Source: Candidatus Nitrososphaera gargensis Ga9.2 (GTDB lineage Archaea > Thermoproteota > Nitrososphaeria > Nitrososphaerales > Nitrososphaeraceae). Taken from it: 64,000 bases of DNA. Positions 1-64,000 of this stretch are shown in pieces; position 1 is the stretch's first letter; every line of letters starts with the position of its first letter. The notes below the pieces were generated by a model. The model saw only the letters and a list, made by a program, of their open reading frames with translations, was not told where the DNA came from and made no database searches. Where the stretch lies: NCBI RefSeq assembly GCF_000303155.1, contig NC_018719.1:1116001-1180000 (forward strand). Direction: 5' to 3'. A program made the translations under genes and the position numbers.

Positions 1-732
1 GGCTGCCGAGAACCCGAGCTCGTATGAAAGGAATGCAAGCCCAAACGCCGTGCCAAGGGCGAACATGATGGTTATCTCATAGCGCTCCAGCTTGGCGATC
101 AGCGCAAATATTCTGGGCATGACGAGGATGCCTACGCCTATCGTGCCGCCGATAAAGAGCCCTATCTCGCCCATAGTCACAATGATCTCGGTGAACGCGA
201 ACGAGCCACTGACGACGCCCGCATGCATTGCGCTTAATATCAGGATTGCCACCAGATCCTCGATCACGAGCACGCCTATCATGAGGATGGCAGACATGCT
301 CTCCATCTTGCCCATGTCTTCGAGGACCTTCACAATTATGGCTGTCGAGCTTATCGAGAGGGCGGCCGCCAGAAACATGGCGTCATAGAACGACCAGCCA
401 AGGGCGCTTCCAACTGCAAAGCCTATGGCAAGCATCACGAGAACTTCGATCACTGCGATGCTGGTCCCTATCCTGCCTATGGCGCGCAGCTGGCCCAAGG
501 GGAACGAGAGGCCGACTCCAAAGAGCAAGAGGACGATCGCAATGTCGGAAAAGTTGTTCAGCATCTCTGTGTCCTTAATGAGGCTAAACGGCCCGAAAGG
601 GCCTATGAGAATGCCTGCGATAAGGAACCCTAGAACCATCGGCTGCTTGAGAACGTATGCAAGTGCGCCAACCGCCGAGCATACCAACAGCAGGTATCCT
701 AGGTCTCCTACAAGCTCGATTCCGACAGTCAA
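1..732 (-). CDS. Kef-type cation/proton antiporter (CPA2), 3'-truncated by window edge
   Basis: The reverse strand is open from a TTG at 732 (directly preceded by a TGA) to the window edge, giving 244 N-terminal residues. The translation is strongly hydrophobic, with several membrane helices and the segments VLKQPMVLGFLIAGILIGPF and FGVGLSF, which are typical of the sodium/hydrogen exchanger domain of Kef and CPA2 antiporters. Such proteins exchange K+ or Na+ for H+ at the cytoplasmic membrane. The C-terminal half, where a TrkA-N regulatory domain would sit, lies outside the window, so K+ versus Na+ specificity cannot be judged. The start is inferred, since no ATG fits and the frame closes just upstream. 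Confidence 0.82.
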   Translation of the reverse strand, partial: MTVGIELVGDLGYLLLVCSAVGALAYVLKQPMVLGFLIAGILIGPFGPFSLIKDTEMLNNFSDIAIVLLLFGVGLSFPLGQLRAIGRIGTSIAVIEVLVMLAIGFAVGSALGWSFYDAMFLAAALSISSTAIIVKVLEDMGKMESMSAILMIGVLVIEDLVAILILSAMHAGVVSGSFAFTEIIVTMGEIGLFIGGTIGVGILVMPRIFALIAKLERYEITIMFALGTAFGLAFLSYELGFSAA

Positions 733-882
733 TCAACAGAACAAGCTTTTTTGGTTGCTTTATAACACAGAGTCAAGATTACTCGACGTTTCGGTACTAA
801 AAAGTAAATACTAGCCCGATCTCGATCCAATGGGGTCTTTCGATCTATTATCTCATGACAGCAATGATGAAAACAACCACAA

Positions 883-1890
883 ATGGTTAAAACTAGAGGA
901 AGCTATGGTCATCTTAAAATAAGTTGCTGGATTAATAGTGAGAAGCTTGTTATTCTAATAGGTCTATTGTTTCAAATTAGTTTGGTTTTGTTGGCGTTTC
1001 ATCCAATAGCTGCGGACACACAAGGACAGACAAAAGGTACCATTAATCATGCAACAAACCTTAGTCTGACTGGTACCGCAATATATCCGGCCGTGGCTGC
1101 TTCTAGTAACAATGTCTATGTAGCGTGGACGGATTATTTTGTTGGAAATGACGAAATATTATTCAGAAAGAGTGATGATAGCAGCGCGACATTTAGAAAT
1201 ATTATAAACCTGAGCAAGAATCCGGGGTCGTCGCAACGTCCGCAGATAGTTGCTGCTGGAAACTATGCATATGTACTATGGAACGATAACACTTACGATG
1301 GGACTTGGAATATACTTTTCAAAAGCATCCGCACCAAAATACTACTTCCGTCGACAATACAATAAATCTGAGTGGAACTATTATCAATTATGAAGGAAGG
1401 AACGCTACATCCGTCAGTTAGTGGCACCTGTAATGGCCGTTTCTGGCGAAAATATCTACATCACATGGCAATCCTGTCTCGTGATCGACGATAGCGCACC
1501 CTGTGCTGAGAGTATTTTGTTTACTAAAAGCGACGATAATGGGACTACATTTGATAAGCCTATAATACTTTTTGAGGGGGTTGAGGCGGCGCAGGCTAGA
1601 ATGACCATAGCCCACGACCATCTTAGTGGCCAAGATAATGTCGCTATTATCTGGTAGCATCCGGCGAGTATACCGATGAAATATTGTTCAGGCAAAGTAC
1701 TGATAGTGGAAGACCTTTGGAAAGATCGCTACAATTAGCGCAGGTGGCGGCAATTTAGAAGAAAGATCGGGCAAGAACATACATGCACCTGTGAGGACTA
1801 TCAGATTGTTGCAGAAGGAAACTTTGTCTATGTAGCTTGGAGCGGACTTACTTTTCCATCTGCTCTCTGTAATGTACAAATCATGCACTA
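883..1890 (+). pseudogene. Decayed secreted beta-propeller (sialidase/BNR-like) gene
   Basis: Pieces of one protein lie in successive frames. Residues 1-160 come from 883-1365: an N-terminal hydrophobic stretch, then blades with VYVAWTDYF and EILFRKSDDS. The next blade (IYITWQSC, SILFTKSDDNGTTF) is in another frame from about 1421 to 1657. A third piece (DEILFRQSTDSG, FVYVAWSGLTF) runs to about 1890 in further frames. The repeated W-x-D and ILF-x-K-S-D-D pattern is that of exo-alpha-sialidase-like beta-propellers exported by Nitrososphaera. At least three frame disruptions mean no intact product is possible. It is most likely a dead copy of an expanded surface-protein family. Confidence 0.75.
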
Positions 1891-1912
1891 AGATTATATA
1901 CAAGCTTTTACT

Positions 1913-2107
1913 TTGGTGCTGATACATTTGCAATCTCGACAGCAAAAAGAAGCCGAGGTTATAAGCGAGATTCTGCTCAAGGCGGCCAGCGAGCCAGAAT
2001 TCAGAAATGAGCTGATCAAGGATCCTGGAATTGTCCTAGAGAAATACGATGTTTCGCCTGAGGCAAAGCTGATTATCAGAAGAAGCATAATCGACCTGAC
2101 GCAGTAG
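1913..2107 (+). CDS. Small Os1348/LigA-like domain protein
   Basis: A 64-residue (or 59-residue) protein, highly charged and helical, with the core EPEFRNELIKDPGIVLEKYD followed by a short basic helix. The pattern (acidic-x-x-F-R-x-x-L-x-x-D-P, then a Y-x-V/L-S turn) resembles the small LigA/Os1348 family, some of which serve as leader peptides. That assignment is by eye and tentative. Possible starts are TTG 1913, GTG 1916 and TTG 1928. A TATA-like element (GATTATATAC) near 1891-1900 would put transcription start at about 1920-1926, which favours TTG 1928 as a leaderless start. No partner enzyme of a peptide-modification pathway is visible nearby. Confidence 0.55.
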   Translation: MVLIHLQSRQQKEAEVISEILLKAASEPEFRNELIKDPGIVLEKYDVSPEAKLIIRRSIIDLTQ

Positions 2108-2222
2108 CAGCACTGCATTTAGAGAAGATTATATCGTGGAATTATAGTGATCAAGGCTCTTTAGAATATTTCTCTAGCTAATAGATAAAATTGTTAAAAT
2201 TTATTTGTGCACGCTCTTTGCG

Positions 2223-3191
2223 ATGAAGAAAGCACCTATAGCGGTCGCGCTAGTGCTGGTTTTTGGACTTTTCGCCGCAGCGGTTAGTCTTGCACCAGCA
2301 GTCGCGCAAAACACAACAGCACCGGACGGTAATGTAACAACACCAGGCGGAAACGTCACCGATAGAAATGTGACAGGTGGTAACGTAACAGCACCGGAAA
2401 ATGAAACAGCTGTAGCAGGGGCAGAAACATTCTCTGCCAGAGGCTCTATTGCTACTCTGATCTTTGATACAGGCGAAATAACCACAACAGGCGAAATGCA
2501 AAACGAAACAGGCACAACCACTGGCAATGAAACAGGCCTGACTACTGGCAACGAGACTGGCGCAGCAGGCAATGTGACTACATCAGACAATATGACAACG
2601 ACATTGCCGCAAATCATGACAGGAGGCACAGACGAAAACACGACTTTGACAGCAGACAATGAAACAACCACAGCGCAAGAGTTAGAACCGCCATATGTCT
2701 TGGCAGGCGACTGGAGCTTGGATGTTCAGGACGGCAGCGTAAACAACTTTGCGGCCAACTTTACGATGGTACACATCGACGGCACAAACCGCCACACTCA
2801 TGAATTTAGCAACTTTGTATCTAACAACTCGACAACAATAGACACGAGCGGAAACGGAACATCATTCATCATGGGCACAGTTGATATCTCTGTGGATGGC
2901 GAAACAAGGTGGACAGGCGCAGATGCACTGATTATCATAGAAAGGAACAACGTGATCTCTATCTCGGTTGCAACAGAGGATACCGAAGACCACTTCAAGG
3001 GGCAGCCAATATACGGAATTGTCGAGTCAATGACCGATGAGAACGGCAACGAACTGATCGAGACAGGTGGCGCCCAGGCGGAGACAGCTGGCAATGCAAC
3101 CGGCACCGGCAACCAGACCGGTGGAAACCAAACTGGTGGAATCCTAGAAAACCTCACCGAAGGGCTTCAGAACCTTACAGGCGGACAATGA
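2223..3191 (+). CDS. Secreted Thr/Asn-rich putative surface glycoprotein
   Basis: The 322-residue protein begins with a clear signal peptide (MKKAPIAVALVLVFGLFAAA, cleavage probably after the VAQ that follows). Next comes a low-complexity stretch of about 130 residues with many N-x-T sequons (repeats of TGNETG and GNVT). A globular core starts at LAGDWSLDVQDGSVNNFAAN, and the tail again has TGNQTGGNQTGG repeats. The density of N-glycosylation sequons implies a heavily glycosylated extracytoplasmic protein. The core has no family I recognise, although similar proteins are frequent in thaumarchaea. An in-frame TTG lies at 2205, but ATG 2223 places the signal peptide properly. An AT-rich TATA-like run lies just upstream. 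Confidence 0.8.
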   Translation: MKKAPIAVALVLVFGLFAAAVSLAPAVAQNTTAPDGNVTTPGGNVTDRNVTGGNVTAPENETAVAGAETFSARGSIATLIFDTGEITTTGEMQNETGTTTGNETGLTTGNETGAAGNVTTSDNMTTTLPQIMTGGTDENTTLTADNETTTAQELEPPYVLAGDWSLDVQDGSVNNFAANFTMVHIDGTNRHTHEFSNFVSNNSTTIDTSGNGTSFIMGTVDISVDGETRWTGADALIIIERNNVISISVATEDTEDHFKGQPIYGIVESMTDENGNELIETGGAQAETAGNATGTGNQTGGNQTGGILENLTEGLQNLTGGQ

Positions 3192-3286
3192 TAAACTCTT
3201 GCTGGCGACAGCAAGAATATCCTTTTTCTTTATTTTAAGAAGCGCCAACAATGAAGATTCCAAAACATTTTGTGCAATTGATGTCG

Positions 3287-4195
3287 TTACCATTTCTTGC
3301 CAGCCGACTGCCTCATGTGATAGTAGAGATACTGCTGCGCATAGCCGGCGTACCTCCCAAAATAGTCCCTCGCGCTTTCTGACAGCTGCTCGTATTGGTG
3401 TGGAGTGATCTTGTCTCCAAATTTCTTCTTGTGCAGCCACCTGTAGTGACCTGCGAGCGCCCTTGCAATCCAGACGTCTATTGGAAAGGCATCAAGCTTT
3501 TCAAGCGAAAACAAGAGCACGCAGTCGGCTATCTTATTGCCGACGCCATACACCTGCAGTAATTCTTTTTTGGCTTCTTCGTAGCCTGTGCTCTTGAGCA
3601 CATCAAAATCAAGCTGTCCTGTGGCGATGGCGCCAGCCGCGGCCTTGATCGCTTTTGCCCTGTAGCCCAGGCCGCACGCCCGCAGCTCATCGATACTTGC
3701 CCTGTTGATATCGGAAGCCGATGGGAAGGTGAAAAACTCGATGCCATCGACATGTACCGGCCTGCCAAATTTCCTTGTCAGCGTGTAGAGCATCCTGCGG
3801 ATCATGGGAATGTTGGTGTTGCTTGCACACACGAATGAAAAGAGGCACTGGTGTGGTTCCTGCCTCATGAGGCGGAGGCCCGGGTACGTCCTGACAAGCC
3901 TGCGCACAAGCGGATCGCGAGATATCTCTGAAAATATTGCTCTGACATCGTCGCCCATCCTGAACATTTTCTGCTCGCAGAGCCTATCTTCCGGGAACGC
4001 CGCAAATTCAGCGTGTCCATCTATCATCTGGGCGAACCTGACGATCCGGTCGCCGTGGACGCCGTACCAGGAATTACCGCGCTTTTCCCACAAAAAGACC
4101 TGTCCGCTGTTTATGCTGACGACTGGATCAAAGCTCTGATATAGCGACTGCAAGCCTGTTAGGCAGTTTCTACGATCCTTATTGAACTTTTTCAT
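3287..4195 (-). CDS. ogg: 8-oxoguanine DNA glycosylase/AP lyase (OGG1-type HhH-GPD)
   Basis: The 302-residue protein matches the OGG1 layout: an N-terminal antiparallel beta domain (to about residue 110, with SGQVFLWEKRG), then the helix-hairpin-helix GPD domain. The catalytic motif VYGVGNKIADCVLLFSLEK carries Lys221, and FPIDVW carries Asp240. Their spacing of 19 residues equals that of Lys249 and Asp268 in human OGG1. The enzyme excises 8-oxoguanine opposite C and nicks by beta-elimination. Length and the N-terminal domain fit OGG1 rather than the short archaeal AGOG or Ogg2 types. The gene stands alone between divergent and convergent neighbours. Confidence 0.9.
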   Translation of the reverse strand: MKKFNKDRRNCLTGLQSLYQSFDPVVSINSGQVFLWEKRGNSWYGVHGDRIVRFAQMIDGHAEFAAFPEDRLCEQKMFRMGDDVRAIFSEISRDPLVRRLVRTYPGLRLMRQEPHQCLFSFVCASNTNIPMIRRMLYTLTRKFGRPVHVDGIEFFTFPSASDINRASIDELRACGLGYRAKAIKAAAGAIATGQLDFDVLKSTGYEEAKKELLQVYGVGNKIADCVLLFSLEKLDAFPIDVWIARALAGHYRWLHKKKFGDKITPHQYEQLSESARDYFGRYAGYAQQYLYYHMRQSAGKKW

Positions 4196-4354
4196 GAGTC
4201 CGGCTCAGAGTAACAAGTCACCTCATTCTGGCATCTACAGTCAGTTCCGTCTAGACTCTTCATCGCCTATGTTTCTAGGTTCAATCTGTTTTATTTACGG
4301 TTTGGACACTTACCGGTACCGTTAAATAAATGGCACACGTGTTTTTCGTGATAT

Positions 4355-4666
4355 ATGAGCTCTAACGATCCCATTGACCCCGTAGAAGCTTTCAGGAAGG
4401 CGATTGAAAAGGGGAGCGAGGCACAAAAGGACTTTATAAAACAGTTTTCCAATATCCAGCAGGATGTCATGCAGAACTACTTTACCGTGCTCCGGGGGTT
4501 GACCTTCTACAACGCAATGTTCAAGACTACGGTGCAGAGTGGCGGCAGGATCTCGATCCCGGAAGCTGAAAGGCAGGCGCTCAACATCGAAGAAGGCGAC
4601 CTTGTGCAGGTTATCGTGGTGCCGATAGAGCGCAAGCGCAAAGGTGCACAGCAAAAAGAAACATAA
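4355..4666 (+). CDS. AbrB/SpoVT-like C-terminal domain with helical N-terminal region (phasin-like?)
   Basis: The 103-residue protein has an N-terminal helical part (residues 1-55, VEAFRKAIEKGSEAQKDFI, about QKDF-QQ-Q heptads), then a short AbrB/MazE-type swapped-hairpin domain (GRISIPEAERQALNIEEGD, residues 63-90) and a basic tail. AbrB domains usually bind DNA. Here the helical half resembles polyhydroxyalkanoate granule-associated phasins, and haloarchaeal phasins are reported to carry a related domain. That functional link is inference. A TATA-like TTAAATAAA lies about 26 nt upstream of the ATG. The gene converges with the hydrolase gene, leaving only 6 nt between stops. Confidence 0.7.
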   Translation: MSSNDPIDPVEAFRKAIEKGSEAQKDFIKQFSNIQQDVMQNYFTVLRGLTFYNAMFKTTVQSGGRISIPEAERQALNIEEGDLVQVIVVPIERKRKGAQQKET

Positions 4667-4672
4667 TAATAA

Positions 4673-5485
4673 TCACTGGTCACTTCTGACCAAGAATTTC
4701 AAAATCAGCTTGTTAAACGTCATCGGCTTTTCCACGTATGGCGTGTGGCCGCAATTCTTTATCACCACAAGCTCGCTGTCAGGGATCTCGTTGTACTCCT
4801 TGGCGTATTGCACTGGTATCATCCTGTCGCTGTCTCCCCACACAAGCAGGGTGGGCGAGATTATCTTGCCAAGCCGCCCTTGCAGCTTTGGGGCGTACCT
4901 CATGCCAAGCAGGGTTGACATGAACGCGTACTTGGCATTTGGCAGCCTCATCCTGTTCACAAAGTCCATCACGATCTCCTCGGTGACGGCGTCCGGGTCG
5001 TGGGCCATCTCTCTGAAGGCCCTGTACGCGTTTTCATAGGTGGGATAGAGGGCTGCCATGATGTAGCCGTCAAGGGTCGGGGTTGATGTGCGCATCATGC
5101 CGGCAGGCGATACCAGGACCAGCTTGTCCACCTTGCGGTTGTGCCTTATTGCAAATTCTGTGGCAAGGTGGCCGCCAAACGATGATCCTACCACGATTGC
5201 CTTTGACACGTCAAGGTTGTCAAGGAACCCTGTGAAAAAGTCGAGAAAAAAGTCCATCGTGTATTCCACCGTGGGCTTGTCGCTGTATCCAAATCCAACA
5301 ATGTCCGGCGTTATCACTCGGAAATATTTTGACAGGGTGGGGATCACGCGGGACCACCTTTCGGCGGAAGCGCCAATGCCGTGCAAAAGGATCAAGGTCT
5401 TGCCATCAGGCGGGCCGTGCTCGAGATACCTTGTGGCATAGCCGTTGACATATGTCAACCTCTGCGGCGTCGACTGCTCTTGCAA
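4673..5485 (-). CDS. Alpha/beta-fold hydrolase
   Basis: The 270-residue protein shows the full alpha/beta-hydrolase set. An oxyanion segment LLHGIGAS lies near residue 35, the nucleophile elbow GSSFGG has Ser102, the acid is in LLVWGDSDRMIP (Asp220) and the catalytic His247 is in NCGHTPYVEKP. A cap region of about 80 residues lies between. Substrate is not predictable; esterase, lactonase and C-C hydrolase members share this layout. The start is TTG, supported by a TATA-like TATATTAAG about 30 nt upstream and no better in-frame start. It is convergent with the AbrB-type gene, which would be a sensible partner if that protein is a phasin, but this is speculative. Confidence 0.88.
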   Translation of the reverse strand: MQEQSTPQRLTYVNGYATRYLEHGPPDGKTLILLHGIGASAERWSRVIPTLSKYFRVITPDIVGFGYSDKPTVEYTMDFFLDFFTGFLDNLDVSKAIVVGSSFGGHLATEFAIRHNRKVDKLVLVSPAGMMRTSTPTLDGYIMAALYPTYENAYRAFREMAHDPDAVTEEIVMDFVNRMRLPNAKYAFMSTLLGMRYAPKLQGRLGKIISPTLLVWGDSDRMIPVQYAKEYNEIPDSELVVIKNCGHTPYVEKPMTFNKLILKFLVRSDQ

Positions 5486-5519
5486 TCATCTCGGTACTAT
5501 CGTACCTCACTTAATATAT

Positions 5520-6068
5520 TTATGCAGTGGCCAGGCTGCCGCTGTAATAATGGTTCATCATCATGAATCCGCTGGCGCTACTATAATAGTACTGCTTCTG
5601 GTACCGGTGCATCAGGTCTTCTTCTATCTCCTTTCTTCTCCTGCGTTCCAGCAGCAGGCCGGCATGGTTCCTCGCCCTTTCAAGGTAGTTGAAAATTATC
5701 ATGTAGGGCATCCTGTCCAAGAGCTTCCTTATCGACGTGCAGATCCTCTGCAGAACTGCATCCCTGACCTTTGAAATGCCCTGCAGCTGCTCTATGCAGG
5801 TCTTTGAATCACTCCTAATGTTCACTACGATCTGCTTCCTTTTCTGGCTGCTGGCAAGCATGCTTATCTGGCGCTGGTTCTTTACAATGGCAAAATAAAT
5901 CGCCAGCATCTCCATCCTCTGCACGCCGTACTTTTCATTTCTTGCCGGAGGGCGGAGGATTTTGATCCCAGGTTCTCCAGTAGAATGGTTGTACCAGGCG
6001 ATATAACCGGACGGGGATCCATCGGCATCGATCGTGATGCTTGACAGACGCACTCCGTAACGTATCAT
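5520..6068 (-). CDS. RNase H-fold protein with incomplete active site
   Basis: The 182-residue protein follows the RNase HI order: a first strand with ITIDADGSPSG (Asp14 position), a helix RMEMLAIYFAI (Glu), a strand IRSDSKTCIEQL (Asp) and a late helix RARNHAGLLLE. In active RNase HI the last motif reads roughly N-x-x-A-D. Here Gly takes the place of the final Asp, so one metal ligand appears lost. The C-terminus has an unusual Tyr/Ser/Met-rich tail (YYYSSASGFMMMNHYYSG). It may bind RNA-DNA hybrids or tRNA-like structures without cutting, or use another acidic residue. A short zinc-ribbon gene follows upstream on the same strand. Confidence 0.65.
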   Translation of the reverse strand: MIRYGVRLSSITIDADGSPSGYIAWYNHSTGEPGIKILRPPARNEKYGVQRMEMLAIYFAIVKNQRQISMLASSQKRKQIVVNIRSDSKTCIEQLQGISKVRDAVLQRICTSIRKLLDRMPYMIIFNYLERARNHAGLLLERRRRKEIEEDLMHRYQKQYYYSSASGFMMMNHYYSGSLATA

Positions 6069-6158
6069 CGGCTAACTTGCTTAATACCCTATCTAATAAC
6101 AAAACTTTAGCTATGTACTCAACTATGTGAGACCTGAAACTGAAGAATGATTCCGGCA

Positions 6159-6392
6159 TTACTGCCCTGAAGGTTCAGGGTTCCTTACTATGCCTTTGCC
6201 ATAGTATGCGTATTTTACAAGAAAATAGTTGCCGTTCTTGCGAACAATGTCATGGAACAGGTGTGGGTACGCCTTGAACGCAGGTGTGTCAGATTCGTAG
6301 TGGCCACACCTCCAGCAGATCCATTCCGTCCACCTGCCGTCGCGGTATTCATAGATCCTGCTGCAGCATGCTGGACATTCGCTCAGCGACAT
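6159..6392 (-). CDS. Small zinc-ribbon protein
   Basis: The 77-residue protein has two Cys pairs (SECPACCSRIY and ICWRCGHYE), spaced like a single zinc ribbon, followed by a hydrophobic, Tyr-rich C-terminal half. ATG at 6392 is chosen over a TTG nine bases upstream. Proteins of this size with one ribbon are abundant in thaumarchaea and their roles are mostly unknown. It lies upstream of the RNase H-fold gene on the same strand with about 90 bp between, so the two may be co-transcribed. Confidence 0.65.
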   Translation of the reverse strand: MSLSECPACCSRIYEYRDGRWTEWICWRCGHYESDTPAFKAYPHLFHDIVRKNGNYFLVKYAYYGKGIVRNPEPSGQ

Positions 6393-6458
6393 ATCATGCA
6401 ATCGACAGATGTCTTTTCTACCTGCATGCTCAAGAATTTTCGATTATTAGGTGAACTG

Positions 6459-6470
6459 CCCATTACTGGG
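6459..6470 (-). repeat. IS605-type right-end hairpin of the broken TnpB element
   Basis: Read on the minus strand this is CCCAGTAATGGG followed by CAGTTCAC, a short hairpin just downstream of the tnpB reading frame. IS200/IS605-group elements end in such a hairpin, with a TTGAC/TTCAC-like sequence at the right cleavage site. The position and strand fit the right end of this element. The identification is by pattern only. Confidence 0.5.
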
Positions 6471-6481
6471 TTTCTTGCTTC

Positions 6482-7609
6482 CTAGAAGCAAACTTGCTTA
6501 TTCTTCTTTGTTGATGGACGAGGCTGCCTCTCAGCATAGGCCTGTTCCAGACCCCGTTTCAGAATGTTCTTGGCTGCGTTCACGTCCCGATCTACGACCA
6601 ACCCGCAGCTATGACATTCAAATATGCGCTCATCAAGGCCAAGCTTCTTCTCTTCTTTATCCACTCCGCACCTAGAGCATTTCTGCGATGTACCGCTTGG
6701 ATTGACAAGAATGACTTGTCCACCGCGCCTTTCCACCTTGTAGGCAGTCATTTGGCGAAGCTTACTCCAAGTGACATCCATTATTGCTGATGCTGGATTG
6801 TGGTTCTTGACCATATTATTGATATTCAGCTTCTCAAACACTACCAGAGTATGACCTTCATCTGCTAGAGCCCTTGAAATCTTGTGTACAAAGTCACCTC
6901 TGCATCTCCTGACCTGCCGCCATGCCTTGGCTAGTTGAATCCTTTCCTTCTCTCTGTTCTTGGATTCTTTTTACTTTCTGGATAGAAGACTCCTCTACAG
7001 CTGTTTGATCTTATTTATCCGAGCTCCAAAGTCTAATGTATTTAATATTACTTTGCCGTCACTGAGAGTTAGCCAGTTTAGCAATCCGACATCTATTCCT
7101 ACAGGCTTTGTTACATCAACCTTGACAGCAGCCTTTTCAACGCCATCATCTGTTGTTATGCCGGCATACCATTGATCCACATCACGGATGATTGTACCTC
7201 TTTTTAATGTGCCATGGGTATGCGATGTATTTCGAGCTTAACAGCACCAATGCATGATAATATCAGTTTATTATCTCTGATTCTAAAGCCACCATACCAT
7301 GGATACGTAAATGAATTGTATTTTCCGCGTCTCTGGATACTGGCCTATCTTTTTGAAAAATGACTAGTATGCCTTGTCAAGTCTTAGTAGTACATCTTGC
7401 AATACTTGGCTGTATACCTGATTGTAGTACCTGTTATCCTGTTTTCTCACCGTTAGTAATTGTTTTTGCGCATAGAATCCAATATCCCAATCTGTGCTTT
7501 TCTCGCCTAATGATTCATTGTAGGGATGCCTACAAGTTTCCATAGTTTCATTCATGATTTTGACTTGCTGCTCTGTTGGATAAAGTCTGAACTTGTAGCA
7601 CCTTATCAT
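6482..7609 (-). pseudogene. tnpB: Broken TnpB (IS605 OrfB) transposon nuclease
   Basis: The minus strand spells a complete TnpB in pieces. The N-terminus (IRCYKFRLYPTEQQ) opens at 7609 and ends at a TAG near 7364. The middle continues in another frame with YPWYGGFRIRDNKL and the RuvC-I motif GIDVGLLNWLTL (about 7070-7100). A TAA then interrupts SRK-KESKNREKERIQLAK, and the C-terminal part (from about 6950) contains the RuvC/zinc ribbon CSRCGV...CHSCGLVVDRDVNAAKN. With at least two stops and a frameshift, no intact nuclease is made. There is no adjacent tnpA, so the element was IS1341-like, and it is now a relic. Confidence 0.9.
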
Positions 7610-7679
7610 GTTTCCTTCACCAAGTACTGATCGGTGTGTGTACGAAGGTAACCAAAATACCTGTTGAAGCTCGGTTCTG

Positions 7680-7736
7680 TCGAGTCTCTATCGCATATGC
7701 TTATCATCCCAAGAAAAGAAGTCATCCAAAGATGAC
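7680..7736. repeat. Left 57-bp inverted repeat (partner at 9350-9406)
   Basis: The reverse complement of this stretch matches 9350-9406 with a single mismatch over 57 bp (the third base from the outer end). The core contains GCATATGCTTATCATCCC. The two copies enclose about 1.6 kb of broken genes. The heptamer GAAGCTC occurs a few bases outside both copies, which may be chance. The left copy lies inside a short frame with a CPYC motif that I do not consider a gene. Confidence 0.92.
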
Positions 7737-8056
7737 TTATTCATACGAAAATAAATCAATAACATTCTGCCCTTACTGCCACGTGGACACTATAGAGCTA
7801 GCTATAACATCATGCTAACTGCCGCTGGCGAACGCACATATGAGTAAGGTAGGTAAGGTAAGAAGACACGCATACATATACATACAAAACATACTATATA
7901 GTCAAATTGGAATTTTATGGTAGAAAACTAGAATTTTTAGCCATATTATTGTGTCTGCTGCAAGGTGGGTAAGGTCAGGCAAGGCAGGTGCTGTTCATTC
8001 TATCCTCACAGAAGCCGCTGACAGGCTTATCACTTTACCTGTGAGTAAAAATAGAC
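7737..8056. other. Non-coding stretch with G-rich direct repeats and a nested hairpin
   Basis: No gene is supported here. Two G/A-rich tracts resemble each other: AAGGTAGGTAAGGTAAG near 7846 and AAGGTGGGTAAGGTCAGG near 7961. From about 8013 to 8046 there is a nested palindrome: CTCACAG, AAGCC, a 7-nt loop, GGCTT and CTGTGAG, ending about ten bases before the ATG at 8057. The palindrome could be an operator or an RNA hairpin for the downstream gene. Confidence 0.5.
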
Positions 8057-8462
8057 ATGTCAGAAATTTCAGTACAACAGTTTGCTAGATCTGTATTATC
8101 TGGATCTAGCCAGAAATACGAATTAACAGGCAAAAAGAAGGTCATTTACAACCTGCTAGTAACCTCAGATTATAACGGGGAGACAATCGCAGAGAAGACA
8201 GGGACAAATACGGAATATCCATACAAGGTCGTAAATGAACTGAAGAAAAAAGGGTGGTTGCCGCAGGACTTTGCGCTCAGAGATCGCAGAGGCAAACTTG
8301 ACACTAACAGCTATCGCACAAGTGGAACAGGAAAGTCGTCAGGCATTACAGCTAACCAGAGCCATCCAGACAGCCATAACAATGATGAGGGGTGCAGACC
8401 TGCTGATTTTAGGGCAGCGAAGTAGTAGCAGAAGTTGCTTCAACCATTTATTCGCAGAATAG
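8057..8462 (+). pseudogene. Winged-helix-like protein, probably frameshifted
   Basis: From ATG 8057 the first 70 residues look like a winged helix (KKKVIYNLLVTSDYNGETIA, then YPYKVVNELKKKGWLPQ). After about position 8270 this frame turns into a Ser/His/Asn-rich tail. The +1 frame continues with a well-formed amphipathic helix, SEIAEANLTLTAIAQVEQES, ending at 8462. The simplest reading is one ancestral gene 8057-8462 with a frameshift near 8270. If the frameshift is wrong, a 122-residue protein ends at 8425. The family is not recognised. It is the first of two damaged genes inside the inverted repeats. Confidence 0.5.
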
Positions 8463-8522
8463 TGCTTCCGCTGTATCGCAACATTATCAGCTCACAAACG
8501 GCAAAAGCTTGCGAGTTAGAGT

Positions 8523-9331
8523 ATGGAAGAGGCTGAAAAGAACATTCCAGACGAGAAGATTATAATAGAGCTTGATGTCGATCCTGCAGAGTTTAGAAGG
8601 GTCAAGGCAGAGTATTATCGCACTATAAGCTGTAACAGCTTTCTCCATTTATACGAGAAAAGGATGCAAGAATTTGATGCTCTGCTTGAACTGCACAAGA
8701 ATATGCATGAGGAGAACACGATCCTAAGCGAGTTTGTTGACTACCAAAAGTACACGCCTTCACTCAGGCATGTCAAGGAAGACCTTCAACGAGAAGAAGA
8801 GAATCTAGACAGAATTAAGAAGGAGATTAAAAGCTACGAGTTGACGCGCAAGCTGATAAAAGAAGATATCGACTCTTTTACTGTAGACCAGGACAGGTTA
8901 GAAAACAGGTAGAGGATCTGTTCAAACAGTCTTCCACGCTTGAAAAGACAATAGAATAGTTTGAAACAAGAAAGTCTCAGCTATTGAAGGGCATTTCTGC
9001 GCTGAAGAAGGATCATGTGTACGGGAAAATTATAAAATATACTGCTGAAGATACAGGCCTTGGCGTCATAAACAATCCAGACTTTATAGACGCAACAGTT
9101 AGTGTGATGTCGCATTGGCTAAATGATTTAATAAGGCAATCTTGGATCAGGAAATTGCAAGAATGCCAGAAAAATAATGACATGCAGGGAGCTTCTGAGA
9201 TCAAGAAACTCAAAGAGGCGTGGCTGCTGAGCTTTGCAATCCTGTATGAAAGGAGAGATCCCACTCCTTATAGCTTCATGAACACAACCACATCAACAAC
9301 TACTTACTGCGATAAACGATACAAGCAATAA
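8523..9331 (+). pseudogene. Coiled-coil protein, broken by a frameshift and a stop
   Basis: ATG 8523 begins a 129-residue, strongly charged coiled coil (ILSEFVDYQKYT, REEENLDRIKKEI, DIDSFTVDQDRLENR) that stops at 8912. The neighbouring frame continues the coil without a break (VEDLFKQSSTLEKTIE), hits an in-frame TAG at about 8957, then runs from 8984 as ETRKSQLLKGISALKKDH into a helical C-terminal domain ending at 9331. The ancestral protein would be about 265 residues. Coiled coil plus a helical tail gives no function. Its upstream winged-helix partner and the inverted repeats suggest a small mobile or regulatory module that has decayed. Confidence 0.6.
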
Positions 9332-9349
9332 TAGGAAAAGAACTACCAT

Positions 9350-9406
9350 GTCATCTTTGGATGACTTCTTTTCTTGGGATGATAAGCATATGCGATAGAG
9401 ACTTGA
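9350..9406. repeat. Right 57-bp inverted repeat (partner at 7680-7736)
   Basis: Reverse complement of 7680-7736 with one mismatch. It begins 18 bases after the end of the broken coiled-coil gene. The sequence between it and the TTG at 9526 carries no gene that I can see. Confidence 0.92.
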
Positions 9407-9525
9407 GAACCTGAAGCTCATTTTCATCCTCTGGCTAAAGAGTATGAGTTTCCTGTTTCAGCTTGTTAAAAATTACCGTGAATACCTAGTTAGTTTAAAT
9501 CTGTCACTCTCGGATTTTTTCTGGC

Positions 9526-9903
9526 TTGAGCGAGCAAAAACAGATCTCCATCTCACTTGCTGAGGACTCTATCGCTGCAGACGAGGAATTACACGGGACT
9601 GTCGTCATCAACTACCACGGTAGGTTTGATAGCTTGGTGATAAACTCCCAGATAGAGAATTCAAGTGATGTTTTTTCATACATTAACCTAAATGGGAAAA
9701 AGATCAAGCACCCTTATGCGCGCCTCTCGATATTCAAGGCCGAGCTTGGCGGCAGGACCACGATCGAGTTCACTGCCACGACTAACCATGTCCCTGCCGA
9801 CGATCACTCGAGCGTCAAGTTCCGTGTCTCAATAATACAGGAACATAAAGAAGTGGCCAGCGACATTGCCTACATAAAAATAGTAAAAAAGAAGAAGGCT
9901 TAG
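9526..9903 (+). CDS. Hypothetical beta-sandwich protein
   Basis: The 125-residue protein is dominated by alternating beta-strand patterns (QISISLAEDSIAADEELHGT, VINYHGRFDSLVINSQIE, TIEFTATTNHVPADDH, SVKFRVSIIQEH) and ends in KKKKA. The organisation suggests an immunoglobulin- or arrestin-like sandwich. It has no signal peptide or cysteines. I do not recognise the family; similar orphan proteins occur in thaumarchaea. The start is TTG 9526, with an AT-rich promoter-like region upstream. Its stop overlaps the stop of the convergent cupredoxin gene by four bases. Confidence 0.7.
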   Translation: MSEQKQISISLAEDSIAADEELHGTVVINYHGRFDSLVINSQIENSSDVFSYINLNGKKIKHPYARLSIFKAELGGRTTIEFTATTNHVPADDHSSVKFRVSIIQEHKEVASDIAYIKIVKKKKA

Positions 9904-10364
9904 GCAAAGTTCGGAACTACTACGACCGTCGCCTGCATCCATGGGTGAGGGTCACAATGGTAAGGATATTCTCCTTCTTTTGTGAAAATGAACTCGAATG
10001 TCTCACCAGGGTTGATAAGAGCACCCAGTTGCTCGGTCGAAGCAAACGCGCCGCTAAGCTGATCGTGGTATCCATCGTCACTGGTTACTGTGTGCGACGT
10101 GCCATCGTTGTTCGTCCATACCACTTTGTTTGATAGTCCTAGGATAGCACGCGCATCCTTTGGAACAAAGTTTCTGGTTTGGGACTCCAGAGCCGAGCCT
10201 TCGACGATCTGAACATTGGTGACCTCTGGTGGGTTCACTATTTCTTCTGGAAGGACTGGCCTTGCATTAGCCTGCGGGACATAGACGAACTGGTAGTAAC
10301 CCATGCTTACGGCAACTGCGACAATGAAAGTGATTATGCTGATGCCGCCTGCGTGGTTCGCCAT
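9900..10364 (-). CDS. Membrane-anchored blue copper protein (plastocyanin-like)
   Basis: The 154-residue protein has an N-terminal membrane helix (ISIITFIVAVAVSMGYY) and one cupredoxin domain. Copper ligands are visible: His91 in TSHTVTSDD, then Cys137, His140 and Met143 in YHCDPHPWM, which is a complete type-1 site. It would sit on the outer face of the membrane as an electron carrier. It is the last gene of the Rieske-cytochrome b-cupredoxin operon, about 40 bp after cytochrome b, so it is the probable electron acceptor of that complex. Ammonia oxidisers of this lineage use blue copper proteins in place of soluble cytochrome c. Confidence 0.9.
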   Translation of the reverse strand: MANHAGGISIITFIVAVAVSMGYYQFVYVPQANARPVLPEEIVNPPEVTNVQIVEGSALESQTRNFVPKDARAILGLSNKVVWTNNDGTSHTVTSDDGYHDQLSGAFASTEQLGALINPGETFEFIFTKEGEYPYHCDPHPWMQATVVVVPNFA

Positions 10365-10405
10365 GGTTCGATCTTCTCTCTTTCTATTTTCACATATATT
10401 CTTTG

Positions 10406-12037
10406 TTAGGTAGTAGTGGCCTTTTTGTCAGGGCCATCAACGTCTGCTATTGATGTAGTAGTGGGCTGGACTTGGCTCATCGCTGCTGATTTGCCTGTTG
10501 TGCCTGTGGCTGCCTGCTTTTGCTGCTGCGACAGCTGCGGCTTTTGATCTGCGCCGACCTTTGCTGCTGTTGCAGTAGGCGGGGCAGCCAATGGCTTTTC
10601 TGCCGGTGCAGCTGGCGCCGGTCTGGGTGCCGCCGGTGCAGCCGCTGGCTTTGACGGGGCAGGCGGGACAGGCTTTGGCGGTGGGGCCTTTGCCATCGCC
10701 CTGCCATACCTGTAAAGGTGGAACATGCCTGCAAATACCAGCATTATTATGCCTATGATAAATAGCGAATAGTTCTTCATGCCCTGAAGCATCGCATAGT
10801 ATGCCGAGATGTTGAGGTACACCTGGAATGCAAGGAGCACGACGAACAGGACGTAGATCCACTTTTGGGAGATGTTTATTGAGCCCTTGGCCGCTTTCTT
10901 TGGCTGCAGCTTGGCGTTGGCCTCAGCATGCTTGGCCAGCTTTATCATCATGTAGGTAAAGCCAAACGATAGCGGCACGAGCAGTATCATGACCAGATAA
11001 AAGAATATCGGGTCGATTACAAGTCTTTCCAAGAGCGCTTTCTCTATGCTGGGGTCGATATAGAATCCCCAGTAAGTAGTGACAATGATCTGGGCAAGGC
11101 TGGTGATGCCAAGCGCTGTGATGATGGGCCTATCCTTCCAAGAGAACTTTTTGTACTTGTCAACAAACGGGACGACCAAGAGCGCGAATATGAAGAGCCC
11201 TGGCCACGCGACGCCTGTAACGAACTTGTCGTACATCGTGCGCAGGAACGCGTAAAGGCCGGTAAGGTACCATTCTGGCACAGTGATGCCAGGCGGCACG
11301 TTGGGGTCGAACTTTAATCCGAGACCTACCGGGAACACTCCGCCTGTCAACATGATTGCGCCGGCGACTGCCATGACCATCGGCACATCAAATACCAAGA
11401 ACCTTGGAAAGTGGACGACCATTAACCCAAGCAGCGCTATAGGCAGCATGAATACATGGAATGTGTAGAACCTCAGGATGAAATCATGAAATCCGGCACC
11501 AAAGAATGCCTCTCTCATCTGGGGCCCTAGTATGGGTATGGAGTTGGTGAGCGATGCGGCAATCGAAATCGCCAGCTCGGCACGCTCGCTAAAGATGATG
11601 TCGTAGCCTGTGAACGCCTCGAGAATCGTAAGGACGCCAAGAATGATGCCCGTTACCCACAGTATCTCGTTTCTGATCTTGTAGCGCCCGCTAAAGTACT
11701 GGTAGTACATGTGCAATAGCGCCATCATGACCATCGCGTTTGAAGCGTGATAATGGATGTTGCGTATATGGAAGCCGTATGGGATCGTATCGTTGATCAT
11801 CTTGACGCTGTCCCATGCTCTGGTGAGTATCGGCTCGTACCACAGCATGAGCAGCGCACCAGTGATGCCAAGAATGATGAATATGACGAACGTCAGCATG
11901 CCGAGGAAGCCAAGCGGGCTGACGAACCTGCCGGGGAATGTGAACTTCATCCCCATGAATATGGTTCGCTCTATGCCGGCGTAAACCCACCGGACGAACC
12001 TTACAAAGCTATTTTCATATGTTAAGGAGGTACCCAT
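10406..12037 (-). CDS. Cytochrome b subunit of the bc-type quinol-oxidising complex
   Basis: The 543-residue membrane protein has cytochrome b/b6 features. Paired heme histidines lie in IHYHASNAMVMMALLHMYY and in the helix of FILRFYTFHVFMLPIALLG. The Qo-region pattern survives as VPEWYLTGLYAFLR (PEWY motif), and helices continue into a subunit-IV-like half. The last 100 or so residues are a soluble, Pro/Ala/Lys-rich tail (PPPKPVPPAPSKPAAAPAAP) not found in most homologues. The gene starts 10 bp after the Rieske stop and precedes the cupredoxin gene. The complex passes electrons from quinol to copper proteins while moving protons. Confidence 0.95.
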   Translation of the reverse strand: MGTSLTYENSFVRFVRWVYAGIERTIFMGMKFTFPGRFVSPLGFLGMLTFVIFIILGITGALLMLWYEPILTRAWDSVKMINDTIPYGFHIRNIHYHASNAMVMMALLHMYYQYFSGRYKIRNEILWVTGIILGVLTILEAFTGYDIIFSERAELAISIAASLTNSIPILGPQMREAFFGAGFHDFILRFYTFHVFMLPIALLGLMVVHFPRFLVFDVPMVMAVAGAIMLTGGVFPVGLGLKFDPNVPPGITVPEWYLTGLYAFLRTMYDKFVTGVAWPGLFIFALLVVPFVDKYKKFSWKDRPIITALGITSLAQIIVTTYWGFYIDPSIEKALLERLVIDPIFFYLVMILLVPLSFGFTYMMIKLAKHAEANAKLQPKKAAKGSINISQKWIYVLFVVLLAFQVYLNISAYYAMLQGMKNYSLFIIGIIMLVFAGMFHLYRYGRAMAKAPPPKPVPPAPSKPAAAPAAPRPAPAAPAEKPLAAPPTATAAKVGADQKPQLSQQQKQAATGTTGKSAAMSQVQPTTTSIADVDGPDKKATTT

Positions 12038-12047
12038 ATCAAATCAC

Positions 12048-12668
12048 TCAAGTGTTATTGTTGTTGAGGTAGCGTCCGAATCCCACTACTCCGTTCCTGT
12101 CTGGGCTCCATACCGGAGGCAGTATCGATAGATCGCCGTTTGATTCGACCTCAATGTCAAGCCTTGGGAGGACGTTTGAAGGCGGGCCTTGGAGAGCAGC
12201 CGGCCCGGCAAACGCCTTGCCTGTGTATGGATCGTACATGCTGCCGTGGCAGGGGCACTCTCCTCTCTTCCTTCCCTCCTGCGGCCAGTACTTCCACAGG
12301 CACCATAAATGCAGGCAAACCATGCTGTAAAGTCGAAAAGCGGAAGCGTCGTTCCTGTTGCCGCCAAGCTCTGCAGGCAGCCGTATGAGCTGCCACGTCC
12401 TGAATGCCTCTTGGTTCAGGACCTCGTCGTCAGTCTTGGGGTAAATGACAACCTGCGAAGAATTAACTTCAAAAGTGTTAACGTTGGCAATCGAGCCGTC
12501 CTCAAGCTCTATCTTGACCTTTTGCGCTGCTTGGGTCGCCGGGTTTGGCAGAAACTTGCCCCAGTCAACAAAGGGCGCAAAAGTCATTACGGTACCGGCG
12601 GCTGCCATGAGTTTTAGAAAGTCGCGCCGGGATACCTTTCCTCCTGCAACCGGAGGGGTTTGCGCCAT
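12048..12668 (-). CDS. Rieske iron-sulfur protein, copy 1 (Tat substrate)
   Basis: The mature protein carries a twin-arginine signal (SRRDFLKLMAAAGTVMTF) and the two cluster-binding motifs: VCLHLWCLW (Cys-x-His) and CPCHGSMYDP (Cys-x-x-His). Cys in both boxes also supplies the stabilising disulfide. It transfers electrons from quinol at cytochrome b to the copper acceptor. ATG 12668 aligns with the start of copy 2. However, the promoter (TTATATC at 12775-12782) is placed for a leaderless ATG at 12749, which would add 27 residues with an extra hydrophobic stretch. The alternative is a leader of about 80 nt. It is the first gene of a three-gene operon. Confidence 0.93.
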   Translation of the reverse strand: MAQTPPVAGGKVSRRDFLKLMAAAGTVMTFAPFVDWGKFLPNPATQAAQKVKIELEDGSIANVNTFEVNSSQVVIYPKTDDEVLNQEAFRTWQLIRLPAELGGNRNDASAFRLYSMVCLHLWCLWKYWPQEGRKRGECPCHGSMYDPYTGKAFAGPAALQGPPSNVLPRLDIEVESNGDLSILPPVWSPDRNGVVGFGRYLNNNNT

Positions 12669-12774
12669 ACTAAGAGAAAAGGATTCACCGATAATTAATA
12701 AATCTTTGGAAATCATCCACAGCACGAGAACAAAGGTACCAGCAGCCATGGCTGCTGCAAGTTCGCCAAGAATC

Positions 12775-12803
12775 GATATAATGGTTGATCCAAATGTTTG
12801 GAT
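12775..12803 (-). promoter_or_regulatory. Promoter and near-palindromic operator of Rieske copy 1
   Basis: On the minus strand a near-palindrome ATCCAAACATTTGGAT (12788-12803) lies five bases upstream of a TATA box, ATTATATC (12775-12782). The same arrangement, with a perfect palindrome TCCAAACGTTTGGA, precedes Rieske copy 2, and the half-site CGTTTGGACAAAA precedes the dead cupredoxin gene near 32554. The shared element probably binds a regulator of respiratory metalloprotein genes. Confidence 0.7.
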
Positions 12804-12814
12804 AAAATTTTTTA

Positions 12815-13309
12815 TTAGTGCTTTCCGGCGACCTGCTCAAACCACGTCGTGCCGTCCAACTTGGCGTATTTTAGATAGGCGCCTGCCTTATCGGCACCAG
12901 TGACCTTAGCATTCTGCAGGTTTGCCTCGACAAATACGGTCTGCGACATCCTGCACCCTGTCAGGTCAGTGCCCTGAAGGTTGGCCCACATCAGGTTCGT
13001 CTTTGTCAGGTTGGCGTTTGCAAGGCGCGCTTCTTTCATCTCTGCATACATCAGGAGAGTTCCGGTCAGGTCGGCACACTCAAAATTTGCTCCGTTCAGG
13101 CTTGCCTGCACCAGATTGGTGCCTGCTAGGTTTGCGCGGGAAAAGTTGGTCCTATCTGCAACAAGCCCATTCAGGTAAGCGCCAGAGACGTTCTTGCCCG
13201 ATAGGTCCTTGCCGGTAAAATCCAACTTGACCGTTAGGTTCTTCATCCTCCAGCTGTTGAACTCTTGAACCTTGCCTTCAGATAATAGCCTGAAGCCTTC
13301 TTCTGACAC
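12815..13309 (-). CDS. Pentapeptide-repeat protein
   Basis: The protein is built of A(D/N)LxX pentapeptides from about residue 35 on: DLSGK, NVSGA, NFSRANLAGTNLVQASLNGA, DLTGTLL, NANLTKTNLMWANLQGTDLT. These fold as a right-handed quadrilateral beta-helix. Such proteins are often DNA mimics or scaffolds, and the function here is unknown. GTG 13309 (giving 164 residues) is preferred because a TATA-like TATATATATGAG lies about 25 nt upstream; the frame stays open to GTG 13360, which would overlap the end of the Dph5 gene. It sits between the respiratory operon and the lysine operon and need not belong to either. Confidence 0.82.
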   Translation of the reverse strand: MSEEGFRLLSEGKVQEFNSWRMKNLTVKLDFTGKDLSGKNVSGAYLNGLVADRTNFSRANLAGTNLVQASLNGANFECADLTGTLLMYAEMKEARLANANLTKTNLMWANLQGTDLTGCRMSQTVFVEANLQNAKVTGADKAGAYLKYAKLDGTTWFEQVAGKH

Positions 13310-13341
13310 GTCTGTCCATCTCTGCCTCTCATATATATACG

Positions 13342-14415
13342 TCAACCATGGGTCTCCCACGGGTTGATGCCTTTCTGGAACCGCAGCGCGTCCACCAGAC
13401 CCTCTGCGTAGCCAATGCTCAGTACCGCCAGCTCAAACTTGGCCTGCCGCAGGAACCGCTCAGCGTCTGCAATGTAATATTCTGCGTTGTCCAATACTTC
13501 AAACACGCCACTGTTGTTGCCCGCGTCCTGCCTGACGATGTCGCGCATCTGTTGTATTGCCTGTTTGGCCTTTGGCGCGTACCGCTCGACCATCTGCACT
13601 GAAATCCGCCTGATGTTCTGCGAATTGTCAGACGGCTCGTCCATGTTTTCAGTTAAGGCCGCAAGTGCTTCGACTTCGGTAAAGTGCAAGGATCCCGTGA
13701 CGATTATGGAATGGGGGCCGGCTCCAAAGTCGATCTTTGCAAGCGATCCGACCTTGCCTGATGTGATCCTCTGGTCACCTGCTCCAACCCTTGAGGCAAC
13801 CACGGCAAAGGTATTGTCTGAAAAGATCTGGTACTTTTGGTCGCGCTCTGTATCCAGCAGCATCTTGAACACTGAAGTAGGACTTAGAAAGAAAGGTTCC
13901 TCCTTGCCTTTGCCTTGACTGCTATACTCTGTAAGGATGAGTGTGTGGCTGCCGGCAAGCAGGTTTTCGAAAATGGTGTTGTAGACGCTGACTACAGACT
14001 GGGGCTCTGACATCATTGTGACCATTCTGCCAAACTTGTAGGCATGCAGGCCAGTTTCGCCCATTATAGAGGCGATGCCTGACGCGGCGTGCAGCACCCC
14101 TGTCTTGATCAAGTTTCTGGCGGCTCTTGAGCGCAGCTCTGTGTGGGTTGTCGCGATAAGCGGGTCGCCGTACGTGACAAGCGCGACTTCTTTTGTCTTT
14201 GCAACTTCTAGAATCTCTCTGCCGTCCTCCACGAACCATCTCTGCACCGGCTCGGCCTGCCTTCCAAGGATAGAGTTCAGACCCTGAAGGTCGCTATCGG
14301 AGAGCGCGCTCGTGAACCTTTCAACGTAGACGACGCTGCATTTCTTCAGGATGTCGACCGCTGCAAGGCTCAGGCCGCGGTAGCCGTTGATGCCAGTACC
14401 CACAAACCATAGCAT
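13342..14415 (-). CDS. dphB: Diphthine synthase fused to a C-terminal DUF357 domain
   Basis: The N-terminal 260 residues are a tetrapyrrole-methylase-type diphthine synthase: MLWFVGTGINGYRGLSLAAV, the EVALVTYGDPLIATTH SAM loop and SGIASIMGETGLHAYKFGR. It methylates the modified histidine of elongation factor 2. Residues 285-355 form a second domain (VERYAPKAKQAIQQMRDIV, NAEYYIADAERFLRQAKFEL, LSIGYAEGLVDALR), which matches DUF357, usually a separate archaeal protein. The fusion adds about 90 residues to the normal length. ATG 14415 is chosen over an upstream in-frame start because the family begins there and CATATATG lies at the start. It follows lysK on the same strand, 45 bp downstream of its stop. 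Confidence 0.9.
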   Translation of the reverse strand: MLWFVGTGINGYRGLSLAAVDILKKCSVVYVERFTSALSDSDLQGLNSILGRQAEPVQRWFVEDGREILEVAKTKEVALVTYGDPLIATTHTELRSRAARNLIKTGVLHAASGIASIMGETGLHAYKFGRMVTMMSEPQSVVSVYNTIFENLLAGSHTLILTEYSSQGKGKEEPFFLSPTSVFKMLLDTERDQKYQIFSDNTFAVVASRVGAGDQRITSGKVGSLAKIDFGAGPHSIIVTGSLHFTEVEALAALTENMDEPSDNSQNIRRISVQMVERYAPKAKQAIQQMRDIVRQDAGNNSGVFEVLDNAEYYIADAERFLRQAKFELAVLSIGYAEGLVDALRFQKGINPWETHG

Positions 14416-14460
14416 ATATGGAGCAAGGAGGGGCCGACGCCTATATGTTGGCATCGCTAG

Positions 14461-15582
14461 CTATTTCTTTTTCTTCTTCAGGTGGTGCAAGCGCGACAGG
14501 TGGAAAAGCGCCCTTTCGTACACTTCAATGCTTGCCACGTATTCGTCGATGTTTACCCGCTCGTCGGCTGTGTGCGACGCGTGTGGGTCGCCCGGCCCGT
14601 AGGTGATAACGGGTATCTTGAAGCTGTGCCCAAGCACATTCATGTCGCCAGTGCCGGTCTTACGAAGGAGCGTCGGCCTCTTGTTGCGCACGTCAAGCAC
14701 TGCAAGCAGGAGCGCCCTGACAAGGGGCGACGCGTGATCGGCCTCGAAAGGCTCGGTCTTGTCCTCTATCCTGTATGTCGCCTTGACCCCTTTTTCCAAA
14801 GCGACCTTGGTAATGACAGTGTCGACTATGCGGAGCACGTTGTCGCAGGTCGTTATCGTGGGCACCCTGATGTCTATGGTTATCTTGCACTTTTGTGGCG
14901 TGACATTGTGGCTTGACCCGCCGGTTATCTCGGTCAGGCTGCAGCTGATCGACTTTGCCTTGTTCTCTGCCGTGCCGACGCGCTCTATCTCTGACTTGAT
15001 GGCCTTCCAAAAATCGTACATTTCTTCAATCGAGTTCTTGGCAAGCCATGGCGCGCTTGCGTGTGCGCTGTCACCGACGTCGCACGTCAGGCGCACAGCC
15101 AGTCTGCCCTTGTATGCGACGGTGATGTTTTCGACGCCAGAAGGCTCGCCAAACACCGCATAGTCGACCCCAAGCTTGCTCTTGACCAGATGCTTTACCC
15201 CCGTCGCGTTGCCCTCTTCGTCCACAACTCCTGCAAATATCACGGTGCCGCTCTGCTTTGGAAACTCTGAAGCGGCAAGCAGCATGGCTATCAGGGGCGC
15301 CTTTGCGTCGGAAGCGCCGCGGCCGTAAATGTGGCCGTCCTCTATCCTTACCGGCACCTGCCCAGGCACAGTGTCCATGTGGCCGCAGAGCAAAATGCGG
15401 GGCTCGCCAGTCCCCTTTGTGGCAATGATGTTGCCGACGTTGTCGATGTTGACCTGCTCAAAGCCAAGCTCGTTCACGCATTTGTCCTTTATCATGTTGG
15501 CAAGGGCAGCCTCTGATCTGGAAGGGGTGTAAAGCTCCAACGCCTTCTTCAATAATTCTACCGCGTAACTTGGCGAAACCAA
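14461..15582 (-). CDS. lysK: [LysW]-L-lysine/[LysW]-ornithine hydrolase (LysK)
   Basis: The 373-residue M20-family metallopeptidase releases lysine (or ornithine) from the LysW carrier, the last step of the LysW pathway. Metal-site motifs are in order: LLCGHMDTVPG, GRGASDAKAP, VVDEEGNATG (catalytic Glu pair), FGEPSGVENI and a late histidine in HASHTADERV. The lid/dimerisation domain holds DSAHASAPW. The start is TTG, 6 bp after the lysX stop, with no alternative that keeps the conserved N-terminus. It is the fourth gene of the homocitrate synthase-lysW-lysX-lysK operon. Thaumarchaea seem to use one set of these enzymes for both lysine and arginine, so dual specificity is likely. Confidence 0.93.
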   Translation of the reverse strand: MVSPSYAVELLKKALELYTPSRSEAALANMIKDKCVNELGFEQVNIDNVGNIIATKGTGEPRILLCGHMDTVPGQVPVRIEDGHIYGRGASDAKAPLIAMLLAASEFPKQSGTVIFAGVVDEEGNATGVKHLVKSKLGVDYAVFGEPSGVENITVAYKGRLAVRLTCDVGDSAHASAPWLAKNSIEEMYDFWKAIKSEIERVGTAENKAKSISCSLTEITGGSSHNVTPQKCKITIDIRVPTITTCDNVLRIVDTVITKVALEKGVKATYRIEDKTEPFEADHASPLVRALLLAVLDVRNKRPTLLRKTGTGDMNVLGHSFKIPVITYGPGDPHASHTADERVNIDEYVASIEVYERALFHLSRLHHLKKKKK

Positions 15583-15588
15583 TTTTGC

Positions 15589-16485
15589 TTACTTTCCTTG
15601 CCCTAGCGCGTAATCCACCATCAAACCGGGGATATCAACCCCTGTAACCCGGACGGTATTTTTAAATTCAGTGGTATTATTGACCTCGTGCACCATGAGG
15701 CCGTCGCTCTTGCTCTCCATCAGGTCGACCCCGACTATCTGGCCGCCCAGAGCCCGCGTGGCCTTAAGGCAAATGTCTTCAAGCTCCTTTGTAACAGGGC
15801 ATGCCTCGGCGTGGCCGCCAAGAGCCATGTTCGTCTTCCATTCGCCTTCGCCGGAATAGCGGTATATAGCAGCCACTACCCTGTCGCCAACTACAATCGC
15901 TCTGATGTCCCGGGGCGGACGCTCGACAAACTCTTCAAAGTAATAGACCTGATATATCGGAAACATGTGCTCCCTATCTTCTATCACTGCCTTGGCCGCT
16001 TCCTTGTCGCGCAAGAGCGCGATGAGCCTACCCCAGCTGCCAACCGTGGGCTTGACTACCGCAGGATAGCCTAACTCTTCGAGCGCCGCCAGAGCCGACT
16101 CTTCTGAAAACGCTGCTACTGCCTTTGGTGTTCGCACGCCCGCCTTTTCAAGCTCCATGTGGGCATACATCTTGTTGCCACACAGTATGGCAGCATTCAA
16201 CGGGTTGATCACACATGCGCCAAGGCCTTCAAGCGCCGCGGTAGAGTGGACGTTCTTGAAGTAGCTGACGCTCCTCTGGAGCACTACCTGTCCGTTGTAT
16301 TTTGACCTGCCGCTATTCAGGTTTACGACAAGGTTCTTGCAGTCAACGTTTTCGACGCTGACACCTTTCTTCTTTGCGGCTTCGTAGAGGGCCTTCTCCT
16401 CCCACCTGATGCTGTCATAGAGGATGGTAAGGGAGTTGCCGGAAAAATTTGATTGAGACGACTGGCCAGCCTTTTCCTGCCTCAC
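15589..16485 (-). CDS. lysX: LysW-alpha-aminoadipate ligase (LysX), ATP-grasp
   Basis: The 298-residue RimK-type ATP-grasp enzyme couples alpha-aminoadipate (or glutamate) to the C-terminal residue of LysW. Visible motifs: a pre-ATP-grasp domain (LTILYDSIRWEEKALYEAA), PAVVKPTVGSWGRLIALLRD for nucleotide binding, DIRAIVVGDRVVAAIYRYS, and the substrate-recognition segment VHEVNNTTEFKNT. The N-T-T-E-F form is the one associated with LysX. GTG 16485 overlaps the lysW stop by four bases (GTGA). The first 17 residues are an unusual polar extension ahead of the normal family start, with no in-frame internal start codon. Translational coupling with lysW is likely. Confidence 0.93.
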   Translation of the reverse strand: MRQEKAGQSSQSNFSGNSLTILYDSIRWEEKALYEAAKKKGVSVENVDCKNLVVNLNSGRSKYNGQVVLQRSVSYFKNVHSTAALEGLGACVINPLNAAILCGNKMYAHMELEKAGVRTPKAVAAFSEESALAALEELGYPAVVKPTVGSWGRLIALLRDKEAAKAVIEDREHMFPIYQVYYFEEFVERPPRDIRAIVVGDRVVAAIYRYSGEGEWKTNMALGGHAEACPVTKELEDICLKATRALGGQIVGVDLMESKSDGLMVHEVNNTTEFKNTVRVTGVDIPGLMVDYALGQGK

Positions 16486-16652
16486 TGACCCCAGTCCTCG
16501 CCGACAACCTGCGCCGGTTTTATTTCAAACCCTTCGCCCGACTTGACAAGCTCGTAGCTTGCGCCACAGTCAGGGCAGGTTACGATCTCGCCCTCTATCG
16601 AGTCGGAAGGTATCTTGATCTCTGCGTCACATTCTGGACACTTGACTACCAC
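16482..16652 (-). CDS. lysW: LysW amino-group carrier protein, C-terminus EDWGQ
   Basis: A 56-residue carrier with the two zinc-binding pairs KCPECDAEIKIP and VTCPDCGASYEL, an acidic body and the C-terminal EDWG motif. LysW protects the amino group of aminoadipate as an isopeptide on the gamma-carboxyl of its last residue, normally Glu (EDWGE). Here the last codon is CAG, so the translated end is EDWGQ. The start is GTG 16652, 10 bp after the homocitrate synthase stop. The stop overlaps the lysX start. The altered acceptor residue is the important oddity. Confidence 0.92.
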   Translation of the reverse strand: MVVKCPECDAEIKIPSDSIEGEIVTCPDCGASYELVKSGEGFEIKPAQVVGEDWGQ

Positions 16653-16661
16653 GCCATTATT

Positions 16662-17882
16662 CTACTCCTTTGATGGGCTTAGTTTTACAGCAGCGTCATT
16701 AAGTATCTTTCTCTCCAGCCTGTCGTCCAAATATAGTTCCAGTATGTCGCCCATGCGCAGTTCCTTCAGGCCGCGTGCCAGAGCTTCTGCCTCATGCTTG
16801 CTAGTCTCAAGCCCAAGCAGCGACAGCAGGTACGCTGCCCCGTTCTTGCCTGCAAGCTCACCAAACACTATCTTGCGCCTGTTGCCGACCGTCTTTGGCT
16901 CTATTATTTCATAGGCGGCGGGGTTGCGCAGTATGGCCGCCAAGTGCGTACCGGCCTTGTGCTTGTACGCACTGTCGCCGACGATCGGCTTTGACTCTGG
17001 TATTGGCAGGCTGATATAGTCAGAGATGGTCTTTGAAAGGTCCTTTAGCATGTGGAGCCGGAGGTCGTTGTTTGACTTGTAGATAAGCGTGAGCGCGACA
17101 GCCGTTTCGGCTAGGCTCGGGATTCCAGTGCGCTCGCCAAACCCATCTATGGTCGTATGGATCTGGTCAGCTCCAGCTTCGCACCCTGCAAGCGCGTTTG
17201 CCAGCGCCAGCCCCACATCGTTATGGCAATGGACATCAAGCGAAGTCTTGCTCTTGTCAATGTTGTTGTATACCATTTTTACCAAATTGTACATGCCCCG
17301 CGGCCGCATGATGCCGACGGTATCCGGTATGCTTATCCGTTCGATCCCGCGCCTGTTCATCTCCTTGCACATCTCGATAAGGAACGTCGGATCTGTCCTG
17401 CTGGCGTCTTCCATGGTGAACCTCGCCTTTAGGCCATGCGCCTTGATGTAGTCGGCGACTTCTAACGCTCTTGCCTTGGCCTCTTCGCGCGTGATCTTTA
17501 GCTTTGCCGAAATGTGGATGTCTGAAATGCCCATGTAGGTCGCGACCCATGTGGCGCCGCAGTCGATCGCGACGTCGACGTCGGACTTGATCGCCCTTGT
17601 GTGCGCGACAATGTCGGCGCGCAGCCCCTGCTTGATTATTGTCTTGGTCGCTTCAGCGTGGTCCGGCGAAACCACTGGGCTTATCTCTATCTGGTCGACT
17701 CCAAACGAGTCGAGCATCCACGCGATCTGGATCCTCTGCTTTATCGTGAACGCTACCCCGGGGTGCTGCTCGCCCTCTCTCAGGGTGCTATCGAGGATCC
17801 TTATCTTCTTCTGCTTGCCATTTTCACCCATCCAGTTGTACTGATGCGCATAATAGTTTGGATCGTCTGATTTTAGCGACAT
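16662..17882 (-). CDS. Homocitrate synthase (LysW-type lysine pathway)
   Basis: The 406-residue member of the DRE-TIM (alpha-isopropylmalate/homocitrate synthase) family condenses 2-oxoglutarate with acetyl-CoA. Motifs: ILDSTLREGEQHPGVAFT, the catalytic helix with RFTMEDASRTDP, the metal ligands LDVHCHNDVG and the flexible region GERTGIPSLAE. The C-terminus (YKHKAGTHLAAILRNPAAYE) belongs to the communication domain. It heads the lysine operon. A TATA box (TTTATATCAT, 17911-17920) lies about 30 bp upstream of the ATG, flanked by TTGCGATA and TTGTCGCAA arms that could be a regulator site. Isopropylmalate or citramalate synthase activity is less likely given lysW next door. Confidence 0.9.
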   Translation of the reverse strand: MSLKSDDPNYYAHQYNWMGENGKQKKIRILDSTLREGEQHPGVAFTIKQRIQIAWMLDSFGVDQIEISPVVSPDHAEATKTIIKQGLRADIVAHTRAIKSDVDVAIDCGATWVATYMGISDIHISAKLKITREEAKARALEVADYIKAHGLKARFTMEDASRTDPTFLIEMCKEMNRRGIERISIPDTVGIMRPRGMYNLVKMVYNNIDKSKTSLDVHCHNDVGLALANALAGCEAGADQIHTTIDGFGERTGIPSLAETAVALTLIYKSNNDLRLHMLKDLSKTISDYISLPIPESKPIVGDSAYKHKAGTHLAAILRNPAAYEIIEPKTVGNRRKIVFGELAGKNGAAYLLSLLGLETSKHEAEALARGLKELRMGDILELYLDDRLERKILNDAAVKLSPSKE

Positions 17883-17910
17883 TTATTGCGACAATTAACT
17901 GCTTTCGGAC

Positions 17911-17920
17911 ATGATATAAA
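17911..17920 (-). promoter_or_regulatory. TATA box of the lysine operon
   Basis: On the minus strand TTTATATCAT lies about 30 nt upstream of the homocitrate synthase ATG, which fits a leaderless or very short-leader transcript. Short imperfect inverted arms (TTGCGATA upstream, TTGTCGCAA downstream) flank it. Confidence 0.6.
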
Positions 17921-18031
17921 TCTTATCGCAACTAAAACAGCGAATTCCAGCGCCATTTTTCGCTCCAAGCGCCACCAGATAAGCAAAAGGGACGATTTTC
18001 GGTAGAATTTTTCGGCGAAGTGCGATAACAG

Positions 18032-19519
18032 TCAAGATTGTTGCAGATACTTCCTGACGATCCTGTTCAGGTTATCGAACGAACCTTGGACCATCTTGGT
18101 GCGCTTTTGGATCCCGACCTTGTAGTTTGACACTCCTTGCGACAGCGACTCTATCATCTCTTGCTGCTCCTGAAGGTTGGGCGACCCTGTCGATTTCCGC
18201 ACCTGCAGAGACTTTTCCGGTGTCATCTCTTTGATTATCTTCATCATCTCGTCCGGCTTGATGCTTACGCCCGCCTTTTGTGTCTTCAGGACAGAAGTAA
18301 CGTCGGACAACTGTAGTTTTGCAAGTGGCAAGTTGTCCATGCTTGCGGCCCTGTTGACAAGAGCACCCACTATCTTGTGAGCTGCCCGGAATGGCATCTT
18401 GTTTTTCATCACCAGCTGCTCTGCAATGTCTAGCGCGATTGCATAGCTGGTGCTTGCAGCCCGGCACATCTTTTCCTTGTTCACCTTGAGCGACCTGGCT
18501 GCACCGTCAATTACCCTGATCGTGTCAAGCGTTATTGCAGACGCGCCAAGCAGCGGCGGCTTGACATCCTGCAAGTCACGGCTGTAGCCGGACGGCAGCG
18601 CCTTGACGATGCCGAGCATCGACACTAGGTTGCTTGCAACGATGGCGGCCTTGGCCCTTGTCAGCTCGAGAGGATCAGGGTTCTTCTTTTGCGGCATCGC
18701 GCTTGAAGTCGAGCTGTACCGATCGGCAAGCTCGATGTAGCCAAATTCGGACGTCGACCAGATGATAAAGTCCTCGGCAATCCTGCCAAGCGTGCTGGTC
18801 AATATCGCAAGCGTCGCGGCATATTCCAAGAATGCGTCGCGCGAGCTTGTTGCATCTATGGAATTCCTGACTATGCTGTCAAAGCCTAGCAGGACGGCGG
18901 TCCTTTTCCTGTCGATACTTATACTCGATCCCCCTATGGCGCACGCGCCAAGCGGCGACTGGTTCACCCGCTGGTATACGAGATATAGCCGCTCCATATC
19001 GCGCATGAGCGCGTAGGCGTACGACAGCAAAAAGTGGGAGAACGTCCCTATCTGCGCCTGCTGCAAATGGGTATACATCGGCATCGCAGCCTGCTTGGTC
19101 TCTTTGGCCTTCTCTACCAAGCCCTCTATCAGGCTCGCAAGGGCGGTGCAGATTTCGTTAATGTCGTCGCGTATCTTCATCCTGATATCAAGCACAACTT
19201 GGTCGTTCCTTGACCGGGCGGTGTGCATCTTGCCCCCTGCGTCCATGCCTGCCCTCTTTATCACAAAAGCCTCAAGGGCTTCATGTATGTCCTCATATCC
19301 TTCAGTCTCAATCCTGTCCGGATTCTTTTTTGCATCTTCCAGTGCCGACAGTATCTTTTTCAGCTCGCCAGAAGTGAGGTGCCCCATTTCGTGCAGCATT
19401 ATAGAGTGTGCTTCGCTCCCAAGGATGTCGTAGTACAGTATCGACTGGTCGTGCTGCATCGAAGAGAGGAACCTAAGTACATGGTCGTCCAGTTTATCCT
19501 TGGGTCGGGACCGGTACAT
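18032..19519 (-). CDS. argH: Argininosuccinate lyase
   Basis: A fumarase/aspartase-superfamily enzyme of about 495 residues that splits argininosuccinate into arginine and fumarate. The signature SSTSSAMPQKKNPDPLE is intact, as are MHTARSRNDQVVLDIR, MPMYTHLQQAQIGTFSHF (catalytic His) and the C-terminal helical domain. ATG 19519 (MYRSRPKDKLDD) is chosen: an AT-rich element (TTAAAATAAAG) lies about 30 bp upstream, and the longer frame to 19570 adds non-family residues. The gene lies upstream of the LysW operon on the same strand with 150 bp between, consistent with shared arginine/lysine biosynthesis. Confidence 0.96.
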   Translation of the reverse strand: MYRSRPKDKLDDHVLRFLSSMQHDQSILYYDILGSEAHSIMLHEMGHLTSGELKKILSALEDAKKNPDRIETEGYEDIHEALEAFVIKRAGMDAGGKMHTARSRNDQVVLDIRMKIRDDINEICTALASLIEGLVEKAKETKQAAMPMYTHLQQAQIGTFSHFLLSYAYALMRDMERLYLVYQRVNQSPLGACAIGGSSISIDRKRTAVLLGFDSIVRNSIDATSSRDAFLEYAATLAILTSTLGRIAEDFIIWSTSEFGYIELADRYSSTSSAMPQKKNPDPLELTRAKAAIVASNLVSMLGIVKALPSGYSRDLQDVKPPLLGASAITLDTIRVIDGAARSLKVNKEKMCRAASTSYAIALDIAEQLVMKNKMPFRAAHKIVGALVNRAASMDNLPLAKLQLSDVTSVLKTQKAGVSIKPDEMMKIIKEMTPEKSLQVRKSTGSPNLQEQQEMIESLSQGVSNYKVGIQKRTKMVQGSFDNLNRIVRKYLQQS

Positions 19520-19646
19520 ATATAGAAGTGTGCACCGTGGGCGCTTTATTTTAAGATTGTACAGCAACAAGCTAGCTCCAGTCTATCTGTTTGTTAACGT
19601 GTACTAGCTTGCCCGCTGTTATACACCATTTAGCAACGGATTTTCG

Positions 19647-19931
19647 ATGGAATCCGTCCTTGCAGAATCAACGCGACTGATAGAATACCCAGCCGACCTA
19701 TCGGGATGCAGCATCATCGGCGTCGGGGACAGGCAGCTGCTGTACTTATGCACGCGCGGAAGCGGCAAGCCTCTGGTTGTGGTGCTCGGGTTCTTCTCTG
19801 GGCAAAAAGAGGATATCATCACCAAGGACCTGATAGAACCCGTGGTCGAGGAGAGCCGGCGCAGGATAGGCGAGATCGTTGCCAGCTCGCTGTTTGATGA
19901 ATACCAGAACGCACAGATCCTCTTTCTTTAA
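19647..19931 (+). CDS. Conserved hypothetical protein (94 aa)
   Basis: A compact alpha/beta protein with CSIIGVGDRQLLYLCTRGSG, LVVVLGFFSGQKEDIITKDL and a C-terminal helix. No motif identifies it. It has balanced codon use and stands alone. The stop lies inside the first bases of a 75-bp inverted repeat. ATG 19647 is the only sensible start. Confidence 0.6.
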   Translation: MESVLAESTRLIEYPADLSGCSIIGVGDRQLLYLCTRGSGKPLVVVLGFFSGQKEDIITKDLIEPVVEESRRRIGEIVASSLFDEYQNAQILFL

Positions 19932-20004
19932 TTCTTTTAAGCAGACTATAAAAGAACTAATTTTAATTTCTATATGCATGCTCCACTGGAAACTGGCACA
20001 TGCA
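19930..20004. repeat. 75-bp inverted repeat, left copy (partner at 22467-22541)
   Basis: The reverse complement matches 22467-22541 at 73 of 75 positions. It contains GCAGACTATAAAAGAACTAA and ends in TGCA. The two copies enclose tRNA-Gln and two divergent genes (2.5 kb). The similarity stops abruptly at both ends. Read toward the right, the partner copy supplies the region upstream of cutA, with a TATA-like TTTTATAGT. Confidence 0.95.
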
Positions 20005-20031
20005 GACACGCAGTAATAATAAAATAACAAT

Positions 20032-20130
20032 AGCCCGGCCCAGATTCGAACTGGGGTCAAGGGCTCCAAAGGCCCCTATGCTTGGCCACTACATTCAGCG
20101 GAAAAAGATCTTCTTTTCCTCCACCGGGCT
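20032..20130 (-). tRNA. tRNA-Gln(TTG) with an intron before the D-arm
   Basis: On the minus strand the acceptor arms AGCCCGG and CCGGGCT pair perfectly. The T-arm is CCCAG-TTCGAAT-CTGGG, and the anticodon stem GGGGC/GCCCT encloses the loop CTTTGGA, giving anticodon TTG. The D-arm region TGTAGTGGCCAAGCATA is normal only if about 27 nt (20094-20120) are removed after AGCCCGGTGG. The inserted piece folds as GGAAAA/TTTTCC with a short loop. The spliced length would be 72 nt. The exact intron borders are ambiguous by a base or two. No CCA is encoded. Confidence 0.9.
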
Positions 20131-20162
20131 TCCGGGCGTACCTTGAACTATCTTGTACGTCC

Positions 20163-21200
20163 TTATAATCTTAAGGCGTTAATCATCCTGTCAGTCGGGT
20201 CTTCCATCCTTGCCAGTATCCGCGCGGCTTTTTTCTTCTGCGCCTTCATGTAATGCTCGTCAGAGATCATTTTCCTGCCCATCTTTACGAGAGACTTGGA
20301 ATTACTCGCCCTTTTGACCAAGCCTGACCTTACAAGGTATTTCTCGATGTGGAACCGGAGTGGTGCTATCGATATCGTGGGCTTGCCCAAGAGAGCAGCT
20401 TCGGCAGTCATCGTCCCGCCTGCCCCGACAAAGAGATGGATAGACTTTATGAGCGCGGTGCCGTCGACAACGTCTTTTAGAACCTGCACTTTGCTGCCAT
20501 AGCGCGCCTCTATCTCTGCTATTTGGTCCTGGTACCTGCAGAGCATCACGATGTTGGCCGATTGCCACAGGTCGTTCACAAAGTCGTCGATCGTTTTGGC
20601 AGTGCCAAGTTTTCTATCTGCAATGTATGATGCTTTGCTTTCTTCAAGCCGGAGGAGTATCGTATTCTTTTTGTCCTGCTCGATTTCAGATGTTTCGTCA
20701 TGCTTGAGCCATGCCACCGGGTCAAGCGCATGATAACGGGTAATGTCCTTTTTTGCAATGCCGTACCCTGTCCAGGCTGAATATGGTATGACCCACGGGC
20801 AGAGCAAATTGCTTGTCAGCGGGACAGTGAGCCTTGCAACGGCCTCCGCATGAGGCGAGTCGTTAAAGCTAATGTGCTTTATGCCGAGACCAAATGCAAC
20901 CCTAGCTCCTTCCGGCGATGCGAAGGTGACGGCTGCGTCAGGCCGGAAGCGCTCTACCACTTCGGCCAGTTCAAACGTCCTGTTGGCGCTCTGGCGCAGC
21001 TTGCCGTACCTGTCGGCTCCGCCGTGGCTCCCTACAACGATGAGATCAAGCTTTTTGATCCTAGCCAGCTCGATTGCCTCCCTGTACTGCCTTGAAGTGC
21101 AGAGCACATCGTGGCCAGAGTCGCGAAGCAGAGTGACTGCGCGCCTGAAAAACATGACCTGCTTTGGGGTCAAAATGTCAAACCAGATCTTTTTCTTCAA
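20163..21200 (-). CDS. DUF354 family glycosyltransferase-like protein
   Basis: About 345 residues with a GT-B/UDP-GlcNAc epimerase-like fold. N-terminal KKIWFDILTPKQVMFFRRAV is the DUF354 signature; SHGGADRYGKL, FNDSPHAEAVARL and the C-terminal donor-site segment HLFVGAGGTMTAEAALLGKP follow. Members are presumed to act in archaeal surface polysaccharide or glycolipid assembly, though the substrate is unknown. TTG 21200 is chosen because the family begins there; the open frame extends to 21290 without family similarity. It is divergent from the dehydrogenase-like gene, and both sit between the 75-bp repeats. Confidence 0.8.
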   Translation of the reverse strand: MKKKIWFDILTPKQVMFFRRAVTLLRDSGHDVLCTSRQYREAIELARIKKLDLIVVGSHGGADRYGKLRQSANRTFELAEVVERFRPDAAVTFASPEGARVAFGLGIKHISFNDSPHAEAVARLTVPLTSNLLCPWVIPYSAWTGYGIAKKDITRYHALDPVAWLKHDETSEIEQDKKNTILLRLEESKASYIADRKLGTAKTIDDFVNDLWQSANIVMLCRYQDQIAEIEARYGSKVQVLKDVVDGTALIKSIHLFVGAGGTMTAEAALLGKPTISIAPLRFHIEKYLVRSGLVKRASNSKSLVKMGRKMISDEHYMKAQKKKAARILARMEDPTDRMINALRL

Positions 21201-21291
21201 GCATGACTTGTAGCCGGAAGCCAATGGAAAAACCTTTTGTAGACCACTTGAGGTATAACGTAGGGATGAACGGGGGAGCTCAGTCGACACT

Positions 21292-22449
21292 TTGAGCGCA
21301 GGAGGATCTTCTGTTGCAGTCTATGGCCTGAGCACCGAAGGATATCGGATAGCATCTTCGATAGCGATCAAGGGATCAAAGGTCTCGCTGATAGACGAAT
21401 CGGTCAGGATGGCGATTTCGCTCAAGCCCGACATCGCAAGGACGTATCCAAACGTAAGCTCGTTAATAGAGGACGAGCCGCTCCTTGATCTGGAGCCGAT
21501 AGACGTAGCAGTGAGCAACGCCTCGTACGTCTATTTTGCTCCGCGCGTAAGGAAGGTGGGTCCGGACGTGAAAAGCGACGTGACGAGCAAGTTCAAGGAC
21601 GCGATCAAGGCGCTCAAGCGGGGCGCCTCTGTAGTCTATATGCTGCCGACCGGGGTAGGTGGCAACAACGAAAACATTGCTCTGATAGAGCACATGACCG
21701 GAATGTCCGTCGACAAGGACGTGTCATACTACTATCTGCCGATGAGCACCTTTACCAGCGCGAGCTCTGAGACACTGATAGGATCGGTCAAGTCAAAGCA
21801 GGATAATCACCTGTCCAAGATGCTCCACGACCCTGACACGCGCCGCAAGCTGATCTTTGTGGACGTCAATTCTGCTGAACTTGCGCATGTAATAAAGACA
21901 TTGAGCCACTACTCTGGCATGGCCAGTATACTTGAAATCTGCAAAAAGGCGGCCGACAGCAACATTGGAAGCGAGCTTATGCAGGGCACTTTTGCCGATC
22001 TCTACATTGACGACGTGACCGGCGGGCTGTACGATCTTCGCATAATAGGGTCGTCGCTTGATGGCACCGGGCCTCTGATGTACCTGGTCAACGGCAGCAT
22101 CAAGGGCATCGAAGGCTATGTCAAGTACCTAATTGACCAGATACGGGCCACCCTCAAAAAGCGCGACCTCAAGGCCAGTAGGACAAAAGTTGCCATAGCA
22201 TGGACGCTTGACCAGCATGAGATGAGGGGCGACAAGATCGAACTGCTGTCATCGCTTGAGACCAAGGTCAAGGACTATATCGGCGATGTCGAGCGCCACC
22301 AAGGGCCCACGTTCGACCTCTACCACACAGACAAGACCACCGTGGTCATTGCGTGCTCTAAAGCGGATTATGAAAAGGTCGTTTCAAAGAACATGGCGAA
22401 CCAAGACTTTATCGTGATGAAGGCAAATCCGCTGTGCGAAACGCTGTAA
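21292..22449 (+). CDS. Rossmann-fold protein related to nucleotide-sugar dehydrogenases
   Basis: The 385-residue protein starts with a dinucleotide-binding pattern (VAVYGLSTEGYRIASSIAIK) and follows the order of UDP-glucose/UDP-ManNAc dehydrogenases: EDEPLLDLEPIDVAVSNASY, then ASVVYMLPTGVGGNNENIAL in place of the usual STV-P-G-T segment, a middle helical domain and a C-terminal Rossmann-like half. The catalytic cysteine motif of that family (G-x-C-x-P-x-D) is not evident, so it may be an inactive or altered paralogue. TTG start, with GGTATAACG about 40 nt upstream. Paired with the DUF354 gene, it points to glycan metabolism. Confidence 0.6.
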   Translation: MSAGGSSVAVYGLSTEGYRIASSIAIKGSKVSLIDESVRMAISLKPDIARTYPNVSSLIEDEPLLDLEPIDVAVSNASYVYFAPRVRKVGPDVKSDVTSKFKDAIKALKRGASVVYMLPTGVGGNNENIALIEHMTGMSVDKDVSYYYLPMSTFTSASSETLIGSVKSKQDNHLSKMLHDPDTRRKLIFVDVNSAELAHVIKTLSHYSGMASILEICKKAADSNIGSELMQGTFADLYIDDVTGGLYDLRIIGSSLDGTGPLMYLVNGSIKGIEGYVKYLIDQIRATLKKRDLKASRTKVAIAWTLDQHEMRGDKIELLSSLETKVKDYIGDVERHQGPTFDLYHTDKTTVVIACSKADYEKVVSKNMANQDFIVMKANPLCETL

Positions 22450-22466
22450 TGACCCGTGCGTATATG

Positions 22467-22541
22467 TGCATGTGCAAGTTTCCAGTGGAGCATACATATA
22501 GAAATTAAAATTAGTTCTTTTATAGTCTGCTTAAAAGAATT
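22467..22541. repeat. 75-bp inverted repeat, right copy (partner at 19930-20004)
   Basis: Matches the reverse complement of 19930-20004 with two mismatches. It lies between the end of the dehydrogenase-like gene and the start of cutA, so it probably contains the cutA promoter (TTCTTTTATAGTC). Confidence 0.95.
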
Positions 22542-22569
22542 AATTAATTGCACGCCGCAACCATAACTT

Positions 22570-22923
22570 ATGGCTAGCAGTGGAACCATTATCCTGTCCA
22601 CGTTTCCAAGCGAAAAGTCTGTAGTCGACGTTGCTGACAAGGTTGTCAGAGACAGGTTATGTGCCTGCGTCAATTTCACCCAGATTCGATCGATCTATTC
22701 GTGGCGCGGCAAGATAGAAGACCAGAAGGAGTTCGTTGCTCTTTTCAAGACGACTGCAACATCTGCGAAAAGGCTCAAGGCCGAAATCGCAAGGCTGCAT
22801 CCTTACGAAGTGCCGGAAATAGTGGAGCTGAAAATGCAGGATGTTTCAAGGCCGTACCTGTCGTGGTTGGCGGAGTCAACGGATGGCGTACCGAAGAAGC
22901 GCCACAATGCCGCCAAGCGATGA
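22570..22923 (+). CDS. cutA: CutA1 divalent-cation tolerance protein
   Basis: The 117-residue protein is a typical CutA1: STFPSEKSVVDVADKVVRDR, LCACVNFTQIRSIYSWRGKI, a KTTATSAKRL segment and HPYEVPEIVELKMQDVSRPY with the conserved final Trp in LSWLAEST. CutA1 forms very stable trimers with a ferredoxin-like fold and is linked to copper tolerance, though its exact role is unsettled. The 3' end overlaps the pelota gene on the opposite strand by 48 bp. Its promoter region is one arm of the 75-bp inverted repeat. Confidence 0.96.
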   Translation: MASSGTIILSTFPSEKSVVDVADKVVRDRLCACVNFTQIRSIYSWRGKIEDQKEFVALFKTTATSAKRLKAEIARLHPYEVPEIVELKMQDVSRPYLSWLAESTDGVPKKRHNAAKR

Positions 22924-23943
22924 GACTCGAAGGCCAATGTCAGTCGACGAATCCACCGCGAACGCCTTGGCACCATAGCCTTCAATTGAATTGAGCAGCT
23001 TTACCACCTGCTCCTCATCTGCCGCAGTCTTGAAGATCGAATCCGAGAACACGACTGCTTCTACCGCCTTCATCGCGGCCGCCTGGGACACTTCCTGCAT
23101 GCCCATTGCAAATTTGGCTTCTCCCCTGTTCACCATCAGCATCACCCGATCAAGCATAGAAGATACCGAAGCCAGCTTGCTCGCGCTCATGGCCTCCTTC
23201 ATCGCTGGCGAGCGCAGGAACACGAATATGCCATCTTCACCGGCAACGTCCACGCCGTCAACTACCTGCACCCTGTCCCTTGGGATCTCTTGCCTAGCAA
23301 CTAGAGTGTTGAAGAACCTCCGGCGGGTTTCGCCAGGGCCAAATATGATCACCTTGTCGTTTTCGCCAATGATTGAAGAAACCGTCTTGGCGATGTCTGT
23401 GAAATAGATTTCGATGTTGGGGTTGTTCTTGGTCTGGTAGCGCTTGCCGCTCTGGCCGGAGTAGATGTTGGGGATGACTTTGACATGCGTTCCGGAAACC
23501 TTTGCGACCGCCGCTTCCTGTGTGTCGATAGCAACCAGAATAAAGCTGGCATTGCTGCCAGACCTATTGAGCATCCTGAGCTCGACCTCCTGCCACTTCC
23601 TCCCCTTGTCTATGGTTATCATATCGCCTGCCTGCACAGAGAGCGAGTGATGAGTCCCCTTTGTTACCATCTCGTTGTCGGTTTCTGCAATGACTCCTGT
23701 TATCCTGAGCCGGTCGACTGCGGCGTCAAGCTTACTCTGCTCCACTCTGATAGAAACGCGCACTTTGACCCGCTCGCCCTTGTCCGGCCTGCCGTACTCT
23801 TTTACCTGCTTGATCACGCGGGTAGTGTCTGCGATTACGTGGTCGTCCTTTTCTATAATTCTCCGCAGTGTAAATAGATCGTCCGCGTCTTCGGGGATGA
23901 CAAAAAAAGCGTTGGTGGATGCCCCGCTCGGCTTTACTATCAT
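22876..23943 (-). CDS. pelA: Pelota (Dom34) ribosome-rescue factor
   Basis: The 355-residue protein has the three eRF1-like domains of archaeal pelota: an Sm-like N-terminal domain (LFTLRRIIEKDDHVIADTTR, TGVIAETDN, GTHHSLSVQAGD), a central domain (VIIFGPGETRRRFFNTLV) and a C-terminal domain (VVFSDSIFKTAADEEQVVKL). It lacks a GGQ motif, as expected. With aEF1A and ABCE1 it splits stalled ribosomes. Its start overlaps the stop of the upstream 181-residue gene by four bases (ATGA), so the two are translationally coupled. Confidence 0.95.
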   Translation of the reverse strand: MIVKPSGASTNAFFVIPEDADDLFTLRRIIEKDDHVIADTTRVIKQVKEYGRPDKGERVKVRVSIRVEQSKLDAAVDRLRITGVIAETDNEMVTKGTHHSLSVQAGDMITIDKGRKWQEVELRMLNRSGSNASFILVAIDTQEAAVAKVSGTHVKVIPNIYSGQSGKRYQTKNNPNIEIYFTDIAKTVSSIIGENDKVIIFGPGETRRRFFNTLVARQEIPRDRVQVVDGVDVAGEDGIFVFLRSPAMKEAMSASKLASVSSMLDRVMLMVNRGEAKFAMGMQEVSQAAAMKAVEAVVFSDSIFKTAADEEQVVKLLNSIEGYGAKAFAVDSSTDIGLRVSSLGGIVALLRYAIR

Positions 23944-24485
23944 ACTGTCTTTTCGCTTTCAGTCACGGAGGAAGAAGGAGATGAAGAGTCTTCACTGCCG
24001 CGCTCTTGATTCTGGACTGACTTCAAGTAGTTGTCGACCCATTCTTGGGTCAGCACGCCAGACTCGACTAGGTTGACCAGCGCGTTGGGCGAAGCAAAGC
24101 CCTGCACCTTGCCTCCGCGCCTGCGTACCTGCCTCCACTTTAACTGGGTGTTGCCGCTCTTTGACGAGTAAATGATGCCAAGGATCTCCTTTGCGTTCAC
24201 AAATGTCATCTCTCTTATCTTCTTCAGCGTGACCTTGTCTGCCGCTTCGATGTAGATTGCGCCGGGACCCTCTTCGCGCTCGGGGAATACTTCATAGTCG
24301 CGCAGGTAACTTTCTGGTATGAAGGATCTGCAGGTGCTTACAATGATAAACTTTCTAAAGCTCTCCAGCGAAGCCGTAGTTTCTATCTGAACCAAGGTAA
24401 GTATGAGGGGGCGGTAGCCATTTATCAAGTTTATGAGAGAGTGGGTAGGTGGGTGGACAAACTCCTTACTCAAGATCTTCCTCAT
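23940..24485 (-). CDS. Conserved hypothetical protein coupled to pelota
   Basis: The 181-residue protein has an alpha/beta core (LILTLVQIETTASLESFRKF, IYIEAADKVTLKKIREMTF, ILGIIYSSKSG) and a Lys/Arg-rich patch WRQVRRRGGKVQGF. An acidic, Ser-rich tail follows (QERGSEDSSSPSSSVTESEK). The basic patch suggests RNA binding. Because it overlaps the pelota start, a role in translation quality control is a reasonable inference. The true start may be internal, at the strand beginning LILTLVQ, since the first 25 residues look poorly conserved in character. Confidence 0.65.
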   Translation of the reverse strand: MRKILSKEFVHPPTHSLINLINGYRPLILTLVQIETTASLESFRKFIIVSTCRSFIPESYLRDYEVFPEREEGPGAIYIEAADKVTLKKIREMTFVNAKEILGIIYSSKSGNTQLKWRQVRRRGGKVQGFASPNALVNLVESGVLTQEWVDNYLKSVQNQERGSEDSSSPSSSVTESEKTV

Positions 24486-24553
24486 CAGGTCAGTAGGGCT
24501 AGTCTAGTCATTGCTTGTCCACATCGAAAATGAGGTGTCTGCGACATAAAAAT

Positions 24554-25021
24554 CTACGAACAGCACTTGCCACGCGGGATCGTGTGGCCGTGGGGGCACT
24601 TCCTCGGGTGCTTTAGCAGCGTGCACAGCGCGTCCGTGAAAATATCTTTCATGTGGTGCTCTATGCCGCAGACCATTTCTTCGTCTATCTCTATCTTGAG
24701 CGCGTCCTTCATCAGGACTTCAAGCAGCCGCGTGTTTCGCATCATCTGCTTGCCGATGCGCTCGCCTTCGCCGGTCATTTCCACGCTACCCTTGCTGTAG
24801 CGAACGAGCTGCGAGCCATCAAGCTTGCGGAGCATCTGCACAACGGATGGCTGGGTGACGTTAAGGAGCTTGGCTATCGAGCTTACCTTGACTTCCTCTC
24901 CTCTTTCGCGGATGTACCATATGGCCTTCAGGTACATCTCGACGTGCTCTGACTCGGCCGTGCCTACAAAAAGCTCTTCCTCGTAGCCTGTTGGCTTTTT
25001 CTTTGCAACGGCAGTCTCCAC
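24554..25021 (-). CDS. DtxR/MntR-family metal-dependent repressor
   Basis: The 155-residue protein has a winged helix (EMYLKAIWYIRERGEEVKVS, SIAKLLNVTQPSVVQMLRKL) and the metal-binding and dimerisation domain (EEMVCGIEHHMKDIFTDALC), followed by PRKCPHGHTIPRGKCC with the Cys/His ligands. It would repress metal-uptake genes when Fe or Mn is bound. GTG start. The neighbouring TrmB-type gene runs into its 5' region in a different frame. Confidence 0.88.
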   Translation of the reverse strand: METAVAKKKPTGYEEELFVGTAESEHVEMYLKAIWYIRERGEEVKVSSIAKLLNVTQPSVVQMLRKLDGSQLVRYSKGSVEMTGEGERIGKQMMRNTRLLEVLMKDALKIEIDEEMVCGIEHHMKDIFTDALCTLLKHPRKCPHGHTIPRGKCCS

Positions 25022-25856
25022 GCGCTATCTGTTCTCGCCAAACTCTATTAACCTTATCCCTTCGCATATAACGCCGTTTTTTACTTTTTTTCTTTTCTGC
25101 CGAATCTTCCCAGAGGTACTGGAAGTAGCCCTTGGCGAATCCTGCCAGGCCGGCATGATCCGCCCAGATGGCTATCGGCTCAAAACTGCCGCCGTCCCCT
25201 GTGCCTTCTCCAAGCAACAACACGACCTGCTTGCCGTCCCCTATGACGCCACCTCCAAAAAGCCCATCTTTCAGCCTCACTTCTGCAACTCTGGAAAGTG
25301 CCTTGATCGTTTCCGGCGTTATCTTAGCGGATGCAAGGATGTGTATCTTGACGCCCTTATCATGCAGCGTCCTTAGCACCGGCTGGAGCGGCTTGGCTAC
25401 GTCTACCGCGACAAAAGGCAGCGCGACCAGCAATTCCTGCCGCGCGTTCTGCACTATTTCGTTGACCTTGGCGACTATGTTAAAGACCCCTCTTGCGACC
25501 CATATCTCGGGGCGCTCCTTCATCCCACTCTTGGTATACATCGGCATCAGTTCATTGACAATGGTGCTCTGGCTCTCGCGGAAATTGTTCTCGTGTCGCA
25601 TCCTCATGGCTTCAAGCGCGCTTGAAGGGGACTTGGGGAAGAATTTTTGCGGGCGAGAGCTATCCGACTCGAGCCATCCCTTCTCCTCAAGGCTGTTGAG
25701 GACTTCATAGATCTTTGAATAGGGCACGCCGGATTTTTTCGAGATGTCTGCGGCGGTCATGGCGCCGCTATCAAGCAACGAGAGATACACACGTATCTCG
25801 TAGCTCGTCAAGCCAAGGTTTTCCATGGCCTTCCTTGACCTGTCGCTAATGCTCAA
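24861..25856 (-). CDS. TrmB-family transcriptional regulator, probably read through by an A7 slip
   Basis: Residues 1-80 form a TrmB winged helix (GLTSYEIRVYLSLLDSGAMT, KSGVPYSKIYEVLNSLEEKG). A coiled linker and a phospholipase-D-like effector domain follow (LLVALPFVAVDVAKPLQPVL, IWADHAGLAGFAKGYFQYLW). The natural end should be ...WEDSAEKKKK-stop: adding one A to the run of seven at 25085-25091 brings a TAA at 25081-25083 into frame. As given, the frame instead continues for about 75 basic, low-quality residues over the start of the DtxR gene. A sequencing slip or a recent frameshift is likely. It is divergent from the tetraether-synthase-type gene. Confidence 0.85.
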   Translation of the reverse strand: MSISDRSRKAMENLGLTSYEIRVYLSLLDSGAMTAADISKKSGVPYSKIYEVLNSLEEKGWLESDSSRPQKFFPKSPSSALEAMRMRHENNFRESQSTIVNELMPMYTKSGMKERPEIWVARGVFNIVAKVNEIVQNARQELLVALPFVAVDVAKPLQPVLRTLHDKGVKIHILASAKITPETIKALSRVAEVRLKDGLFGGGVIGDGKQVVLLLGEGTGDGGSFEPIAIWADHAGLAGFAKGYFQYLWEDSAEKKKSKKRRYMRRDKVNRVWREQIARGDCRCKEKANRLRGRAFCRHGRVRARRDVPEGHMVHPRKRRGSQGKLDSQAP

Positions 25857-25938
25857 TTCTTCTCAAACTGAGGGCGCGTGCTATATTAAGATGCTCTGCA
25901 AAGCCATTCCAGAGGGACAGTCTAAATCTCAAGTCTTT

Positions 25939-26002
25939 CTTGCAATTTGTGTGCAAGAATTTAACCTATTCACCGTATGAATTAGTAGGTTAGCTTTATA
26001 TA
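25939..26002 (+). promoter_or_regulatory. Promoter with two inverted repeats upstream of the radical SAM gene
   Basis: CTTGCA-N7-TGCAAG lies at 25939-25957 and TAACCTA-N17-TAGGTTA at 25962-25992. The second repeat abuts a TATA box, CTTTATATA, at 25994-26002. The start codon follows about 35 nt later. The two palindromes lie in the divergent region shared with the TrmB-family gene, which is a candidate binder. Confidence 0.6.
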
Positions 26003-26035
26003 GAAAATGGAAATTGTGTCCATTAAGGTAGTAGT

Positions 26036-27739
26036 ATGGACCTAATCCAAATTTCGAACATGTCTAGCAAAAGCGTAGGCGCTAGGCGGACAATAAGGTT
26101 TACTCAAAGCATCTGCCCGGACTGCAACATGATTCTGGATGCAGAAGTCTTTGAAAGGGGTGGCAAGGTCTTTATGACCAAGACGTGCCCGACGCACGGC
26201 GAATGCGAGGAGCTCTATTTCGGTTCGTACGAAATGTACAAGAAATTCAGCACATATTGGATGGATGGCAAGGGTGCGCACGCTCCAAACGTGATGATAG
26301 ACAAGTGTTCATGTCCAAACAACTGTGGACTTTGCACCAACCACCTTTCACACTCTGGACTTTCAAACATGATCATCACTAACAGGTGCGACCTGACGTG
26401 CTGGTACTGCTTCTTCTACGTCAAGAAGGGCCTTGAAGGCGCTTATCTGTACGAGCCAAACATGGAGCAGGTAAGGGCCATGATGAAGACGCTCAAGGCA
26501 GAAAAGCCGATCGCGGGCAACTCGATCCAGATCACCGGTGGCGAGCCGATGCTCCGCGACGACATTACGGAGATCATCAAGATAATGAAAGAGGAGGGCG
26601 TCGACCATGTCCAGCTCAACACTAACGGAATCAAACTGGCCATGTCGCCAGAAACTATGCGCCAAGTAAGGATGGCAGGTGTTAACAACCTCTACCTTTC
26701 GTTCGATGGCGTAACCCCAAGGACAAACCCCAAGAACCACTGGGAAATCCCGTACACGCTGGAATCAGCAAGAAAGTGCGGAATGACAGTGGTGTTCGTC
26801 CCGACGGTCATCAAGTCAATTAATGACCACGAGCTGGGCAGTATCATACGCTATGCCCAAAAGAACCTCGACGTGGTGCACGCAGTCAACTTCCAGCCGG
26901 TGTCGCTCACAGGCAGGATGGGCAAGAAAGAACGTGAAAAGTACAGAATCACGATCCCAGACTGCATCGAAAGGATTGAAGAACAGACTAACGGCGAGAT
27001 TTCAAAGGATGCTTGGTTCCCGGTTCCGTCATGCATGCCCATGACAAACATCATCGAGGCTTTCAGCAAAAAGCCAAAGTACGAGCTATCGATACACTTT
27101 GCATGTGGCGCAGGAACATATGTCTTTGAAGATATGGACACAAAGAAGCTGATACCGCTGACATCTTTTGTCGACATTAAGGGCGTGCTTGAATACTTTG
27201 AAGAAAAAGCCGACGAGATCAAGTCAGGCGCCAACAGATACTGGGCGATGCTCGAAGTCGTGCGCAAGCTAAAGCAGTTCGTCAACAAGGATAAGCAGCC
27301 ACGCGGGCTGGACCTTGCCAAGATGTTCTCGAGCATCCTGCTCAAGCGCAACTTTGACTCTGTGGGCTCATGGCACGTAAGGTCGCTGTTCCTCGGCATG
27401 ATGCACTTCCAAGACAAGTACAACGAAGACCTCGAGAGGCTCCAGAGGTGCGACATCCACTACCTGACGCCAGACCTTAGAATCATCCCATTCTGCGCAT
27501 TCAATGTCATTCCAGAATGGTACCGTGACAGGATACAAAAGAAGTATAGCATCCCAGTCGAAGAGTGGGAGAAGGCCCACGGCCAGACCCTCGAAGCAGG
27601 ACTCTACAGGGGCCTGATGAGAAGGGGCAAGCCAGAGGCTCAGATGGGCTGCGCTATGTCAGAAATACACAGGGCCGCTGCCGAAGCCTCCGACGATCAC
27701 AGGGGGATAGAACTCCGCAACAACATGGCCGGCGCGTAA
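26036..27739 (+). CDS. tes: Radical SAM enzyme of the tetraether synthase (Tes/MJ0619) type
   Basis: The 567-residue protein has the Tes layout. An N-terminal rubredoxin-like pair (SICPDCNMIL, KTCPTHGECEEL) and a Cys cluster KCSCPNNCGLCTNH precede the radical SAM motif RCDLTCWYCFF (C118-x3-C122-x2-C125). SIQITGGEPMLRDD follows in the SAM-binding barrel, and further Cys lie in the C-terminal third (HFACGAGTY, RCDIHYLTP, PFCAF). Tes joins archaeol chains into GDGT tetraether lipids, which ammonia-oxidising archaea make in abundance. A paralogous C-C coupling or methylating role cannot be excluded. ATG 26036 sits about 35 bp after a TATA box; an in-frame ATG at residue 9 is an alternative. Confidence 0.85.
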   Translation: MDLIQISNMSSKSVGARRTIRFTQSICPDCNMILDAEVFERGGKVFMTKTCPTHGECEELYFGSYEMYKKFSTYWMDGKGAHAPNVMIDKCSCPNNCGLCTNHLSHSGLSNMIITNRCDLTCWYCFFYVKKGLEGAYLYEPNMEQVRAMMKTLKAEKPIAGNSIQITGGEPMLRDDITEIIKIMKEEGVDHVQLNTNGIKLAMSPETMRQVRMAGVNNLYLSFDGVTPRTNPKNHWEIPYTLESARKCGMTVVFVPTVIKSINDHELGSIIRYAQKNLDVVHAVNFQPVSLTGRMGKKEREKYRITIPDCIERIEEQTNGEISKDAWFPVPSCMPMTNIIEAFSKKPKYELSIHFACGAGTYVFEDMDTKKLIPLTSFVDIKGVLEYFEEKADEIKSGANRYWAMLEVVRKLKQFVNKDKQPRGLDLAKMFSSILLKRNFDSVGSWHVRSLFLGMMHFQDKYNEDLERLQRCDIHYLTPDLRIIPFCAFNVIPEWYRDRIQKKYSIPVEEWEKAHGQTLEAGLYRGLMRRGKPEAQMGCAMSEIHRAAAEASDDHRGIELRNNMAGA

Positions 27740-27763
27740 GCGCTCTCTTTTTCCCCTTTTTTA

Positions 27764-27919
27764 CTATGTCTTGTGCCTGTACCACTTGTAGATGTAGTAG
27801 GCCGCGCCAATGATTATAATGGCTATGACGAGCGGCCACAGGAAATAGATCACTATCGCAGCCACGATGATAAGAGCTGCTATGATCAGGATATCAAGTA
27901 CTCCTAATGGTCTTGCCAT
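27764..27919 (-). CDS. Small membrane protein (51 aa)
   Basis: The minus strand encodes 51 residues: MARPLGVLDI, two adjacent hydrophobic segments (about residues 9-27 and 28-41) and a basic end YKWYRHKT. ATG start; no family assigned. It is convergent with the radical SAM gene, 24 bp from its stop. A TATA-like motif is not obvious. Confidence 0.6.
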   Translation of the reverse strand: MARPLGVLDILIIAALIIVAAIVIYFLWPLVIAIIIIGAAYYIYKWYRHKT

Positions 27920-27955
27920 ACTATAATCAGCACTATGCACCGTAAATACCTTTTA

Positions 27956-28522
27956 TTAGGTGCATTCTATATTGTTGCTGTCAGGTTCCTGCCATTCATC
28001 TGCCAGTTCGAGCGCGCGCCTGCCCTTCTGTGTTATGGCATAGACTCGGCATGTGCCAACAGCCATGACCTCTGCCGCTAACCCGTACTGCAGCAGCTTG
28101 GATATGTGGCCGTCGACTGCCTTCCAATCGATACCAAGCTCGTGCGACAACTGGAGCTTGTTCTTTGGCCCAAGGAGCGACCTCAAGAGTATCGTTCTGG
28201 TCCTGCCTCCCTTCATCTTGACAAGCAATTCAAACACGCCGCAGCAAAGCCCATTCTCGGTCCACTTTGACTTGGTAAGGCCGCGCCAGATGATGTCGCG
28301 TCGGTCGCCGGCACCAAAAAAATCAAATGACAGCTCTGCGCCGGCAAGCTTTCTGGTATGAAGGTACAACATCTGGTTGGCCATCTTGTTGTCCTGCACT
28401 GCCTTGAACTGTTGCGGGTGTGTTTCGGTCGCGCCAGAACGGTAGTCAACAAACGCCGCATGTGTCAGGGTCAGAGCAGTAAATAGGAAAACTGCTAGAC
28501 TCAGGCTTTTCGTCGTGCTCAT
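27956..28522 (-). CDS. Membrane-anchored winged-helix protein
   Basis: About 188 residues from ATG 28522. An N-terminal hydrophobic segment (LSLAVFLFTALTLTHAAFVD) acts as a signal anchor. It is followed by a charged region, then a C-terminal winged helix (ILLRSLLGPKNKLQLSHELG, AVDGHISKLLQYGLAAEV). The order implies the DNA-binding half would have to face the cytoplasm, so the anchor must be N-out or the protein is cleaved. The frame stays open well upstream (to 28774), but that part overlaps the Rieske gene and looks like antiphase noise. It follows Rieske copy 2 on the same strand. Confidence 0.65.
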   Translation of the reverse strand: MSTTKSLSLAVFLFTALTLTHAAFVDYRSGATETHPQQFKAVQDNKMANQMLYLHTRKLAGAELSFDFFGAGDRRDIIWRGLTKSKWTENGLCCGVFELLVKMKGGRTRTILLRSLLGPKNKLQLSHELGIDWKAVDGHISKLLQYGLAAEVMAVGTCRVYAITQKGRRALELADEWQEPDSNNIECT

Positions 28523-28586
28523 TTCAGCGGAGTAAACCTCCTGCTTGGAGCAACAGCACAATATACGCCTGTGAGGGATAAAAGTC

Positions 28587-29201
28587 TTAGGCGACATGCC
28601 TGCCATACCCAACCACACCATTCTTGCGAGCGTCCCACGTTGGAGGTAGTATCCACAGGTCGCCATTTGCGTCCGCCTCAAGGTCCAGCCTTGGCAGCAC
28701 GTTTGAAGGGGGGCTCTGAAGCGACGCAGGCCCTGCATAAGCCTTGCCGGTGAGAGGATCGTATGCGCTTGCATGACACGGGCATGCTATCATGTTCAGC
28801 TTTGACTCGTACCTCCATAGACACCACAAATGCAGGCAAACCATGCTGTAAAGTCGAAACGCTGAGACATCGTTCTTGCCTCCGCCAAGCTCAAGCGGGA
28901 GCCTTATCAACTGCCAGGTGCGGAACGCCTCTGTGTTCAGCACCGGGTCATCGGTCTTTGGGTAGATCACAACCTCTGAATGGTTTACTTTGAAAGAGTA
29001 GATGTTGGACGGCTCGCCTCCCCTGATCTCTATTTTCGTCTTTTCTGCCCCGTTTGCCCTGTTGTTTGGCAGAAACTTGCCCCAGTCAACAAAGGGCGCA
29101 AAAGTCATTACGGTACCGGCGGCTGCCATCAATTTCAAAAAGTCGCGCCTAGACATCCCCTTGTTGCCTGCTGCTACAGCTGGGTAATGGGCACTAGACA
29201 T
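28587..29201 (-). CDS. Rieske iron-sulfur protein, copy 2 (Tat substrate)
   Basis: The 204-residue protein is a close paralogue of copy 1. It shares SRRDFLKLMAAAGTVMTFAP, then VCLHLWCLWRY and ACPCHASAYDP with Cys/His cluster ligands. The loop before the second box is shortened (ESKLNMI against YWPQEGRKRGE), and the residue after the cluster His is Ala instead of Gly, which can shift the redox potential. No cytochrome b gene lies beside it. The winged-helix gene is 65 bp downstream. A TATA box and a perfect palindrome (29223-29250) lie directly upstream. It probably substitutes for copy 1 under other conditions. Confidence 0.93.
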   Translation of the reverse strand: MSSAHYPAVAAGNKGMSRRDFLKLMAAAGTVMTFAPFVDWGKFLPNNRANGAEKTKIEIRGGEPSNIYSFKVNHSEVVIYPKTDDPVLNTEAFRTWQLIRLPLELGGGKNDVSAFRLYSMVCLHLWCLWRYESKLNMIACPCHASAYDPLTGKAYAGPASLQSPPSNVLPRLDLEADANGDLWILPPTWDARKNGVVGYGRHVA

Positions 29202-29222
29202 AAGTAAAATTGGTCGTGAGTT

Positions 29223-29250
29223 GATATAACACTTGATCCAAACGTTTGGA
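29223..29250 (-). promoter_or_regulatory. Promoter and palindromic operator of Rieske copy 2
   Basis: TCCAAACGTTTGGA (29237-29250) is a perfect 14-bp palindrome. On the minus strand it is followed after six bases by a TATA box, GTTATATC (29223-29230), and the ATG comes 21 nt after that. The layout copies that of Rieske copy 1. Confidence 0.75.
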
Positions 29251-29318
29251 CAAAATCTTAAATATCGATCTCCTCAAGCGGTCAAACTTAAAATTGGATC
29301 GAGTGCTTTTGTCAAGCC

Positions 29319-30761
29319 ATGAACCTAGAGCAGTGGTGCCAGCTAGACGAGCGGATCTACATTGCAGACGCGGACGAGCGCTACAAGCAGTACGCCGGCT
29401 TACCGCACAGCGAGCGCGTGATAGAGCAGCTGGCAGAGATGAAGGCCATGAGCGCCAAAACCTTTCTTGGCTCGTTTACAGAACCAAGGGAACTGTTCCT
29501 AGGTTCGCTTGAAAACATCGCAGACTCGACTACAAAAAAGCTTGAGCTCAAACTGTACAATCTGCGCAACCAAAAGGTAGTCTCTTCGCGTCACCGCTTT
29601 GGAGGGGCTGCGGTCAGCTGGAGCACGTGGCGGCAGTTCAACAGCGCCCAAAAAGACCCTGCAAAGAGAAAACAGGTGTTTGACGAGTTCATCTCCAAGA
29701 CAAAGTACCTTTCACCAACCATCAAGGCCCGGTTTGACCAGATGGGAAAAATCTACAGCGAATACTCGCGCAAGAAGCTGAGCCCGCTTGATGGCTACCT
29801 GGAGAACGAGAAGGTCTCGTATTCGCAGCTGATCGATTTCGTAAAGTCGATGGGCCAGCAGGCAAAAAAGCCCTTTCAGGAAGCGCTTGCGACCATTTCA
29901 AAAAAAGTGCTAGGAAGAGACGCGGAATATTACGATGACTTTTACTTTTTCCGCAACAGGGTGTATGCTGACCTTGAAAAGGAGTTTGCCGGAGTAAACC
30001 CGCCTGACCAAGTCCGGCGCACGCTTGCAGCCATGCAGTTTGACCTATCGCCGATCCACTTTGACACGGAGGATAGGAAGAACAAGTACCCGTCACCGAT
30101 ATGCTTTTTCGTGCAGGTGCCAAGTGACATCCGCGTGCTGTACAAGAGCGAAAGCCCATACTTTGACCTGCAGGGGTGCTACCACGAAATGGGGCACGCA
30201 ATGCATGCCTCATCGATAAGCTCGCGGGCCAAGTACTGGGACCGATACGGCTTTTCGATGGGCATAGCCGAGGTATTCTCGATATTTCTGGAAAGGCTGA
30301 CAAAGAACAAAAAGTACCTATCTTCGCTTGGAGTGCATGACGAGCGGGTCCTTGATGAAATCGAGGAGAGGAACAACTTTATGGAACTGTTCTTTGTCAC
30401 GTTCTATACTGCCAACTCGCTGATGAAGGCAGAATTCTGGCGAAAGAAACTGTCGATGGAAAAGGCAAGCGACCTTTATGCAAACTTGATAAAGGAATAC
30501 ACTGGCCTTGAAATGCCCGGCGAGTACTGGATGCTCCACCACATACTGCCGGACGCGATAATGTATGTGCCAAGCTATCTTTTGGCGGCAGTTCGCGCTG
30601 CCGAGCTTGACCACCACCTGCAGGGTAGGTTCGGGGAAGAGTGGTGGACCCAGACAGAGGCTGGAAGCTACATCCGAGAAATAACGGAGCCGGGAGCCAA
30701 GATAGATCTGTCAAGGTTCTCAAGGCTTGATAGCAGCCTGTTCATGAATGAAATAAGATAA
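29319..30761 (+). CDS. M3-like zinc oligopeptidase (oligoendopeptidase F type)
   Basis: The 480-residue protein carries the gluzincin motif CYHEMGHAMHASSI, with the third ligand helix in MGIAEVFSIFLERL. The N-terminal helical domain (MNLEQWCQLDERIYIADADE, EYSRKKLSPLDGYLENEK) is of M3 type, and the C-terminal part has MLHHILPDAIMYVPSYLLAA. It is somewhat shorter than bacterial PepF (about 600 residues). It would hydrolyse short peptides in the cytoplasm, downstream of the proteasome whose beta subunit is encoded convergently just after it. Confidence 0.88.
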   Translation: MNLEQWCQLDERIYIADADERYKQYAGLPHSERVIEQLAEMKAMSAKTFLGSFTEPRELFLGSLENIADSTTKKLELKLYNLRNQKVVSSRHRFGGAAVSWSTWRQFNSAQKDPAKRKQVFDEFISKTKYLSPTIKARFDQMGKIYSEYSRKKLSPLDGYLENEKVSYSQLIDFVKSMGQQAKKPFQEALATISKKVLGRDAEYYDDFYFFRNRVYADLEKEFAGVNPPDQVRRTLAAMQFDLSPIHFDTEDRKNKYPSPICFFVQVPSDIRVLYKSESPYFDLQGCYHEMGHAMHASSISSRAKYWDRYGFSMGIAEVFSIFLERLTKNKKYLSSLGVHDERVLDEIEERNNFMELFFVTFYTANSLMKAEFWRKKLSMEKASDLYANLIKEYTGLEMPGEYWMLHHILPDAIMYVPSYLLAAVRAAELDHHLQGRFGEEWWTQTEAGSYIREITEPGAKIDLSRFSRLDSSLFMNEIR

Positions 30762-30798
30762 TGTTCCGGCTTTAGGGTCGCGGATATCGTGGAGTAGC

Positions 30799-31458
30799 CT
30801 AAAAGACTACCCCGACTGCCGCTTTTTCTTCCTTTGACAACTCGCGGTAGCCGTTCTTGTCGATAATGACTACGTTGATGCTGTCACCGGTTCCAGCGTT
30901 TCTTCTGATTGCAGCTGCTATCGCCTGCATCGCTACCTTGTACGCGTCGTTAACGCTCATGCCGTCCCTGTATTCCGATTCTAGATAGCCGTAAGCAACA
31001 GGCGATCCGCTGCCGGTGGAAATGAACTTTTCAGTCGTCATCGAGCCAAAGAGGTCGATGTTGTGGATCTGGCTGCCCTCGTTTTTCGTGTAACCTGCCA
31101 TTATTATCTGGACATAGTATGGAAAGTATCGCTGGTTAAAGAGGATATTTGAGCAGAGCCTCGCAGCAGACTTGACTGGCATAAGCTCCTTGTTCTGGAA
31201 GCGGTAGAGGTTGGCGTTGTAGCGCATCGTGTCGACAAGATTCTGCGCGTCGGCCACGCCGCCGGCTATGGTCATTGCAAGGTGCTGGTCAACTTTTTGG
31301 ATCTTCATGACGTGCCTGTCGGCGATAAAGAGTCCCGCGCTTGCGCGGGTGTCGGCCGCAAGCACCACACCATCCTTGCATGTCAAGGCGCATGTAGTGG
31401 TTCCTTTCTTTATCTGGTCGGCAATGTAATCGGGATATCTCTTGTCCTGAGGGTGCAT
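30799..31458 (-). CDS. psmB: Proteasome beta subunit
   Basis: The 219-residue precursor has a 19-residue propeptide ending KKG. It is followed by the catalytic N-terminal threonine (TTTCALTCKDGVVLAADTRA), with Asp17 (residue 36 of the precursor) and Lys33 (residue 52, HVMKIQKVD) in place. NAGTGDSINVVIID near the end belongs to the inter-ring contact region. It forms the active beta rings of the 20S proteasome. The upstream AT-rich element TTTTAAATC serves as a promoter candidate. Confidence 0.96.
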   Translation of the reverse strand: MHPQDKRYPDYIADQIKKGTTTCALTCKDGVVLAADTRASAGLFIADRHVMKIQKVDQHLAMTIAGGVADAQNLVDTMRYNANLYRFQNKELMPVKSAARLCSNILFNQRYFPYYVQIIMAGYTKNEGSQIHNIDLFGSMTTEKFISTGSGSPVAYGYLESEYRDGMSVNDAYKVAMQAIAAAIRRNAGTGDSINVVIIDKNGYRELSKEEKAAVGVVF

Positions 31459-31499
31459 ATATACTACATTGCATTGAAGAGACCTTACCTGATTTAAAA

Positions 31500-32520
31500 C
31501 TATCTGCTAATTCTAAAAATTATGTCAAAGTGTGGAATCGTCAAGTTGCCGTCGTCGGCTACGCAATTGCTCCTTTCATACGATAGCATATCGAGCTCGT
31601 CTGAAAGCTCTACCTGCGCCTCACAAGGTGTCACAAAGGTGAGTCTGTAGATGCCGTTTTCATCCGGCTCGACTGTGCCGAGGCCATAGCTGTAGTGCAG
31701 AATGCCTGTCATATTGCTGTCACGCTCTGTGCTGATCTTTGAGATAGTGCGCGGTGGTTTCCTTATCTATCGAAGACCCATTGATAGATCCGTCCTGCCC
31801 GACGGTAATTTCAGTATGCAGACAATCGACATCAAATGCGGGAAGCACCGTTTCGTGAAGGATTGGACTGTGCGGCACTGTGTTGCCCTGTCTGTCAGTT
31901 AATTTCTCTGCGCTAGGATTTTTATTGTTGTCGCTTCAAGTAGGATACACCGGATATGCGCTGACAGAATTGGAATCTTCGACGATAAAACTCTGCACGG
32001 CATTTACCTGTACCATATCACCTACCTGGCCGACACGTGTGGTGAGCGGCGTATTTTGTATCTTCTACCTCAGGCTCGTATCGACCAATTCCCTGTACCG
32101 GTCGTCTAGCGCGCCACGCTCTAGCGCTACGACAGTGTCCTGCATCCAATGATGCAGCATGTCATAGTATTCATACTTGCTTGCTTTCGTAAATGTGAAT
32201 TCAAAGAACCCATCCGGCACCAAGATGTTGGGTCCGCTTCCGCTGATGGTATTGAAAAACTGAATCGTCATCGTTGCTTGCCACAACTGCGTTTGGCACG
32301 TCGTCCTTGTTTATCCACCTGACCGTATTGTTGACGCCGATTATCACCTTGATAACCTCAGGTTCAAAGTTCTTGTTGCCGCTGGAGGAGCCAGCGGGTA
32401 TAGTTACAATAGACGACACTCTTTCTGTACCGCTGCCGCCAGACGCTGCAAACATCGCGGAAAAAGCACAAGGCGATTCCGACTGTCAGACCTATAGCTA
32501 CGGGGACGTCGATCTCGCCC
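31500..32520 (-). pseudogene. Dead secreted cupredoxin-like gene
   Basis: On the minus strand the original protein can be followed across several frames. A GTG start gives VGEIDVPVAIGLTVGIA, then a frameshift in the membrane helix. FEPEVIKVIIGVNNTVRWIN is the cupredoxin core, and after another shift VPDGFFEFTFTKASKYEYYD continues to LHHWMQDTVVA. Further fragments (MVQVNAVQSFIVEDSNSVSA, HSALQLW, GIYRLTFVTPCEAQVELSDE) reach 31500. In the copper loop, Cys of the usual Y-x-C-x-P-H is replaced (YYDMLHH), so even the fragment has lost a ligand. It is a degenerate copy of the membrane-anchored blue copper family. Confidence 0.75.
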
Positions 32521-32540
32521 ACTATAAGTAGAGTTGGTTT

Positions 32541-32566
32541 CTATATAATGAAGTTTTGTCCAAACG
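32541..32566 (-). promoter_or_regulatory. Relic promoter sharing the Rieske operator half-site
   Basis: On the minus strand CGTTTGGACAAAA (32554-32566) precedes a TATA box, ATTATATAG (32541-32549), which lies about 25 nt upstream of the GTG of the dead cupredoxin gene. The half-site matches the palindrome in front of both Rieske genes. Confidence 0.6.
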
Positions 32567-32619
32567 GTGCAGTCTCTGTTTATTTTATATCACCCTTTAG
32601 CTGATTTTTCCCTAGCAGT

Positions 32620-34035
32620 TTGCCTAAGACGATATTTGAGAAGATCTGGGACAGTCATATTATTTACGAAAAGGAAGGCGGTGGTCTGTCACTGCTATAC
32701 ATCGATAGGCACCTGGTGCATGAAGTCACTTCGCCACAGGCGTTTGACGGTCTCCGAATGAACAACCGGCGCGTCAGAAGACCAGACCTGACATTTGCCA
32801 CCATGGACCACAACGTGCCAACAAGCGACAGGTCGCTTCCAATAGTAGATCAAATTTCGTCTATACAGATCCAGACGCTTGCGCAAAACTGCAAAGAGTT
32901 TGGCATTACACTCTTTGATATGCACAGCCCCGATCAGGGCATTGTGCACGTGATAGGTCCAGATCTTGGGCTGACACTGCCAGGTACCACGATTGTGTGC
33001 GGCGACAGCCACACCTCGACCCATGGCGCCTTTGGCGCCTTTGCGCTTGGCATAGGCACGAGCGAGGTAGAGCACGTGCTTGCCACCCAGACCTTGTGGA
33101 TGGACAAGCCCAAGACGTTTGCGATAAACCTTGAAGGCAGGCGCAGGAACCCTCACGCCGTGACTGCCAAGGACATGATACTCTATGTGATAAGGACAAT
33201 CGGGACTGCTGGTGGCACTGGCACCGTGCTAGAGTATCGCGGCGAGGCAATGTCCGAGCTCTCGATGGAGAACAGGATGACGATATGCAACATGTCTATT
33301 GAAGCAGGCGCGCGTGCCGGCCTGATAGCGCCTGACAGGACGACCTTTGACTTTATCAGGGGAAGGCGCTACGCGCCAAAAGGCGAGCAGTTCGAAAAGG
33401 CGGTTGAATACTGGTCTTGCCTTCGGACGGATCCAAACGCCAAGTTTGACAAGTCGATCAGCTTTGACGTCGGCTCGCTTGCACCCCAAGTAAGCTGGGG
33501 GACCAACCCGGGAATGGTAGTAGACGTTACCGGCGCGGTGCCGCACCCCGACGAGTTTGCAAAGGGAAACGAAAACGAGCGCAAAGCCGCAGTACGCGCC
33601 CTTGAATATATGGCGCTAGAGCCGGGCACGCCAATGACAGATGTCAGGCTGGATAGGGTGTTCATCGGCTCGTGCACAAACTCACGCCTTGAAGACCTGC
33701 TTGAAGCGTCGATGGTCGTAAAGGGAAGAAAGGTCTCGCCAAACGTGCGGGCTATGGTGGTGCCCGGGTCGCAGCACGTCAAGGCGGCCGCAGAGCAGAT
33801 GGGTCTTGACAAAGTCTTCAAAGAGGCCGGCTTTGAATGGCGCGAGTCTGGATGCAGCATGTGCCTTGGCATGAACCCTGACATCCTTGGGCCCGGCGAG
33901 CGCTGCGCAAGCACCTCAAACCGCAACTTTGAGGGCCGGCAGGGGGCAGGGGGCAGAACGCATCTCGTAAGCCCTGTCATGGCCGCCGCAGCCGCGATTG
34001 AAGGGCACTTTGTGGACGTGAGGGAGTGGCTCTAG
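32620..34035 (+). CDS. leuC: 3-isopropylmalate dehydratase large subunit (bacterial-type LeuC)
   Basis: The 471-residue aconitase-family protein has the cluster ligands: [12 protein letters not shown] (first Cys) and [14 protein letters not shown] (the Cys pair). [29 protein letters not shown] and the C-terminal [20 protein letters not shown] are also diagnostic. The length and single-gene form match bacterial LeuC rather than the shorter archaeal type. With LeuD next door it isomerises isopropylmalate for leucine. A homoaconitase role for the LysW pathway elsewhere in the window cannot be ruled out. The start is TTG 32620. Confidence 0.92.
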
Positions 34036-34041
34036 TAGTAG

Positions 34042-34644
34042 ATGGAACCCTTTACAGTGCTCAAGAGCAAGGCGACCCCGCTTGACAGGGTCAACGTCGA
34101 CACCGATCAGATAGTTCCAAAGCAATTTCTGAAGCTTGTCAACCGGACGGGTTTTGGCAAGTACCTGTTTTACGACTGGCGCTTTGATAGGGACGGCAGA
34201 CCAAGGAGCGACTTTGTGCTGAACAACCCAAAATATTCCGGCAGGCAGATCCTGCTTGCCCGGGACAACTTTGGAAGCGGAAGCTCGCGCGAGCACGCCG
34301 CGTGGGCAATCTTTGACTACGGGTTTCGGGCTGTAATCGCGCCGTCCTTTGCAGACATTTTCTACAACAACTGCTTCAAAAACGGCATACTGCCTGTCCG
34401 GCTCAAGTCCAGCGAAGTCGACTATTTGTTCAAGAACGAGGACCTTGACATTGAGATTGACCTTGCAGAACAGCTTGTGGTGGTGGCAGGCAGCGGCCGC
34501 AAGATGCACTTTGAGATAGACGAGTTCCGCAAGAAACTCTTGCTTGAAGGTCTGGACAGCATAGGGCTCACCCTGCAGCTTGAAGACCATATCGCAAGGT
34601 ATGAAAGGCAGAACCGGATGTTTTTCGCTCCGAGCGACAGCTGA
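34042..34644 (+). CDS. leuD: 3-isopropylmalate dehydratase small subunit
   Basis: The 200-residue swivel domain: DRVNVDTDQIVPKQFLKLVN, GFGKYLFYDWRFDRDGRP, RDNFGSGSSREHAAWAIFDY and FADIFYNNCFKNGILPV. These are bacterial LeuD motifs; the R/K-rich loop favours isopropylmalate over homoaconitate. It starts six bases after leuC. Confidence 0.95.
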   Translation: MEPFTVLKSKATPLDRVNVDTDQIVPKQFLKLVNRTGFGKYLFYDWRFDRDGRPRSDFVLNNPKYSGRQILLARDNFGSGSSREHAAWAIFDYGFRAVIAPSFADIFYNNCFKNGILPVRLKSSEVDYLFKNEDLDIEIDLAEQLVVVAGSGRKMHFEIDEFRKKLLLEGLDSIGLTLQLEDHIARYERQNRMFFAPSDS

Positions 34645-34698
34645 CAAGATTTTTATCCTGAGCCACTTTGAGGAAAGGTAAGAGAGAGGAAGTAGTAG

Positions 34699-36069
34699 TT
34701 GGCCGGCATTGTCGCCGTTTACAGCCACGGCACGAACAACAAGAACATCATTTATTACCTTGCCCACTCGATGAGGATGCTCCAGCACCGGGGCAAGGCA
34801 TACTGGAAAATGATGGTGGGCAATGCCGCCACCGGCGCAGAAGGATGGCTCCCGGCAGACGATGCAATACTGAGGATTGCTCAGAAGGAAAAGCTGCATG
34901 GAAACAACGGCATAGGCTATCTCTCAAAGAGGCCGCCGCCGTTCCCAAGCATGAACAACATCTGGGTCGCGTTTGACGGCTTTTTTGTAGACACTGAAAA
35001 GCTGCACCTGCACCCATACATCGGGCCGGCCCGTGACTCTGACTCGCTCTTCAAGATCTACCACATTTTCATCCAGCTCCTGATCCAGAAAAAGAACCCT
35101 GAGCGCGCAGCCGAGTTTCTGGACAGGCACCTGAGGGGCAACCTCCTGGTGAAGGTGGGCGACGAGATCTACGCATACCGCGACAGCACAGGCTTCAAGC
35201 CGCTCGTGACTGCGACCAACTACGACAAGACACTCAACATCATCGCATCAGAGAACTCGCTCAGGACGTCACTTATCGATATGCAGTTTTCTGACGTCAT
35301 GCCCGGCCAGCTACTAAAGATGAGCAAAAAGAGCGGGCTTGAAGTCATTGCCAGCACATCGACCATCAAGATGATGATGGACCCGTTTGAGTTCATACGA
35401 GAGTCAAACGTCGTGGCGACGGTCAACGGCAAGAGTGTCTACCAGATCCGAAAGAACATTGGGAAAGAGCAGGCCAACTTCTTGTCAAAGGATCTGGACA
35501 TTGATTCTGCTTACGCCGAGCCTGACTACACGCGCCCCATGACCCTCGGCTTTGGACTTGAGTACCAAAAGCATTCTAAGGGATTCGAGATTGCAGAGGG
35601 CATAATCAAGGACAGGTATGACGACTCGGATCACATGATCGACTTTTCAGAGCAGGTCAGCAAGAACAAGCTGCTCACTACCGGCAGGTCGCTCAAGTTC
35701 GTCATGCAGAACCTCGTTCAGGGAAAAAAGATAGCGACTGTGCAGGGCACCATCCAGACCGGCAGCACCACGCGAGAGACAATATACTACCTGAAGAACG
35801 CCGGCGCAAAGTGCATAGATGTCGTCGTGAGCTACGTGCCGACCGTAGATGGGAGGCAGGTTGGACTGTATACACAAAACCGCGACCTTATTGCAAATAA
35901 GTACGTGGGCGAAGTGTCTTCCATCAACGAGCTGAACCAGAAGGTCGCAAGGGAGATAGGCTCCGACACTGTATATTACAACTCGCCGGCGGTCTTGGCA
36001 AAGGGCATTGGTGTGCCTGAGAACAACCTGTGGTTCCCAGAATGGGTAAGGTTCCTCGATTATAAATGA
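34699..36069 (+). CDS. PurF-like amidophosphoribosyltransferase paralogue lacking the catalytic Cys
   Basis: The 456-residue protein has the order of PurF: an Ntn glutaminase domain followed by a type-I phosphoribosyltransferase domain (VMQNLVQGKKIATVQGTIQT, GSTTRETIYYLKNAGA). PurF must begin M-C-G-I after processing, with Cys as the nucleophile. Here it begins with a TTG, then AGIVAVYSHGTNN, so the nucleophile is Ala. The PRPP loop is also altered: VQGTIQTGSTTRE replaces the usual acidic V-D-D-S-I-V-R-G-T-T. Both activities are probably gone and a regulatory or binding role is inferred. It follows leuCD by about 55 bp, and its stop overlaps the next gene's start. Confidence 0.8.
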   Translation: MAGIVAVYSHGTNNKNIIYYLAHSMRMLQHRGKAYWKMMVGNAATGAEGWLPADDAILRIAQKEKLHGNNGIGYLSKRPPPFPSMNNIWVAFDGFFVDTEKLHLHPYIGPARDSDSLFKIYHIFIQLLIQKKNPERAAEFLDRHLRGNLLVKVGDEIYAYRDSTGFKPLVTATNYDKTLNIIASENSLRTSLIDMQFSDVMPGQLLKMSKKSGLEVIASTSTIKMMMDPFEFIRESNVVATVNGKSVYQIRKNIGKEQANFLSKDLDIDSAYAEPDYTRPMTLGFGLEYQKHSKGFEIAEGIIKDRYDDSDHMIDFSEQVSKNKLLTTGRSLKFVMQNLVQGKKIATVQGTIQTGSTTRETIYYLKNAGAKCIDVVVSYVPTVDGRQVGLYTQNRDLIANKYVGEVSSINELNQKVAREIGSDTVYYNSPAVLAKGIGVPENNLWFPEWVRFLDYK

Positions 36070-36395
36070 AGAGGGTAAGCGACATCGATCCGGGCAGGAT
36101 CAGCCGGCCGCCTGATAGGGTAAAGGTCATTTTGGCAGAAGGCGAGCAGAAAAATCAGGGCTTTGTCATCAAACGGGTAGAGATGAGGCAGTTCATCGAG
36201 CGCAAGGACGACTGGCTTGGCGATTACTCACTCCTCACCGTGCTGGTAGAAACCGACAAAGGAACAGCGGAAATGAAGTACGACGAAGGCTTTAGAGGGC
36301 CGGATGCGCTTGATTCTGCGGTGACTATGCTTACGCAGTACGTCGGACTTGCGTCGCTCATAAACCGCGCGCTGATAGAACTATTGCAGCAGTAA
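36066..36395 (+). CDS. Conserved hypothetical protein coupled to the PurF-like gene
   Basis: The 109-residue protein overlaps the stop of the PurF-like gene by four bases (ATGA), so the two are translationally coupled. It has a mixed beta-rich start (RVKVILAEGEQKNQGFVIKR, SLLTVLVETDKGTAEMKYDE) and a C-terminal helix (MLTQYVGLASLINRALIELL). No motif is recognised. It is the obvious candidate partner of the PurF-like pseudoenzyme. Confidence 0.7.
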   Translation: MKRVSDIDPGRISRPPDRVKVILAEGEQKNQGFVIKRVEMRQFIERKDDWLGDYSLLTVLVETDKGTAEMKYDEGFRGPDALDSAVTMLTQYVGLASLINRALIELLQQ

Positions 36396-36421
36396 AATTT
36401 GGCACAATAGTTTTTCATACA

Positions 36422-36631
36422 ATGCTCTACAATAACGACGCTTATGTAAAATATATCAAAGAACTCTACCACAATGCAATGGCACTGCCACACAGCGGAC
36501 TACGACTCAACAACCTTTTCAGCCGGGAAAAGACATGTGCCTGCGGGCATCCAGCAAAATATCATATACAAGGCTTTTCAAAGTGCCTGTTCGGCGTGTG
36601 CGGCTGCGACCACTACTATAACAGCTGCTAG
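36422..36631 (+). CDS. Small Cys-rich zinc-binding protein
   Basis: A 69-residue protein whose C-terminal half carries TCACGHPAKYHIQGFSKC, followed by LFGVCGCDHYYNSC. The two Cys-x-Cys/Cys-x-x units plus His suggest one zinc site. ATG start 26 bp after the previous gene. It overlaps the end of the opposite-strand nucleotidase gene by four bases. Confidence 0.6.
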   Translation: MLYNNDAYVKYIKELYHNAMALPHSGLRLNNLFSREKTCACGHPAKYHIQGFSKCLFGVCGCDHYYNSC

Positions 36632-37224
36632 AGCAGCTTTTCTGCCTCGCTTAGGGAATTCACTCTCACTGGCCACTCAAAGTCCTTATTCCACGGCTGG
36701 TTGAATAGTATCGCCGACTTGGGGGCAGTAATGTCTACAAGGTTCTTTGGCGCGTCATCTATCAGCACATCAAACGGGTAGCTGGCCTTTGGCACAGAAT
36801 CATAGATGAAAAGCAACTCATCTGCATAGACACGGTGCAGGTCAAGCCACATGGCAACGTAGGGCACTGTAGGCCTCTCTCTCTTTGTGATTATCGAGAT
36901 CCTGTATCCCTTGCGGTGGATGCGCTTTGTGACGTCGCCGATATTGGGCTCGGTCGGGGGTATTTCGCGCCACCTATGTTTCCAGACGTGGCTAAAGTAG
37001 CGGTAGACCGTGTCTGGAGTTATCGGCAGTACTGTGGGGATGTCCCACCTGATGATCTCTTTTTTCGTAACTCGCGTCCCGCTCCGCTTGCTGTACTCGT
37101 CTGCCCAGACTAGCATCACGTCGGCAAGTACAGAGTCGACATCAATAGCCACCGTCTTGACAGCTTCGGTCACCTTTGGCGCTTTGCCCTCTGTTGTTGT
37201 GGTCAACAATATGATCGGCAGCAA
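36628..37224 (-). CDS. HAD-superfamily 5'(3')-deoxyribonucleotidase-like protein
   Basis: The 198-residue protein has the HAD motif I VAIDVDSVLADVMLVWADEY (Asp nucleophile and second Asp), a threonine-type motif II in GYRISIITKRE, and a C-terminal DVLIDDAPKN with acidic residues for Mg2+. The arrangement fits the NT5C/5'(3')-deoxyribonucleotidase family, which dephosphorylates nucleotides. Pyrimidine 5'-nucleotidase or a general phosphatase is possible. Confidence 0.78.
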   Translation of the reverse strand: MLPIILLTTTTEGKAPKVTEAVKTVAIDVDSVLADVMLVWADEYSKRSGTRVTKKEIIRWDIPTVLPITPDTVYRYFSHVWKHRWREIPPTEPNIGDVTKRIHRKGYRISIITKRERPTVPYVAMWLDLHRVYADELLFIYDSVPKASYPFDVLIDDAPKNLVDITAPKSAILFNQPWNKDFEWPVRVNSLSEAEKLL

Positions 37225-37245
37225 TTACTGCTTATTTATAGAATA

Positions 37246-37431
37246 TCAATAATGCTGGTTTTTTGCTCGCGCAGAAATCTCACTGCTTGCGCTCGCTTTC
37301 TTCGTATTCCCTGTGTCCGTCATGGCCTTGTGCTCTATTACATCTGGATGCGAGAAGAACAACATGTTGCATCTTTTGCAAACGTAACGGACGTTTTTCT
37401 TTTGAGCCACTTTTTTCTTTTGCACCAGCAT
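37246..37431 (-). CDS. Tiny C2H2-type zinc-finger protein
   Basis: A 61-residue basic protein with RYVCKRCNMLFFSHPDVIEH: Cys-x2-Cys, then two His five residues apart. The first 15 residues are Lys-rich and fit nucleic-acid binding. ATATTATAG lies just upstream of the ATG. One of several such proteins in the window. Confidence 0.6.
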   Translation of the reverse strand: MLVQKKKVAQKKNVRYVCKRCNMLFFSHPDVIEHKAMTDTGNTKKASASSEISARAKNQHY

Positions 37432-37539
37432 GATCTATAATATACCTACTGATGGCATGTTCTAGAATATTCTTTTGACGGAAGAAGATCGGTTATCAGC
37501 TTCCAATACCAAACTGCAGAGCAAAACAAATAGCATCGC

Positions 37540-37560
37540 GGCCAAATTCGAACCAGCGAC
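37540..37560 (-). repeat. tRNA T-arm fragment, possible att scar
   Basis: Nineteen of 21 bases match 38368-38388, the T-arm region of tRNA-Pro, in the same orientation and 0.8 kb on its 3' side. Archaeal integrases leave such partial tRNA copies at the far end of an integrated element. Confidence 0.55.
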
Positions 37561-37644
37561 ATAAAACCGCAATCATAACTAGTTTTTACTAATAATAAAG
37601 AGGTAACTAAATTCTGTATCTCATGTCGTTCTGCTACGTGTATT

Positions 37645-37752
37645 GTGACTGGTGAAAAGTGCGATATATGTCATATCAGAGAAACCACCAAAAAATGCGG
37701 CCTATGCTTTGACTGTCACTTTATGCATTGTCTTGGCGGGGTCGGCATTTGA
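37645..37752 (+). CDS. Possible 35-aa Cys/His-rich peptide
   Basis: From GTG 37645 the frame reads TGEKCDICHIRETTKKCGLC and then FDCHFMHCLGGVGI. Seven Cys and three His in 35 residues suggest a metal-binding fold or the remains of one. The frame is open upstream with two further Cys but no better start. No homologue is recognised. It lies between the tRNA fragment and tRNA-Pro and may be part of a decayed insertion. Confidence 0.3.
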   Translation: MTGEKCDICHIRETTKKCGLCFDCHFMHCLGGVGI

Positions 37753-37793
37753 TTGAAGGGCCGATAATTTCTATTACTACATAGATGGACTGG

Positions 37794-38003
37794 TTAATTG
37801 TGCAGCTGGCTGGTCGTACTGCCTGTTATGCTGTTGTGACCAGTTATCACTAAATAGATTGAAAAGCCGAAAAGACCCATGCCTATCGCATTAGGAATGA
37901 TCGATGATTGAATTAATGAGGCGGGATTATTTGTTGATGTATCATCAAAATAGTATGCAGCCACTGCAACTGTTAGCACTATTTCTGGCAAAATAACGTA
38001 CAA
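37794..38003 (-). CDS. Small hypothetical membrane protein
   Basis: Sixty-nine residues with two hydrophobic segments (YVILPEIVLTVAVAAYY and GMGLFGFSIYLVITG) joined by an Asn/Ser-rich loop. It starts at TTG because the frame has a TAG six codons upstream. No family is recognised. It lies in the 0.8-kb stretch between the tRNA fragment and tRNA-Pro. The rest of that stretch (38004-38361) shows no convincing gene. Confidence 0.45.
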   Translation of the reverse strand: MYVILPEIVLTVAVAAYYFDDTSTNNPASLIQSSIIPNAIGMGLFGFSIYLVITGHNSITGSTTSQLHN

Positions 38004-38361
38004 TAGTATCTTCGCAGCTTTCTAATTCTGTAAAAAGCCTAGAAATTAACTATCGGTAGGAACATGAAAATGATCTGCCAAGCTAGGCTAACCTTCTTTG
38101 ATGCGGGCACTGCTTTTCCTTTACTCGCATTGGCTATTATTTATTTTCATGTCCGTATCAATGACAAAACTGCATCCTATGTTTCAAATGAAAATATTTA
38201 AAATCGTGCCGAGCCGTTTTCTCTGTCCCGACTTGCTTACTGTAGAACGCAAAAACATCACTACCGCACCTAGGCCAGTAACTGCGAATATCATGTAGAA
38301 CAAGCTATTTGCGCTAATTTCAACGCATGCACTACCAATGATACAACATATCTAAGATAAT

Positions 38362-38434
38362 GGGGCCGGCCGGATTCGAACCAGCGACCTCCAGCGCCCG
38401 AGGCTGGCATCCTGCCAAGCTAGACAACGGCCCC
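38362..38434 (-). tRNA. tRNA-Pro(CGG)
   Basis: On the minus strand acceptor GGGGCCG pairs with CGGCCCC. The anticodon stem CCAGC/GCTGG encloses the loop CTCGGGC, giving anticodon CGG. The T-arm is GCTGG-TTCGAAT-CCGGC. The gene is 73 nt without an intron or encoded CCA. Confidence 0.95.
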
Positions 38435-38473
38435 TAGATTTCAGGGTCTGTGGATGCAATCCATATTATATAT

Positions 38474-38671
38474 TTAATATGAATGGTTGTTCGTCTTGTG
38501 AGACCTCAGCTCCTTAAAGCTGGCAAAAGCGAGGTGACATTTTTCGCACTGCCATTGCCTGGACTTGGCATCTTGGTATGATTCGAATGCGTGATCGCCC
38601 ACGCGATATGTCTTTGTCCGGTGATCGTAGGTCACCGGGTTATGGTTAATTCTATATTTGATACTGCTCAT
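38474..38671 (-). CDS. Tiny C2H2 zinc-finger protein
   Basis: A 65-residue protein with the canonical finger WQCEKCHLAFASFKELRSHK followed by His (C-x2-C-x12-H-x4-H). The N-terminal half is a beta-like segment (YRINHNPVTYDHRTKTYRVG). ATG start; AT-rich upstream. Probably binds nucleic acid or protein. Confidence 0.7.
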   Translation of the reverse strand: MSSIKYRINHNPVTYDHRTKTYRVGDHAFESYQDAKSRQWQCEKCHLAFASFKELRSHKTNNHSY

Positions 38672-38737
38672 AACTGGAATCTTGGTTCATTACTTTTAGC
38701 TTAAAAATAAAGTGGTGACACAATACAGAAGATAGTT

Positions 38738-39976
38738 CTACAAATTGCCATCGATCACGTTATCTTCTTCTTTCATGGATCTGTGGATCATGGCTACAAA
38801 CGTAGACAATGCCGCAACTACCAGCCATCCTGATGTCATCAGCAGGTAGGATACTTCTTTAGATGTGACCTGCGTTGTTATAGCGACGTCGCCGGCAGTG
38901 CGCACCGCAAGCGCGAGGATGACTAACAACACTGGCACGCTATTGAACTTTGTAAAACGGATCATCCTGCCAGTTATCGGCGGCAGCATGAGGGGCAGAT
39001 AAAGCGCGATCGTAAGCCCGATAAAGCCGATAGCAGTGTAGTGTATGGCAAGGTCGTAAAGCATATAGCTGCTGGAGACGTTAAACGCCGTTGCGACTGC
39101 AATGCCCGCATAAAGGAATAGAAATGCCAGCCTTGAATGCTGTATCGTGTACATGTAGCGAGCCTTCTTTTCGCCATGTATTAGGCGCATGATCTCGCTG
39201 TTGTCAAAGCCGCCAAAAATATACACAGCGCCGGCAAATGCCGCCGCGCATCCAAGCAATGCTACATTAAAGGCTATTGCGAGCAATGGATCGCCATGCA
39301 AAGCTGAAGATAGGCCAAGAACTACTGATATCGCGGCAAGCCCAAAAGAAACCGCCGACAGCCTTTTTCTGGGCCTAATAAAGCCGATAAAGGAAGGTAA
39401 GGTTTTGTACTCTACGCCAAATATCATCAGCACCGGAAATAGTAGCAGCAATTGCACTCCGCTCAATGGATTGCCTGCTGAATAACCTGCAAGGTGGATT
39501 CCGTTGATTGCAAGTAGCGTGATTACTGACAGCGAAATAAAATAATCAGCTATCCGCAAAAGCTTTGGGTGGATCCTGAGCGTCCATAGTGTGATGGCTG
39601 CAAATATTGACACGCCGGCGGCGCGCGCAAATGCGCCCGGCACCGACAGGTCGCTTCCAATTGCAGAGACAATCGAAGCCGCTACTGAAAACGCAACAAG
39701 TAGAAACGAAAAATACGTCAGTCTGATTGATGGCACTTGGACGTTTCTGAATCTTGGGACTATCATGTAGCCTACTCCCATTATGATCAGTGTCAGAAAG
39801 CCGTCAACTTGGAAGGATTTATGCAGCGAGAATGCGCCGCGGGCAAAAGCAAGATCCAATCCAAGAAGTGACATCATCCACAAGGAGCCAATGATCGAGC
39901 CAGCAAAGACAAGGATTACTGCCGTCACTATGAACGGCTTGCTCACCGGGCTAACCCTGACATCGCTTTCTGCCAA
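38738..39976 (-). CDS. NnrS-like polytopic membrane protein
   Basis: About 412 residues, with roughly ten to twelve membrane helices. The segment FSLHKSFQVDGFLTLIIMGV, followed by GYMIVPRFRN, matches the His-x-x-x-Q-x-x-G and GxxxxxxPR pattern of NnrS and related heme-Cu-like proteins. Further His lie in helices (INGIHLAGYS, IQHSRLAFLF, LAIHYTAIGFIG). NnrS relieves nitrosative stress, which would suit an ammonia oxidiser exposed to NO. Heme binding is not proven. TTG 39976 is preferred to the ATG at 40054, which would overlap the divergent small gene. Confidence 0.65.
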   Translation of the reverse strand: MAESDVRVSPVSKPFIVTAVILVFAGSIIGSLWMMSLLGLDLAFARGAFSLHKSFQVDGFLTLIIMGVGYMIVPRFRNVQVPSIRLTYFSFLLVAFSVAASIVSAIGSDLSVPGAFARAAGVSIFAAITLWTLRIHPKLLRIADYFISLSVITLLAINGIHLAGYSAGNPLSGVQLLLLFPVLMIFGVEYKTLPSFIGFIRPRKRLSAVSFGLAAISVVLGLSSALHGDPLLAIAFNVALLGCAAAFAGAVYIFGGFDNSEIMRLIHGEKKARYMYTIQHSRLAFLFLYAGIAVATAFNVSSSYMLYDLAIHYTAIGFIGLTIALYLPLMLPPITGRMIRFTKFNSVPVLLVILALAVRTAGDVAITTQVTSKEVSYLLMTSGWLVVAALSTFVAMIHRSMKEEDNVIDGNL

Positions 39977-40059
39977 CCTGAAATGAGATGCCGCGGGTCT
40001 ATATGATAGTTGCAAAACGTGCGATAACTTTATCTTCGACAATCGACCAGTCATGTCCT

Positions 40060-40266
40060 ATGGCCGATGCGATGTTCATGTATGCCGTAATGACTGGAAT
40101 AATGGCCTTCCTTGTGGCGGTCTGTTTTGGCGCAAGAGGAGCGCGCAAGCGCCGGGAGCCGGCGGAAGCGGCAGAATCGCATTCTACCGCAAGCAGCAGT
40201 TCGGGCGGCGGAACAACAAGAAGGATCAAGAAGTTCAAGTCAGATGGCACGCCGGTGTACGAATAG
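40060..40266 (+). CDS. Small membrane protein with a C-terminal KKFKSDGTPVYE motif
   Basis: Sixty-eight residues from ATG 40060: one membrane helix (MFMYAVMTGIMAFLVAVCFG), a basic/Ala/Ser linker and the C-terminus RRIKKFKSDGTPVYE. A second small gene at 61823 ends RIKKYTSDGKPIYD, so the tail is a conserved element. No function is known. It is divergent from the NnrS-like gene. Confidence 0.65.
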   Translation: MADAMFMYAVMTGIMAFLVAVCFGARGARKRREPAEAAESHSTASSSSGGGTTRRIKKFKSDGTPVYE

Positions 40267-40365
40267 GAAAAAATCTATCTATGTTAGCAATCGCCTGTAT
40301 CTCGGTCGCATCACTGTACTTGTTTGATGCGACTGTTTTAATAACATAGATGCGGGAATAGTCCA

Positions 40366-40464
40366 ATGGCAAAAAAAAGATCAACAACGCGTAGATCCAA
40401 GAAAGTCAAGGCCGGAAGAAAAGGCCGCGCCGCAACTCGCAGGCGCAAGTCTGCAATGATGTAA
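40366..40464 (+). CDS. Very basic 32-aa protein
   Basis: ATG 40366 opens a 32-residue frame: MAKKRSTTRRSKKVKAGRKG, then RAATRRRKSAMM. Roughly half the residues are Lys or Arg. It resembles a protamine-like or histone-tail-like DNA-binding peptide. TTTTAATAACATAG upstream can act as a promoter. Conservation of the frame would be the test. Confidence 0.6.
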   Translation: MAKKRSTTRRSKKVKAGRKGRAATRRRKSAMM

Positions 40465-40560
40465 CCGGCTCCTGAGCATCAGCCGCACTGGGAGCTATTA
40501 CTATCATTATTTTCTTAACGTTGCTTTCTCCTGAAGGCTAATAAGACCGGTCTGTCAAGG

Positions 40561-40707
40561 TTGGACAACAGACAATTGGTCAAAATAGAGGCGCACTCTG
40601 TGCGTCGACAAAATGCAAGCAGGGCAGAATTGTACCTGTGCCCTATTTGCAAGGCAGAGTTCAAAGAAAAGATCCTGTTGGCAATTCACATCGGGACAAA
40701 ACACTGA
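40561..40707 (+). CDS. Tiny C2H2 zinc-finger protein
   Basis: Forty-eight residues from TTG 40561, ending in LYLCPICKAEFKEKILLAIH followed by IGTKH: C-x2-C-x12-H-x4-H, a complete single finger. The N-terminus is basic. The frame is open slightly upstream but no ATG exists. Confidence 0.6.
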   Translation: MDNRQLVKIEAHSVRRQNASRAELYLCPICKAEFKEKILLAIHIGTKH

Positions 40708-40980
40708 AATGCATGCGCGAGAGTCTGTATACAAATCGCGCAAAACTAATTCTTTTCTGCAACTGCAGAAATTCACATCAGTCATGATATAAAACCGACC
40801 AAAAATTTCTGCATTTAATTAGAGATAAAATATCTCTCGATCATCAATGGGTGCCATATGAACAGCTGTAAGTCTTATAGAGACGGCAATCCATTGATTT
40901 TTTATGCATTAACTTTCATTAAACAATTTATCTAATAAACTAACGAATTTGTTAATATTTGTGTAGTGACACTAGTTGCA

Positions 40981-42270
40981 ATGAATGTTCTCATCCTAGG
41001 GATAGATGGATACATAGGCTGGAGCTTGGCAATGCATTTGGCAAAAAGGGGTCATAATGTAAGTGGTATCGATGACTTTGAAAGGAGAAAAAATGTTGAA
41101 TCCGTAGGTTCCACTTCTGCCATTCCTATCTTGGACATGGAAGAAAGGATCAGCTCCTTCAAGCAAATTCACGAAAAAGATATCTCGTTTTATGAAGGAA
41201 ATCTTTTGGACTATGATTTTCTGCAGCAAGTCGTCAGAGAAACAAAGCCCGATTCGATAGTACATTTGGCTGAGCAACCATCAGCCCCTTTTAGCATGAT
41301 AGATCGCGAGCATGCAATTTATACACAGCATAACAACATCGAGGGAACACTCAATGTATTGTATGCGATGAAAGAGTATGTCCCTGATTGCCATCTGGTC
41401 AAACTCGGGACAATGGGGGAATATGGCACTCCTAATGTAGATATTCCTGAAGGGTTTTTTGAAATAGAATTTAGAGGAAGGAAAGATACACTTCCTTTTC
41501 CAAGGCAGCCGGGAAGCCTGTACCACCTGAGCAAAGTGCATGACAGCGGAAACGTTCACTTTGCCTGCAGGATGTGGCGGCTTCGCTCTACAGACATCAT
41601 GCAAGGAGTAGTTTATGGTACAAGGACTGCAGAAATGGTGGACGATTCATTGATGACAAGATTCGACTTTGACGAGTGGTTTGGAACCGTAATAAACAGA
41701 TACTGCGCAGAGGCCGTCATAGGGCATCCTTTGACTCCATATGGCTCAGGAGGGCAAAAGAGGGGCTTTATTGACCTGATTGATTCTGTGCAATGCATAA
41801 GAATAGCGGTAGAGAATCCTCCAAGCAGGGGCGAATACCGCGTGTTCAATCAGCTGGACGAAATTTACAGCGTAAGCGAGCTTGCACAATATGTGGTCCA
41901 AGTAGGCAAAAAGCTTCGACTTGACGTCAAGATACAGCCAATATCGAATCCCAGAATAGAAAAGGAGGATCACTACTACAAGGTAGATCGCGAGCATTTG
42001 CGCAATCTTGGATTCCGCCCCACGAGGCGCATCACAGAAACCGTCGAGATCATGCTAACTGATCTGATAAAGTACAGGGACAGGATAATGGAAAGGAGCG
42101 AAGTGATACTGCCACGCACTACTTGGGCAAGAGGCACAGGTGAAAGAATGGCAGAACCAAGGATCTGGACAAAGGCGACAGCACTGCCGCAGCATTCTCA
42201 TACTGCGGCAGCAGATGCTTCCTCGTATCCGCATCCGACTTCGTCATTTGCAACTTCATCTGAGTCATGA
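40981..42270 (+). CDS. UDP-sulfoquinovose synthase homologue (SqdB/Agl3)
   Basis: About 429 residues of the extended SDR family. NAD-binding is in MNVLILGIDGYIGWSLAMHL. KLGTMGEYGTPNVDIPEGFF and the YHLSKVHDS motif (Tyr-x3-Lys) are the SQD1/SqdB/Agl3 hallmarks, and YGSGGQKRGFIDLIDSVQCI is also typical. The enzyme converts UDP-glucose and sulfite to UDP-sulfoquinovose, used in Sulfolobus N-glycans (Agl3) and in sulfolipid. A Thr/Ser/His-rich tail of about 40 residues is added. ATG 40981 is the family start. It opens the glycan-type gene island and is followed within 70 bp by two PIG-L genes. Confidence 0.85.
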   Translation: MNVLILGIDGYIGWSLAMHLAKRGHNVSGIDDFERRKNVESVGSTSAIPILDMEERISSFKQIHEKDISFYEGNLLDYDFLQQVVRETKPDSIVHLAEQPSAPFSMIDREHAIYTQHNNIEGTLNVLYAMKEYVPDCHLVKLGTMGEYGTPNVDIPEGFFEIEFRGRKDTLPFPRQPGSLYHLSKVHDSGNVHFACRMWRLRSTDIMQGVVYGTRTAEMVDDSLMTRFDFDEWFGTVINRYCAEAVIGHPLTPYGSGGQKRGFIDLIDSVQCIRIAVENPPSRGEYRVFNQLDEIYSVSELAQYVVQVGKKLRLDVKIQPISNPRIEKEDHYYKVDREHLRNLGFRPTRRITETVEIMLTDLIKYRDRIMERSEVILPRTTWARGTGERMAEPRIWTKATALPQHSHTAAADASSYPHPTSSFATSSES

Positions 42271-42337
42271 ACCATCATCAACAACAAAAAATCAATCGAT
42301 TCTGTTTTCGCATCTCCGGGAGGCAGCAGCAAGCCAG

Positions 42338-42871
42338 ATGAGGGTGGCGGTGGTAGCTCCTTCGCTCTTTGAATTAAAAGCAGCCTGCTCTGTTGCAATA
42401 TCCAAGCTGGCAGCTACCGGTCACGAAGTGCACGCCATCGTTGTGAGCAATACTCCGGTCTCATTTATGTCTGCCAAAAAAGAGGAAGAAGGGCCCAAAG
42501 AGACATTGCTCGATAATGCTGGCATTTCCCAAATCCATTTCGTCGACGGCTTTGACTACTCTGCAATTACCCAAGCAAATGCAGACAAGATCAACGCCCA
42601 CATTAAGGTAATTAGTCCCTCTGCTGTCATAATGCCTCACTGGAAATCCCCCAGCCACAACCACATGATCCTTGCAAGAACCACGCTGATAGCCTGCAGG
42701 GGGGTTGGAAGCATACTGATGTATGAGGTCAACAATAATGCTAATTTTGTGCCTACTATCATGTTCCCGGCCAAAAGAGATTTTGGAATACAGACCGGCG
42801 ATTTGGATGTTGCGGAAGAGAGGTACGAAAGCCACAGGCTGCTGCTTTTAGACGAGGTGGAGATGGTATGA
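42338..42871 (+). CDS. Degenerate PIG-L/LmbE-type deacetylase paralogue
   Basis: About 177 residues from ATG 42338. The fold order matches PIG-L proteins: MRVAVVAPSLFELKAACSVA, then GHEVHAIVVSN, FVDGFDYSAI and MPHWKSPSHNHMILAR. The first zinc motif (A-H-P-D-D) is replaced by A-P-S-L-F, so at least two ligands are lost, while a His pair remains at SHNH. It ends 35 bp before an intact paralogue. It is probably a non-catalytic partner of that enzyme. The longer frame from 42140 overlaps the SqdB gene and is not used. Confidence 0.6.
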   Translation: MRVAVVAPSLFELKAACSVAISKLAATGHEVHAIVVSNTPVSFMSAKKEEEGPKETLLDNAGISQIHFVDGFDYSAITQANADKINAHIKVISPSAVIMPHWKSPSHNHMILARTTLIACRGVGSILMYEVNNNANFVPTIMFPAKRDFGIQTGDLDVAEERYESHRLLLLDEVEMV

Positions 42872-42905
42872 TGAGCTGCATAATGCAGGAGGCAGCAACC
42901 ATCAC

Positions 42906-43619
42906 TTGACAACAGGCCGAAGAATTGTAATGGCTATTGGCGCCCATCCTGACGACGTAGAGCTTGGGATGGCAGGGACGGTGGCCAAGCATGGCGATAG
43001 GGGAGATGAAGTGCATATGGTCATATGCAGTCTTGGAATTGGCGGGCAATCAGGAGATCCAAAAATAAGGGAGATGGAGGCCAAGACCGCTGCAGGAATT
43101 CTAGGAGCAAAACTTCATATTCTGGATTACCCTGTTGTCAAACTGAACAGGCCCTCTGCCGAGTTTGAGCAATTAGTCAGAAAAGCGATAGAGGAGATAG
43201 GCCCGGACAGGCTTTACACTCACAGTCCTTTTGACTATCATCAGGTGCACGAGTCCGTAAGTCATTGCGTAACCCAGGCAGCCCAGGATGTAAGACAGGT
43301 CTTGTTTTACGAAGTAATCCCTTCAACGAATCCATGCTTTATACCCAATGCCTACGTAGACATTACTCGATACATTGATCTAAAGATAAAGAGCGTGGCC
43401 GCCCATAACACGCAGGGCAAAAAGTGGTACATGCAACCTAATGCACTCACGTCACTTGCATATACAAGGTATATGCTTGGCAAGATAGGAGTGAGGCATG
43501 ACGGCATGGCGGAAGCATTTGCGATAAAGAAGTTCATTGTGGAAGACATTGCAGAAGGCGCGCAGAAGACAGCGGCAAGAGGCTTGGCTGGCAAAGTGAC
43601 AACAACGTCGGCTGCGTAG
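42906..43619 (+). CDS. PIG-L/LmbE-family N-acetylglucosamine deacetylase (BshB-like)
   Basis: The 237-residue protein has the first zinc motif IGAHPDDVELGMAGTVAKHG (His14, Asp16, Asp17) and the second in YTHSPFDYHQVHESV. NPCFIPNAYVDITRYIDLKI is typical of the family. Members remove the acetyl group from GlcNAc conjugates: GlcNAc-PI, GlcNAc-inositol (MshB) and GlcNAc-malate (BshB). TTG start. It follows a degenerate paralogue and lies in the same island as a BshC-like gene, which makes a BshB-type role attractive. Confidence 0.88.
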   Translation: MTTGRRIVMAIGAHPDDVELGMAGTVAKHGDRGDEVHMVICSLGIGGQSGDPKIREMEAKTAAGILGAKLHILDYPVVKLNRPSAEFEQLVRKAIEEIGPDRLYTHSPFDYHQVHESVSHCVTQAAQDVRQVLFYEVIPSTNPCFIPNAYVDITRYIDLKIKSVAAHNTQGKKWYMQPNALTSLAYTRYMLGKIGVRHDGMAEAFAIKKFIVEDIAEGAQKTAARGLAGKVTTTSAA

Positions 43620-43638
43620 GTATAGGTGTTATATTATA

Positions 43639-44634
43639 TCACTGGCGTGGCATCAGCTGCTTTCTGCCTTGTACAATTATTTCTTCAAAGTACCTGACTA
43701 CGGTAATCTCCGAGATCTTGGGAATCGCGACCGCTTTTCCTTCTACCATCTTAAGTATCATGTCTGGAAAGTTTGCGCCAGCCAGCGCTGCAAATATGGT
43801 GCCACCTCCCATCCGGGGGTTGATTTCTGTGACCTTCATGGTTCCTTCTGAGGACTCTTTCATCTGGATGCAGCAGGGTCCTCTGATGCCGATGTGCTCT
43901 GCAATGCTCATGCAGGTTTGCTCAATCTCTGGATTGCGCATTACTTGGCCTCTTGTTGAGATGCCTGCAGTTGTCTCCAACCGGATCCGGGGAACTGCAA
44001 TTAACGGGTTCTTCTCTAGGTCACAAAGAACGTCGATTGTATATTCGGTGCCGGGCAGGTATTCTTGAAATATTATGTCTCCCCTTTTGTTCTCGTTCTT
44101 GAATTTGGAAATAAAATAATTGAGGTCATTCTGATCATCAATTCTTGCCGCATAATGCCCGCCTTTTTCCCGCCTTGGTTTTGCAAAAATTGGGAATTCC
44201 TTTATTTCATATGGATCGGTCGTTGTAAGCGGCAATATGCAGCTGAACTTCTCAGAAAGACTTCTAAAGGTCAGTACTCTGTCATAGCATGTTTCGAGGC
44301 TCTCTAAGTCGCTGACGACTGCCTTCGCCCCCATCTCTTCTAACTGTCTCCTGTACTTGCTGTAAGGGTAAATGTCATACCCTGAAGACGGCATGAGAAC
44401 CTCGACTTTATGCTTGCTGACTAGGTCAAAGAGCCTGTTGGCATAATTTTTTTCGTCGTTGACTCTGGGCATTACCTCATAAGAGGTAGCAATGAAAAAG
44501 CCGGCCGCCAGATGGCAAGAATCTGTTGCAAGGATTCTTCCTTTGAATCCTGCCATCCTTAGCGCCTTGATTGTATTTATGCCGGCCGGACTTGCAGCGC
44601 CCGGCACCACCACTGTGCGAATGCTCCTTTCCAA
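43639..44634 (-). CDS. ATP-grasp ligase (carbamoyl-phosphate-synthase-like/PylC-like)
   Basis: The 331-residue protein has a pre-ATP-grasp domain (TVVVPGAASPAGINTIKALR, VEVLMPSSGYDIYPYSK) and an ATP-grasp core with FPIFAKPRREKGGHYAAR, IIFQEYLPGTEYTIDVLC and the metal-binding MKVTEINPRMGGGTIFAAL. It would form an amide or peptide-like bond using ATP. Substrates are unknown. A second, different ATP-grasp gene lies at 49093. Its location points to amino-acid attachment to a sugar or lipid intermediate. Confidence 0.85.
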   Translation of the reverse strand: MERSIRTVVVPGAASPAGINTIKALRMAGFKGRILATDSCHLAAGFFIATSYEVMPRVNDEKNYANRLFDLVSKHKVEVLMPSSGYDIYPYSKYRRQLEEMGAKAVVSDLESLETCYDRVLTFRSLSEKFSCILPLTTTDPYEIKEFPIFAKPRREKGGHYAARIDDQNDLNYFISKFKNENKRGDIIFQEYLPGTEYTIDVLCDLEKNPLIAVPRIRLETTAGISTRGQVMRNPEIEQTCMSIAEHIGIRGPCCIQMKESSEGTMKVTEINPRMGGGTIFAALAGANFPDMILKMVEGKAVAIPKISEITVVRYFEEIIVQGRKQLMPRQ

Positions 44635-44767
44635 GTCATGTATGAATGACTTTGAATCTATTTGTCAGATATCAGAGATCAGCACAGTATTTTTCTACTG
44701 TAATTTCTTTGCTAACTATCTCTAGTGTCAAGGAGCAGGTTGCCATAATAATAGTATCATAGCAGAT

Positions 44768-45424
44768 TTGAATACGAAGCACACTTCTATGCTCAACATC
44801 AAAGAGGATTACCATGTCCATTGTAACTACAACGATCACTCGTCAGCTGATCTTACAGTCCAGAATGCTCTAAAGCAGGCAGAAAAAATGGGCTTGAAGG
44901 CAATTGCGTTCACAGAGCATGTTAGAAGATCATCAGAATGGATACCGCGCTATCTGGCGGAAGTGGAATCTGCAATCAATAGTGCAGACGACAACAAGAA
45001 TGCCATAAAGATAATTCCGGGATTTGAGGCCAAGATCTTGGCCGATGGTTCTATCGATTGCCCCGAATACTGCGCTCAAAAGTACTTCTTGGTAGCAAGC
45101 TTCCACACGCGCTACACGGACAAAAAGATCTGGTTAAACGCGTTGGAAAAAGCCATTGAAAACAAAAACGTCGACGTCATCGGCCATCTCTTCCCTGAAA
45201 ATTCCTTTGCACTTGAAGAAGATGAGGTAGGGCGCCTTGCGCGGCTGATGGCGGCAAATAACAAAATAGTTGAAATTAATGCCAAGTACCATGCACCACC
45301 AAACGATTGGCTGAAGGTTTTCAAGAGGAATGGCGTCCGCTTCCATCTGGGAAGCGACGCACATAGCCTTGAAGCCATAGGTCGCTTTGAAAGGGTGTGG
45401 GATCTGATTGCCATAGTATCATAA
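44768..45424 (+). CDS. PHP-domain metal-dependent phosphoesterase
   Basis: About 218 residues (211 from ATG 44789). PHP ligand motifs: EDYHVHCNYNDHSSADL, AFTEHVRRSS, FLVASFHTRY, VIGHLFPEN and FHLGSDAHSLEAIGRF. The order is that of histidinol-phosphatase-like PHP proteins. It probably removes phosphate from a sugar or small metabolite. It stands between the ATP-grasp gene and the exported glycosidase-like gene. Confidence 0.87.
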   Translation: MNTKHTSMLNIKEDYHVHCNYNDHSSADLTVQNALKQAEKMGLKAIAFTEHVRRSSEWIPRYLAEVESAINSADDNKNAIKIIPGFEAKILADGSIDCPEYCAQKYFLVASFHTRYTDKKIWLNALEKAIENKNVDVIGHLFPENSFALEEDEVGRLARLMAANNKIVEINAKYHAPPNDWLKVFKRNGVRFHLGSDAHSLEAIGRFERVWDLIAIVS

Positions 45425-45569
45425 CATGGCCTGCTCGCTAGAGCTCACATTCCTTCCTGTAATTGTGAAGACCGTCACGGATAATTAGTTCTAGAAAGTG
45501 TAGGCTCTTTTCATATTTTACTTACACTGGATTATTAAGTAATAAGTTTACCGAAATTTCGATAAGAAG

Positions 45570-47495
45570 ATGCGAATTAGGAAGGGCAAATCCACAACCG
45601 CTGTTTTGTCGATAGCATTACTTCTTTCGCTGGCAACAGCAGCGACCATTGTGGGAACAAGAACGACAACAATGAATAATACTGCAGGAACAGAATCGGC
45701 CGGACTTTTTGCCGGCGCGTACGCCGCTACGCAGCAATGCGAGGATACGCAGATAGGCAAAATTACTGCAAGTGCCAGTACCCGAAGTCCTACAAATGCA
45801 ATAGACGACAATCTCGATACAAGGTGGACAGCTCAAGGCAAAGGATCTTGGATAAAAGCTGACCTAGGGGAGCACAAGGTAGTTTGCTACATCGATATAA
45901 TGTGGTACAAAGGCGATTCACGCATATACAGCTTCACCATATACACATCCGAGAACGGCAGTGAATGGGACACGGTATACCACGGAAAGAGCAGCGGCAG
46001 GACTTTGGACACTGAAAGATACGATTTCGCAGACACTACTGCAAGATGGGTAAAGGTCAGACTTGACGGCAACCAATGGAACTATTGGCATGACATAACC
46101 GAAATAGATGTTTATACCGCCGCTGCTTCTGCTGCTGATACAAAGGCGCCGGACGTGGAGATAACAAGCCATGCGAACGACTCGACCATTATAAGTTCAA
46201 GCAGCCAAATCACAGTGCAAGGCACAGCTTCTGACGACATGTCCGGAGTCAAGATAGTAGAAGTAAGCGTGGATGGCCGTGCTTATGTGGGCGCGACGCC
46301 AAAAGCATCTGGAGACTGGTCTTCTTGGTCGGTATCTGTTGATCTGGGAACACCTGGTACGCACGAAATAGTTCCAAGGGCTACAGATAATGCGGGCAAC
46401 CAGGCATTGAACCCAATACGTGTGACATTCCAGAAAGATACTACTCCTACCCAAGATACAACCAACCCGACGGTAGCAATAACAAGCCCTGCTGACGGCT
46501 CGACAGTAAGCGCCAACGAAGGCAAGATTACAATACAAGGGACCGCGTCTGATTCTGGCAGCGGAGTCAAGATGGTTGAAGTCAAGGTAAATAACGGGGC
46601 CTATGTTGAGGCAGTGCCAAGAGCTACAGGAGACTGGTCTTCTTGGACAGCTACAGTGCCGGTCTCTTCTGGCAGCGCCAGCATAACTTCAAGAGCCACA
46701 GATAACGCCGGCAATCAAGGAACAAGTTCGATCAGCGTAACTGTTGCAGCAGACAACAACAATCCACCGCCACCTGCTGCTACTGCCGACAAGTACTTCA
46801 TGGCTACCATGCTGCAGTACGTGGACACCGACAAGCAGGTGAACATCTACAAGCCAAACATGATATCTTCTGACAAAGCAAGAATACATGTAGGCTTGAA
46901 CAAGCAGGTGACAAACGCTCAGCTCAATGGTCTGCTGTCTCTTCCGGGAAGCCACGGCATGGAATTCTTCTCTCTTAAAGAGATCAAAGCAAATGCTCCT
47001 CATCTCAAGGCAAAGGGAATAGAGTTCATCGACTACGACCTTGAGCCGGGCTCCGGTCATAGCCCCAGCTCCGACTTGTCGGACCCCGTTGCTTCAATAA
47101 GGGCAGCATCAAAGGCGGCTCATGACAACGGATTGCTGTTCCAGTGCTCACCTAGCAAGAAAATAACAACCAACTATGGCGCGCAACTTGCACCGTACTG
47201 TGACCAATACCACATTCAGGCACAATCGCTGCAGGGAAGTCCTGCTCAGTACGAGTCATTCGTCAAGTCAACAGTAACAAAACTTAGGCAGAACAACCCA
47301 GATATCGTGATATCAGTCCAGCTATCTACGCAGCGAGAATCGGCAAATGGAATGAGTTTGCTTGAAACTTTCAAGCATGACTTTGCTCGTGTAGCGGATG
47401 ACGTAGACGGAGTATCATTGTGGTTCTCTAACAACGACAGCTCGCTAAACGTAGTAGAGTCATTTGCTAAGTGGTTTGATGCAAACTACCATTAA
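45570..47495 (+). CDS. Exported multidomain protein: F5/8C, two Ig-like and a glycosidase-like domain
   Basis: The 641-residue protein has a signal peptide (STTAVLSIALLLSLATAATI), then an F5/8-type C/CBM32 sugar-binding domain (about 60-185, NAIDDNLDTRWTAQGKGSW, YFADTTARWVKVRLDG-type end). Two immunoglobulin-like repeats (about 197-290 and 305-395, each with TVQGTASD and RATDNAGNQ) follow. The C-terminal 230 residues form an alpha/beta-barrel-like domain with EFIDYDLEPGSGHS, a candidate active-site loop. A membrane-anchored protein at 54344 shares this last domain. The build is that of a surface protein that binds and perhaps cleaves the cell's own or other polysaccharides. Confidence 0.8.
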   Translation: MRIRKGKSTTAVLSIALLLSLATAATIVGTRTTTMNNTAGTESAGLFAGAYAATQQCEDTQIGKITASASTRSPTNAIDDNLDTRWTAQGKGSWIKADLGEHKVVCYIDIMWYKGDSRIYSFTIYTSENGSEWDTVYHGKSSGRTLDTERYDFADTTARWVKVRLDGNQWNYWHDITEIDVYTAAASAADTKAPDVEITSHANDSTIISSSSQITVQGTASDDMSGVKIVEVSVDGRAYVGATPKASGDWSSWSVSVDLGTPGTHEIVPRATDNAGNQALNPIRVTFQKDTTPTQDTTNPTVAITSPADGSTVSANEGKITIQGTASDSGSGVKMVEVKVNNGAYVEAVPRATGDWSSWTATVPVSSGSASITSRATDNAGNQGTSSISVTVAADNNNPPPPAATADKYFMATMLQYVDTDKQVNIYKPNMISSDKARIHVGLNKQVTNAQLNGLLSLPGSHGMEFFSLKEIKANAPHLKAKGIEFIDYDLEPGSGHSPSSDLSDPVASIRAASKAAHDNGLLFQCSPSKKITTNYGAQLAPYCDQYHIQAQSLQGSPAQYESFVKSTVTKLRQNNPDIVISVQLSTQRESANGMSLLETFKHDFARVADDVDGVSLWFSNNDSSLNVVESFAKWFDANYH

Positions 47496-47588
47496 TAACA
47501 GCCAGAGAGCCATGACGGCACAGGGCAATTTTTATGCCCTATTCCTGCCATTTTTTATTTATTCAACTGTAGATGGTCATATCCAAGG

Positions 47589-48964
47589 CTACGGGGCTCC
47601 TTTTGGAACAACTCGATAAATCGACGCGTCATGTCTGTAATATGTAGTGAAATACAGATACCCGTCGGACGCTATGTCCATATCGATGATGCTAGAGTTG
47701 AACCCTTGGACAAATACTAGGGGCTTAAGCTCTTCTGGCGAATCTACTATCCTGTCTGAAAGCGTGCCATTTAGTGAAAGGCCGTCCCTGTTCTCATTTA
47801 GCTCAAAATGGTAAATGTTTCCTTGCATGTCAGCCGCAAAAATGTCATTTTCATATTGAGGCCCAAGTTTGTCAGAAGTCAGAAACTTGATGGCAGTAGG
47901 CGCTGTAGAGGTGGCCCAAGTAAATTCAGACTCGCTATACTTTCCATCCTGAACTCCAAAAAGAACTGGTTGAACATCTATCTATCATGCCTGTGGAAGG
48001 GCGACAGTACAAACAACTAACAAGGTCATTCTCAACATCAAATTGGCTTGTGCTATTATTATTGACTGTCGATATTCCAACTACATCTGCCCACCCACTA
48101 TTAAATCCGGGTTCAACTAGATTAATTTCGTCTCCGTACGAGGGACCGTTTTCTATATCCTACAGTTTATTCGTTACCGGATCAAAATCCATGCCAAAAC
48201 TGTTGCGGATTCTATAGGCGTAGAATTTGCTGATGGGCTCGTCTCTTCCAAGTATTCCTTCAGCAGGTTTGCCATCCTGTGTAAGGCGAAATACTGCGCT
48301 TGTTTCGCTGAGGGTTGAACTTTTTTTCATAATTTTGCAAGCGGGTCCGATGAGCAAGGTCTCCGACTACAAGGTACACATTACTGTCGGGCCCGATCAA
48401 TATCTTCCCGCCATTGTGCAGTGCACTGCGTTCCGCCGGAATATCAAGCAACAATTTACCATTCTTTAAGTTGCCGTCCATAAGCTCGTATCGATACAAT
48501 CTATTTCCAAGCGGAGGATCGCCGTTTTTTGCGTCGCTGCCGTCCTGCTTGGCCTCTATATAGTAAAGGAAAACAAAAGTTTTTGTTGTTTTCTGATTTG
48601 TCGCATTATTCTGCTTTGCAATTGCAATTCCTAGCATTCCTCTTTCGCGGAGATTTGCTACCTCTACATCCAAAACTGGCTCTTTGAGCAGGGTTCTATT
48701 TACAATCCTTCTCACCATGCCATCCTTTTTTCCAGTACGAGAATGTCACCAGCCCCTGAAAATTCTAAAGCCGTGGGATACTTTAAAGACTAGCTGGAGC
48801 TCCAAGTTGGGATCCTTGAGGCTTGCAGATGAAGGGATTATTGCTGCTGGTCGAGACTCCACTGTCACGTTTGTATTTGCCCGTGGCAGACCGATTATTG
48901 CTGTAACGACAAGGAGCAGGACACAGATGGCAATCGATAGAATCTTGGGAAACTCACCGTACAT
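47589..48964 (-). pseudogene. Broken PQQ-type sugar dehydrogenase-like gene
   Basis: Four fragments of one exported beta-propeller lie in different frames. The first is a signal anchor plus ELQLVFKVSHGFRIFRGW (48964-48746). The next is LERGMLGIAIA-type blade text with NRLYRYELMDGNL and NGGKILIGPDSNVYLVVGDL (48718-48260), followed by AYRIRNSFGMDFDPVTNKL (near 48160). The last is FNSSIIDMDIASDGYLYFTT (to 47589). The patterns GD-x-x-R, YRIRNSFGMDFDP and SDG-x-LYFT are typical of glucose/sorbosone dehydrogenase propellers. Multiple frameshifts leave no product. It sits inside the glycan island, but as a dead gene. Confidence 0.8.
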
Positions 48965-49092
48965 GTGTCTTGCATCAGAGAGAGTAACGTCATAATTTGC
49001 TTTTCACAGTTTCATCCAGGATAAATTGCTAGAAGATTTTTGTTTATTTGGCGTTGGGTCGCTTTGGCTCTTGCAACATTGCCGGAAACCAT

Positions 49093-50193
49093 CTAAAAGT
49101 AATCAGGTATGAACGAGCCTCTCTCGCTATTTGATATCTCCTTATCCACTAGCACACGCGAATAAACGGAAAAGGGGACATAAACTTCATTCAGATACCT
49201 CAGGCAGACAAGCTTCTGGTAGCTATCAACCTTTATCTCTTCATCGCGCAGAAAGTTTCGGTAAATGATGTCCGGCTCATTTACCCCAGCAAAGGCACGC
49301 ATGGCACATGTTGCAGACAAGCGCGGGTTTATTTCAAATACTACTGGCGTATCTCCTTCAAGCTTTGCCTGCACATTTATCGGGCCGGCGGCATTCAACT
49401 TCAAAGCAACCGCTTCTGCAGGTTTGCGTATGCCCGGGAAATCGTCAATAAGTGCCTTGTGCGTCTGCCCAGCTTTTAGTATCTTTTTTATGGATATGGA
49501 AGACATTACTCTTTTCCCAGTTTTGTCCACTGTGATGCCAGTTGTAAATTCATTGGCACCATCTATTCCGTCAAGATTATGTTTGATATCATGTCCCAAG
49601 TATCTCTGAATTATGGGGCGCCAGCCTGCAGCTTCGATCTCTGAGATGACCTGCTCCATCTGCATTCTATTGTGCACTATATTAAAGTGGACAGAGCCGT
49701 ATCCTTCCCTTGGCTTTACGACAACAGGAAAACCAAATTCCCTTACGAATTGCTCGCTATCTGGGGGCAGAGCCGAGTCTGCAAAAGGGATGTTGTTTGC
49801 CTTGCAAAATTCGTATGTTTTCCATTTATCACGTGCAATAGATAGAATGTCACTTGGGCCTGACAGTACCTTAGCGCCTGATTCTCTTTCTATCTTTTCC
49901 CTTGCAGCTGCAAGCGTCAAAAGTTCGCCGTCGGATCCGACAAATATGGCAGAAATATTGTTATTCTTGCAAACGCCAATAATAAAGTCAATGTAATCCG
50001 GGGAGGTGGCAGGAGGAACCAACATGCCGGTATTGCAACGGTACAGTCCTGTAGCCAATGGATTCATGTCCGTGCCGAAAATATTGTATGTTACAGGACT
50101 GGTGGCAGCAGATTTATTTGATAACTTTAAAGCTTTGATTATGCCCTGACCTACGATGCCTCCTGCTGAAGTAACCAGCACATTGGCGATCAT
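49093..50193 (-). CDS. ATP-grasp ligase, second type
   Basis: About 366 residues from ATG 50193 (MIANVLVTSAGGIVGQGIIK). A CPSase-like pre-ATP-grasp domain (IFVGSDGELLTLAAA) leads to ATP-grasp motifs FPVVVKPREGYGSVHFNIVH, PIIQRYLGHD, ANEFTTGITVD and VVFEINPRLSATCAMRAFAG. The C-terminal domain has RYLNEVYVPFSVYSRVLVD. It is distinct from the ATP-grasp protein at 43639 but of the same broad group. It is divergent from the BshC-like gene, sharing a 165-bp promoter region. An amino-acid-sugar or peptide-type ligation is likely. Confidence 0.85.
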   Translation of the reverse strand: MIANVLVTSAGGIVGQGIIKALKLSNKSAATSPVTYNIFGTDMNPLATGLYRCNTGMLVPPATSPDYIDFIIGVCKNNNISAIFVGSDGELLTLAAAREKIERESGAKVLSGPSDILSIARDKWKTYEFCKANNIPFADSALPPDSEQFVREFGFPVVVKPREGYGSVHFNIVHNRMQMEQVISEIEAAGWRPIIQRYLGHDIKHNLDGIDGANEFTTGITVDKTGKRVMSSISIKKILKAGQTHKALIDDFPGIRKPAEAVALKLNAAGPINVQAKLEGDTPVVFEINPRLSATCAMRAFAGVNEPDIIYRNFLRDEEIKVDSYQKLVCLRYLNEVYVPFSVYSRVLVDKEISNSERGSFIPDYF

Positions 50194-50357
50194 GGTCTGC
50201 GAAGGTATGCGCTCATTTTGCTTATTACAGTATCCCAATTTCAGCTGTCTTATGCAAGACTCTTATGTAGGAAGCTCCTGCAACAAGACTTGTTCAATTT
50301 CTATAGAGCGCGACAGTATCATCCTTATGAGTTATGTTTGTGCCCATATTCTACTAA

Positions 50358-52076
50358 TTGAACGATCCTGAAGTTGAGTCGCAGCCCATTGCAAGTACTA
50401 ACGAAGAATCACCGATGACTCGGCTGGCAAAATTTTATACCGTTTCCGATCCATTGATTTCTGGCTTTATTTCCTCGATACCGCTTAACTTTTCAGACAT
50501 CATCAGGCTCTTAAAGCCATTTACAAATGTTGCAGCAGATCCATTTGTATTGGGCAATAGGATCAAGCTCAAGTCGTCCATTCGCAGATTCCATTCCGAA
50601 GCAGACACTCTTTCTTCGGTTGTAAGCAAGCACATTGATTTGCTGGGCGACCCCTTCACCCAGATTCTCGTTTCAATGCATCAGCCAAATCTTTTCCCGT
50701 ATGGCGGCATCTATAAGAAGATTGTACTGCTTGAAACTCTAAAAAAGAAACTAGAGGAAGCTGATCCAAATGGCAAGATTATCAACCTCTTTATTGTCAT
50801 AGATCACGAGTTTGTAGATGACAGGTGGATTTGCCACGCGCAGCTGCCTGATGTTCATCATCCATCCGGGATAATGCAGCTTACTTATCCCATCGTGAAG
50901 TCTCAAAAGCGCTGGCTTGTAAAAAACGTGGACAAACCATCATTGATGATGCTGGATCGCTGGAGGAAGCAAATAAGGTCATGGATACGAGAAACGCTGC
51001 TTGTACCAAAATCATCCCAAACGGGCACAACGTTACTGAATTTCAACAAGTCAAAGGTTCTCGATAACTTCGACCACTTTTGGGCCAAGGTCGAATCTGT
51101 GCGCCATAGAGCAAAATCATTGGCCGACTTCAACGCGTTTCTTTTGTCAGAAATGATCAACAAAGTATTCGGATATAGCACGCTGTTCGTAAGGGCGTCT
51201 GAGATATCTCCTGCCGTTGAAGACGGAATCAAGTATCTGGTTTCAAACTTTCATACTTATTCTGAGGTGTTGCAAGAGACTGAGAAGACATTGATCAACC
51301 ACGGAATCAACACCCGGGTGAGCACCAATGTCTACAAAAGTGCCCCTGTTTGGCTTCACTGCAAATGCGGCAGCAAAGCTTCTGTACGCTTGACCAAAAG
51401 CGGCAGGCAGACTCTTTTGACTGGGATCTGCCTTGGTTGCAGGCAAGTTTTGAGACAAGATCTGGGCAATTCAGACGCGATTGATATTTCTGGAAGCGTC
51501 CAGAATCTCTCCCTGCGGGCAGTGCCCACTCCAATATTGCTTGCAAGAGATCTAGGGGTTGCATGTTTGGTCTCTGGAACAGGTGGCATGGGGTATGTAA
51601 CAGACGCAGCAGTGATTAGCAAAATGCTTTCGGTTAGATTTCCTCTGATCGCCCTTTGGACCAGTGTAGATATTTACAATGGCATTGGGCAAAGCACTGC
51701 CTTAAGATATCTAGGCACGCAAGAACGCATTGATGTTCAGCCATTACTTGGTAAACTTGAACATGACAATGAGGTCTATGCAAGCAGGATCAAGGCATTG
51801 ACCATTGAAAAAAGCCGCATGGTAAGAAATAACATACCCATCGACCAAATTCTCCAAGAAATATTTGCATTAAAGCAGGAGCAGCGAAAGCTGCGAAAGA
51901 GAATCGAATTGGTGCAGAGGACTAGCAACATCATGAATCTGTCTTCTTGCTTCATAGACTATGCAGTAAACTTTGGAATGGATAACATAGAGTCAGAATG
52001 GCGGAGCCATTTGCTGGAGAACGGCAATTTGGCGGCGCCGATCTACATGAACAATTCTGCTGATGTTACTTTGTGA
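50358..52076 (+). CDS. BshC-like protein with inserted zinc ribbon
   Basis: The 572-residue protein follows BshC (bacillithiol cysteine-adding enzyme) in order. VSMHQPNLFPYGGIYKKIVL (residue 106 on) matches the nucleotide-site GQQ-x-G-L-x-x-GP-L-x-x-x-x-K segment, and FIVIDHEFVDD (145) corresponds to GEDHDLDE. The helical NAFLLSEMINKVFGYSTLFV (259) follows. ARDLGVACLVSGTGGMGYVT (396) matches LIPTLAFIAGPGEINYW, with RFPLIALWTSVDI after it, and a C-terminal coiled coil (480-530) ends the protein. A zinc-ribbon insert (Cys335, Cys337, Cys358, Cys361) is absent from Bacillus BshC. BshC joins cysteine to glucosaminyl-malate. The actual substrate here is unknown. TTG 50358, or ATG 50415. Confidence 0.6.
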   Translation: MNDPEVESQPIASTNEESPMTRLAKFYTVSDPLISGFISSIPLNFSDIIRLLKPFTNVAADPFVLGNRIKLKSSIRRFHSEADTLSSVVSKHIDLLGDPFTQILVSMHQPNLFPYGGIYKKIVLLETLKKKLEEADPNGKIINLFIVIDHEFVDDRWICHAQLPDVHHPSGIMQLTYPIVKSQKRWLVKNVDKPSLMMLDRWRKQIRSWIRETLLVPKSSQTGTTLLNFNKSKVLDNFDHFWAKVESVRHRAKSLADFNAFLLSEMINKVFGYSTLFVRASEISPAVEDGIKYLVSNFHTYSEVLQETEKTLINHGINTRVSTNVYKSAPVWLHCKCGSKASVRLTKSGRQTLLTGICLGCRQVLRQDLGNSDAIDISGSVQNLSLRAVPTPILLARDLGVACLVSGTGGMGYVTDAAVISKMLSVRFPLIALWTSVDIYNGIGQSTALRYLGTQERIDVQPLLGKLEHDNEVYASRIKALTIEKSRMVRNNIPIDQILQEIFALKQEQRKLRKRIELVQRTSNIMNLSSCFIDYAVNFGMDNIESEWRSHLLENGNLAAPIYMNNSADVTL

Positions 52077-52173
52077 CAAGAGTCCCATAGAGCTGACAAA
52101 TGTATGTACTGGTCATCTAGAATGATCTACGGCACTATTAAAATCCGTAGCGCTGCCTTTTAGATAGAAGCAG

Positions 52174-54216
52174 ATGGGTAGTAGCGCAAGGGCCGTATTG
52201 TCGTACTTTGCATTGCGGTATTATCTTGCGGCAATATTTTTCTCGTTTATCTTTATTGGTGTCATTGACAGCATCACAACATTTGAAGAGTGGATTCTGC
52301 ATACTGCTATGCAATTCTTGCGTAACGCTGTGCAATTGTACGCCACCACGATTGGAGATCCGGTTCCATTTGTTTTGCAGCCGCTGCAAACAGAATCCTT
52401 GCTTGATAGGGATGGCCTTCATGTTGAAACTGACACTGGGACGATCACGTTTGATCTGCCCATAATAGCGCAGATGCTATTTCTTGTGTTTTTCCCAACT
52501 ATTGCATTTACTGCACGGATAGATATGAAAATGCGTTTGAGGTTGCTCGCATTTGGAATGATATGTTTCCTGCTCTTCATAGCCGTTCAGCTAGTCATAA
52601 TCGCGTCATCGCTTTACATCGAGCCACTACAGTCGCCGTTCGCTTTTCGCATAACAAGCATAATTGTAACAATACTTACTGGAGGTCTTGCCATAGAGGT
52701 GGCGCTTTTCTCTACTGTTACCATACCCACTCCTACCAAAGTCAAGCCATTCATCAAGAGAAGATACTTCAGAGAATATGCAAACTTGGCGATAATACTT
52801 GTGTCCTCATCTGTCATACTTTACTTGCTTATCTACTTCCTTGGGCTAGACGCGTATTCTGGAGAACCTATGACGCTGGACTACATCTACCTCGGTTTCT
52901 GGCTAAATGTTCCGGTTGTCATAACTTTCAGCTACTTCATCGCGAACCTGATGTATGAAATAAAGAGGCCAGTTCACGCATACAAGGCACCAAAGAACGA
53001 GAAAGATACCCCCTGGCCTTCAGTTTCATTTCTCATATCTGCATATAATGAAGAAAGGCTGATTGGAAGATGCATAGAAAGCATTGATAGAGCTGCTGCA
53101 AAATACGCAGGCAAGGTCGACATCGTCGTTGTCAACGATGGTTCTAGGGATAACACAGAAAGGATAATTTCAGAATCTCTGCGAAAACTCAAATTCTGCA
53201 GCGGCGTGTTCTACACGATCCCCAATTCCGGCAAAGGATTTGCGCTGGCATACGGCCTGCAGAGGACATCCGGTGAAATTATTTTCAGGACAGATGCAGA
53301 CTCGGCGCTAGACGAAAATGCTCTTGCTCCTATGTTATCCCATTTCAAGAACCCCGAAGTGGGATCGGTATCCTGCTGGATAATGCCGCTAGAAGGGAAG
53401 GGAGCATGGTTGAAGGCACAGAATGTTCTCTGTGCGTACTACTTTTACACAAAGAGGGCGCAAGAAATGGTGGATGGCATAATAACACAGCCCGGGCCTG
53501 CTTCGGCTTACAGGCGAGACATACTGATCAAGGCAGGAGGATGGGTAGACAATATTTTTGGAGAAGACGGCGAAATTACAAACAGGGTCGCTAGGCTAGG
53601 ATACAGGGGCGTTTTTGAGGGCAACGCACTGATCTATTCAGAGCTTCCAGAAACGCTTGTCGGATTTATGCAACAGCGGGCAAGATGGAGCGTAGCCTTC
53701 TTCCATTCTCGCGGCAGAAACCTGAGGCTCGCTAGGGAGGTAGGAAATAGCCGCTGGCCTGTATTCCTTTGGAACCTGATGTCGCATGGCATCAGTCTGG
53801 GCCGGGGCTTGTTGTGGCCCTATATGGCTGTGTCAATCCTGATGGGAACTGTGGGCCTTTCTACCCCTGAATTGATAACATATGGAGTCATAATCACTAA
53901 ACTCCTCGGAATTCAGGCGATAATTTACGCAGTGGCCATTATCCTGTATGCTTATAGATTAAATAAAGCTGGCAAAACCCGGTATATGTTGTACTTTCCA
54001 CTTGTGCGATTCTTGGTCATAATACTCAACTTCATCGTAAAGCCACAGGCCTTGGAGGTCCTGCTTTCATGGTCAGTCCGATGGAAAGAGTATACAACCG
54101 AATCATTCAGAGACCTTAGAAAAGTCGTGCATACGAGTATTGATCCGTTATATCCTTCAGGCGAGCAGGTAGCTCATTCCAAGAAAGCTGACGATGCTAC
54201 CGCCGCTGCCAGTTGA
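52174..54216 (+). CDS. Membrane family-2 glycosyltransferase (processive polysaccharide synthase)
   Basis: The 680-residue protein has an N-terminal polytopic region of about 260 residues of unknown family. The GT2 domain (285-520) follows: SVSFLISAYNEERLIGRCIE, DIVVVNDGSRDNT, SGEIIFRTDADSALDENALA (D-x-D), FGEDGEITNRVARLGY (base) and MQQRARWSVAFF (QxxRW). C-terminal membrane helices complete the channel. The Q-x-x-R-W motif marks processive enzymes such as PNAG, hyaluronan and cellulose synthases. With a PIG-L deacetylase and two glycosidase-like exported proteins nearby, a secreted N-acetylhexosamine polymer is a good guess. ATG start, about 100 bp after the BshC-like gene. Confidence 0.88.
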   Translation: MGSSARAVLSYFALRYYLAAIFFSFIFIGVIDSITTFEEWILHTAMQFLRNAVQLYATTIGDPVPFVLQPLQTESLLDRDGLHVETDTGTITFDLPIIAQMLFLVFFPTIAFTARIDMKMRLRLLAFGMICFLLFIAVQLVIIASSLYIEPLQSPFAFRITSIIVTILTGGLAIEVALFSTVTIPTPTKVKPFIKRRYFREYANLAIILVSSSVILYLLIYFLGLDAYSGEPMTLDYIYLGFWLNVPVVITFSYFIANLMYEIKRPVHAYKAPKNEKDTPWPSVSFLISAYNEERLIGRCIESIDRAAAKYAGKVDIVVVNDGSRDNTERIISESLRKLKFCSGVFYTIPNSGKGFALAYGLQRTSGEIIFRTDADSALDENALAPMLSHFKNPEVGSVSCWIMPLEGKGAWLKAQNVLCAYYFYTKRAQEMVDGIITQPGPASAYRRDILIKAGGWVDNIFGEDGEITNRVARLGYRGVFEGNALIYSELPETLVGFMQQRARWSVAFFHSRGRNLRLAREVGNSRWPVFLWNLMSHGISLGRGLLWPYMAVSILMGTVGLSTPELITYGVIITKLLGIQAIIYAVAIILYAYRLNKAGKTRYMLYFPLVRFLVIILNFIVKPQALEVLLSWSVRWKEYTTESFRDLRKVVHTSIDPLYPSGEQVAHSKKADDATAAAS

Positions 54217-54343
54217 TCCGATAGCGAAAAAGAAGAATGATATATCTGTCTCTTTTGTCACAAGTGTTCTGTTACTCCTTAATGTGACTTGATTACTATT
54301 GAATACGGCTGAAAACTGTTACTAAGCCAGATAGGAATACTGT

Positions 54344-55348
54344 ATGAATCTTATAAATACCAAAATTTCCTGTACTATGATAACGATGCGAAGGGGTACC
54401 GCTGTAGCAATTATTGCTTCATCTATTGGTGCCATCATTATTATCGTTATGTTCATCAATCCTTCGATTTTCTTCCCTACCCCTCCTCAGGAGCAACCTA
54501 AGGGCAAGAAAGTGTCCACTCCACTATCGTTTGCAGTATTTACTTTTGTGAGCGATGAAGCATCGATGAATATCCTGAAGAAACACTATTCTTACAATAG
54601 CGACAGTAGCAGCAATTATGACTACGGTTTTAGCACCAACAGGGGGAATCCATACATCTTGCAATCAATTCGCGCTCTGCTTCCATCTGGTTCGCCGTCA
54701 GCTTGGTTATTTGATGAGTTCCCTGACAGGGAAAAGATGATAATCGTGCAGTCGCTGGATAACATGACAGATGCTATAGAGCTTGGAAACAAATTTGACA
54801 AAGTGAGCCACATCACCTATGACATTGAGAACTGGGAAAGAACAACGCGTCTTGAGAGGGAAAATCCAGTAACAGCAATAAGCAACGGATCCCATGTGGT
54901 GCATGAAGCAGGATTCAAATATGGCATAACGCCCGACGCGCCGTTTCTTCTAGATAACTATATGAAAATAAACTGGTCTGAAGTTGACTTTTTGGGCATG
55001 CAGCTTCAGAGATTTTCTGACAACATTACAGAATATTCCAATTATGCAAAAATGATAAGTGACCATGTGCGCTCGCAAAATCCTGAGACGGAGATCTTTG
55101 CCCAGCTGTCATTTAGATTTGCTAGTAGCAGCAATATGATAGAAGCCATTGAAAGAACAAAGGACTATGTTGATGGATACATTGTCGCGTACCTGCCGGA
55201 TCCAGATAATGATGGTATATCTGATTCGTGCATCTCGACCTGCACTCCGGAGGATCTGGATGCAGTGCTCAAAGCCATTAACTCACTCAAATCAGAACGC
55301 CCTCCTCAGGAAAGAACATTTGTTAATGCCGGGACTATTACATCTTAG
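54344..55348 (+). CDS. Membrane-anchored glycosidase-like protein
   Basis: About 334 residues: an N-terminal anchor (AVAIIASSIGAIIIIVMFIN), a Pro-rich linker and a 260-residue extracytoplasmic domain. VSHITYDIENWERT lines up with EFIDYDLEPGSG of the 641-residue protein at 45570, and AGFKYGITPDAPFLLDNYMK, FLGMQLQRFSD and ETEIFAQLSFRFA follow the same order. The acidic residues in that loop are candidate catalytic groups of a TIM-barrel glycoside hydrolase, but I cannot name the family. It sits just after the GT2 synthase, as degradation or processing enzymes often do. ATG alternatives at 54377 and 54386 also precede the anchor. Confidence 0.7.
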   Translation: MNLINTKISCTMITMRRGTAVAIIASSIGAIIIIVMFINPSIFFPTPPQEQPKGKKVSTPLSFAVFTFVSDEASMNILKKHYSYNSDSSSNYDYGFSTNRGNPYILQSIRALLPSGSPSAWLFDEFPDREKMIIVQSLDNMTDAIELGNKFDKVSHITYDIENWERTTRLERENPVTAISNGSHVVHEAGFKYGITPDAPFLLDNYMKINWSEVDFLGMQLQRFSDNITEYSNYAKMISDHVRSQNPETEIFAQLSFRFASSSNMIEAIERTKDYVDGYIVAYLPDPDNDGISDSCISTCTPEDLDAVLKAINSLKSERPPQERTFVNAGTITS

Positions 55349-55397
55349 AAGAACGCATTGGGATAGCTAGCTAAAACTGTGTGCGTGCATGCATTAG

Positions 55398-56693
55398 TTA
55401 GTATTTTGGCATAAGCGATACTGAATTAGCTGGATTTGCTCCGCATTTAGAACATAGCAGCTTGGGCTTTGCAAATGCAATAAATGCATCTCTTCCATCC
55501 ATAGGAATTATCCCATAATTGAATGATAGAAGCTCCCTGTCAGTAGGGTGATAATCGTGACTAATGGTTTCCTGAATTGTTGTATCTGATCTTTCCTGCG
55601 TGATACTGCCAAGAACTTCTGTCATTCTCTGGTCACTTATTTCAGGCCTTGTGTTTGCTTCTAGCGGCTCTCCTATCCATACATCGAAATAATCCAAAAC
55701 GATCTTTTCGCCACATTCAATACATGTTTGGTTTTCGACAAATTCCTGGTAGATTCTTTTTACCTCGTCTTTATTTGGTAGCCGAAAGCTGTATTGTGTA
55801 GGAGGAACTCTGTGTTGAAAATATGGCCGGTAGCGCCCATAATCTTTGCTTCTCAGTCGCACTGCATCATCAATGCTTCTACCAGTTCCTCCACCGCTTT
55901 GTTCAAGCTCATTTTTGGCAAGGATGCTCTGAGCTATATCTTTGACTAAAGCAGCAGTCCTGTCTGTGTTGTTTTGGGTTAGTGGATTGATGATGGTTTT
56001 ATCTGGCTGAGGAGTATTATTGTCTGGCGGCCGGGTTGTCCTAGGGGGCGACGGGTAAAATATTTCTGGAGAGGAAAGGTTTTGACCACCTACAATCTGC
56101 TGTAGTGCTATTGAAGCCATCCACCTCAAGTCTTCAAAATTGACTTTAAACTGATACCTTGCAGTGGATTCCTCTTCCCGTATTAGAACAAGGTACTCCA
56201 ATGTAAGCATGAATTCTGCAAACGCAATATGCCTTACCAGATATTTTATCAGGCCCATCTCTAGGGCAAGCTGGCTGTATGTGTCAAAGAATTCCTTTGA
56301 AGTAAAAGAAAATGGTTCTAGAATTGCTGCTGATATATTTGCATCAGTCCGGTTTGACGACAGGCTTTTGCTGCTGTTCATGTATTCTTTTGCCAAGTAA
56401 AATAATACTATGATTGCAAATTGCGTTGCAAGTGGAGATTTTTCAATGAATGACCTTACTGTGTCTTTGTGGTTGACAATAGTAATGGTATCATCATCCT
56501 GTTTGACTGCTTTGCTAGCGGCATCTGCAGCTAATGATGGTCTGTTTGCTTCTTTCTCCTGAGTGCCGTTATCCGCCCTCTGGCTATCTAGATTTGCCAA
56601 TCCAATATGAATTATGCTCCTTAATATAAGAAGAGTTTGGCTATGTCTAACAAGAACTGGATTTTTTATAAAGCTGCTTTGTAAGATCGTCAC
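55398..56693 (-). CDS. Hypothetical protein with Cys-x-x-Cys zinc sites
   Basis: The 431-residue protein has an alpha-helical first half (TQFAIIVLFYLAKEYMNSSK, YSQLALEMGLIKYLVRHIAF, FAEFMLTLEYLVLIREEEST) and a disordered Pro/Asn/Thr-rich middle. A C-terminal domain contains ENQTCIECGEKIVLDYFD and KPKLLCSKCGANPA, a probable four-Cys zinc site. The family is not recognised. GTG start; TTATAAAG about 40 nt upstream. Confidence 0.6.
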   Translation of the reverse strand: MTILQSSFIKNPVLVRHSQTLLILRSIIHIGLANLDSQRADNGTQEKEANRPSLAADAASKAVKQDDDTITIVNHKDTVRSFIEKSPLATQFAIIVLFYLAKEYMNSSKSLSSNRTDANISAAILEPFSFTSKEFFDTYSQLALEMGLIKYLVRHIAFAEFMLTLEYLVLIREEESTARYQFKVNFEDLRWMASIALQQIVGGQNLSSPEIFYPSPPRTTRPPDNNTPQPDKTIINPLTQNNTDRTAALVKDIAQSILAKNELEQSGGGTGRSIDDAVRLRSKDYGRYRPYFQHRVPPTQYSFRLPNKDEVKRIYQEFVENQTCIECGEKIVLDYFDVWIGEPLEANTRPEISDQRMTEVLGSITQERSDTTIQETISHDYHPTDRELLSFNYGIIPMDGRDAFIAFAKPKLLCSKCGANPANSVSLMPKY

Positions 56694-56845
56694 AAGATTC
56701 TGACTTTGGTATAGATCTAGGTGATGCGTTGCTTTATAATTTAGGATTGATTACAAGAAGAGGCACCTGCGGCCAATACTGCTTTATCATTGCAAATGTA
56801 GAGTCTCAATGATGAGGTATTCTACTACAATTGTTAAACGCTATT

Positions 56846-57733
56846 ATGGCGTCAATGTTTAACAAAATGGTCAGCAAGGAAAAAAGGGTAGGAGGCAGCG
56901 AGTCTGAAATTCATGCTACAGGCAGAGCCAAGGAAGATGATTCCGCAACAGCTGATGCTGCCAGCATACGTCCATCGGAAGTTTTTGATTCTGCAAAATA
57001 TAATGCAATGAGTGACATGGCTCAGGGTGCAAGCCTGCATGCCAAAAATGTAGAATCCCTGATAAAGACAAGGGAAGCGAAGACATTGGAATCAAGGCAG
57101 GTTGATAATGAATCAATAACGGCTGGCAGGAGCAATCCTGACAATATGCAGACTCAAATAACACCGATGATGGTAGAAGAAAGAGCCCGAACTATTCGTG
57201 CGGCAAACAAGGAAATTCAGCAGATGACATCAAACACCCACTCTAGAAATGACAAATTCGTTCTGTATCTGAATCTTATGCTTTCAATAGAAAACGCGGC
57301 AGTAGAAAGACTGCACGCAAGGATCCAACAGTCTCCCTTGGCCCAAATTAGGCAGCAACTTGTCCATCATCTGAAAGAGACGAGGGAGCAGAAAGAACGG
57401 CTTATTTCGTTGATCACAAGATTGGGCGGTCAGCCTACAGGCGAGCGGGCAGAGTTGCCCGGCTACTCTCCTCCAAAATTACTAGCTGATGCGCTTAATG
57501 CCTCCGCTACGGCCCCAGAGGAACAGGAGCTAAAGACGCTAGAGGCAGATGCGCTGATAGAACATGCAGAGATGATAGCCTACAATACACTAATTCAGAT
57601 GGCGGTAAAGATGAATATCGGCGAAGCAATGGTACCATTGAGGCAAAGTCTTCAAGAGGAAGAAGAAATGGTTGCATGGACGAGAGCTAATCTGCCATCT
57701 AACTTTGCACAGCTATGGGCGAAAATAGCTTAA
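56846..57733 (+). CDS. Ferritin-like DUF892 protein with a long disordered N-terminus
   Basis: About 295 residues. The first 120 are polar and repetitive in character. From residue 130 on comes a helical bundle with NLMLSIENAAVERLHARIQQ, QQLVHHLKETREQKERLISL, ADALIEHAEMIAYNTLIQMA and LRQSLQEEEEMVAWTRANLP. The pattern E-N-A...H-x-x-E and the last helix E-E-E-x-x-A-x-W fit the YciE/DUF892 ferritin-like family, usually stress-related and possibly diiron. ATG 56846 (MASMFNKMV) is preferred over TTG 56831. A dead DUF892 copy lies 0.5 kb downstream. Confidence 0.75.
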   Translation: MASMFNKMVSKEKRVGGSESEIHATGRAKEDDSATADAASIRPSEVFDSAKYNAMSDMAQGASLHAKNVESLIKTREAKTLESRQVDNESITAGRSNPDNMQTQITPMMVEERARTIRAANKEIQQMTSNTHSRNDKFVLYLNLMLSIENAAVERLHARIQQSPLAQIRQQLVHHLKETREQKERLISLITRLGGQPTGERAELPGYSPPKLLADALNASATAPEEQELKTLEADALIEHAEMIAYNTLIQMAVKMNIGEAMVPLRQSLQEEEEMVAWTRANLPSNFAQLWAKIA

Positions 57734-57814
57734 GTTTGTTTGTTTATAGCTGGTCCGCCCCGTCCAACCTGACGCTACTACTATCATTAAATAGCATCTT
57801 GAGCAGCAAAAAGC

Positions 57815-58195
57815 ATGACTGCAAGCCAAGGAGAAGGGACATTCTTCCCACTCTTTACCATCATTTCCAACAATTTTAATAAAGACCTTTACATTGTAAA
57901 GCACATTTTTTCTGGTTTTGAAAAGTTAAATCATACAGAGAATGGCTTCAAGCTGAGCGAAAGGGCTGAGATGGCCGCAGGCTGGTGGTTCTATGATATC
58001 TACGTATCCCGGGATTTTGTCACCAAGATATTCCAACAACTCCTGCCAGAAGGCGTAAGGGATAAGAAATCGGCTACTATCAAAATAACTGACGCCTTTC
58101 AAGACCAGCTGCGCAAGCACGGCTCTGAAGCAAAGATAAAGATGCATGGAGACATTCCATTTGCAGCGACATGGTGGGCATGGCTCATGAGGTAA
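57815..58195 (+). CDS. Hypothetical protein (126 aa)
   Basis: A soluble protein with FFPLFTIISNNFNKDLYIVK at the start, a Trp/Tyr-rich middle (AAGWWFYDIYVSRDFVTKIF) and a basic C-terminal half. No motif is recognised. ATG start. Confidence 0.55.
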   Translation: MTASQGEGTFFPLFTIISNNFNKDLYIVKHIFSGFEKLNHTENGFKLSERAEMAAGWWFYDIYVSRDFVTKIFQQLLPEGVRDKKSATIKITDAFQDQLRKHGSEAKIKMHGDIPFAATWWAWLMR

Positions 58196-58272
58196 GTACG
58201 GTTGCACAATCCGTTCCTAGCAAGTGACAGAGTCAAGATTGTCATGTGATCCCAAAAGCGCGACAGCAAAAG

Positions 58273-58860
58273 TCAGGCTATTGCGCCTGCTTTCTCCTTG
58301 CTGATGCCTCTTACTGCAGCTTCTATCCTGGGTCACAGCTGGTCAAATGTCATAGGAGCGTTAGTTTCGATCCATTTTGCCATTGACTCTTCTTCTTTCC
58401 GGCTTTGGGTCAGAAGAGGGATCGCACTACTTAATCCCAATCTTTGACATAACTGGATGAGCGATCTATAGGACAGGATCTCTACATGCTCTATTCAATA
58501 GTCTTCCTTGGTTCTCATAAGCTCTAATTCTTCGCGCATTGGATTGGTGTCGCCCTCTCCAGTGATCGACTTGGCTACATTCGTGAGCGTCTTCTTTGCC
58601 ATTGTTCCTGCAGGCAAAACCTCAATGCCGGCAGATCAGCTTTGGCGTCAGTTGTGCTGCCGCCTACATCAGAAATGATTTTCAAGAGCCCCTCTCTGTG
58701 CTGCCGGGTTTCTTTAAGATGGTGCTGTAGTTGCTGCTTGCCCTACTGCAACAGGCATTCTTAAACTCTCGATTCAAGCCTGTCAATTGCTGCATTTTCA
58801 GCAGAAAGCATTTCATTCAGATATTCTATCACTTTGTCATTACTTTCTGACGGAATACTA
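58273..58860 (-). pseudogene. Dead DUF892/ferritin-like gene
   Basis: On the minus strand VIEYLNEMLSAENAAIDRLE (the first ferritin-like helix) is followed by a TAA. QHHLKETRQHREGLLKIISD continues in a shifted frame, then MAKKTLTNVAKSITGEGDTN and MREELELMRTKEDY-stop-IEHVEILSYRSLIQ follow. The end is RKEEESMAKWIETNAPMTFD. The pieces reproduce the helices of the live DUF892 gene at 56846, in opposite orientation. At least three lesions are present. Confidence 0.8.
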
Positions 58861-58942
58861 GTAGTAGATACGCATAACCATTGCAGACAAGGGTCTTAAC
58901 AATTGACAAGATTAATTTTATTTCTTTATGCCATAAGATACA

Positions 58943-59012
58943 CTGGTAACTTGGCGGGACATACACAGTATTTTATGAGGGATTTTGGTGCAATGTCCCT
59001 TTAAGTTACCAG
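58943..59012. repeat. 70-nt palindrome with 20-nt arms
   Basis: CTGGTAACTT (58943-58952) pairs with AAGTTACCAG (59003-59012), and GGGACAT (58956-58962) pairs with ATGTCCC (58993-58999). A three-base internal loop lies on each side and the central loop is 30 nt. There is no gene in this stretch. It could be a MITE-like insertion, a structured RNA or a terminator; the next gene starts 120 bp downstream. Confidence 0.85.
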
Positions 59013-59131
59013 CGTTGTATTTTTGATACGAGCTCGCAACTTCTGCAACACTGGGCATTTTTTTATATTCAAAATTAGCCTATGATTTGCAGCACTGTTT
59101 TTATCCTATGACAGTCTAGAATTTTTCGGCT

Positions 59132-59395
59132 ATGAACTGTCCGAATTGCGCTTCGCCAATGCAAGAGGTTAGAAGGTATGATGCAGACATTGATTATTGC
59201 CCTACATGCAAAGGCGTATGGCTTGACAGGGGCGAAATTGACAAGATAGCAACCATGCAAACAAGGTATGACGAAGAGCATTATCGCCGCTACCATACAG
59301 ACAGAGATTATGACGAGTATGATGACGACTATTACAATTATCGAGGGCACAGAAGGCGAAGAGGCTTCTTTGGCGACCTGTTTGATTTTGATTAG
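59132..59395 (+). CDS. zf-TFIIB-type zinc-ribbon protein
   Basis: An 87-residue protein: MNCPNCASPMQEVRRYDADI, then DYCPTCKGVWLDRGEIDKI is the zf-TFIIB ribbon with its W-L-D-x-G-E signature. The remainder is Tyr/Asp/Arg-rich and ends RRGFFGDLFDFD. ATG start; TTTTTATATTC is about 70 nt upstream, and a closer AT-rich element is also present. Function unknown; such ribbons often accompany stress proteins. Confidence 0.85.
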   Translation: MNCPNCASPMQEVRRYDADIDYCPTCKGVWLDRGEIDKIATMQTRYDEEHYRRYHTDRDYDEYDDDYYNYRGHRRRRGFFGDLFDFD

Positions 59396-59452
59396 AAGCA
59401 ATTTTCATGCCGTTGCTGGAATTGCTAAATAGTTTTTCTACTCATCATACAC

Positions 59453-59926
59453 GTGGAAAAAGAACCCGCCAGCTGGACAGACCTTATCCACGAATCAGTC
59501 TATGCAAGCGATGATGCTGACATTGGTGATATCGAAGCAATTAACCGCTACTTCTTGGTCGTAAAGAGCGGGCTTTTGAATGTCCGCCGCTATTATATCC
59601 CTGTGACAAGGGTTGAAGGCTGGGATGGAAAGGTGGTCTGGCTCAAAGTCCCCGAAGCGCATGTAAAGAGCAGGTATCGGAAGGACGACGCTCCTGATCC
59701 ATACTACTACCACTATAGCGGCGCGCCACCCGCAGACGAAGACGCCGTGCGCGACCTTCTCATCGACCTTCCAAAGATTCCGGCAAAATATGAAGAAGAC
59801 CGGCCATTTCTAGTAGCTGCAGCGTCTCCTAAGACTCCAGAACCGCTGCATGTTTTTCGCTGCGACCTTTGCAACATTACGTTTAGGACAGAAGACGAGT
59901 TAAGCAGCCACATACTGGGTCATTAG
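59453..59926 (+). CDS. DUF2171/PRC-barrel-like domain fused to a C2H2 zinc finger
   Basis: The 157-residue protein has an N-terminal beta-barrel-like domain (ESVYASDDADIGDIEAINRY, SGLLNVRRYYIPVTRVEGWD, VVWLKVPEAHVKS), which resembles DUF2171/PRC-barrel proteins. A linker and a C-terminal finger VFRCDLCNITFRTEDELSSH follow. The fusion is unusual. GTG start. A short relative lacking the finger lies at 60937. Confidence 0.75.
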   Translation: MEKEPASWTDLIHESVYASDDADIGDIEAINRYFLVVKSGLLNVRRYYIPVTRVEGWDGKVVWLKVPEAHVKSRYRKDDAPDPYYYHYSGAPPADEDAVRDLLIDLPKIPAKYEEDRPFLVAAASPKTPEPLHVFRCDLCNITFRTEDELSSHILGH

Positions 59927-60036
59927 CGTAAAAACAATTCTACTCAATGCTCAAAGGCAATTGCACAGCAGCATGTGTGCCGATCAATGAAAGAGACAAT
60001 AACCGATAATAGCAATGTTTTGAGTAAAGAAAGAAT

Positions 60037-60770
60037 ATGTTTGCTATACCGACTCTCACTCATACTCTCCGGCCTGCTCTGATTGTAATCGACGTGCAAA
60101 ACGGCTTTGTCAGCAAGGGTGGCTCGTACGACAGGCTGAGAATGGACACTTCAAACTACAGATCCGCAGTTCGAAAGATGCAAGAACTTGTCAACCTGTG
60201 CAGGGAGATAGGGATTCCAATCTTTTACACAGAAGCTGTCCGCGAACCGAGCGGAATAGATCTGTTAACAAGGGTGCACAGGATCCTGCCAAAATCCCGG
60301 GAAAAGAGGATAAGGAAAGTGCCGATTTGTGTCCGCGGCACATGGGACGCACAAGTCATCGATGAGCTCAAGCCCACAGATGATGACCACATAATCATAA
60401 AAAAAGAGATTCTGCCTTCCAAGATACGGAAACAAATGTATGGCTCAAGGCTCTTGGCGTAAACACACTCGTATTCTGCGGAGTTGACACGTCAATATGC
60501 GTAGAAACGCTCCTTAGAGATGCATTTAATCAAGGATATGATATAATTTTGGTATCTGATGCTACTGAGTCTGGCAGCAATGAGAGCTACGATATGACTC
60601 CTCAAAGAATAAGAGACTATTATGGCGTGGTGATGGACTTTGAGCGAATTGCGAATTGGTTCCGCTGGGCACAGCAGAACAACAGACAGATGCCCAAAGA
60701 TAGGGTTGACACCTTCATTCAGACGTTTAATCTGCTTGATCCTAGGGAAAGCATTGCACGAATTGCATAA
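60037..60770 (+). pseudogene. Isochorismatase-family hydrolase, frameshifted at an A7 run
   Basis: The N-terminal half runs from ATG 60037 (PALIVIDVQNGFVSKGGSYD, Asp of the triad; PIFYTEAVRE) to the catalytic-Lys region HIIIKKEI. The run of seven A at 60399-60405 then shifts the frame. With one more A the text becomes KKRDSAFQDTETNVWLKALG, then VFCGVDTSICVETLLRDAFN (Cys nucleophile) and VSDATESGSNESYDMTP, ending at 60770. That is the complete family. So either the gene is newly broken or one A is missing from the assembly. The family hydrolyses nicotinamide, isochorismate and related compounds. Confidence 0.85.
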
Positions 60771-60936
60771 ATCTGTTAATGCATCTGAATATAATTGGCA
60801 GACTATAACTTGAAAAGCATAGGTTCACATCATAAGATAATATTGTGAATTTGTATACAACCATTATATTATGAATCGGCTTTTGACACAATGATTCACA
60901 CGTTTCAAATAGTAGACGCAAGAGTCTTTTCCATCC

Positions 60937-61119
60937 ATGCCAAGCGAGCCAGTAGTTGACTGGGACAGCATAATCCACAAAAATATAAGATCCTCTGACG
61001 GGCAACCTGCCGGAAATGTCGTGGCAATAGAAGGCGATACGATTTTGATCGAATCGCAAGGAGATCCGGTTCATGGCGCAATACCAAAATCCCTTGTGGC
61101 CCGATTTAATGGAGCATAA
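60937..61119 (+). CDS. Small DUF2171/PRC-barrel-like protein
   Basis: Sixty residues: VVDWDSIIHKNIRSSDGQPA, GNVVAIEGDTILIES and HGAIPKSLVARFNG. The G-x-x-V-G-x-V and I-P-K-x-x-V pattern matches the DUF2171 type, close to the domain at 59453. ATG start. Confidence 0.7.
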   Translation: MPSEPVVDWDSIIHKNIRSSDGQPAGNVVAIEGDTILIESQGDPVHGAIPKSLVARFNGA

Positions 61120-61142
61120 GTCACAAACGTCGGCGCAAGGAA

Positions 61143-61164
61143 GCCCACGTTCTTTAGACGTGGG
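61143..61164 (+). repeat. Hairpin resembling an IS200/IS605 right end
   Basis: CCCACGT-TCTTTAG-ACGTGGG, followed by AGGAAT. Perfect seven-base arms with a TTTAG-type loop and a trailing GGAGGA are typical of the right-end hairpins of TnpB-only elements. No transposase lies beside it. Confidence 0.5.
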
Positions 61165-61263
61165 AGGAATTGCGCATTTAAATATGAGTTTTGATAACAG
61201 GCACCTATTGATAGACTCGCCTAAGCCTCTGCAGGAAAGACTTGGTGTGAGAGCATCTGCAAC

Positions 61264-61490
61264 TTAACCTTGGTGACAGGGGGAGATGCATCGCGCATAA
61301 GCTCCGTGTTGCAGACGGCTGCACCCGCGTACTACGAGTGAATTGCCGGGTAGGATTTGCGATCCGATGTCAACCAGCCTATTGTCCTCCGTGAAACCGT
61401 CTGGGAAACTGGCGGCATGTGTCTGCAGCATTAAGTTTGGAAGGATAAGCCCACAAGCTTTAGCCATTGGGTAGTTGACTCTCAAAAACC
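61264..61490 (+). ncRNA. Possible TnpB-associated omega-RNA/right-end relic
   Basis: A structured, gene-free stretch from about 61264 that ends in AAGCCCACAAGCTTTAGCC followed by ATTGGGTAGTTGAC. The last part has the form of an IS605/IS1341 right end (stem, TTTAG loop, GGGTAGTTGAC). The 170 nt before it (CGCGTACTACGAGTGAATTG, CGTCTGGGAAACTGGCGGCA) have the look of the 3' non-coding segment that TnpB uses as guide RNA. No tnpB coding sequence is recognisable upstream. The final stem has decayed to four pairs plus two. The assignment rests on pattern memory, not a search. Confidence 0.4.
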
Positions 61491-61562
61491 CATTGCAGAA
61501 TTGGGCGAATACTTGAGGCGCTAGCAAATTCCGCTGTGAGCAGTAGGATATCAAAAAGGTTA

Positions 61563-61639
61563 GGATCACCATGTGTCTAATTGGGCTGCAGTTTTGCCAG
61601 CAACAGCCTACCAAAGGGTCCTCGACGACATGGTGATCC
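61563..61639. repeat. 77-nt palindrome
   Basis: GGATCACCATGT (61563-61574) pairs perfectly with ACATGGTGATCC (61628-61639). Inside, GGCTG and CAGCC can pair. A further hairpin (AAGGCCAAT-C-ATTGGTCTT) lies 10 nt downstream. No gene is visible between 61120 and 61822. The rest of this stretch shows nothing more that I can name. Confidence 0.7.
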
Positions 61640-61822
61640 CTGATGGACAAGGCCAATCATTGGTCTTGCTAGACGTTGCTGAGACGGTAGTTGTGTAGTA
61701 TGATAGTTGATGTTAAAGATGTTAAGAATGTCGGTTGCTGATTGCTCAAAAGGGTTCTTGAAATTTAAGAGGGGGATTGTATCTACTTTTAACTTATTAT
61801 TATCATCAAGGAATTTTTACAA

Positions 61823-61984
61823 ATGGGATTCCTAGACAGGTTCAAGAAGAGAAAGGCAGAAACGGCAAGCACGGCAACAACACAAGAAGCAAAATCGCAA
61901 CAGCAATCACCATCATCATCAACAACAACGGCTGGAAAGCGGATCAAAAAGTACACATCTGATGGCAAGCCTATTTATGATTAA
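61823..61984 (+). CDS. Small Gln/Ser-rich protein with a C-terminal RIKKYTSDGKPIYD motif
   Basis: Fifty-three residues from ATG 61823: MGFLDRFKKRKAETASTATT, a Gln/Ser/Thr linker, then KRIKKYTSDGKPIYD. The tail parallels RRIKKFKSDGTPVYE at the end of the gene at 40060, so two otherwise different small proteins share it. It has no membrane helix but starts with an amphipathic segment. Function unknown. Confidence 0.6.
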   Translation: MGFLDRFKKRKAETASTATTQEAKSQQQSPSSSTTTAGKRIKKYTSDGKPIYD

Positions 61985-62231
61985 TAGCACCTAGCCCAAT
62001 TTCCCTTTATTTTGATGCAAACTCTCTCATCACGGATCCTTTGCTTTCTGTTCGTCACTTGCTGTTCAAAAATGTTTCAGATCGATGTTCAGATCAAAGA
62101 AATTAAAAACTATTGCATCTATTTCCATTCAATTTTGCAATCAAAGCAGTAACAAGCTGTTTGTGATTTCACTACACAAGGTTTATAGCTGCTGCAGGTC
62201 TTGCGATCAGGAGTCGGTCGATATTATTGTT

Positions 62232-62390
62232 ATGAGTAATAATGATGTTCAACAACAGCAGCAAATTCTAAAGGATGGGATTGAAGATGAAATCTGTGAC
62301 AAGTGTCGAAAAGAAAAGGCCGAGCTCTTTCAGTTAACAGGCGAGTATTGTTTGAAATGCTGGCAGATTATGACTCACCCGGAAATCTAG
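62232..62390 (+). CDS. Small zinc-ribbon protein
   Basis: Fifty-two residues from ATG 62232: MSNNDVQQQQQILKDGIEDE, then ICDKCRKEKAELFQLTGEYC followed by LKCW. Two Cys-x-x-Cys pairs form one zinc site. A longer frame back to 62085 exists but has no matching character. Confidence 0.6.
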   Translation: MSNNDVQQQQQILKDGIEDEICDKCRKEKAELFQLTGEYCLKCWQIMTHPEI

Positions 62391-62508
62391 ATGCAGCATT
62401 CAATGCCTCAATTATTCACAGAACTTTAAAGGGACATGGTGCAATTAACGTTGCCTTTAACCCGATAACAATAACAACTATATGAGATAAAGCGGGCCCA
62501 GAGGTACC

Positions 62509-62526
62509 CGAACCCGGATGGGTTCG
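62509..62526 (+). terminator. Strong hairpin CGAACCC-GGAT-GGGTTCG
   Basis: Seven perfect pairs with a four-base loop in a gene-free gap between the zinc-ribbon gene and the convergent two-helix membrane gene. It could end transcription or be the T-arm scar of a lost tRNA (GGGTTCGAGCC follows). No U-run follows, so the terminator reading is weak. Confidence 0.35.
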
Positions 62527-62603
62527 AGCCACAAGTTGATTGATAAATTCAAAGATATCCAAAGGCAATCCGTAAACAACTCTTTCTTGTCAGTACTCTG
62601 GCA

Positions 62604-62978
62604 TTAATTGGGACTACTCTTTCCTTCATCGCTTTTCTCAAAATCAAGAAGGTCTTCAAGCTCTTTCTGCCTTTCCTTGTACAGCCGGAATTTTCGTAAC
62701 CACTTTGAAAAGACCATCCACTGTCTGATGCCGACGGCTAGCCATGCTACAAAACCCACGCCTCCTATGATTACGATGTATCTGCCGACACCGGCAGTTG
62801 TTTGTGACAGAAAGCCAATGTACGCTATTATCGGCACGATGATGACGAAAGAGATAACCATTATGATTATTATCTTCCTGTTAAAATCCAGCTGCCGAAT
62901 GACATTGTCTATCATCTCGGGCAAGTTCTCGGGTTCTGTCCCCTTCTTGCTTCTACCGCCATCGGTCATGTCACTCAT
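62604..62978 (-). CDS. Two-helix membrane protein
   Basis: The 124-residue protein has a polar N-terminus, two membrane helices (IIIIMVISFVIIVPIIAYIG and YIVIIGGVGFVAWLAVG) and a basic-acidic C-terminal coiled segment (WLRKFRLYKERQKELEDLLD). ATG start. It follows the winged-helix gene on the same strand, 39 bp downstream, and may be its partner in membrane signalling. Confidence 0.7.
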   Translation of the reverse strand: MSDMTDGGRSKKGTEPENLPEMIDNVIRQLDFNRKIIIIMVISFVIIVPIIAYIGFLSQTTAGVGRYIVIIGGVGFVAWLAVGIRQWMVFSKWLRKFRLYKERQKELEDLLDFEKSDEGKSSPN

Positions 62979-63017
62979 TAATCGATCCTCCGCTTCTTTT
63001 AACCGTGTTACCTGCTT

Positions 63018-63314
63018 TCATTTCTTGTCTTCACTCCTTGGAAACAGGAGTTCATATGGTTCGAATATTTTCTTTGCAATCTCTCTCCCCTTTTCTGAAA
63101 CCTTGTACTTGATTATCCTGTTCTGCTCTCCCCACGGCTCTTCAAACCTGATTATCAGCCCCTTTTCCACCAGCTCATCGATTATGGGCTTGTGTTGGAC
63201 ATTGTTCAGGCGGCAGGAGCTCATGAGCTGGCTCTGGTTGAGCTCTCCGCGCTGGCTTAGTTGCAATATGATGTCCATTCTCATGTAAATTCTATCTCTG
63301 TGTGCGTGTACCAA
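63018..63314 (-). CDS. Winged-helix DNA-binding protein
   Basis: The 98-residue protein is a single winged helix: IYMRMDIILQLSQRGELNQS, QLMSSCRLNNVQHKPIIDEL, VEKGLIIRFEEPWGEQNRII, KYKVSEKGREIAKKIF. It resembles the short archaeal HTH_45/PadR-like regulators. The start is TTG 63314, with ATG 63284 or 63278 as alternatives. Directly upstream of the two-helix membrane gene. Confidence 0.8.
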   Translation of the reverse strand: MVHAHRDRIYMRMDIILQLSQRGELNQSQLMSSCRLNNVQHKPIIDELVEKGLIIRFEEPWGEQNRIIKYKVSEKGREIAKKIFEPYELLFPRSEDKK

Positions 63315-63459
63315 TTTGACTCAATTGCCGGAGGCATTTTGATGCATGGCTAACACAGCCCTTTATTTGTTCATACCCACAGTCTATTAAGTATGCACGT
63401 AACTAAACTACGTAGGATGGGTAAACAAGGGTTAAAACAAAAATTAGATTACTCTTGCC

Positions 63460-63867
63460 ATGGTCAAGAAAAATGTCGTAGTGATTGCATCAGTTGTGAT
63501 AGCTGGTGCTATCGTGGCTACGTACGTTCTATCAGGCAGCATGAATATGGGGGTTGAAGGGTCTGGAAATAGGCAAGAGCCTGTTACCCCAATCCCCGAA
63601 AATTCAACAGTAGTGAAAATAGTCGCCAACGCCGGAAGCAACTCGTTCAGCCCGAATCCTGCAGAGGTCAAGGTCGGCGAGACCGTAACGTGGGTAAACG
63701 ATGACTCTGGTGGACATACTGTAACTTCAAAGGATGGCGTTTTTGATTCCGGCATGATAGGAAAGGGACAGTCATTTAGCTTCACCTTTGACAAAGCAGG
63801 CGAATACCAGTACTTTTGCGAGCCCCATCCAAACATGGTAGGCACTGTGGTGGTGACAGAAAGCTAA
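63460..63867 (+). CDS. Exported plastocyanin-like blue copper protein
   Basis: The 135-residue protein has a signal anchor (VVVIASVVIAGAIVATYVLS) and one cupredoxin domain: SFSPNPAEVKVGETVTWVND, the ligand His in SGGHTVTSKD, and YFCEPHPNMVGTVVV with Cys, His and Met. The site is complete. ATG start. It overlaps the next gene by one base (TAATG), so they are co-transcribed. Confidence 0.92.
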   Translation: MVKKNVVVIASVVIAGAIVATYVLSGSMNMGVEGSGNRQEPVTPIPENSTVVKIVANAGSNSFSPNPAEVKVGETVTWVNDDSGGHTVTSKDGVFDSGMIGKGQSFSFTFDKAGEYQYFCEPHPNMVGTVVVTES

Positions 63868-64000
63868 TGCAGAGTGCAACTAAATCCCGCCCGCGTGGAG
63901 CAACAATAGCTGCAACTGTCAGCATAATCGGTGGAATTGCCGGGCTTTTTTTCGGAATTGGGTTTATTGCCCAAGATGCCTTATTGCATCCGCTTATAGA
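63867..64000 (+). CDS. Membrane protein, truncated by window edge
   Basis: The ATG shares its A with the TAA of the cupredoxin gene. The first 44 residues are a basic start (MQSATKSRPRGATIAATVS) and a membrane helix (GGIAGLFFGIGFIA). The rest is outside the window. Being coupled to a plastocyanin gene, it may belong to an electron-transfer or copper-handling unit. Confidence 0.6.
   Translation, partial: MQSATKSRPRGATIAATVSIIGGIAGLFFGIGFIAQDALLHPLI

What the first reader, a model, noticed from the sequence alone, without database searches (positions are those of the whole stretch)
16482..16652. LysW carrier ends in EDWGQ instead of EDWGE
The gamma-carboxyl of the last Glu is the point where LysX attaches aminoadipate. 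The last codon here is CAG. With Gln the acceptor is an amide, so the pathway would need deamidation, a different linkage, a second LysW, or this is a single-base error (G to C). LysX and LysK look complete.
Basis: partly seen in the sequence, partly recalled or inferred. Interest (0 to 1): 0.65.

Follow-up and report, generated by a model that had tools for sequence, protein, structure and literature searches.

The report
Lysine carrier protein ending in glutamine
The small protein that carries lysine precursors here ends in glutamine instead of the glutamate thought essential for loading; this is real, it recurs in many archaea and bacteria (often as the only carrier), and it suggests the carrier is made in a locked form that an enzyme must first unlock.

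Summary
Confirmed: the LysW gene (window 16482-16652, minus strand) ends EDWGQ (CAG at 16487-16485) in an intact lysS-lysW-lysX-lysK operon. It is neither a sequencing error nor rescued by a second carrier. The only other LysW in this single-contig genome, next to argG/argX, also ends EDWGQ. All 18 genus genomes read carry Q. Across ammonia-oxidising archaea each of the two carriers is E or Q, in several combinations. EDWGQ also recurs in other Thermoproteota and in about ten bacterial phyla; in 20 of 20 such bacterial genomes it is the only EDWG[EQ] match. Nitrosocosmicus-like genomes have one carrier (Q), both ligases, and one LysY and one LysK. In 200 class genomes no residue other than E or Q was found at GEDWG-X-stop (Asp and His untested). 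Ligase motifs are intact, and no ligase residue tracks Q versus E. Best reading: the Gln amide is hydrolysed once to Glu and the carrier is then recycled, as Dop matures Pup-Gln, plausibly by the pathway's own isopeptidase (LysK in archaea; an EgtC-like protein sits in bacterial operons). Deamidation itself is inferred. The main rival is linkage through the alpha-carboxyl. No paper in the searched library mentions EDWGQ.

The parts
16482..16652 (-). lysW, amino-group carrier protein, 56 aa, GTG start, ends EDWGQ
   Evidence: NF041070 90.7 bits above cut-off, PF21344 51.3 bits
16485..16487 (-). terminal codon CAG (Gln) in place of Glu; its G is also the first base of the lysX GTG start (CAGTGA overlap)
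   Evidence: CAGTGA in 49 distinct LysX-linked Gln tails
15589..16485 (-). lysX, ATP-grasp ligase that loads aminoadipate on LysW (GTG start at 16485-16483)
   Evidence: TIGR02144 332 bits, cut-off 275.6; aligned to LysX of 3vpd, 1uc8, 5k2m
16027..16041 (-). GSWGR motif of LysX (residues 149-153), reported to recognise the EDWGE tail
   Evidence: numbering; motif role from PMC10433800; kept in 162 of 164 Gln-partner and 80 of 82 Glu-partner ligases
14461..15582 (-). lysK, M20 [LysW]-lysine hydrolase; candidate deamidase of LysW-Gln
   Evidence: PF01546 and PRK04443-like; aligned to LysK 5xoy; single copy in this genome at E<=1e-5
16662..17882 (-). homocitrate-synthase-like gene (lysS) heading the lysine operon
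   Evidence: TIGR02146/LEU1-type hits below equivalog cut-offs; same order in AOA loci
18032..19570 (-). argH, argininosuccinate lyase, upstream neighbour
   Evidence: TIGR00838 460.7 bits, cut-off 279.5

Best explanation
LysW here is a working carrier encoded in a latent form. The terminal Gln is the amide of the Glu that LysX needs. An amide hydrolase removes the ammonia once, giving LysW-Glu, which LysX then loads on its gamma-carboxyl. After LysZ, LysY, LysJ and LysK have acted, LysK regenerates LysW-Glu, so only new carrier molecules need maturing. The most economical maturation enzyme is the one that ends the pathway, because cutting LysW-gamma-Glu-Lys and LysW-gamma-Glu-NH2 are the same reaction with a different leaving group: LysK in archaea, and probably the EgtC-like class II amidotransferase-fold protein in bacterial operons. 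This is the logic of Pup-Gln and Dop. Shown: Gln is real, conserved, recurrent and often the only carrier; only Glu or Gln was found in the class; the ligase motifs are intact. Inferred: deamidation (about 0.58). LysK, or in bacteria the EgtC-like protein, as the deamidase (about 0.35) is a weaker inference.
For: Both carriers of this complete genome are Gln-ended, so Gln carriers must serve lysine and arginine synthesis if these run through LysW. Nitrosocosmicus-like single-contig genomes have one carrier (Gln), and one LysY and one LysK; the one read in full has both LysX and ArgX. 20 of 20 bacterial genomes with EDWGQ have no other EDWG[EQ] match. In Nitrosopumilaceae genome G101, Glu-ended ArgW and Gln-ended LysW flank one set of argC/lysY, argB/lysZ and argD/lysJ genes, and LysY and LysK are single in it, so shared enzymes must accept both carriers; this fits one final adduct. 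In 200 class genomes no residue other than Glu or Gln was found after GEDWG, 18 of 20 residues covered (with 11, 14). Glu/Gln switches at least 11 times on a 120-row ligase tree without a covarying ligase residue. Near-identical carriers differ at the last residue. Natrinema ArgW E54A is an arginine auxotroph (PMC10433800), so the acceptor residue matters. Dop deamidates Pup-Gln and cleaves Pup-protein isopeptides (PMC8599861). Bacterial LysW operons carry an EgtC-like protein with an invariant N-terminal Cys.
Against: No deamidation was observed. LysK is present in Glu-only lineages too, and the bacterial EgtC-like gene accompanies both Glu (11 of 11) and Gln operons, so neither is specific to Gln. 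Deamidation of a primary amide by M20 LysK is unproven. The covariation test has only 6 well-supported contrasts, so a weak ligase adaptation could be missed. Whether a DAP lysine pathway exists in these genomes was not searched.
Confidence: 0.58

Rival explanations
1. Different linkage: the ligase activates the C-terminal alpha-carboxyl of Gln and makes an ordinary peptide bond to the amino group of aminoadipate or glutamate, as RimK does on ribosomal protein S6. The side chain is then not the acceptor and Glu and Gln are interchangeable.
For: LysX belongs to the RimK-like ATP-grasp family, whose named relatives are alpha-L-glutamate ligases; no ligase residue separates Gln from Glu partners; switching is frequent.
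Against: Characterised LysX/ArgX systems use the gamma-carboxyl (PMC10433800). With an alpha-linkage other residues should be tolerated, but none besides Glu/Gln was found in 200 genomes. It would also require the shared LysZ/Y/J/K enzymes to work on that linkage.
Confidence: 0.2
2. Transamidation: LysX or another enzyme exchanges the amide nitrogen of Gln for the amino group of aminoadipate (transglutaminase-like), releasing ammonia at loading, so no Glu form is needed.
For: Chemically possible; would explain acceptance of Gln only in addition to Glu. No direct evidence.
Against: LysX keeps its ATP-grasp ligase motifs; after the first cycle LysK would leave Glu, so the ordinary ligase reaction is needed anyway; no transglutaminase-like gene was seen in the operon.
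Confidence: 0.07
3. A Glu-ended carrier elsewhere does the work and Gln-ended LysW is a decoy or regulator.
For: Most Nitrosopumilaceae have one Glu and one Gln carrier.
Against: In this genome, in g1, g3, g9, g10 and g11, and in Nitrosocosmicus-like genomes no Glu-ended carrier was found; the same in 20 of 20 bacterial genomes.
Confidence: 0.03
4. Recoding or mistranslation: the Gln codon is read as Glu at this site.
For: LysX-linked Gln codons are mostly CAG (55 CAG, 5 CAA); archaea make Gln-tRNA through Glu-tRNA (general knowledge).
Against: ArgX-linked Gln codons are mostly CAA (28 CAA, 7 CAG), and CAG in lysW is explained by overlap with the lysX GTG start.
Confidence: 0.03
5. Single-base sequencing error (GAG read as CAG).
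For: One base separates the codons.
Against: The same residue is in all relatives of the genus and in the second paralog.
Confidence: 0.005

Closest known systems
LysW/ArgW amino-group carrier of the AAA-lysine and LysW-arginine pathways (Thermus thermophilus, Sulfolobus, Thermococcus, Natrinema)
   Same: Zn-ribbon carrier profile, EDWG tail, operon with LysX, LysZ/Y/J and LysK; family models pass cut-off
   Different: The acceptor Glu, conserved in the described proteins and needed in Natrinema (PMC10433800), is encoded as Gln
Pup-Gln / Dop (prokaryotic ubiquitin-like protein and its deamidase-depupylase)
   Same: Small protein whose C-terminal Gln must become Glu before an ATP-dependent ligase can use it; both Gln- and Glu-encoded versions exist; one enzyme deamidates and cleaves the isopeptide (PMC8599861)
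   Different: Unrelated fold and enzymes (PafA/Dop are glutamine-synthetase-like; LysX is ATP-grasp, LysK is M20); LysW carries a metabolite, not a protein target; deamidation of LysW is not shown
RimK-type alpha-L-glutamate ligases (RimK, MptN, CofF)
   Same: Same ATP-grasp family as LysX
   Different: They join to an alpha-carboxyl (general knowledge); characterised LysX joins to the gamma-carboxyl of LysW
EgtC (gamma-glutamyl amidohydrolase of ergothioneine synthesis)
   Same: Closest named family of the class II amidotransferase-fold protein in bacterial LysW operons (48.0 and 45.2 bits)
   Different: Far below the EgtC cut-off of 218.65; sits where LysK would be expected; function untested

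Membership tests
LysW/ArgW carrier protein | Sequence profile of the carrier family | tested here: met
   NF041070 90.7 bits (cut-off 75), PF21344 51.3 (cut-off 27); TIGR01206 40.3, below its cut-off of 53.2
LysW/ArgW carrier protein | Two CxxC zinc-binding pairs | tested here: met
   CPEC and CPDC in the translation
LysW/ArgW carrier protein | C-terminal Glu as acceptor (EDWGE) | tested here: not met
   Encoded EDWGQ. This is why it is filed as a variant; a mature Glu form would restore the feature
LysW/ArgW carrier protein | Adjacent LysX/ArgX ligase with GSWGR and metal-binding motif | tested here: met
LysW/ArgW carrier protein | Carries aminoadipate or glutamate in the cell | not testable with these tools
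   Needs mass spectrometry or an in vitro assay
Pup-Gln/Dop-like maturation (works like) | C-terminal residue is Gln or Glu and nothing else among relatives | tested here: met
   0 of 200 genomes with the 18 residues covered by the two patterns; Asp and His not covered
Pup-Gln/Dop-like maturation (works like) | An enzyme converts Gln to Glu | not testable with these tools
   Only candidates: LysK and the bacterial EgtC-like protein
Pup system itself | Pup and PafA/Dop homologues | tested here: not met
   The carrier is a LysW Zn ribbon, the ligase RimK/ATP-grasp and the hydrolase M20
RimK-type alpha-carboxyl linkage | Bond to the C-terminal alpha-carboxyl | not testable with these tools
   No structure or mass data for a Gln-ended carrier

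The most novel reading that the evidence does not exclude
Across archaea and bacteria the LysW carrier is often made as an amide-locked pro-carrier, and the pathway's own isopeptidase (LysK, or an unrelated EgtC-like enzyme in bacteria) unlocks it: an independent parallel to Pup-Gln/Dop in primary metabolism.
Probability: 0.35. Interest if true: 0.75.

Novelty: new variant of a known kind. Interest (0 to 1): 0.62.

Why it matters
The terminal Glu of LysW is described as the conserved acceptor that defines the carrier. Its frequent replacement by Gln, in organisms with no other carrier, means that either an unrecognised maturation step or a different linkage exists in lysine and arginine synthesis of ammonia-oxidising archaea and many uncultured bacteria. 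It can be tested directly with three small recombinant proteins and a mass spectrometer.

Tried and rejected
Sequencing error and rescue by a second carrier: rejected. AOA-specific trait: first suggested, then rejected when EDWGQ LysW appeared in other Thermoproteota families f32, f37, f55 and f58 and in bacteria; the match in G435 (f31) was not a LysW. Codon-specific recoding: rejected from codon use. Ligase co-adaptation: groups compared within family f1 gave few separating positions for LysX, one of them an artefact of the overlap with the lysW codon; 953 column tests with independent pairs gave nothing beyond 3.3 of 6. LysK as a universal companion: M20 LysK was seen in only one bacterial Gln locus, which led to the EgtC-like gene. 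The 'of' option needed a G handle. No structure prediction was run, because the complex of ligase and carrier could not be submitted.

Full report
OBSERVATION. The minus-strand ORF at 16652-16482 encodes a 56-residue LysW that ends EDWGQ; the last codon is CAG (16487-16485), followed by TGA. It passes the archaeal carrier model NF041070 and Pfam PF21344. The G of CAG is the first base of the GTG start of lysX (CAGTGA). The operon is lysS-like, lysW, lysX, lysK; LysX and LysK match their families well and align with solved LysX and LysK.

NOT AN ERROR, AND NO BACK-UP CARRIER. Its only other LysW-like match, at 2344041-2344205 between argG and an ArgX-like ligase, ends VGEDWGQ; a third match is insignificant (E = 0.48). 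In all 18 genomes of the genus every LysW read ends in Gln in both paralogs.

DISTRIBUTION IN THE CLASS. Reading the loci shows which paralog carries Gln. In f2 (mostly) and f3-g22, LysW is Gln and ArgW is Glu. In f1, genera g1, g3, g9, g10 and g11 have Gln in both; g4 has LysW Gln and ArgW Glu; g5 and g6 have LysW Glu and ArgW Gln; g2 and g8 gave only a LysW, with Gln. Other families of the order that were read, and f3 genus g32, have Glu in both.

SINGLE GLN CARRIER. In G087, a single-contig genome of genus g2, the order is argG, argX (overlapping argG, no argW between), argC/lysY, argB/lysZ, argD/lysJ, lysS, lysW(Gln), lysX, lysK. Genome searches find one LysW, one LysY and one LysK in G087, G110 and G117. 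One Gln-ended carrier must therefore serve both ligases in G087. In f2 genome G101 the cluster is argG, argW(Glu), argX, argC/lysY, argB/lysZ, argD/lysJ, lysS, lysW(Gln), lysX, lysK, so a Glu and a Gln carrier share one enzyme set.

BEYOND THE CLASS. In 329 phylum genomes EDWGQ also turned up in families f32, f37, f55 and f58; the loci are real LysW genes, several in complete lys/arg clusters. A scan of GTDB genomes for EEDWGQ-stop gave 87 stretches; of 80 read, 67 are LysW-like, from Gammaproteobacteria, Acidobacteria, Melioribacteraceae and other Ignavibacteria, KSB1, Calditrichota, Gemmatimonadetes, Chloroflexi, Dehalococcoidia, Desulfosarcina, Microgenomates-type lineages and others. Twenty of these genomes were searched whole: each has exactly one EDWG[EQ]-stop match, and it is Gln. 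In 296 genomes of the Melioribacter phylum, 14 had EEDWG[EQ]: 11 Glu and 3 Gln. The Stygiobacter Gln carrier and a relative's Glu carrier are 92.5% identical in the rest of the sequence.

CONSTRAINT ON THE RESIDUE. In 200 class genomes the patterns GGNGARGAYTGGGG-N-WNN-TRR and -SBN- gave no match, so apart from Asp and His (not covered) nothing but Glu or Gln was found in this context. Glu/Gln needs at least 11 changes on a tree of 120 ligases. GSWGR, which is reported to read the EDWGE tail (PMC10433800), is kept in 162 of 164 Gln-partner and 80 of 82 Glu-partner ligases. Neither the within-family comparison nor 953 independent-pair tests found a ligase residue that follows Gln; only 6 contrasts were well supported, so power is modest.

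MECHANISM. LysX needs a carboxyl. Natrinema ArgW E54A is an arginine auxotroph and MS places the substrate on that residue (PMC10433800). A tail free to be Glu or Gln but nothing else, an unchanged ligase, and shared downstream enzymes point to one mature form, Glu, reached from Gln by amide hydrolysis. The precedent is Pup: where it is encoded with Gln, Dop both deamidates it and cleaves the Pup-protein isopeptide (PMC8599861). The equivalent here would be the enzyme that cuts LysW-gamma-Glu-Lys. Since the carrier is recycled as Glu, each molecule needs deamidation once. This step is inferred, not shown.

BACTERIAL OPERONS. They read lysW, (homocitrate-synthase-like), lysX, lysY, GAT2, lysZ, lysJ. 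GAT2 is a roughly 210-residue class II amidotransferase-fold protein (Pfam GATase_4 above cut-off in one of two tested; EgtC model well below cut-off). In 48 sequences it has an invariant Cys after the start residue and nearly invariant HARS and FNG motifs. It is in 11 of 11 Glu loci and 34 of 71 Gln loci (many stretches are too short), whereas an M20 LysK was seen in one. By position it looks like a replacement of LysK; enzymes of this fold hydrolyse the gamma-amide of Gln (general knowledge), so it could also mature LysW-Gln. Ten Gln loci also have an amidase-signature gene upstream.

RIVALS. Alpha-carboxyl linkage is the serious one: LysX is in the RimK family. It predicts tolerance of other residues, which was not seen. 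Transamidation, decoy carrier, recoding (ArgX-linked Gln codons are mostly CAA) and sequencing error are weak or refuted.

LITERATURE. In the searched open library EDWGE occurs in two papers and EDWGQ in none. The only paper with LysW, glutamine and deamid* was a general review of modification sites found by term match and not read. A metabolic model of Nitrosopumilus maritimus adds the LysW route; the passages read do not mention the tail (PMC6038301). Subscription papers were not searchable, so prior notice elsewhere is possible.

Noticed in passing
L309-L319 and many of L203-L282, e.g. L310:7154-7798, L255:6721-7356: Bacterial LysW operons carry an EgtC-like class II amidotransferase-fold protein, usually between lysY and lysZ, and almost never an M20 LysK in the stretch read; it may be an unrecognised replacement of LysK.
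   Followed up: partly
L255:1605-2966 and nine other Gln loci: An amidase-signature protein (PF01425, 334 bits) lies upstream of lysW in 10 Gln-type loci, mostly Gammaproteobacteria; another possible amide hydrolase.
   Followed up: no
L197:1267-3328 (G087) and whole genomes G087, G110, G117: Nitrosocosmicus-like genomes seem to have lost argW; G087 keeps argX, so LysW probably serves both ligases, as in Sulfolobus.
   Followed up: partly
L262, L259: Thermoflexus hugenholtzii and a Chloroflexi relative have lysW(Gln)-lysX without the usual lysY/GAT2 neighbours in the stretch; a genome paper notes an incomplete LysW pathway there (PMC8129789).
   Followed up: no
window 19928-20004 and 22467-22543: A 77-nt inverted repeat pair, 97% complementary and 2,462 nt apart; no tRNA found nearby.
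   Followed up: no
L192 and L193 (G054): One Nitrosopumilaceae genome (genus g19) has Gln in both carriers, unlike most of its family.
   Followed up: no
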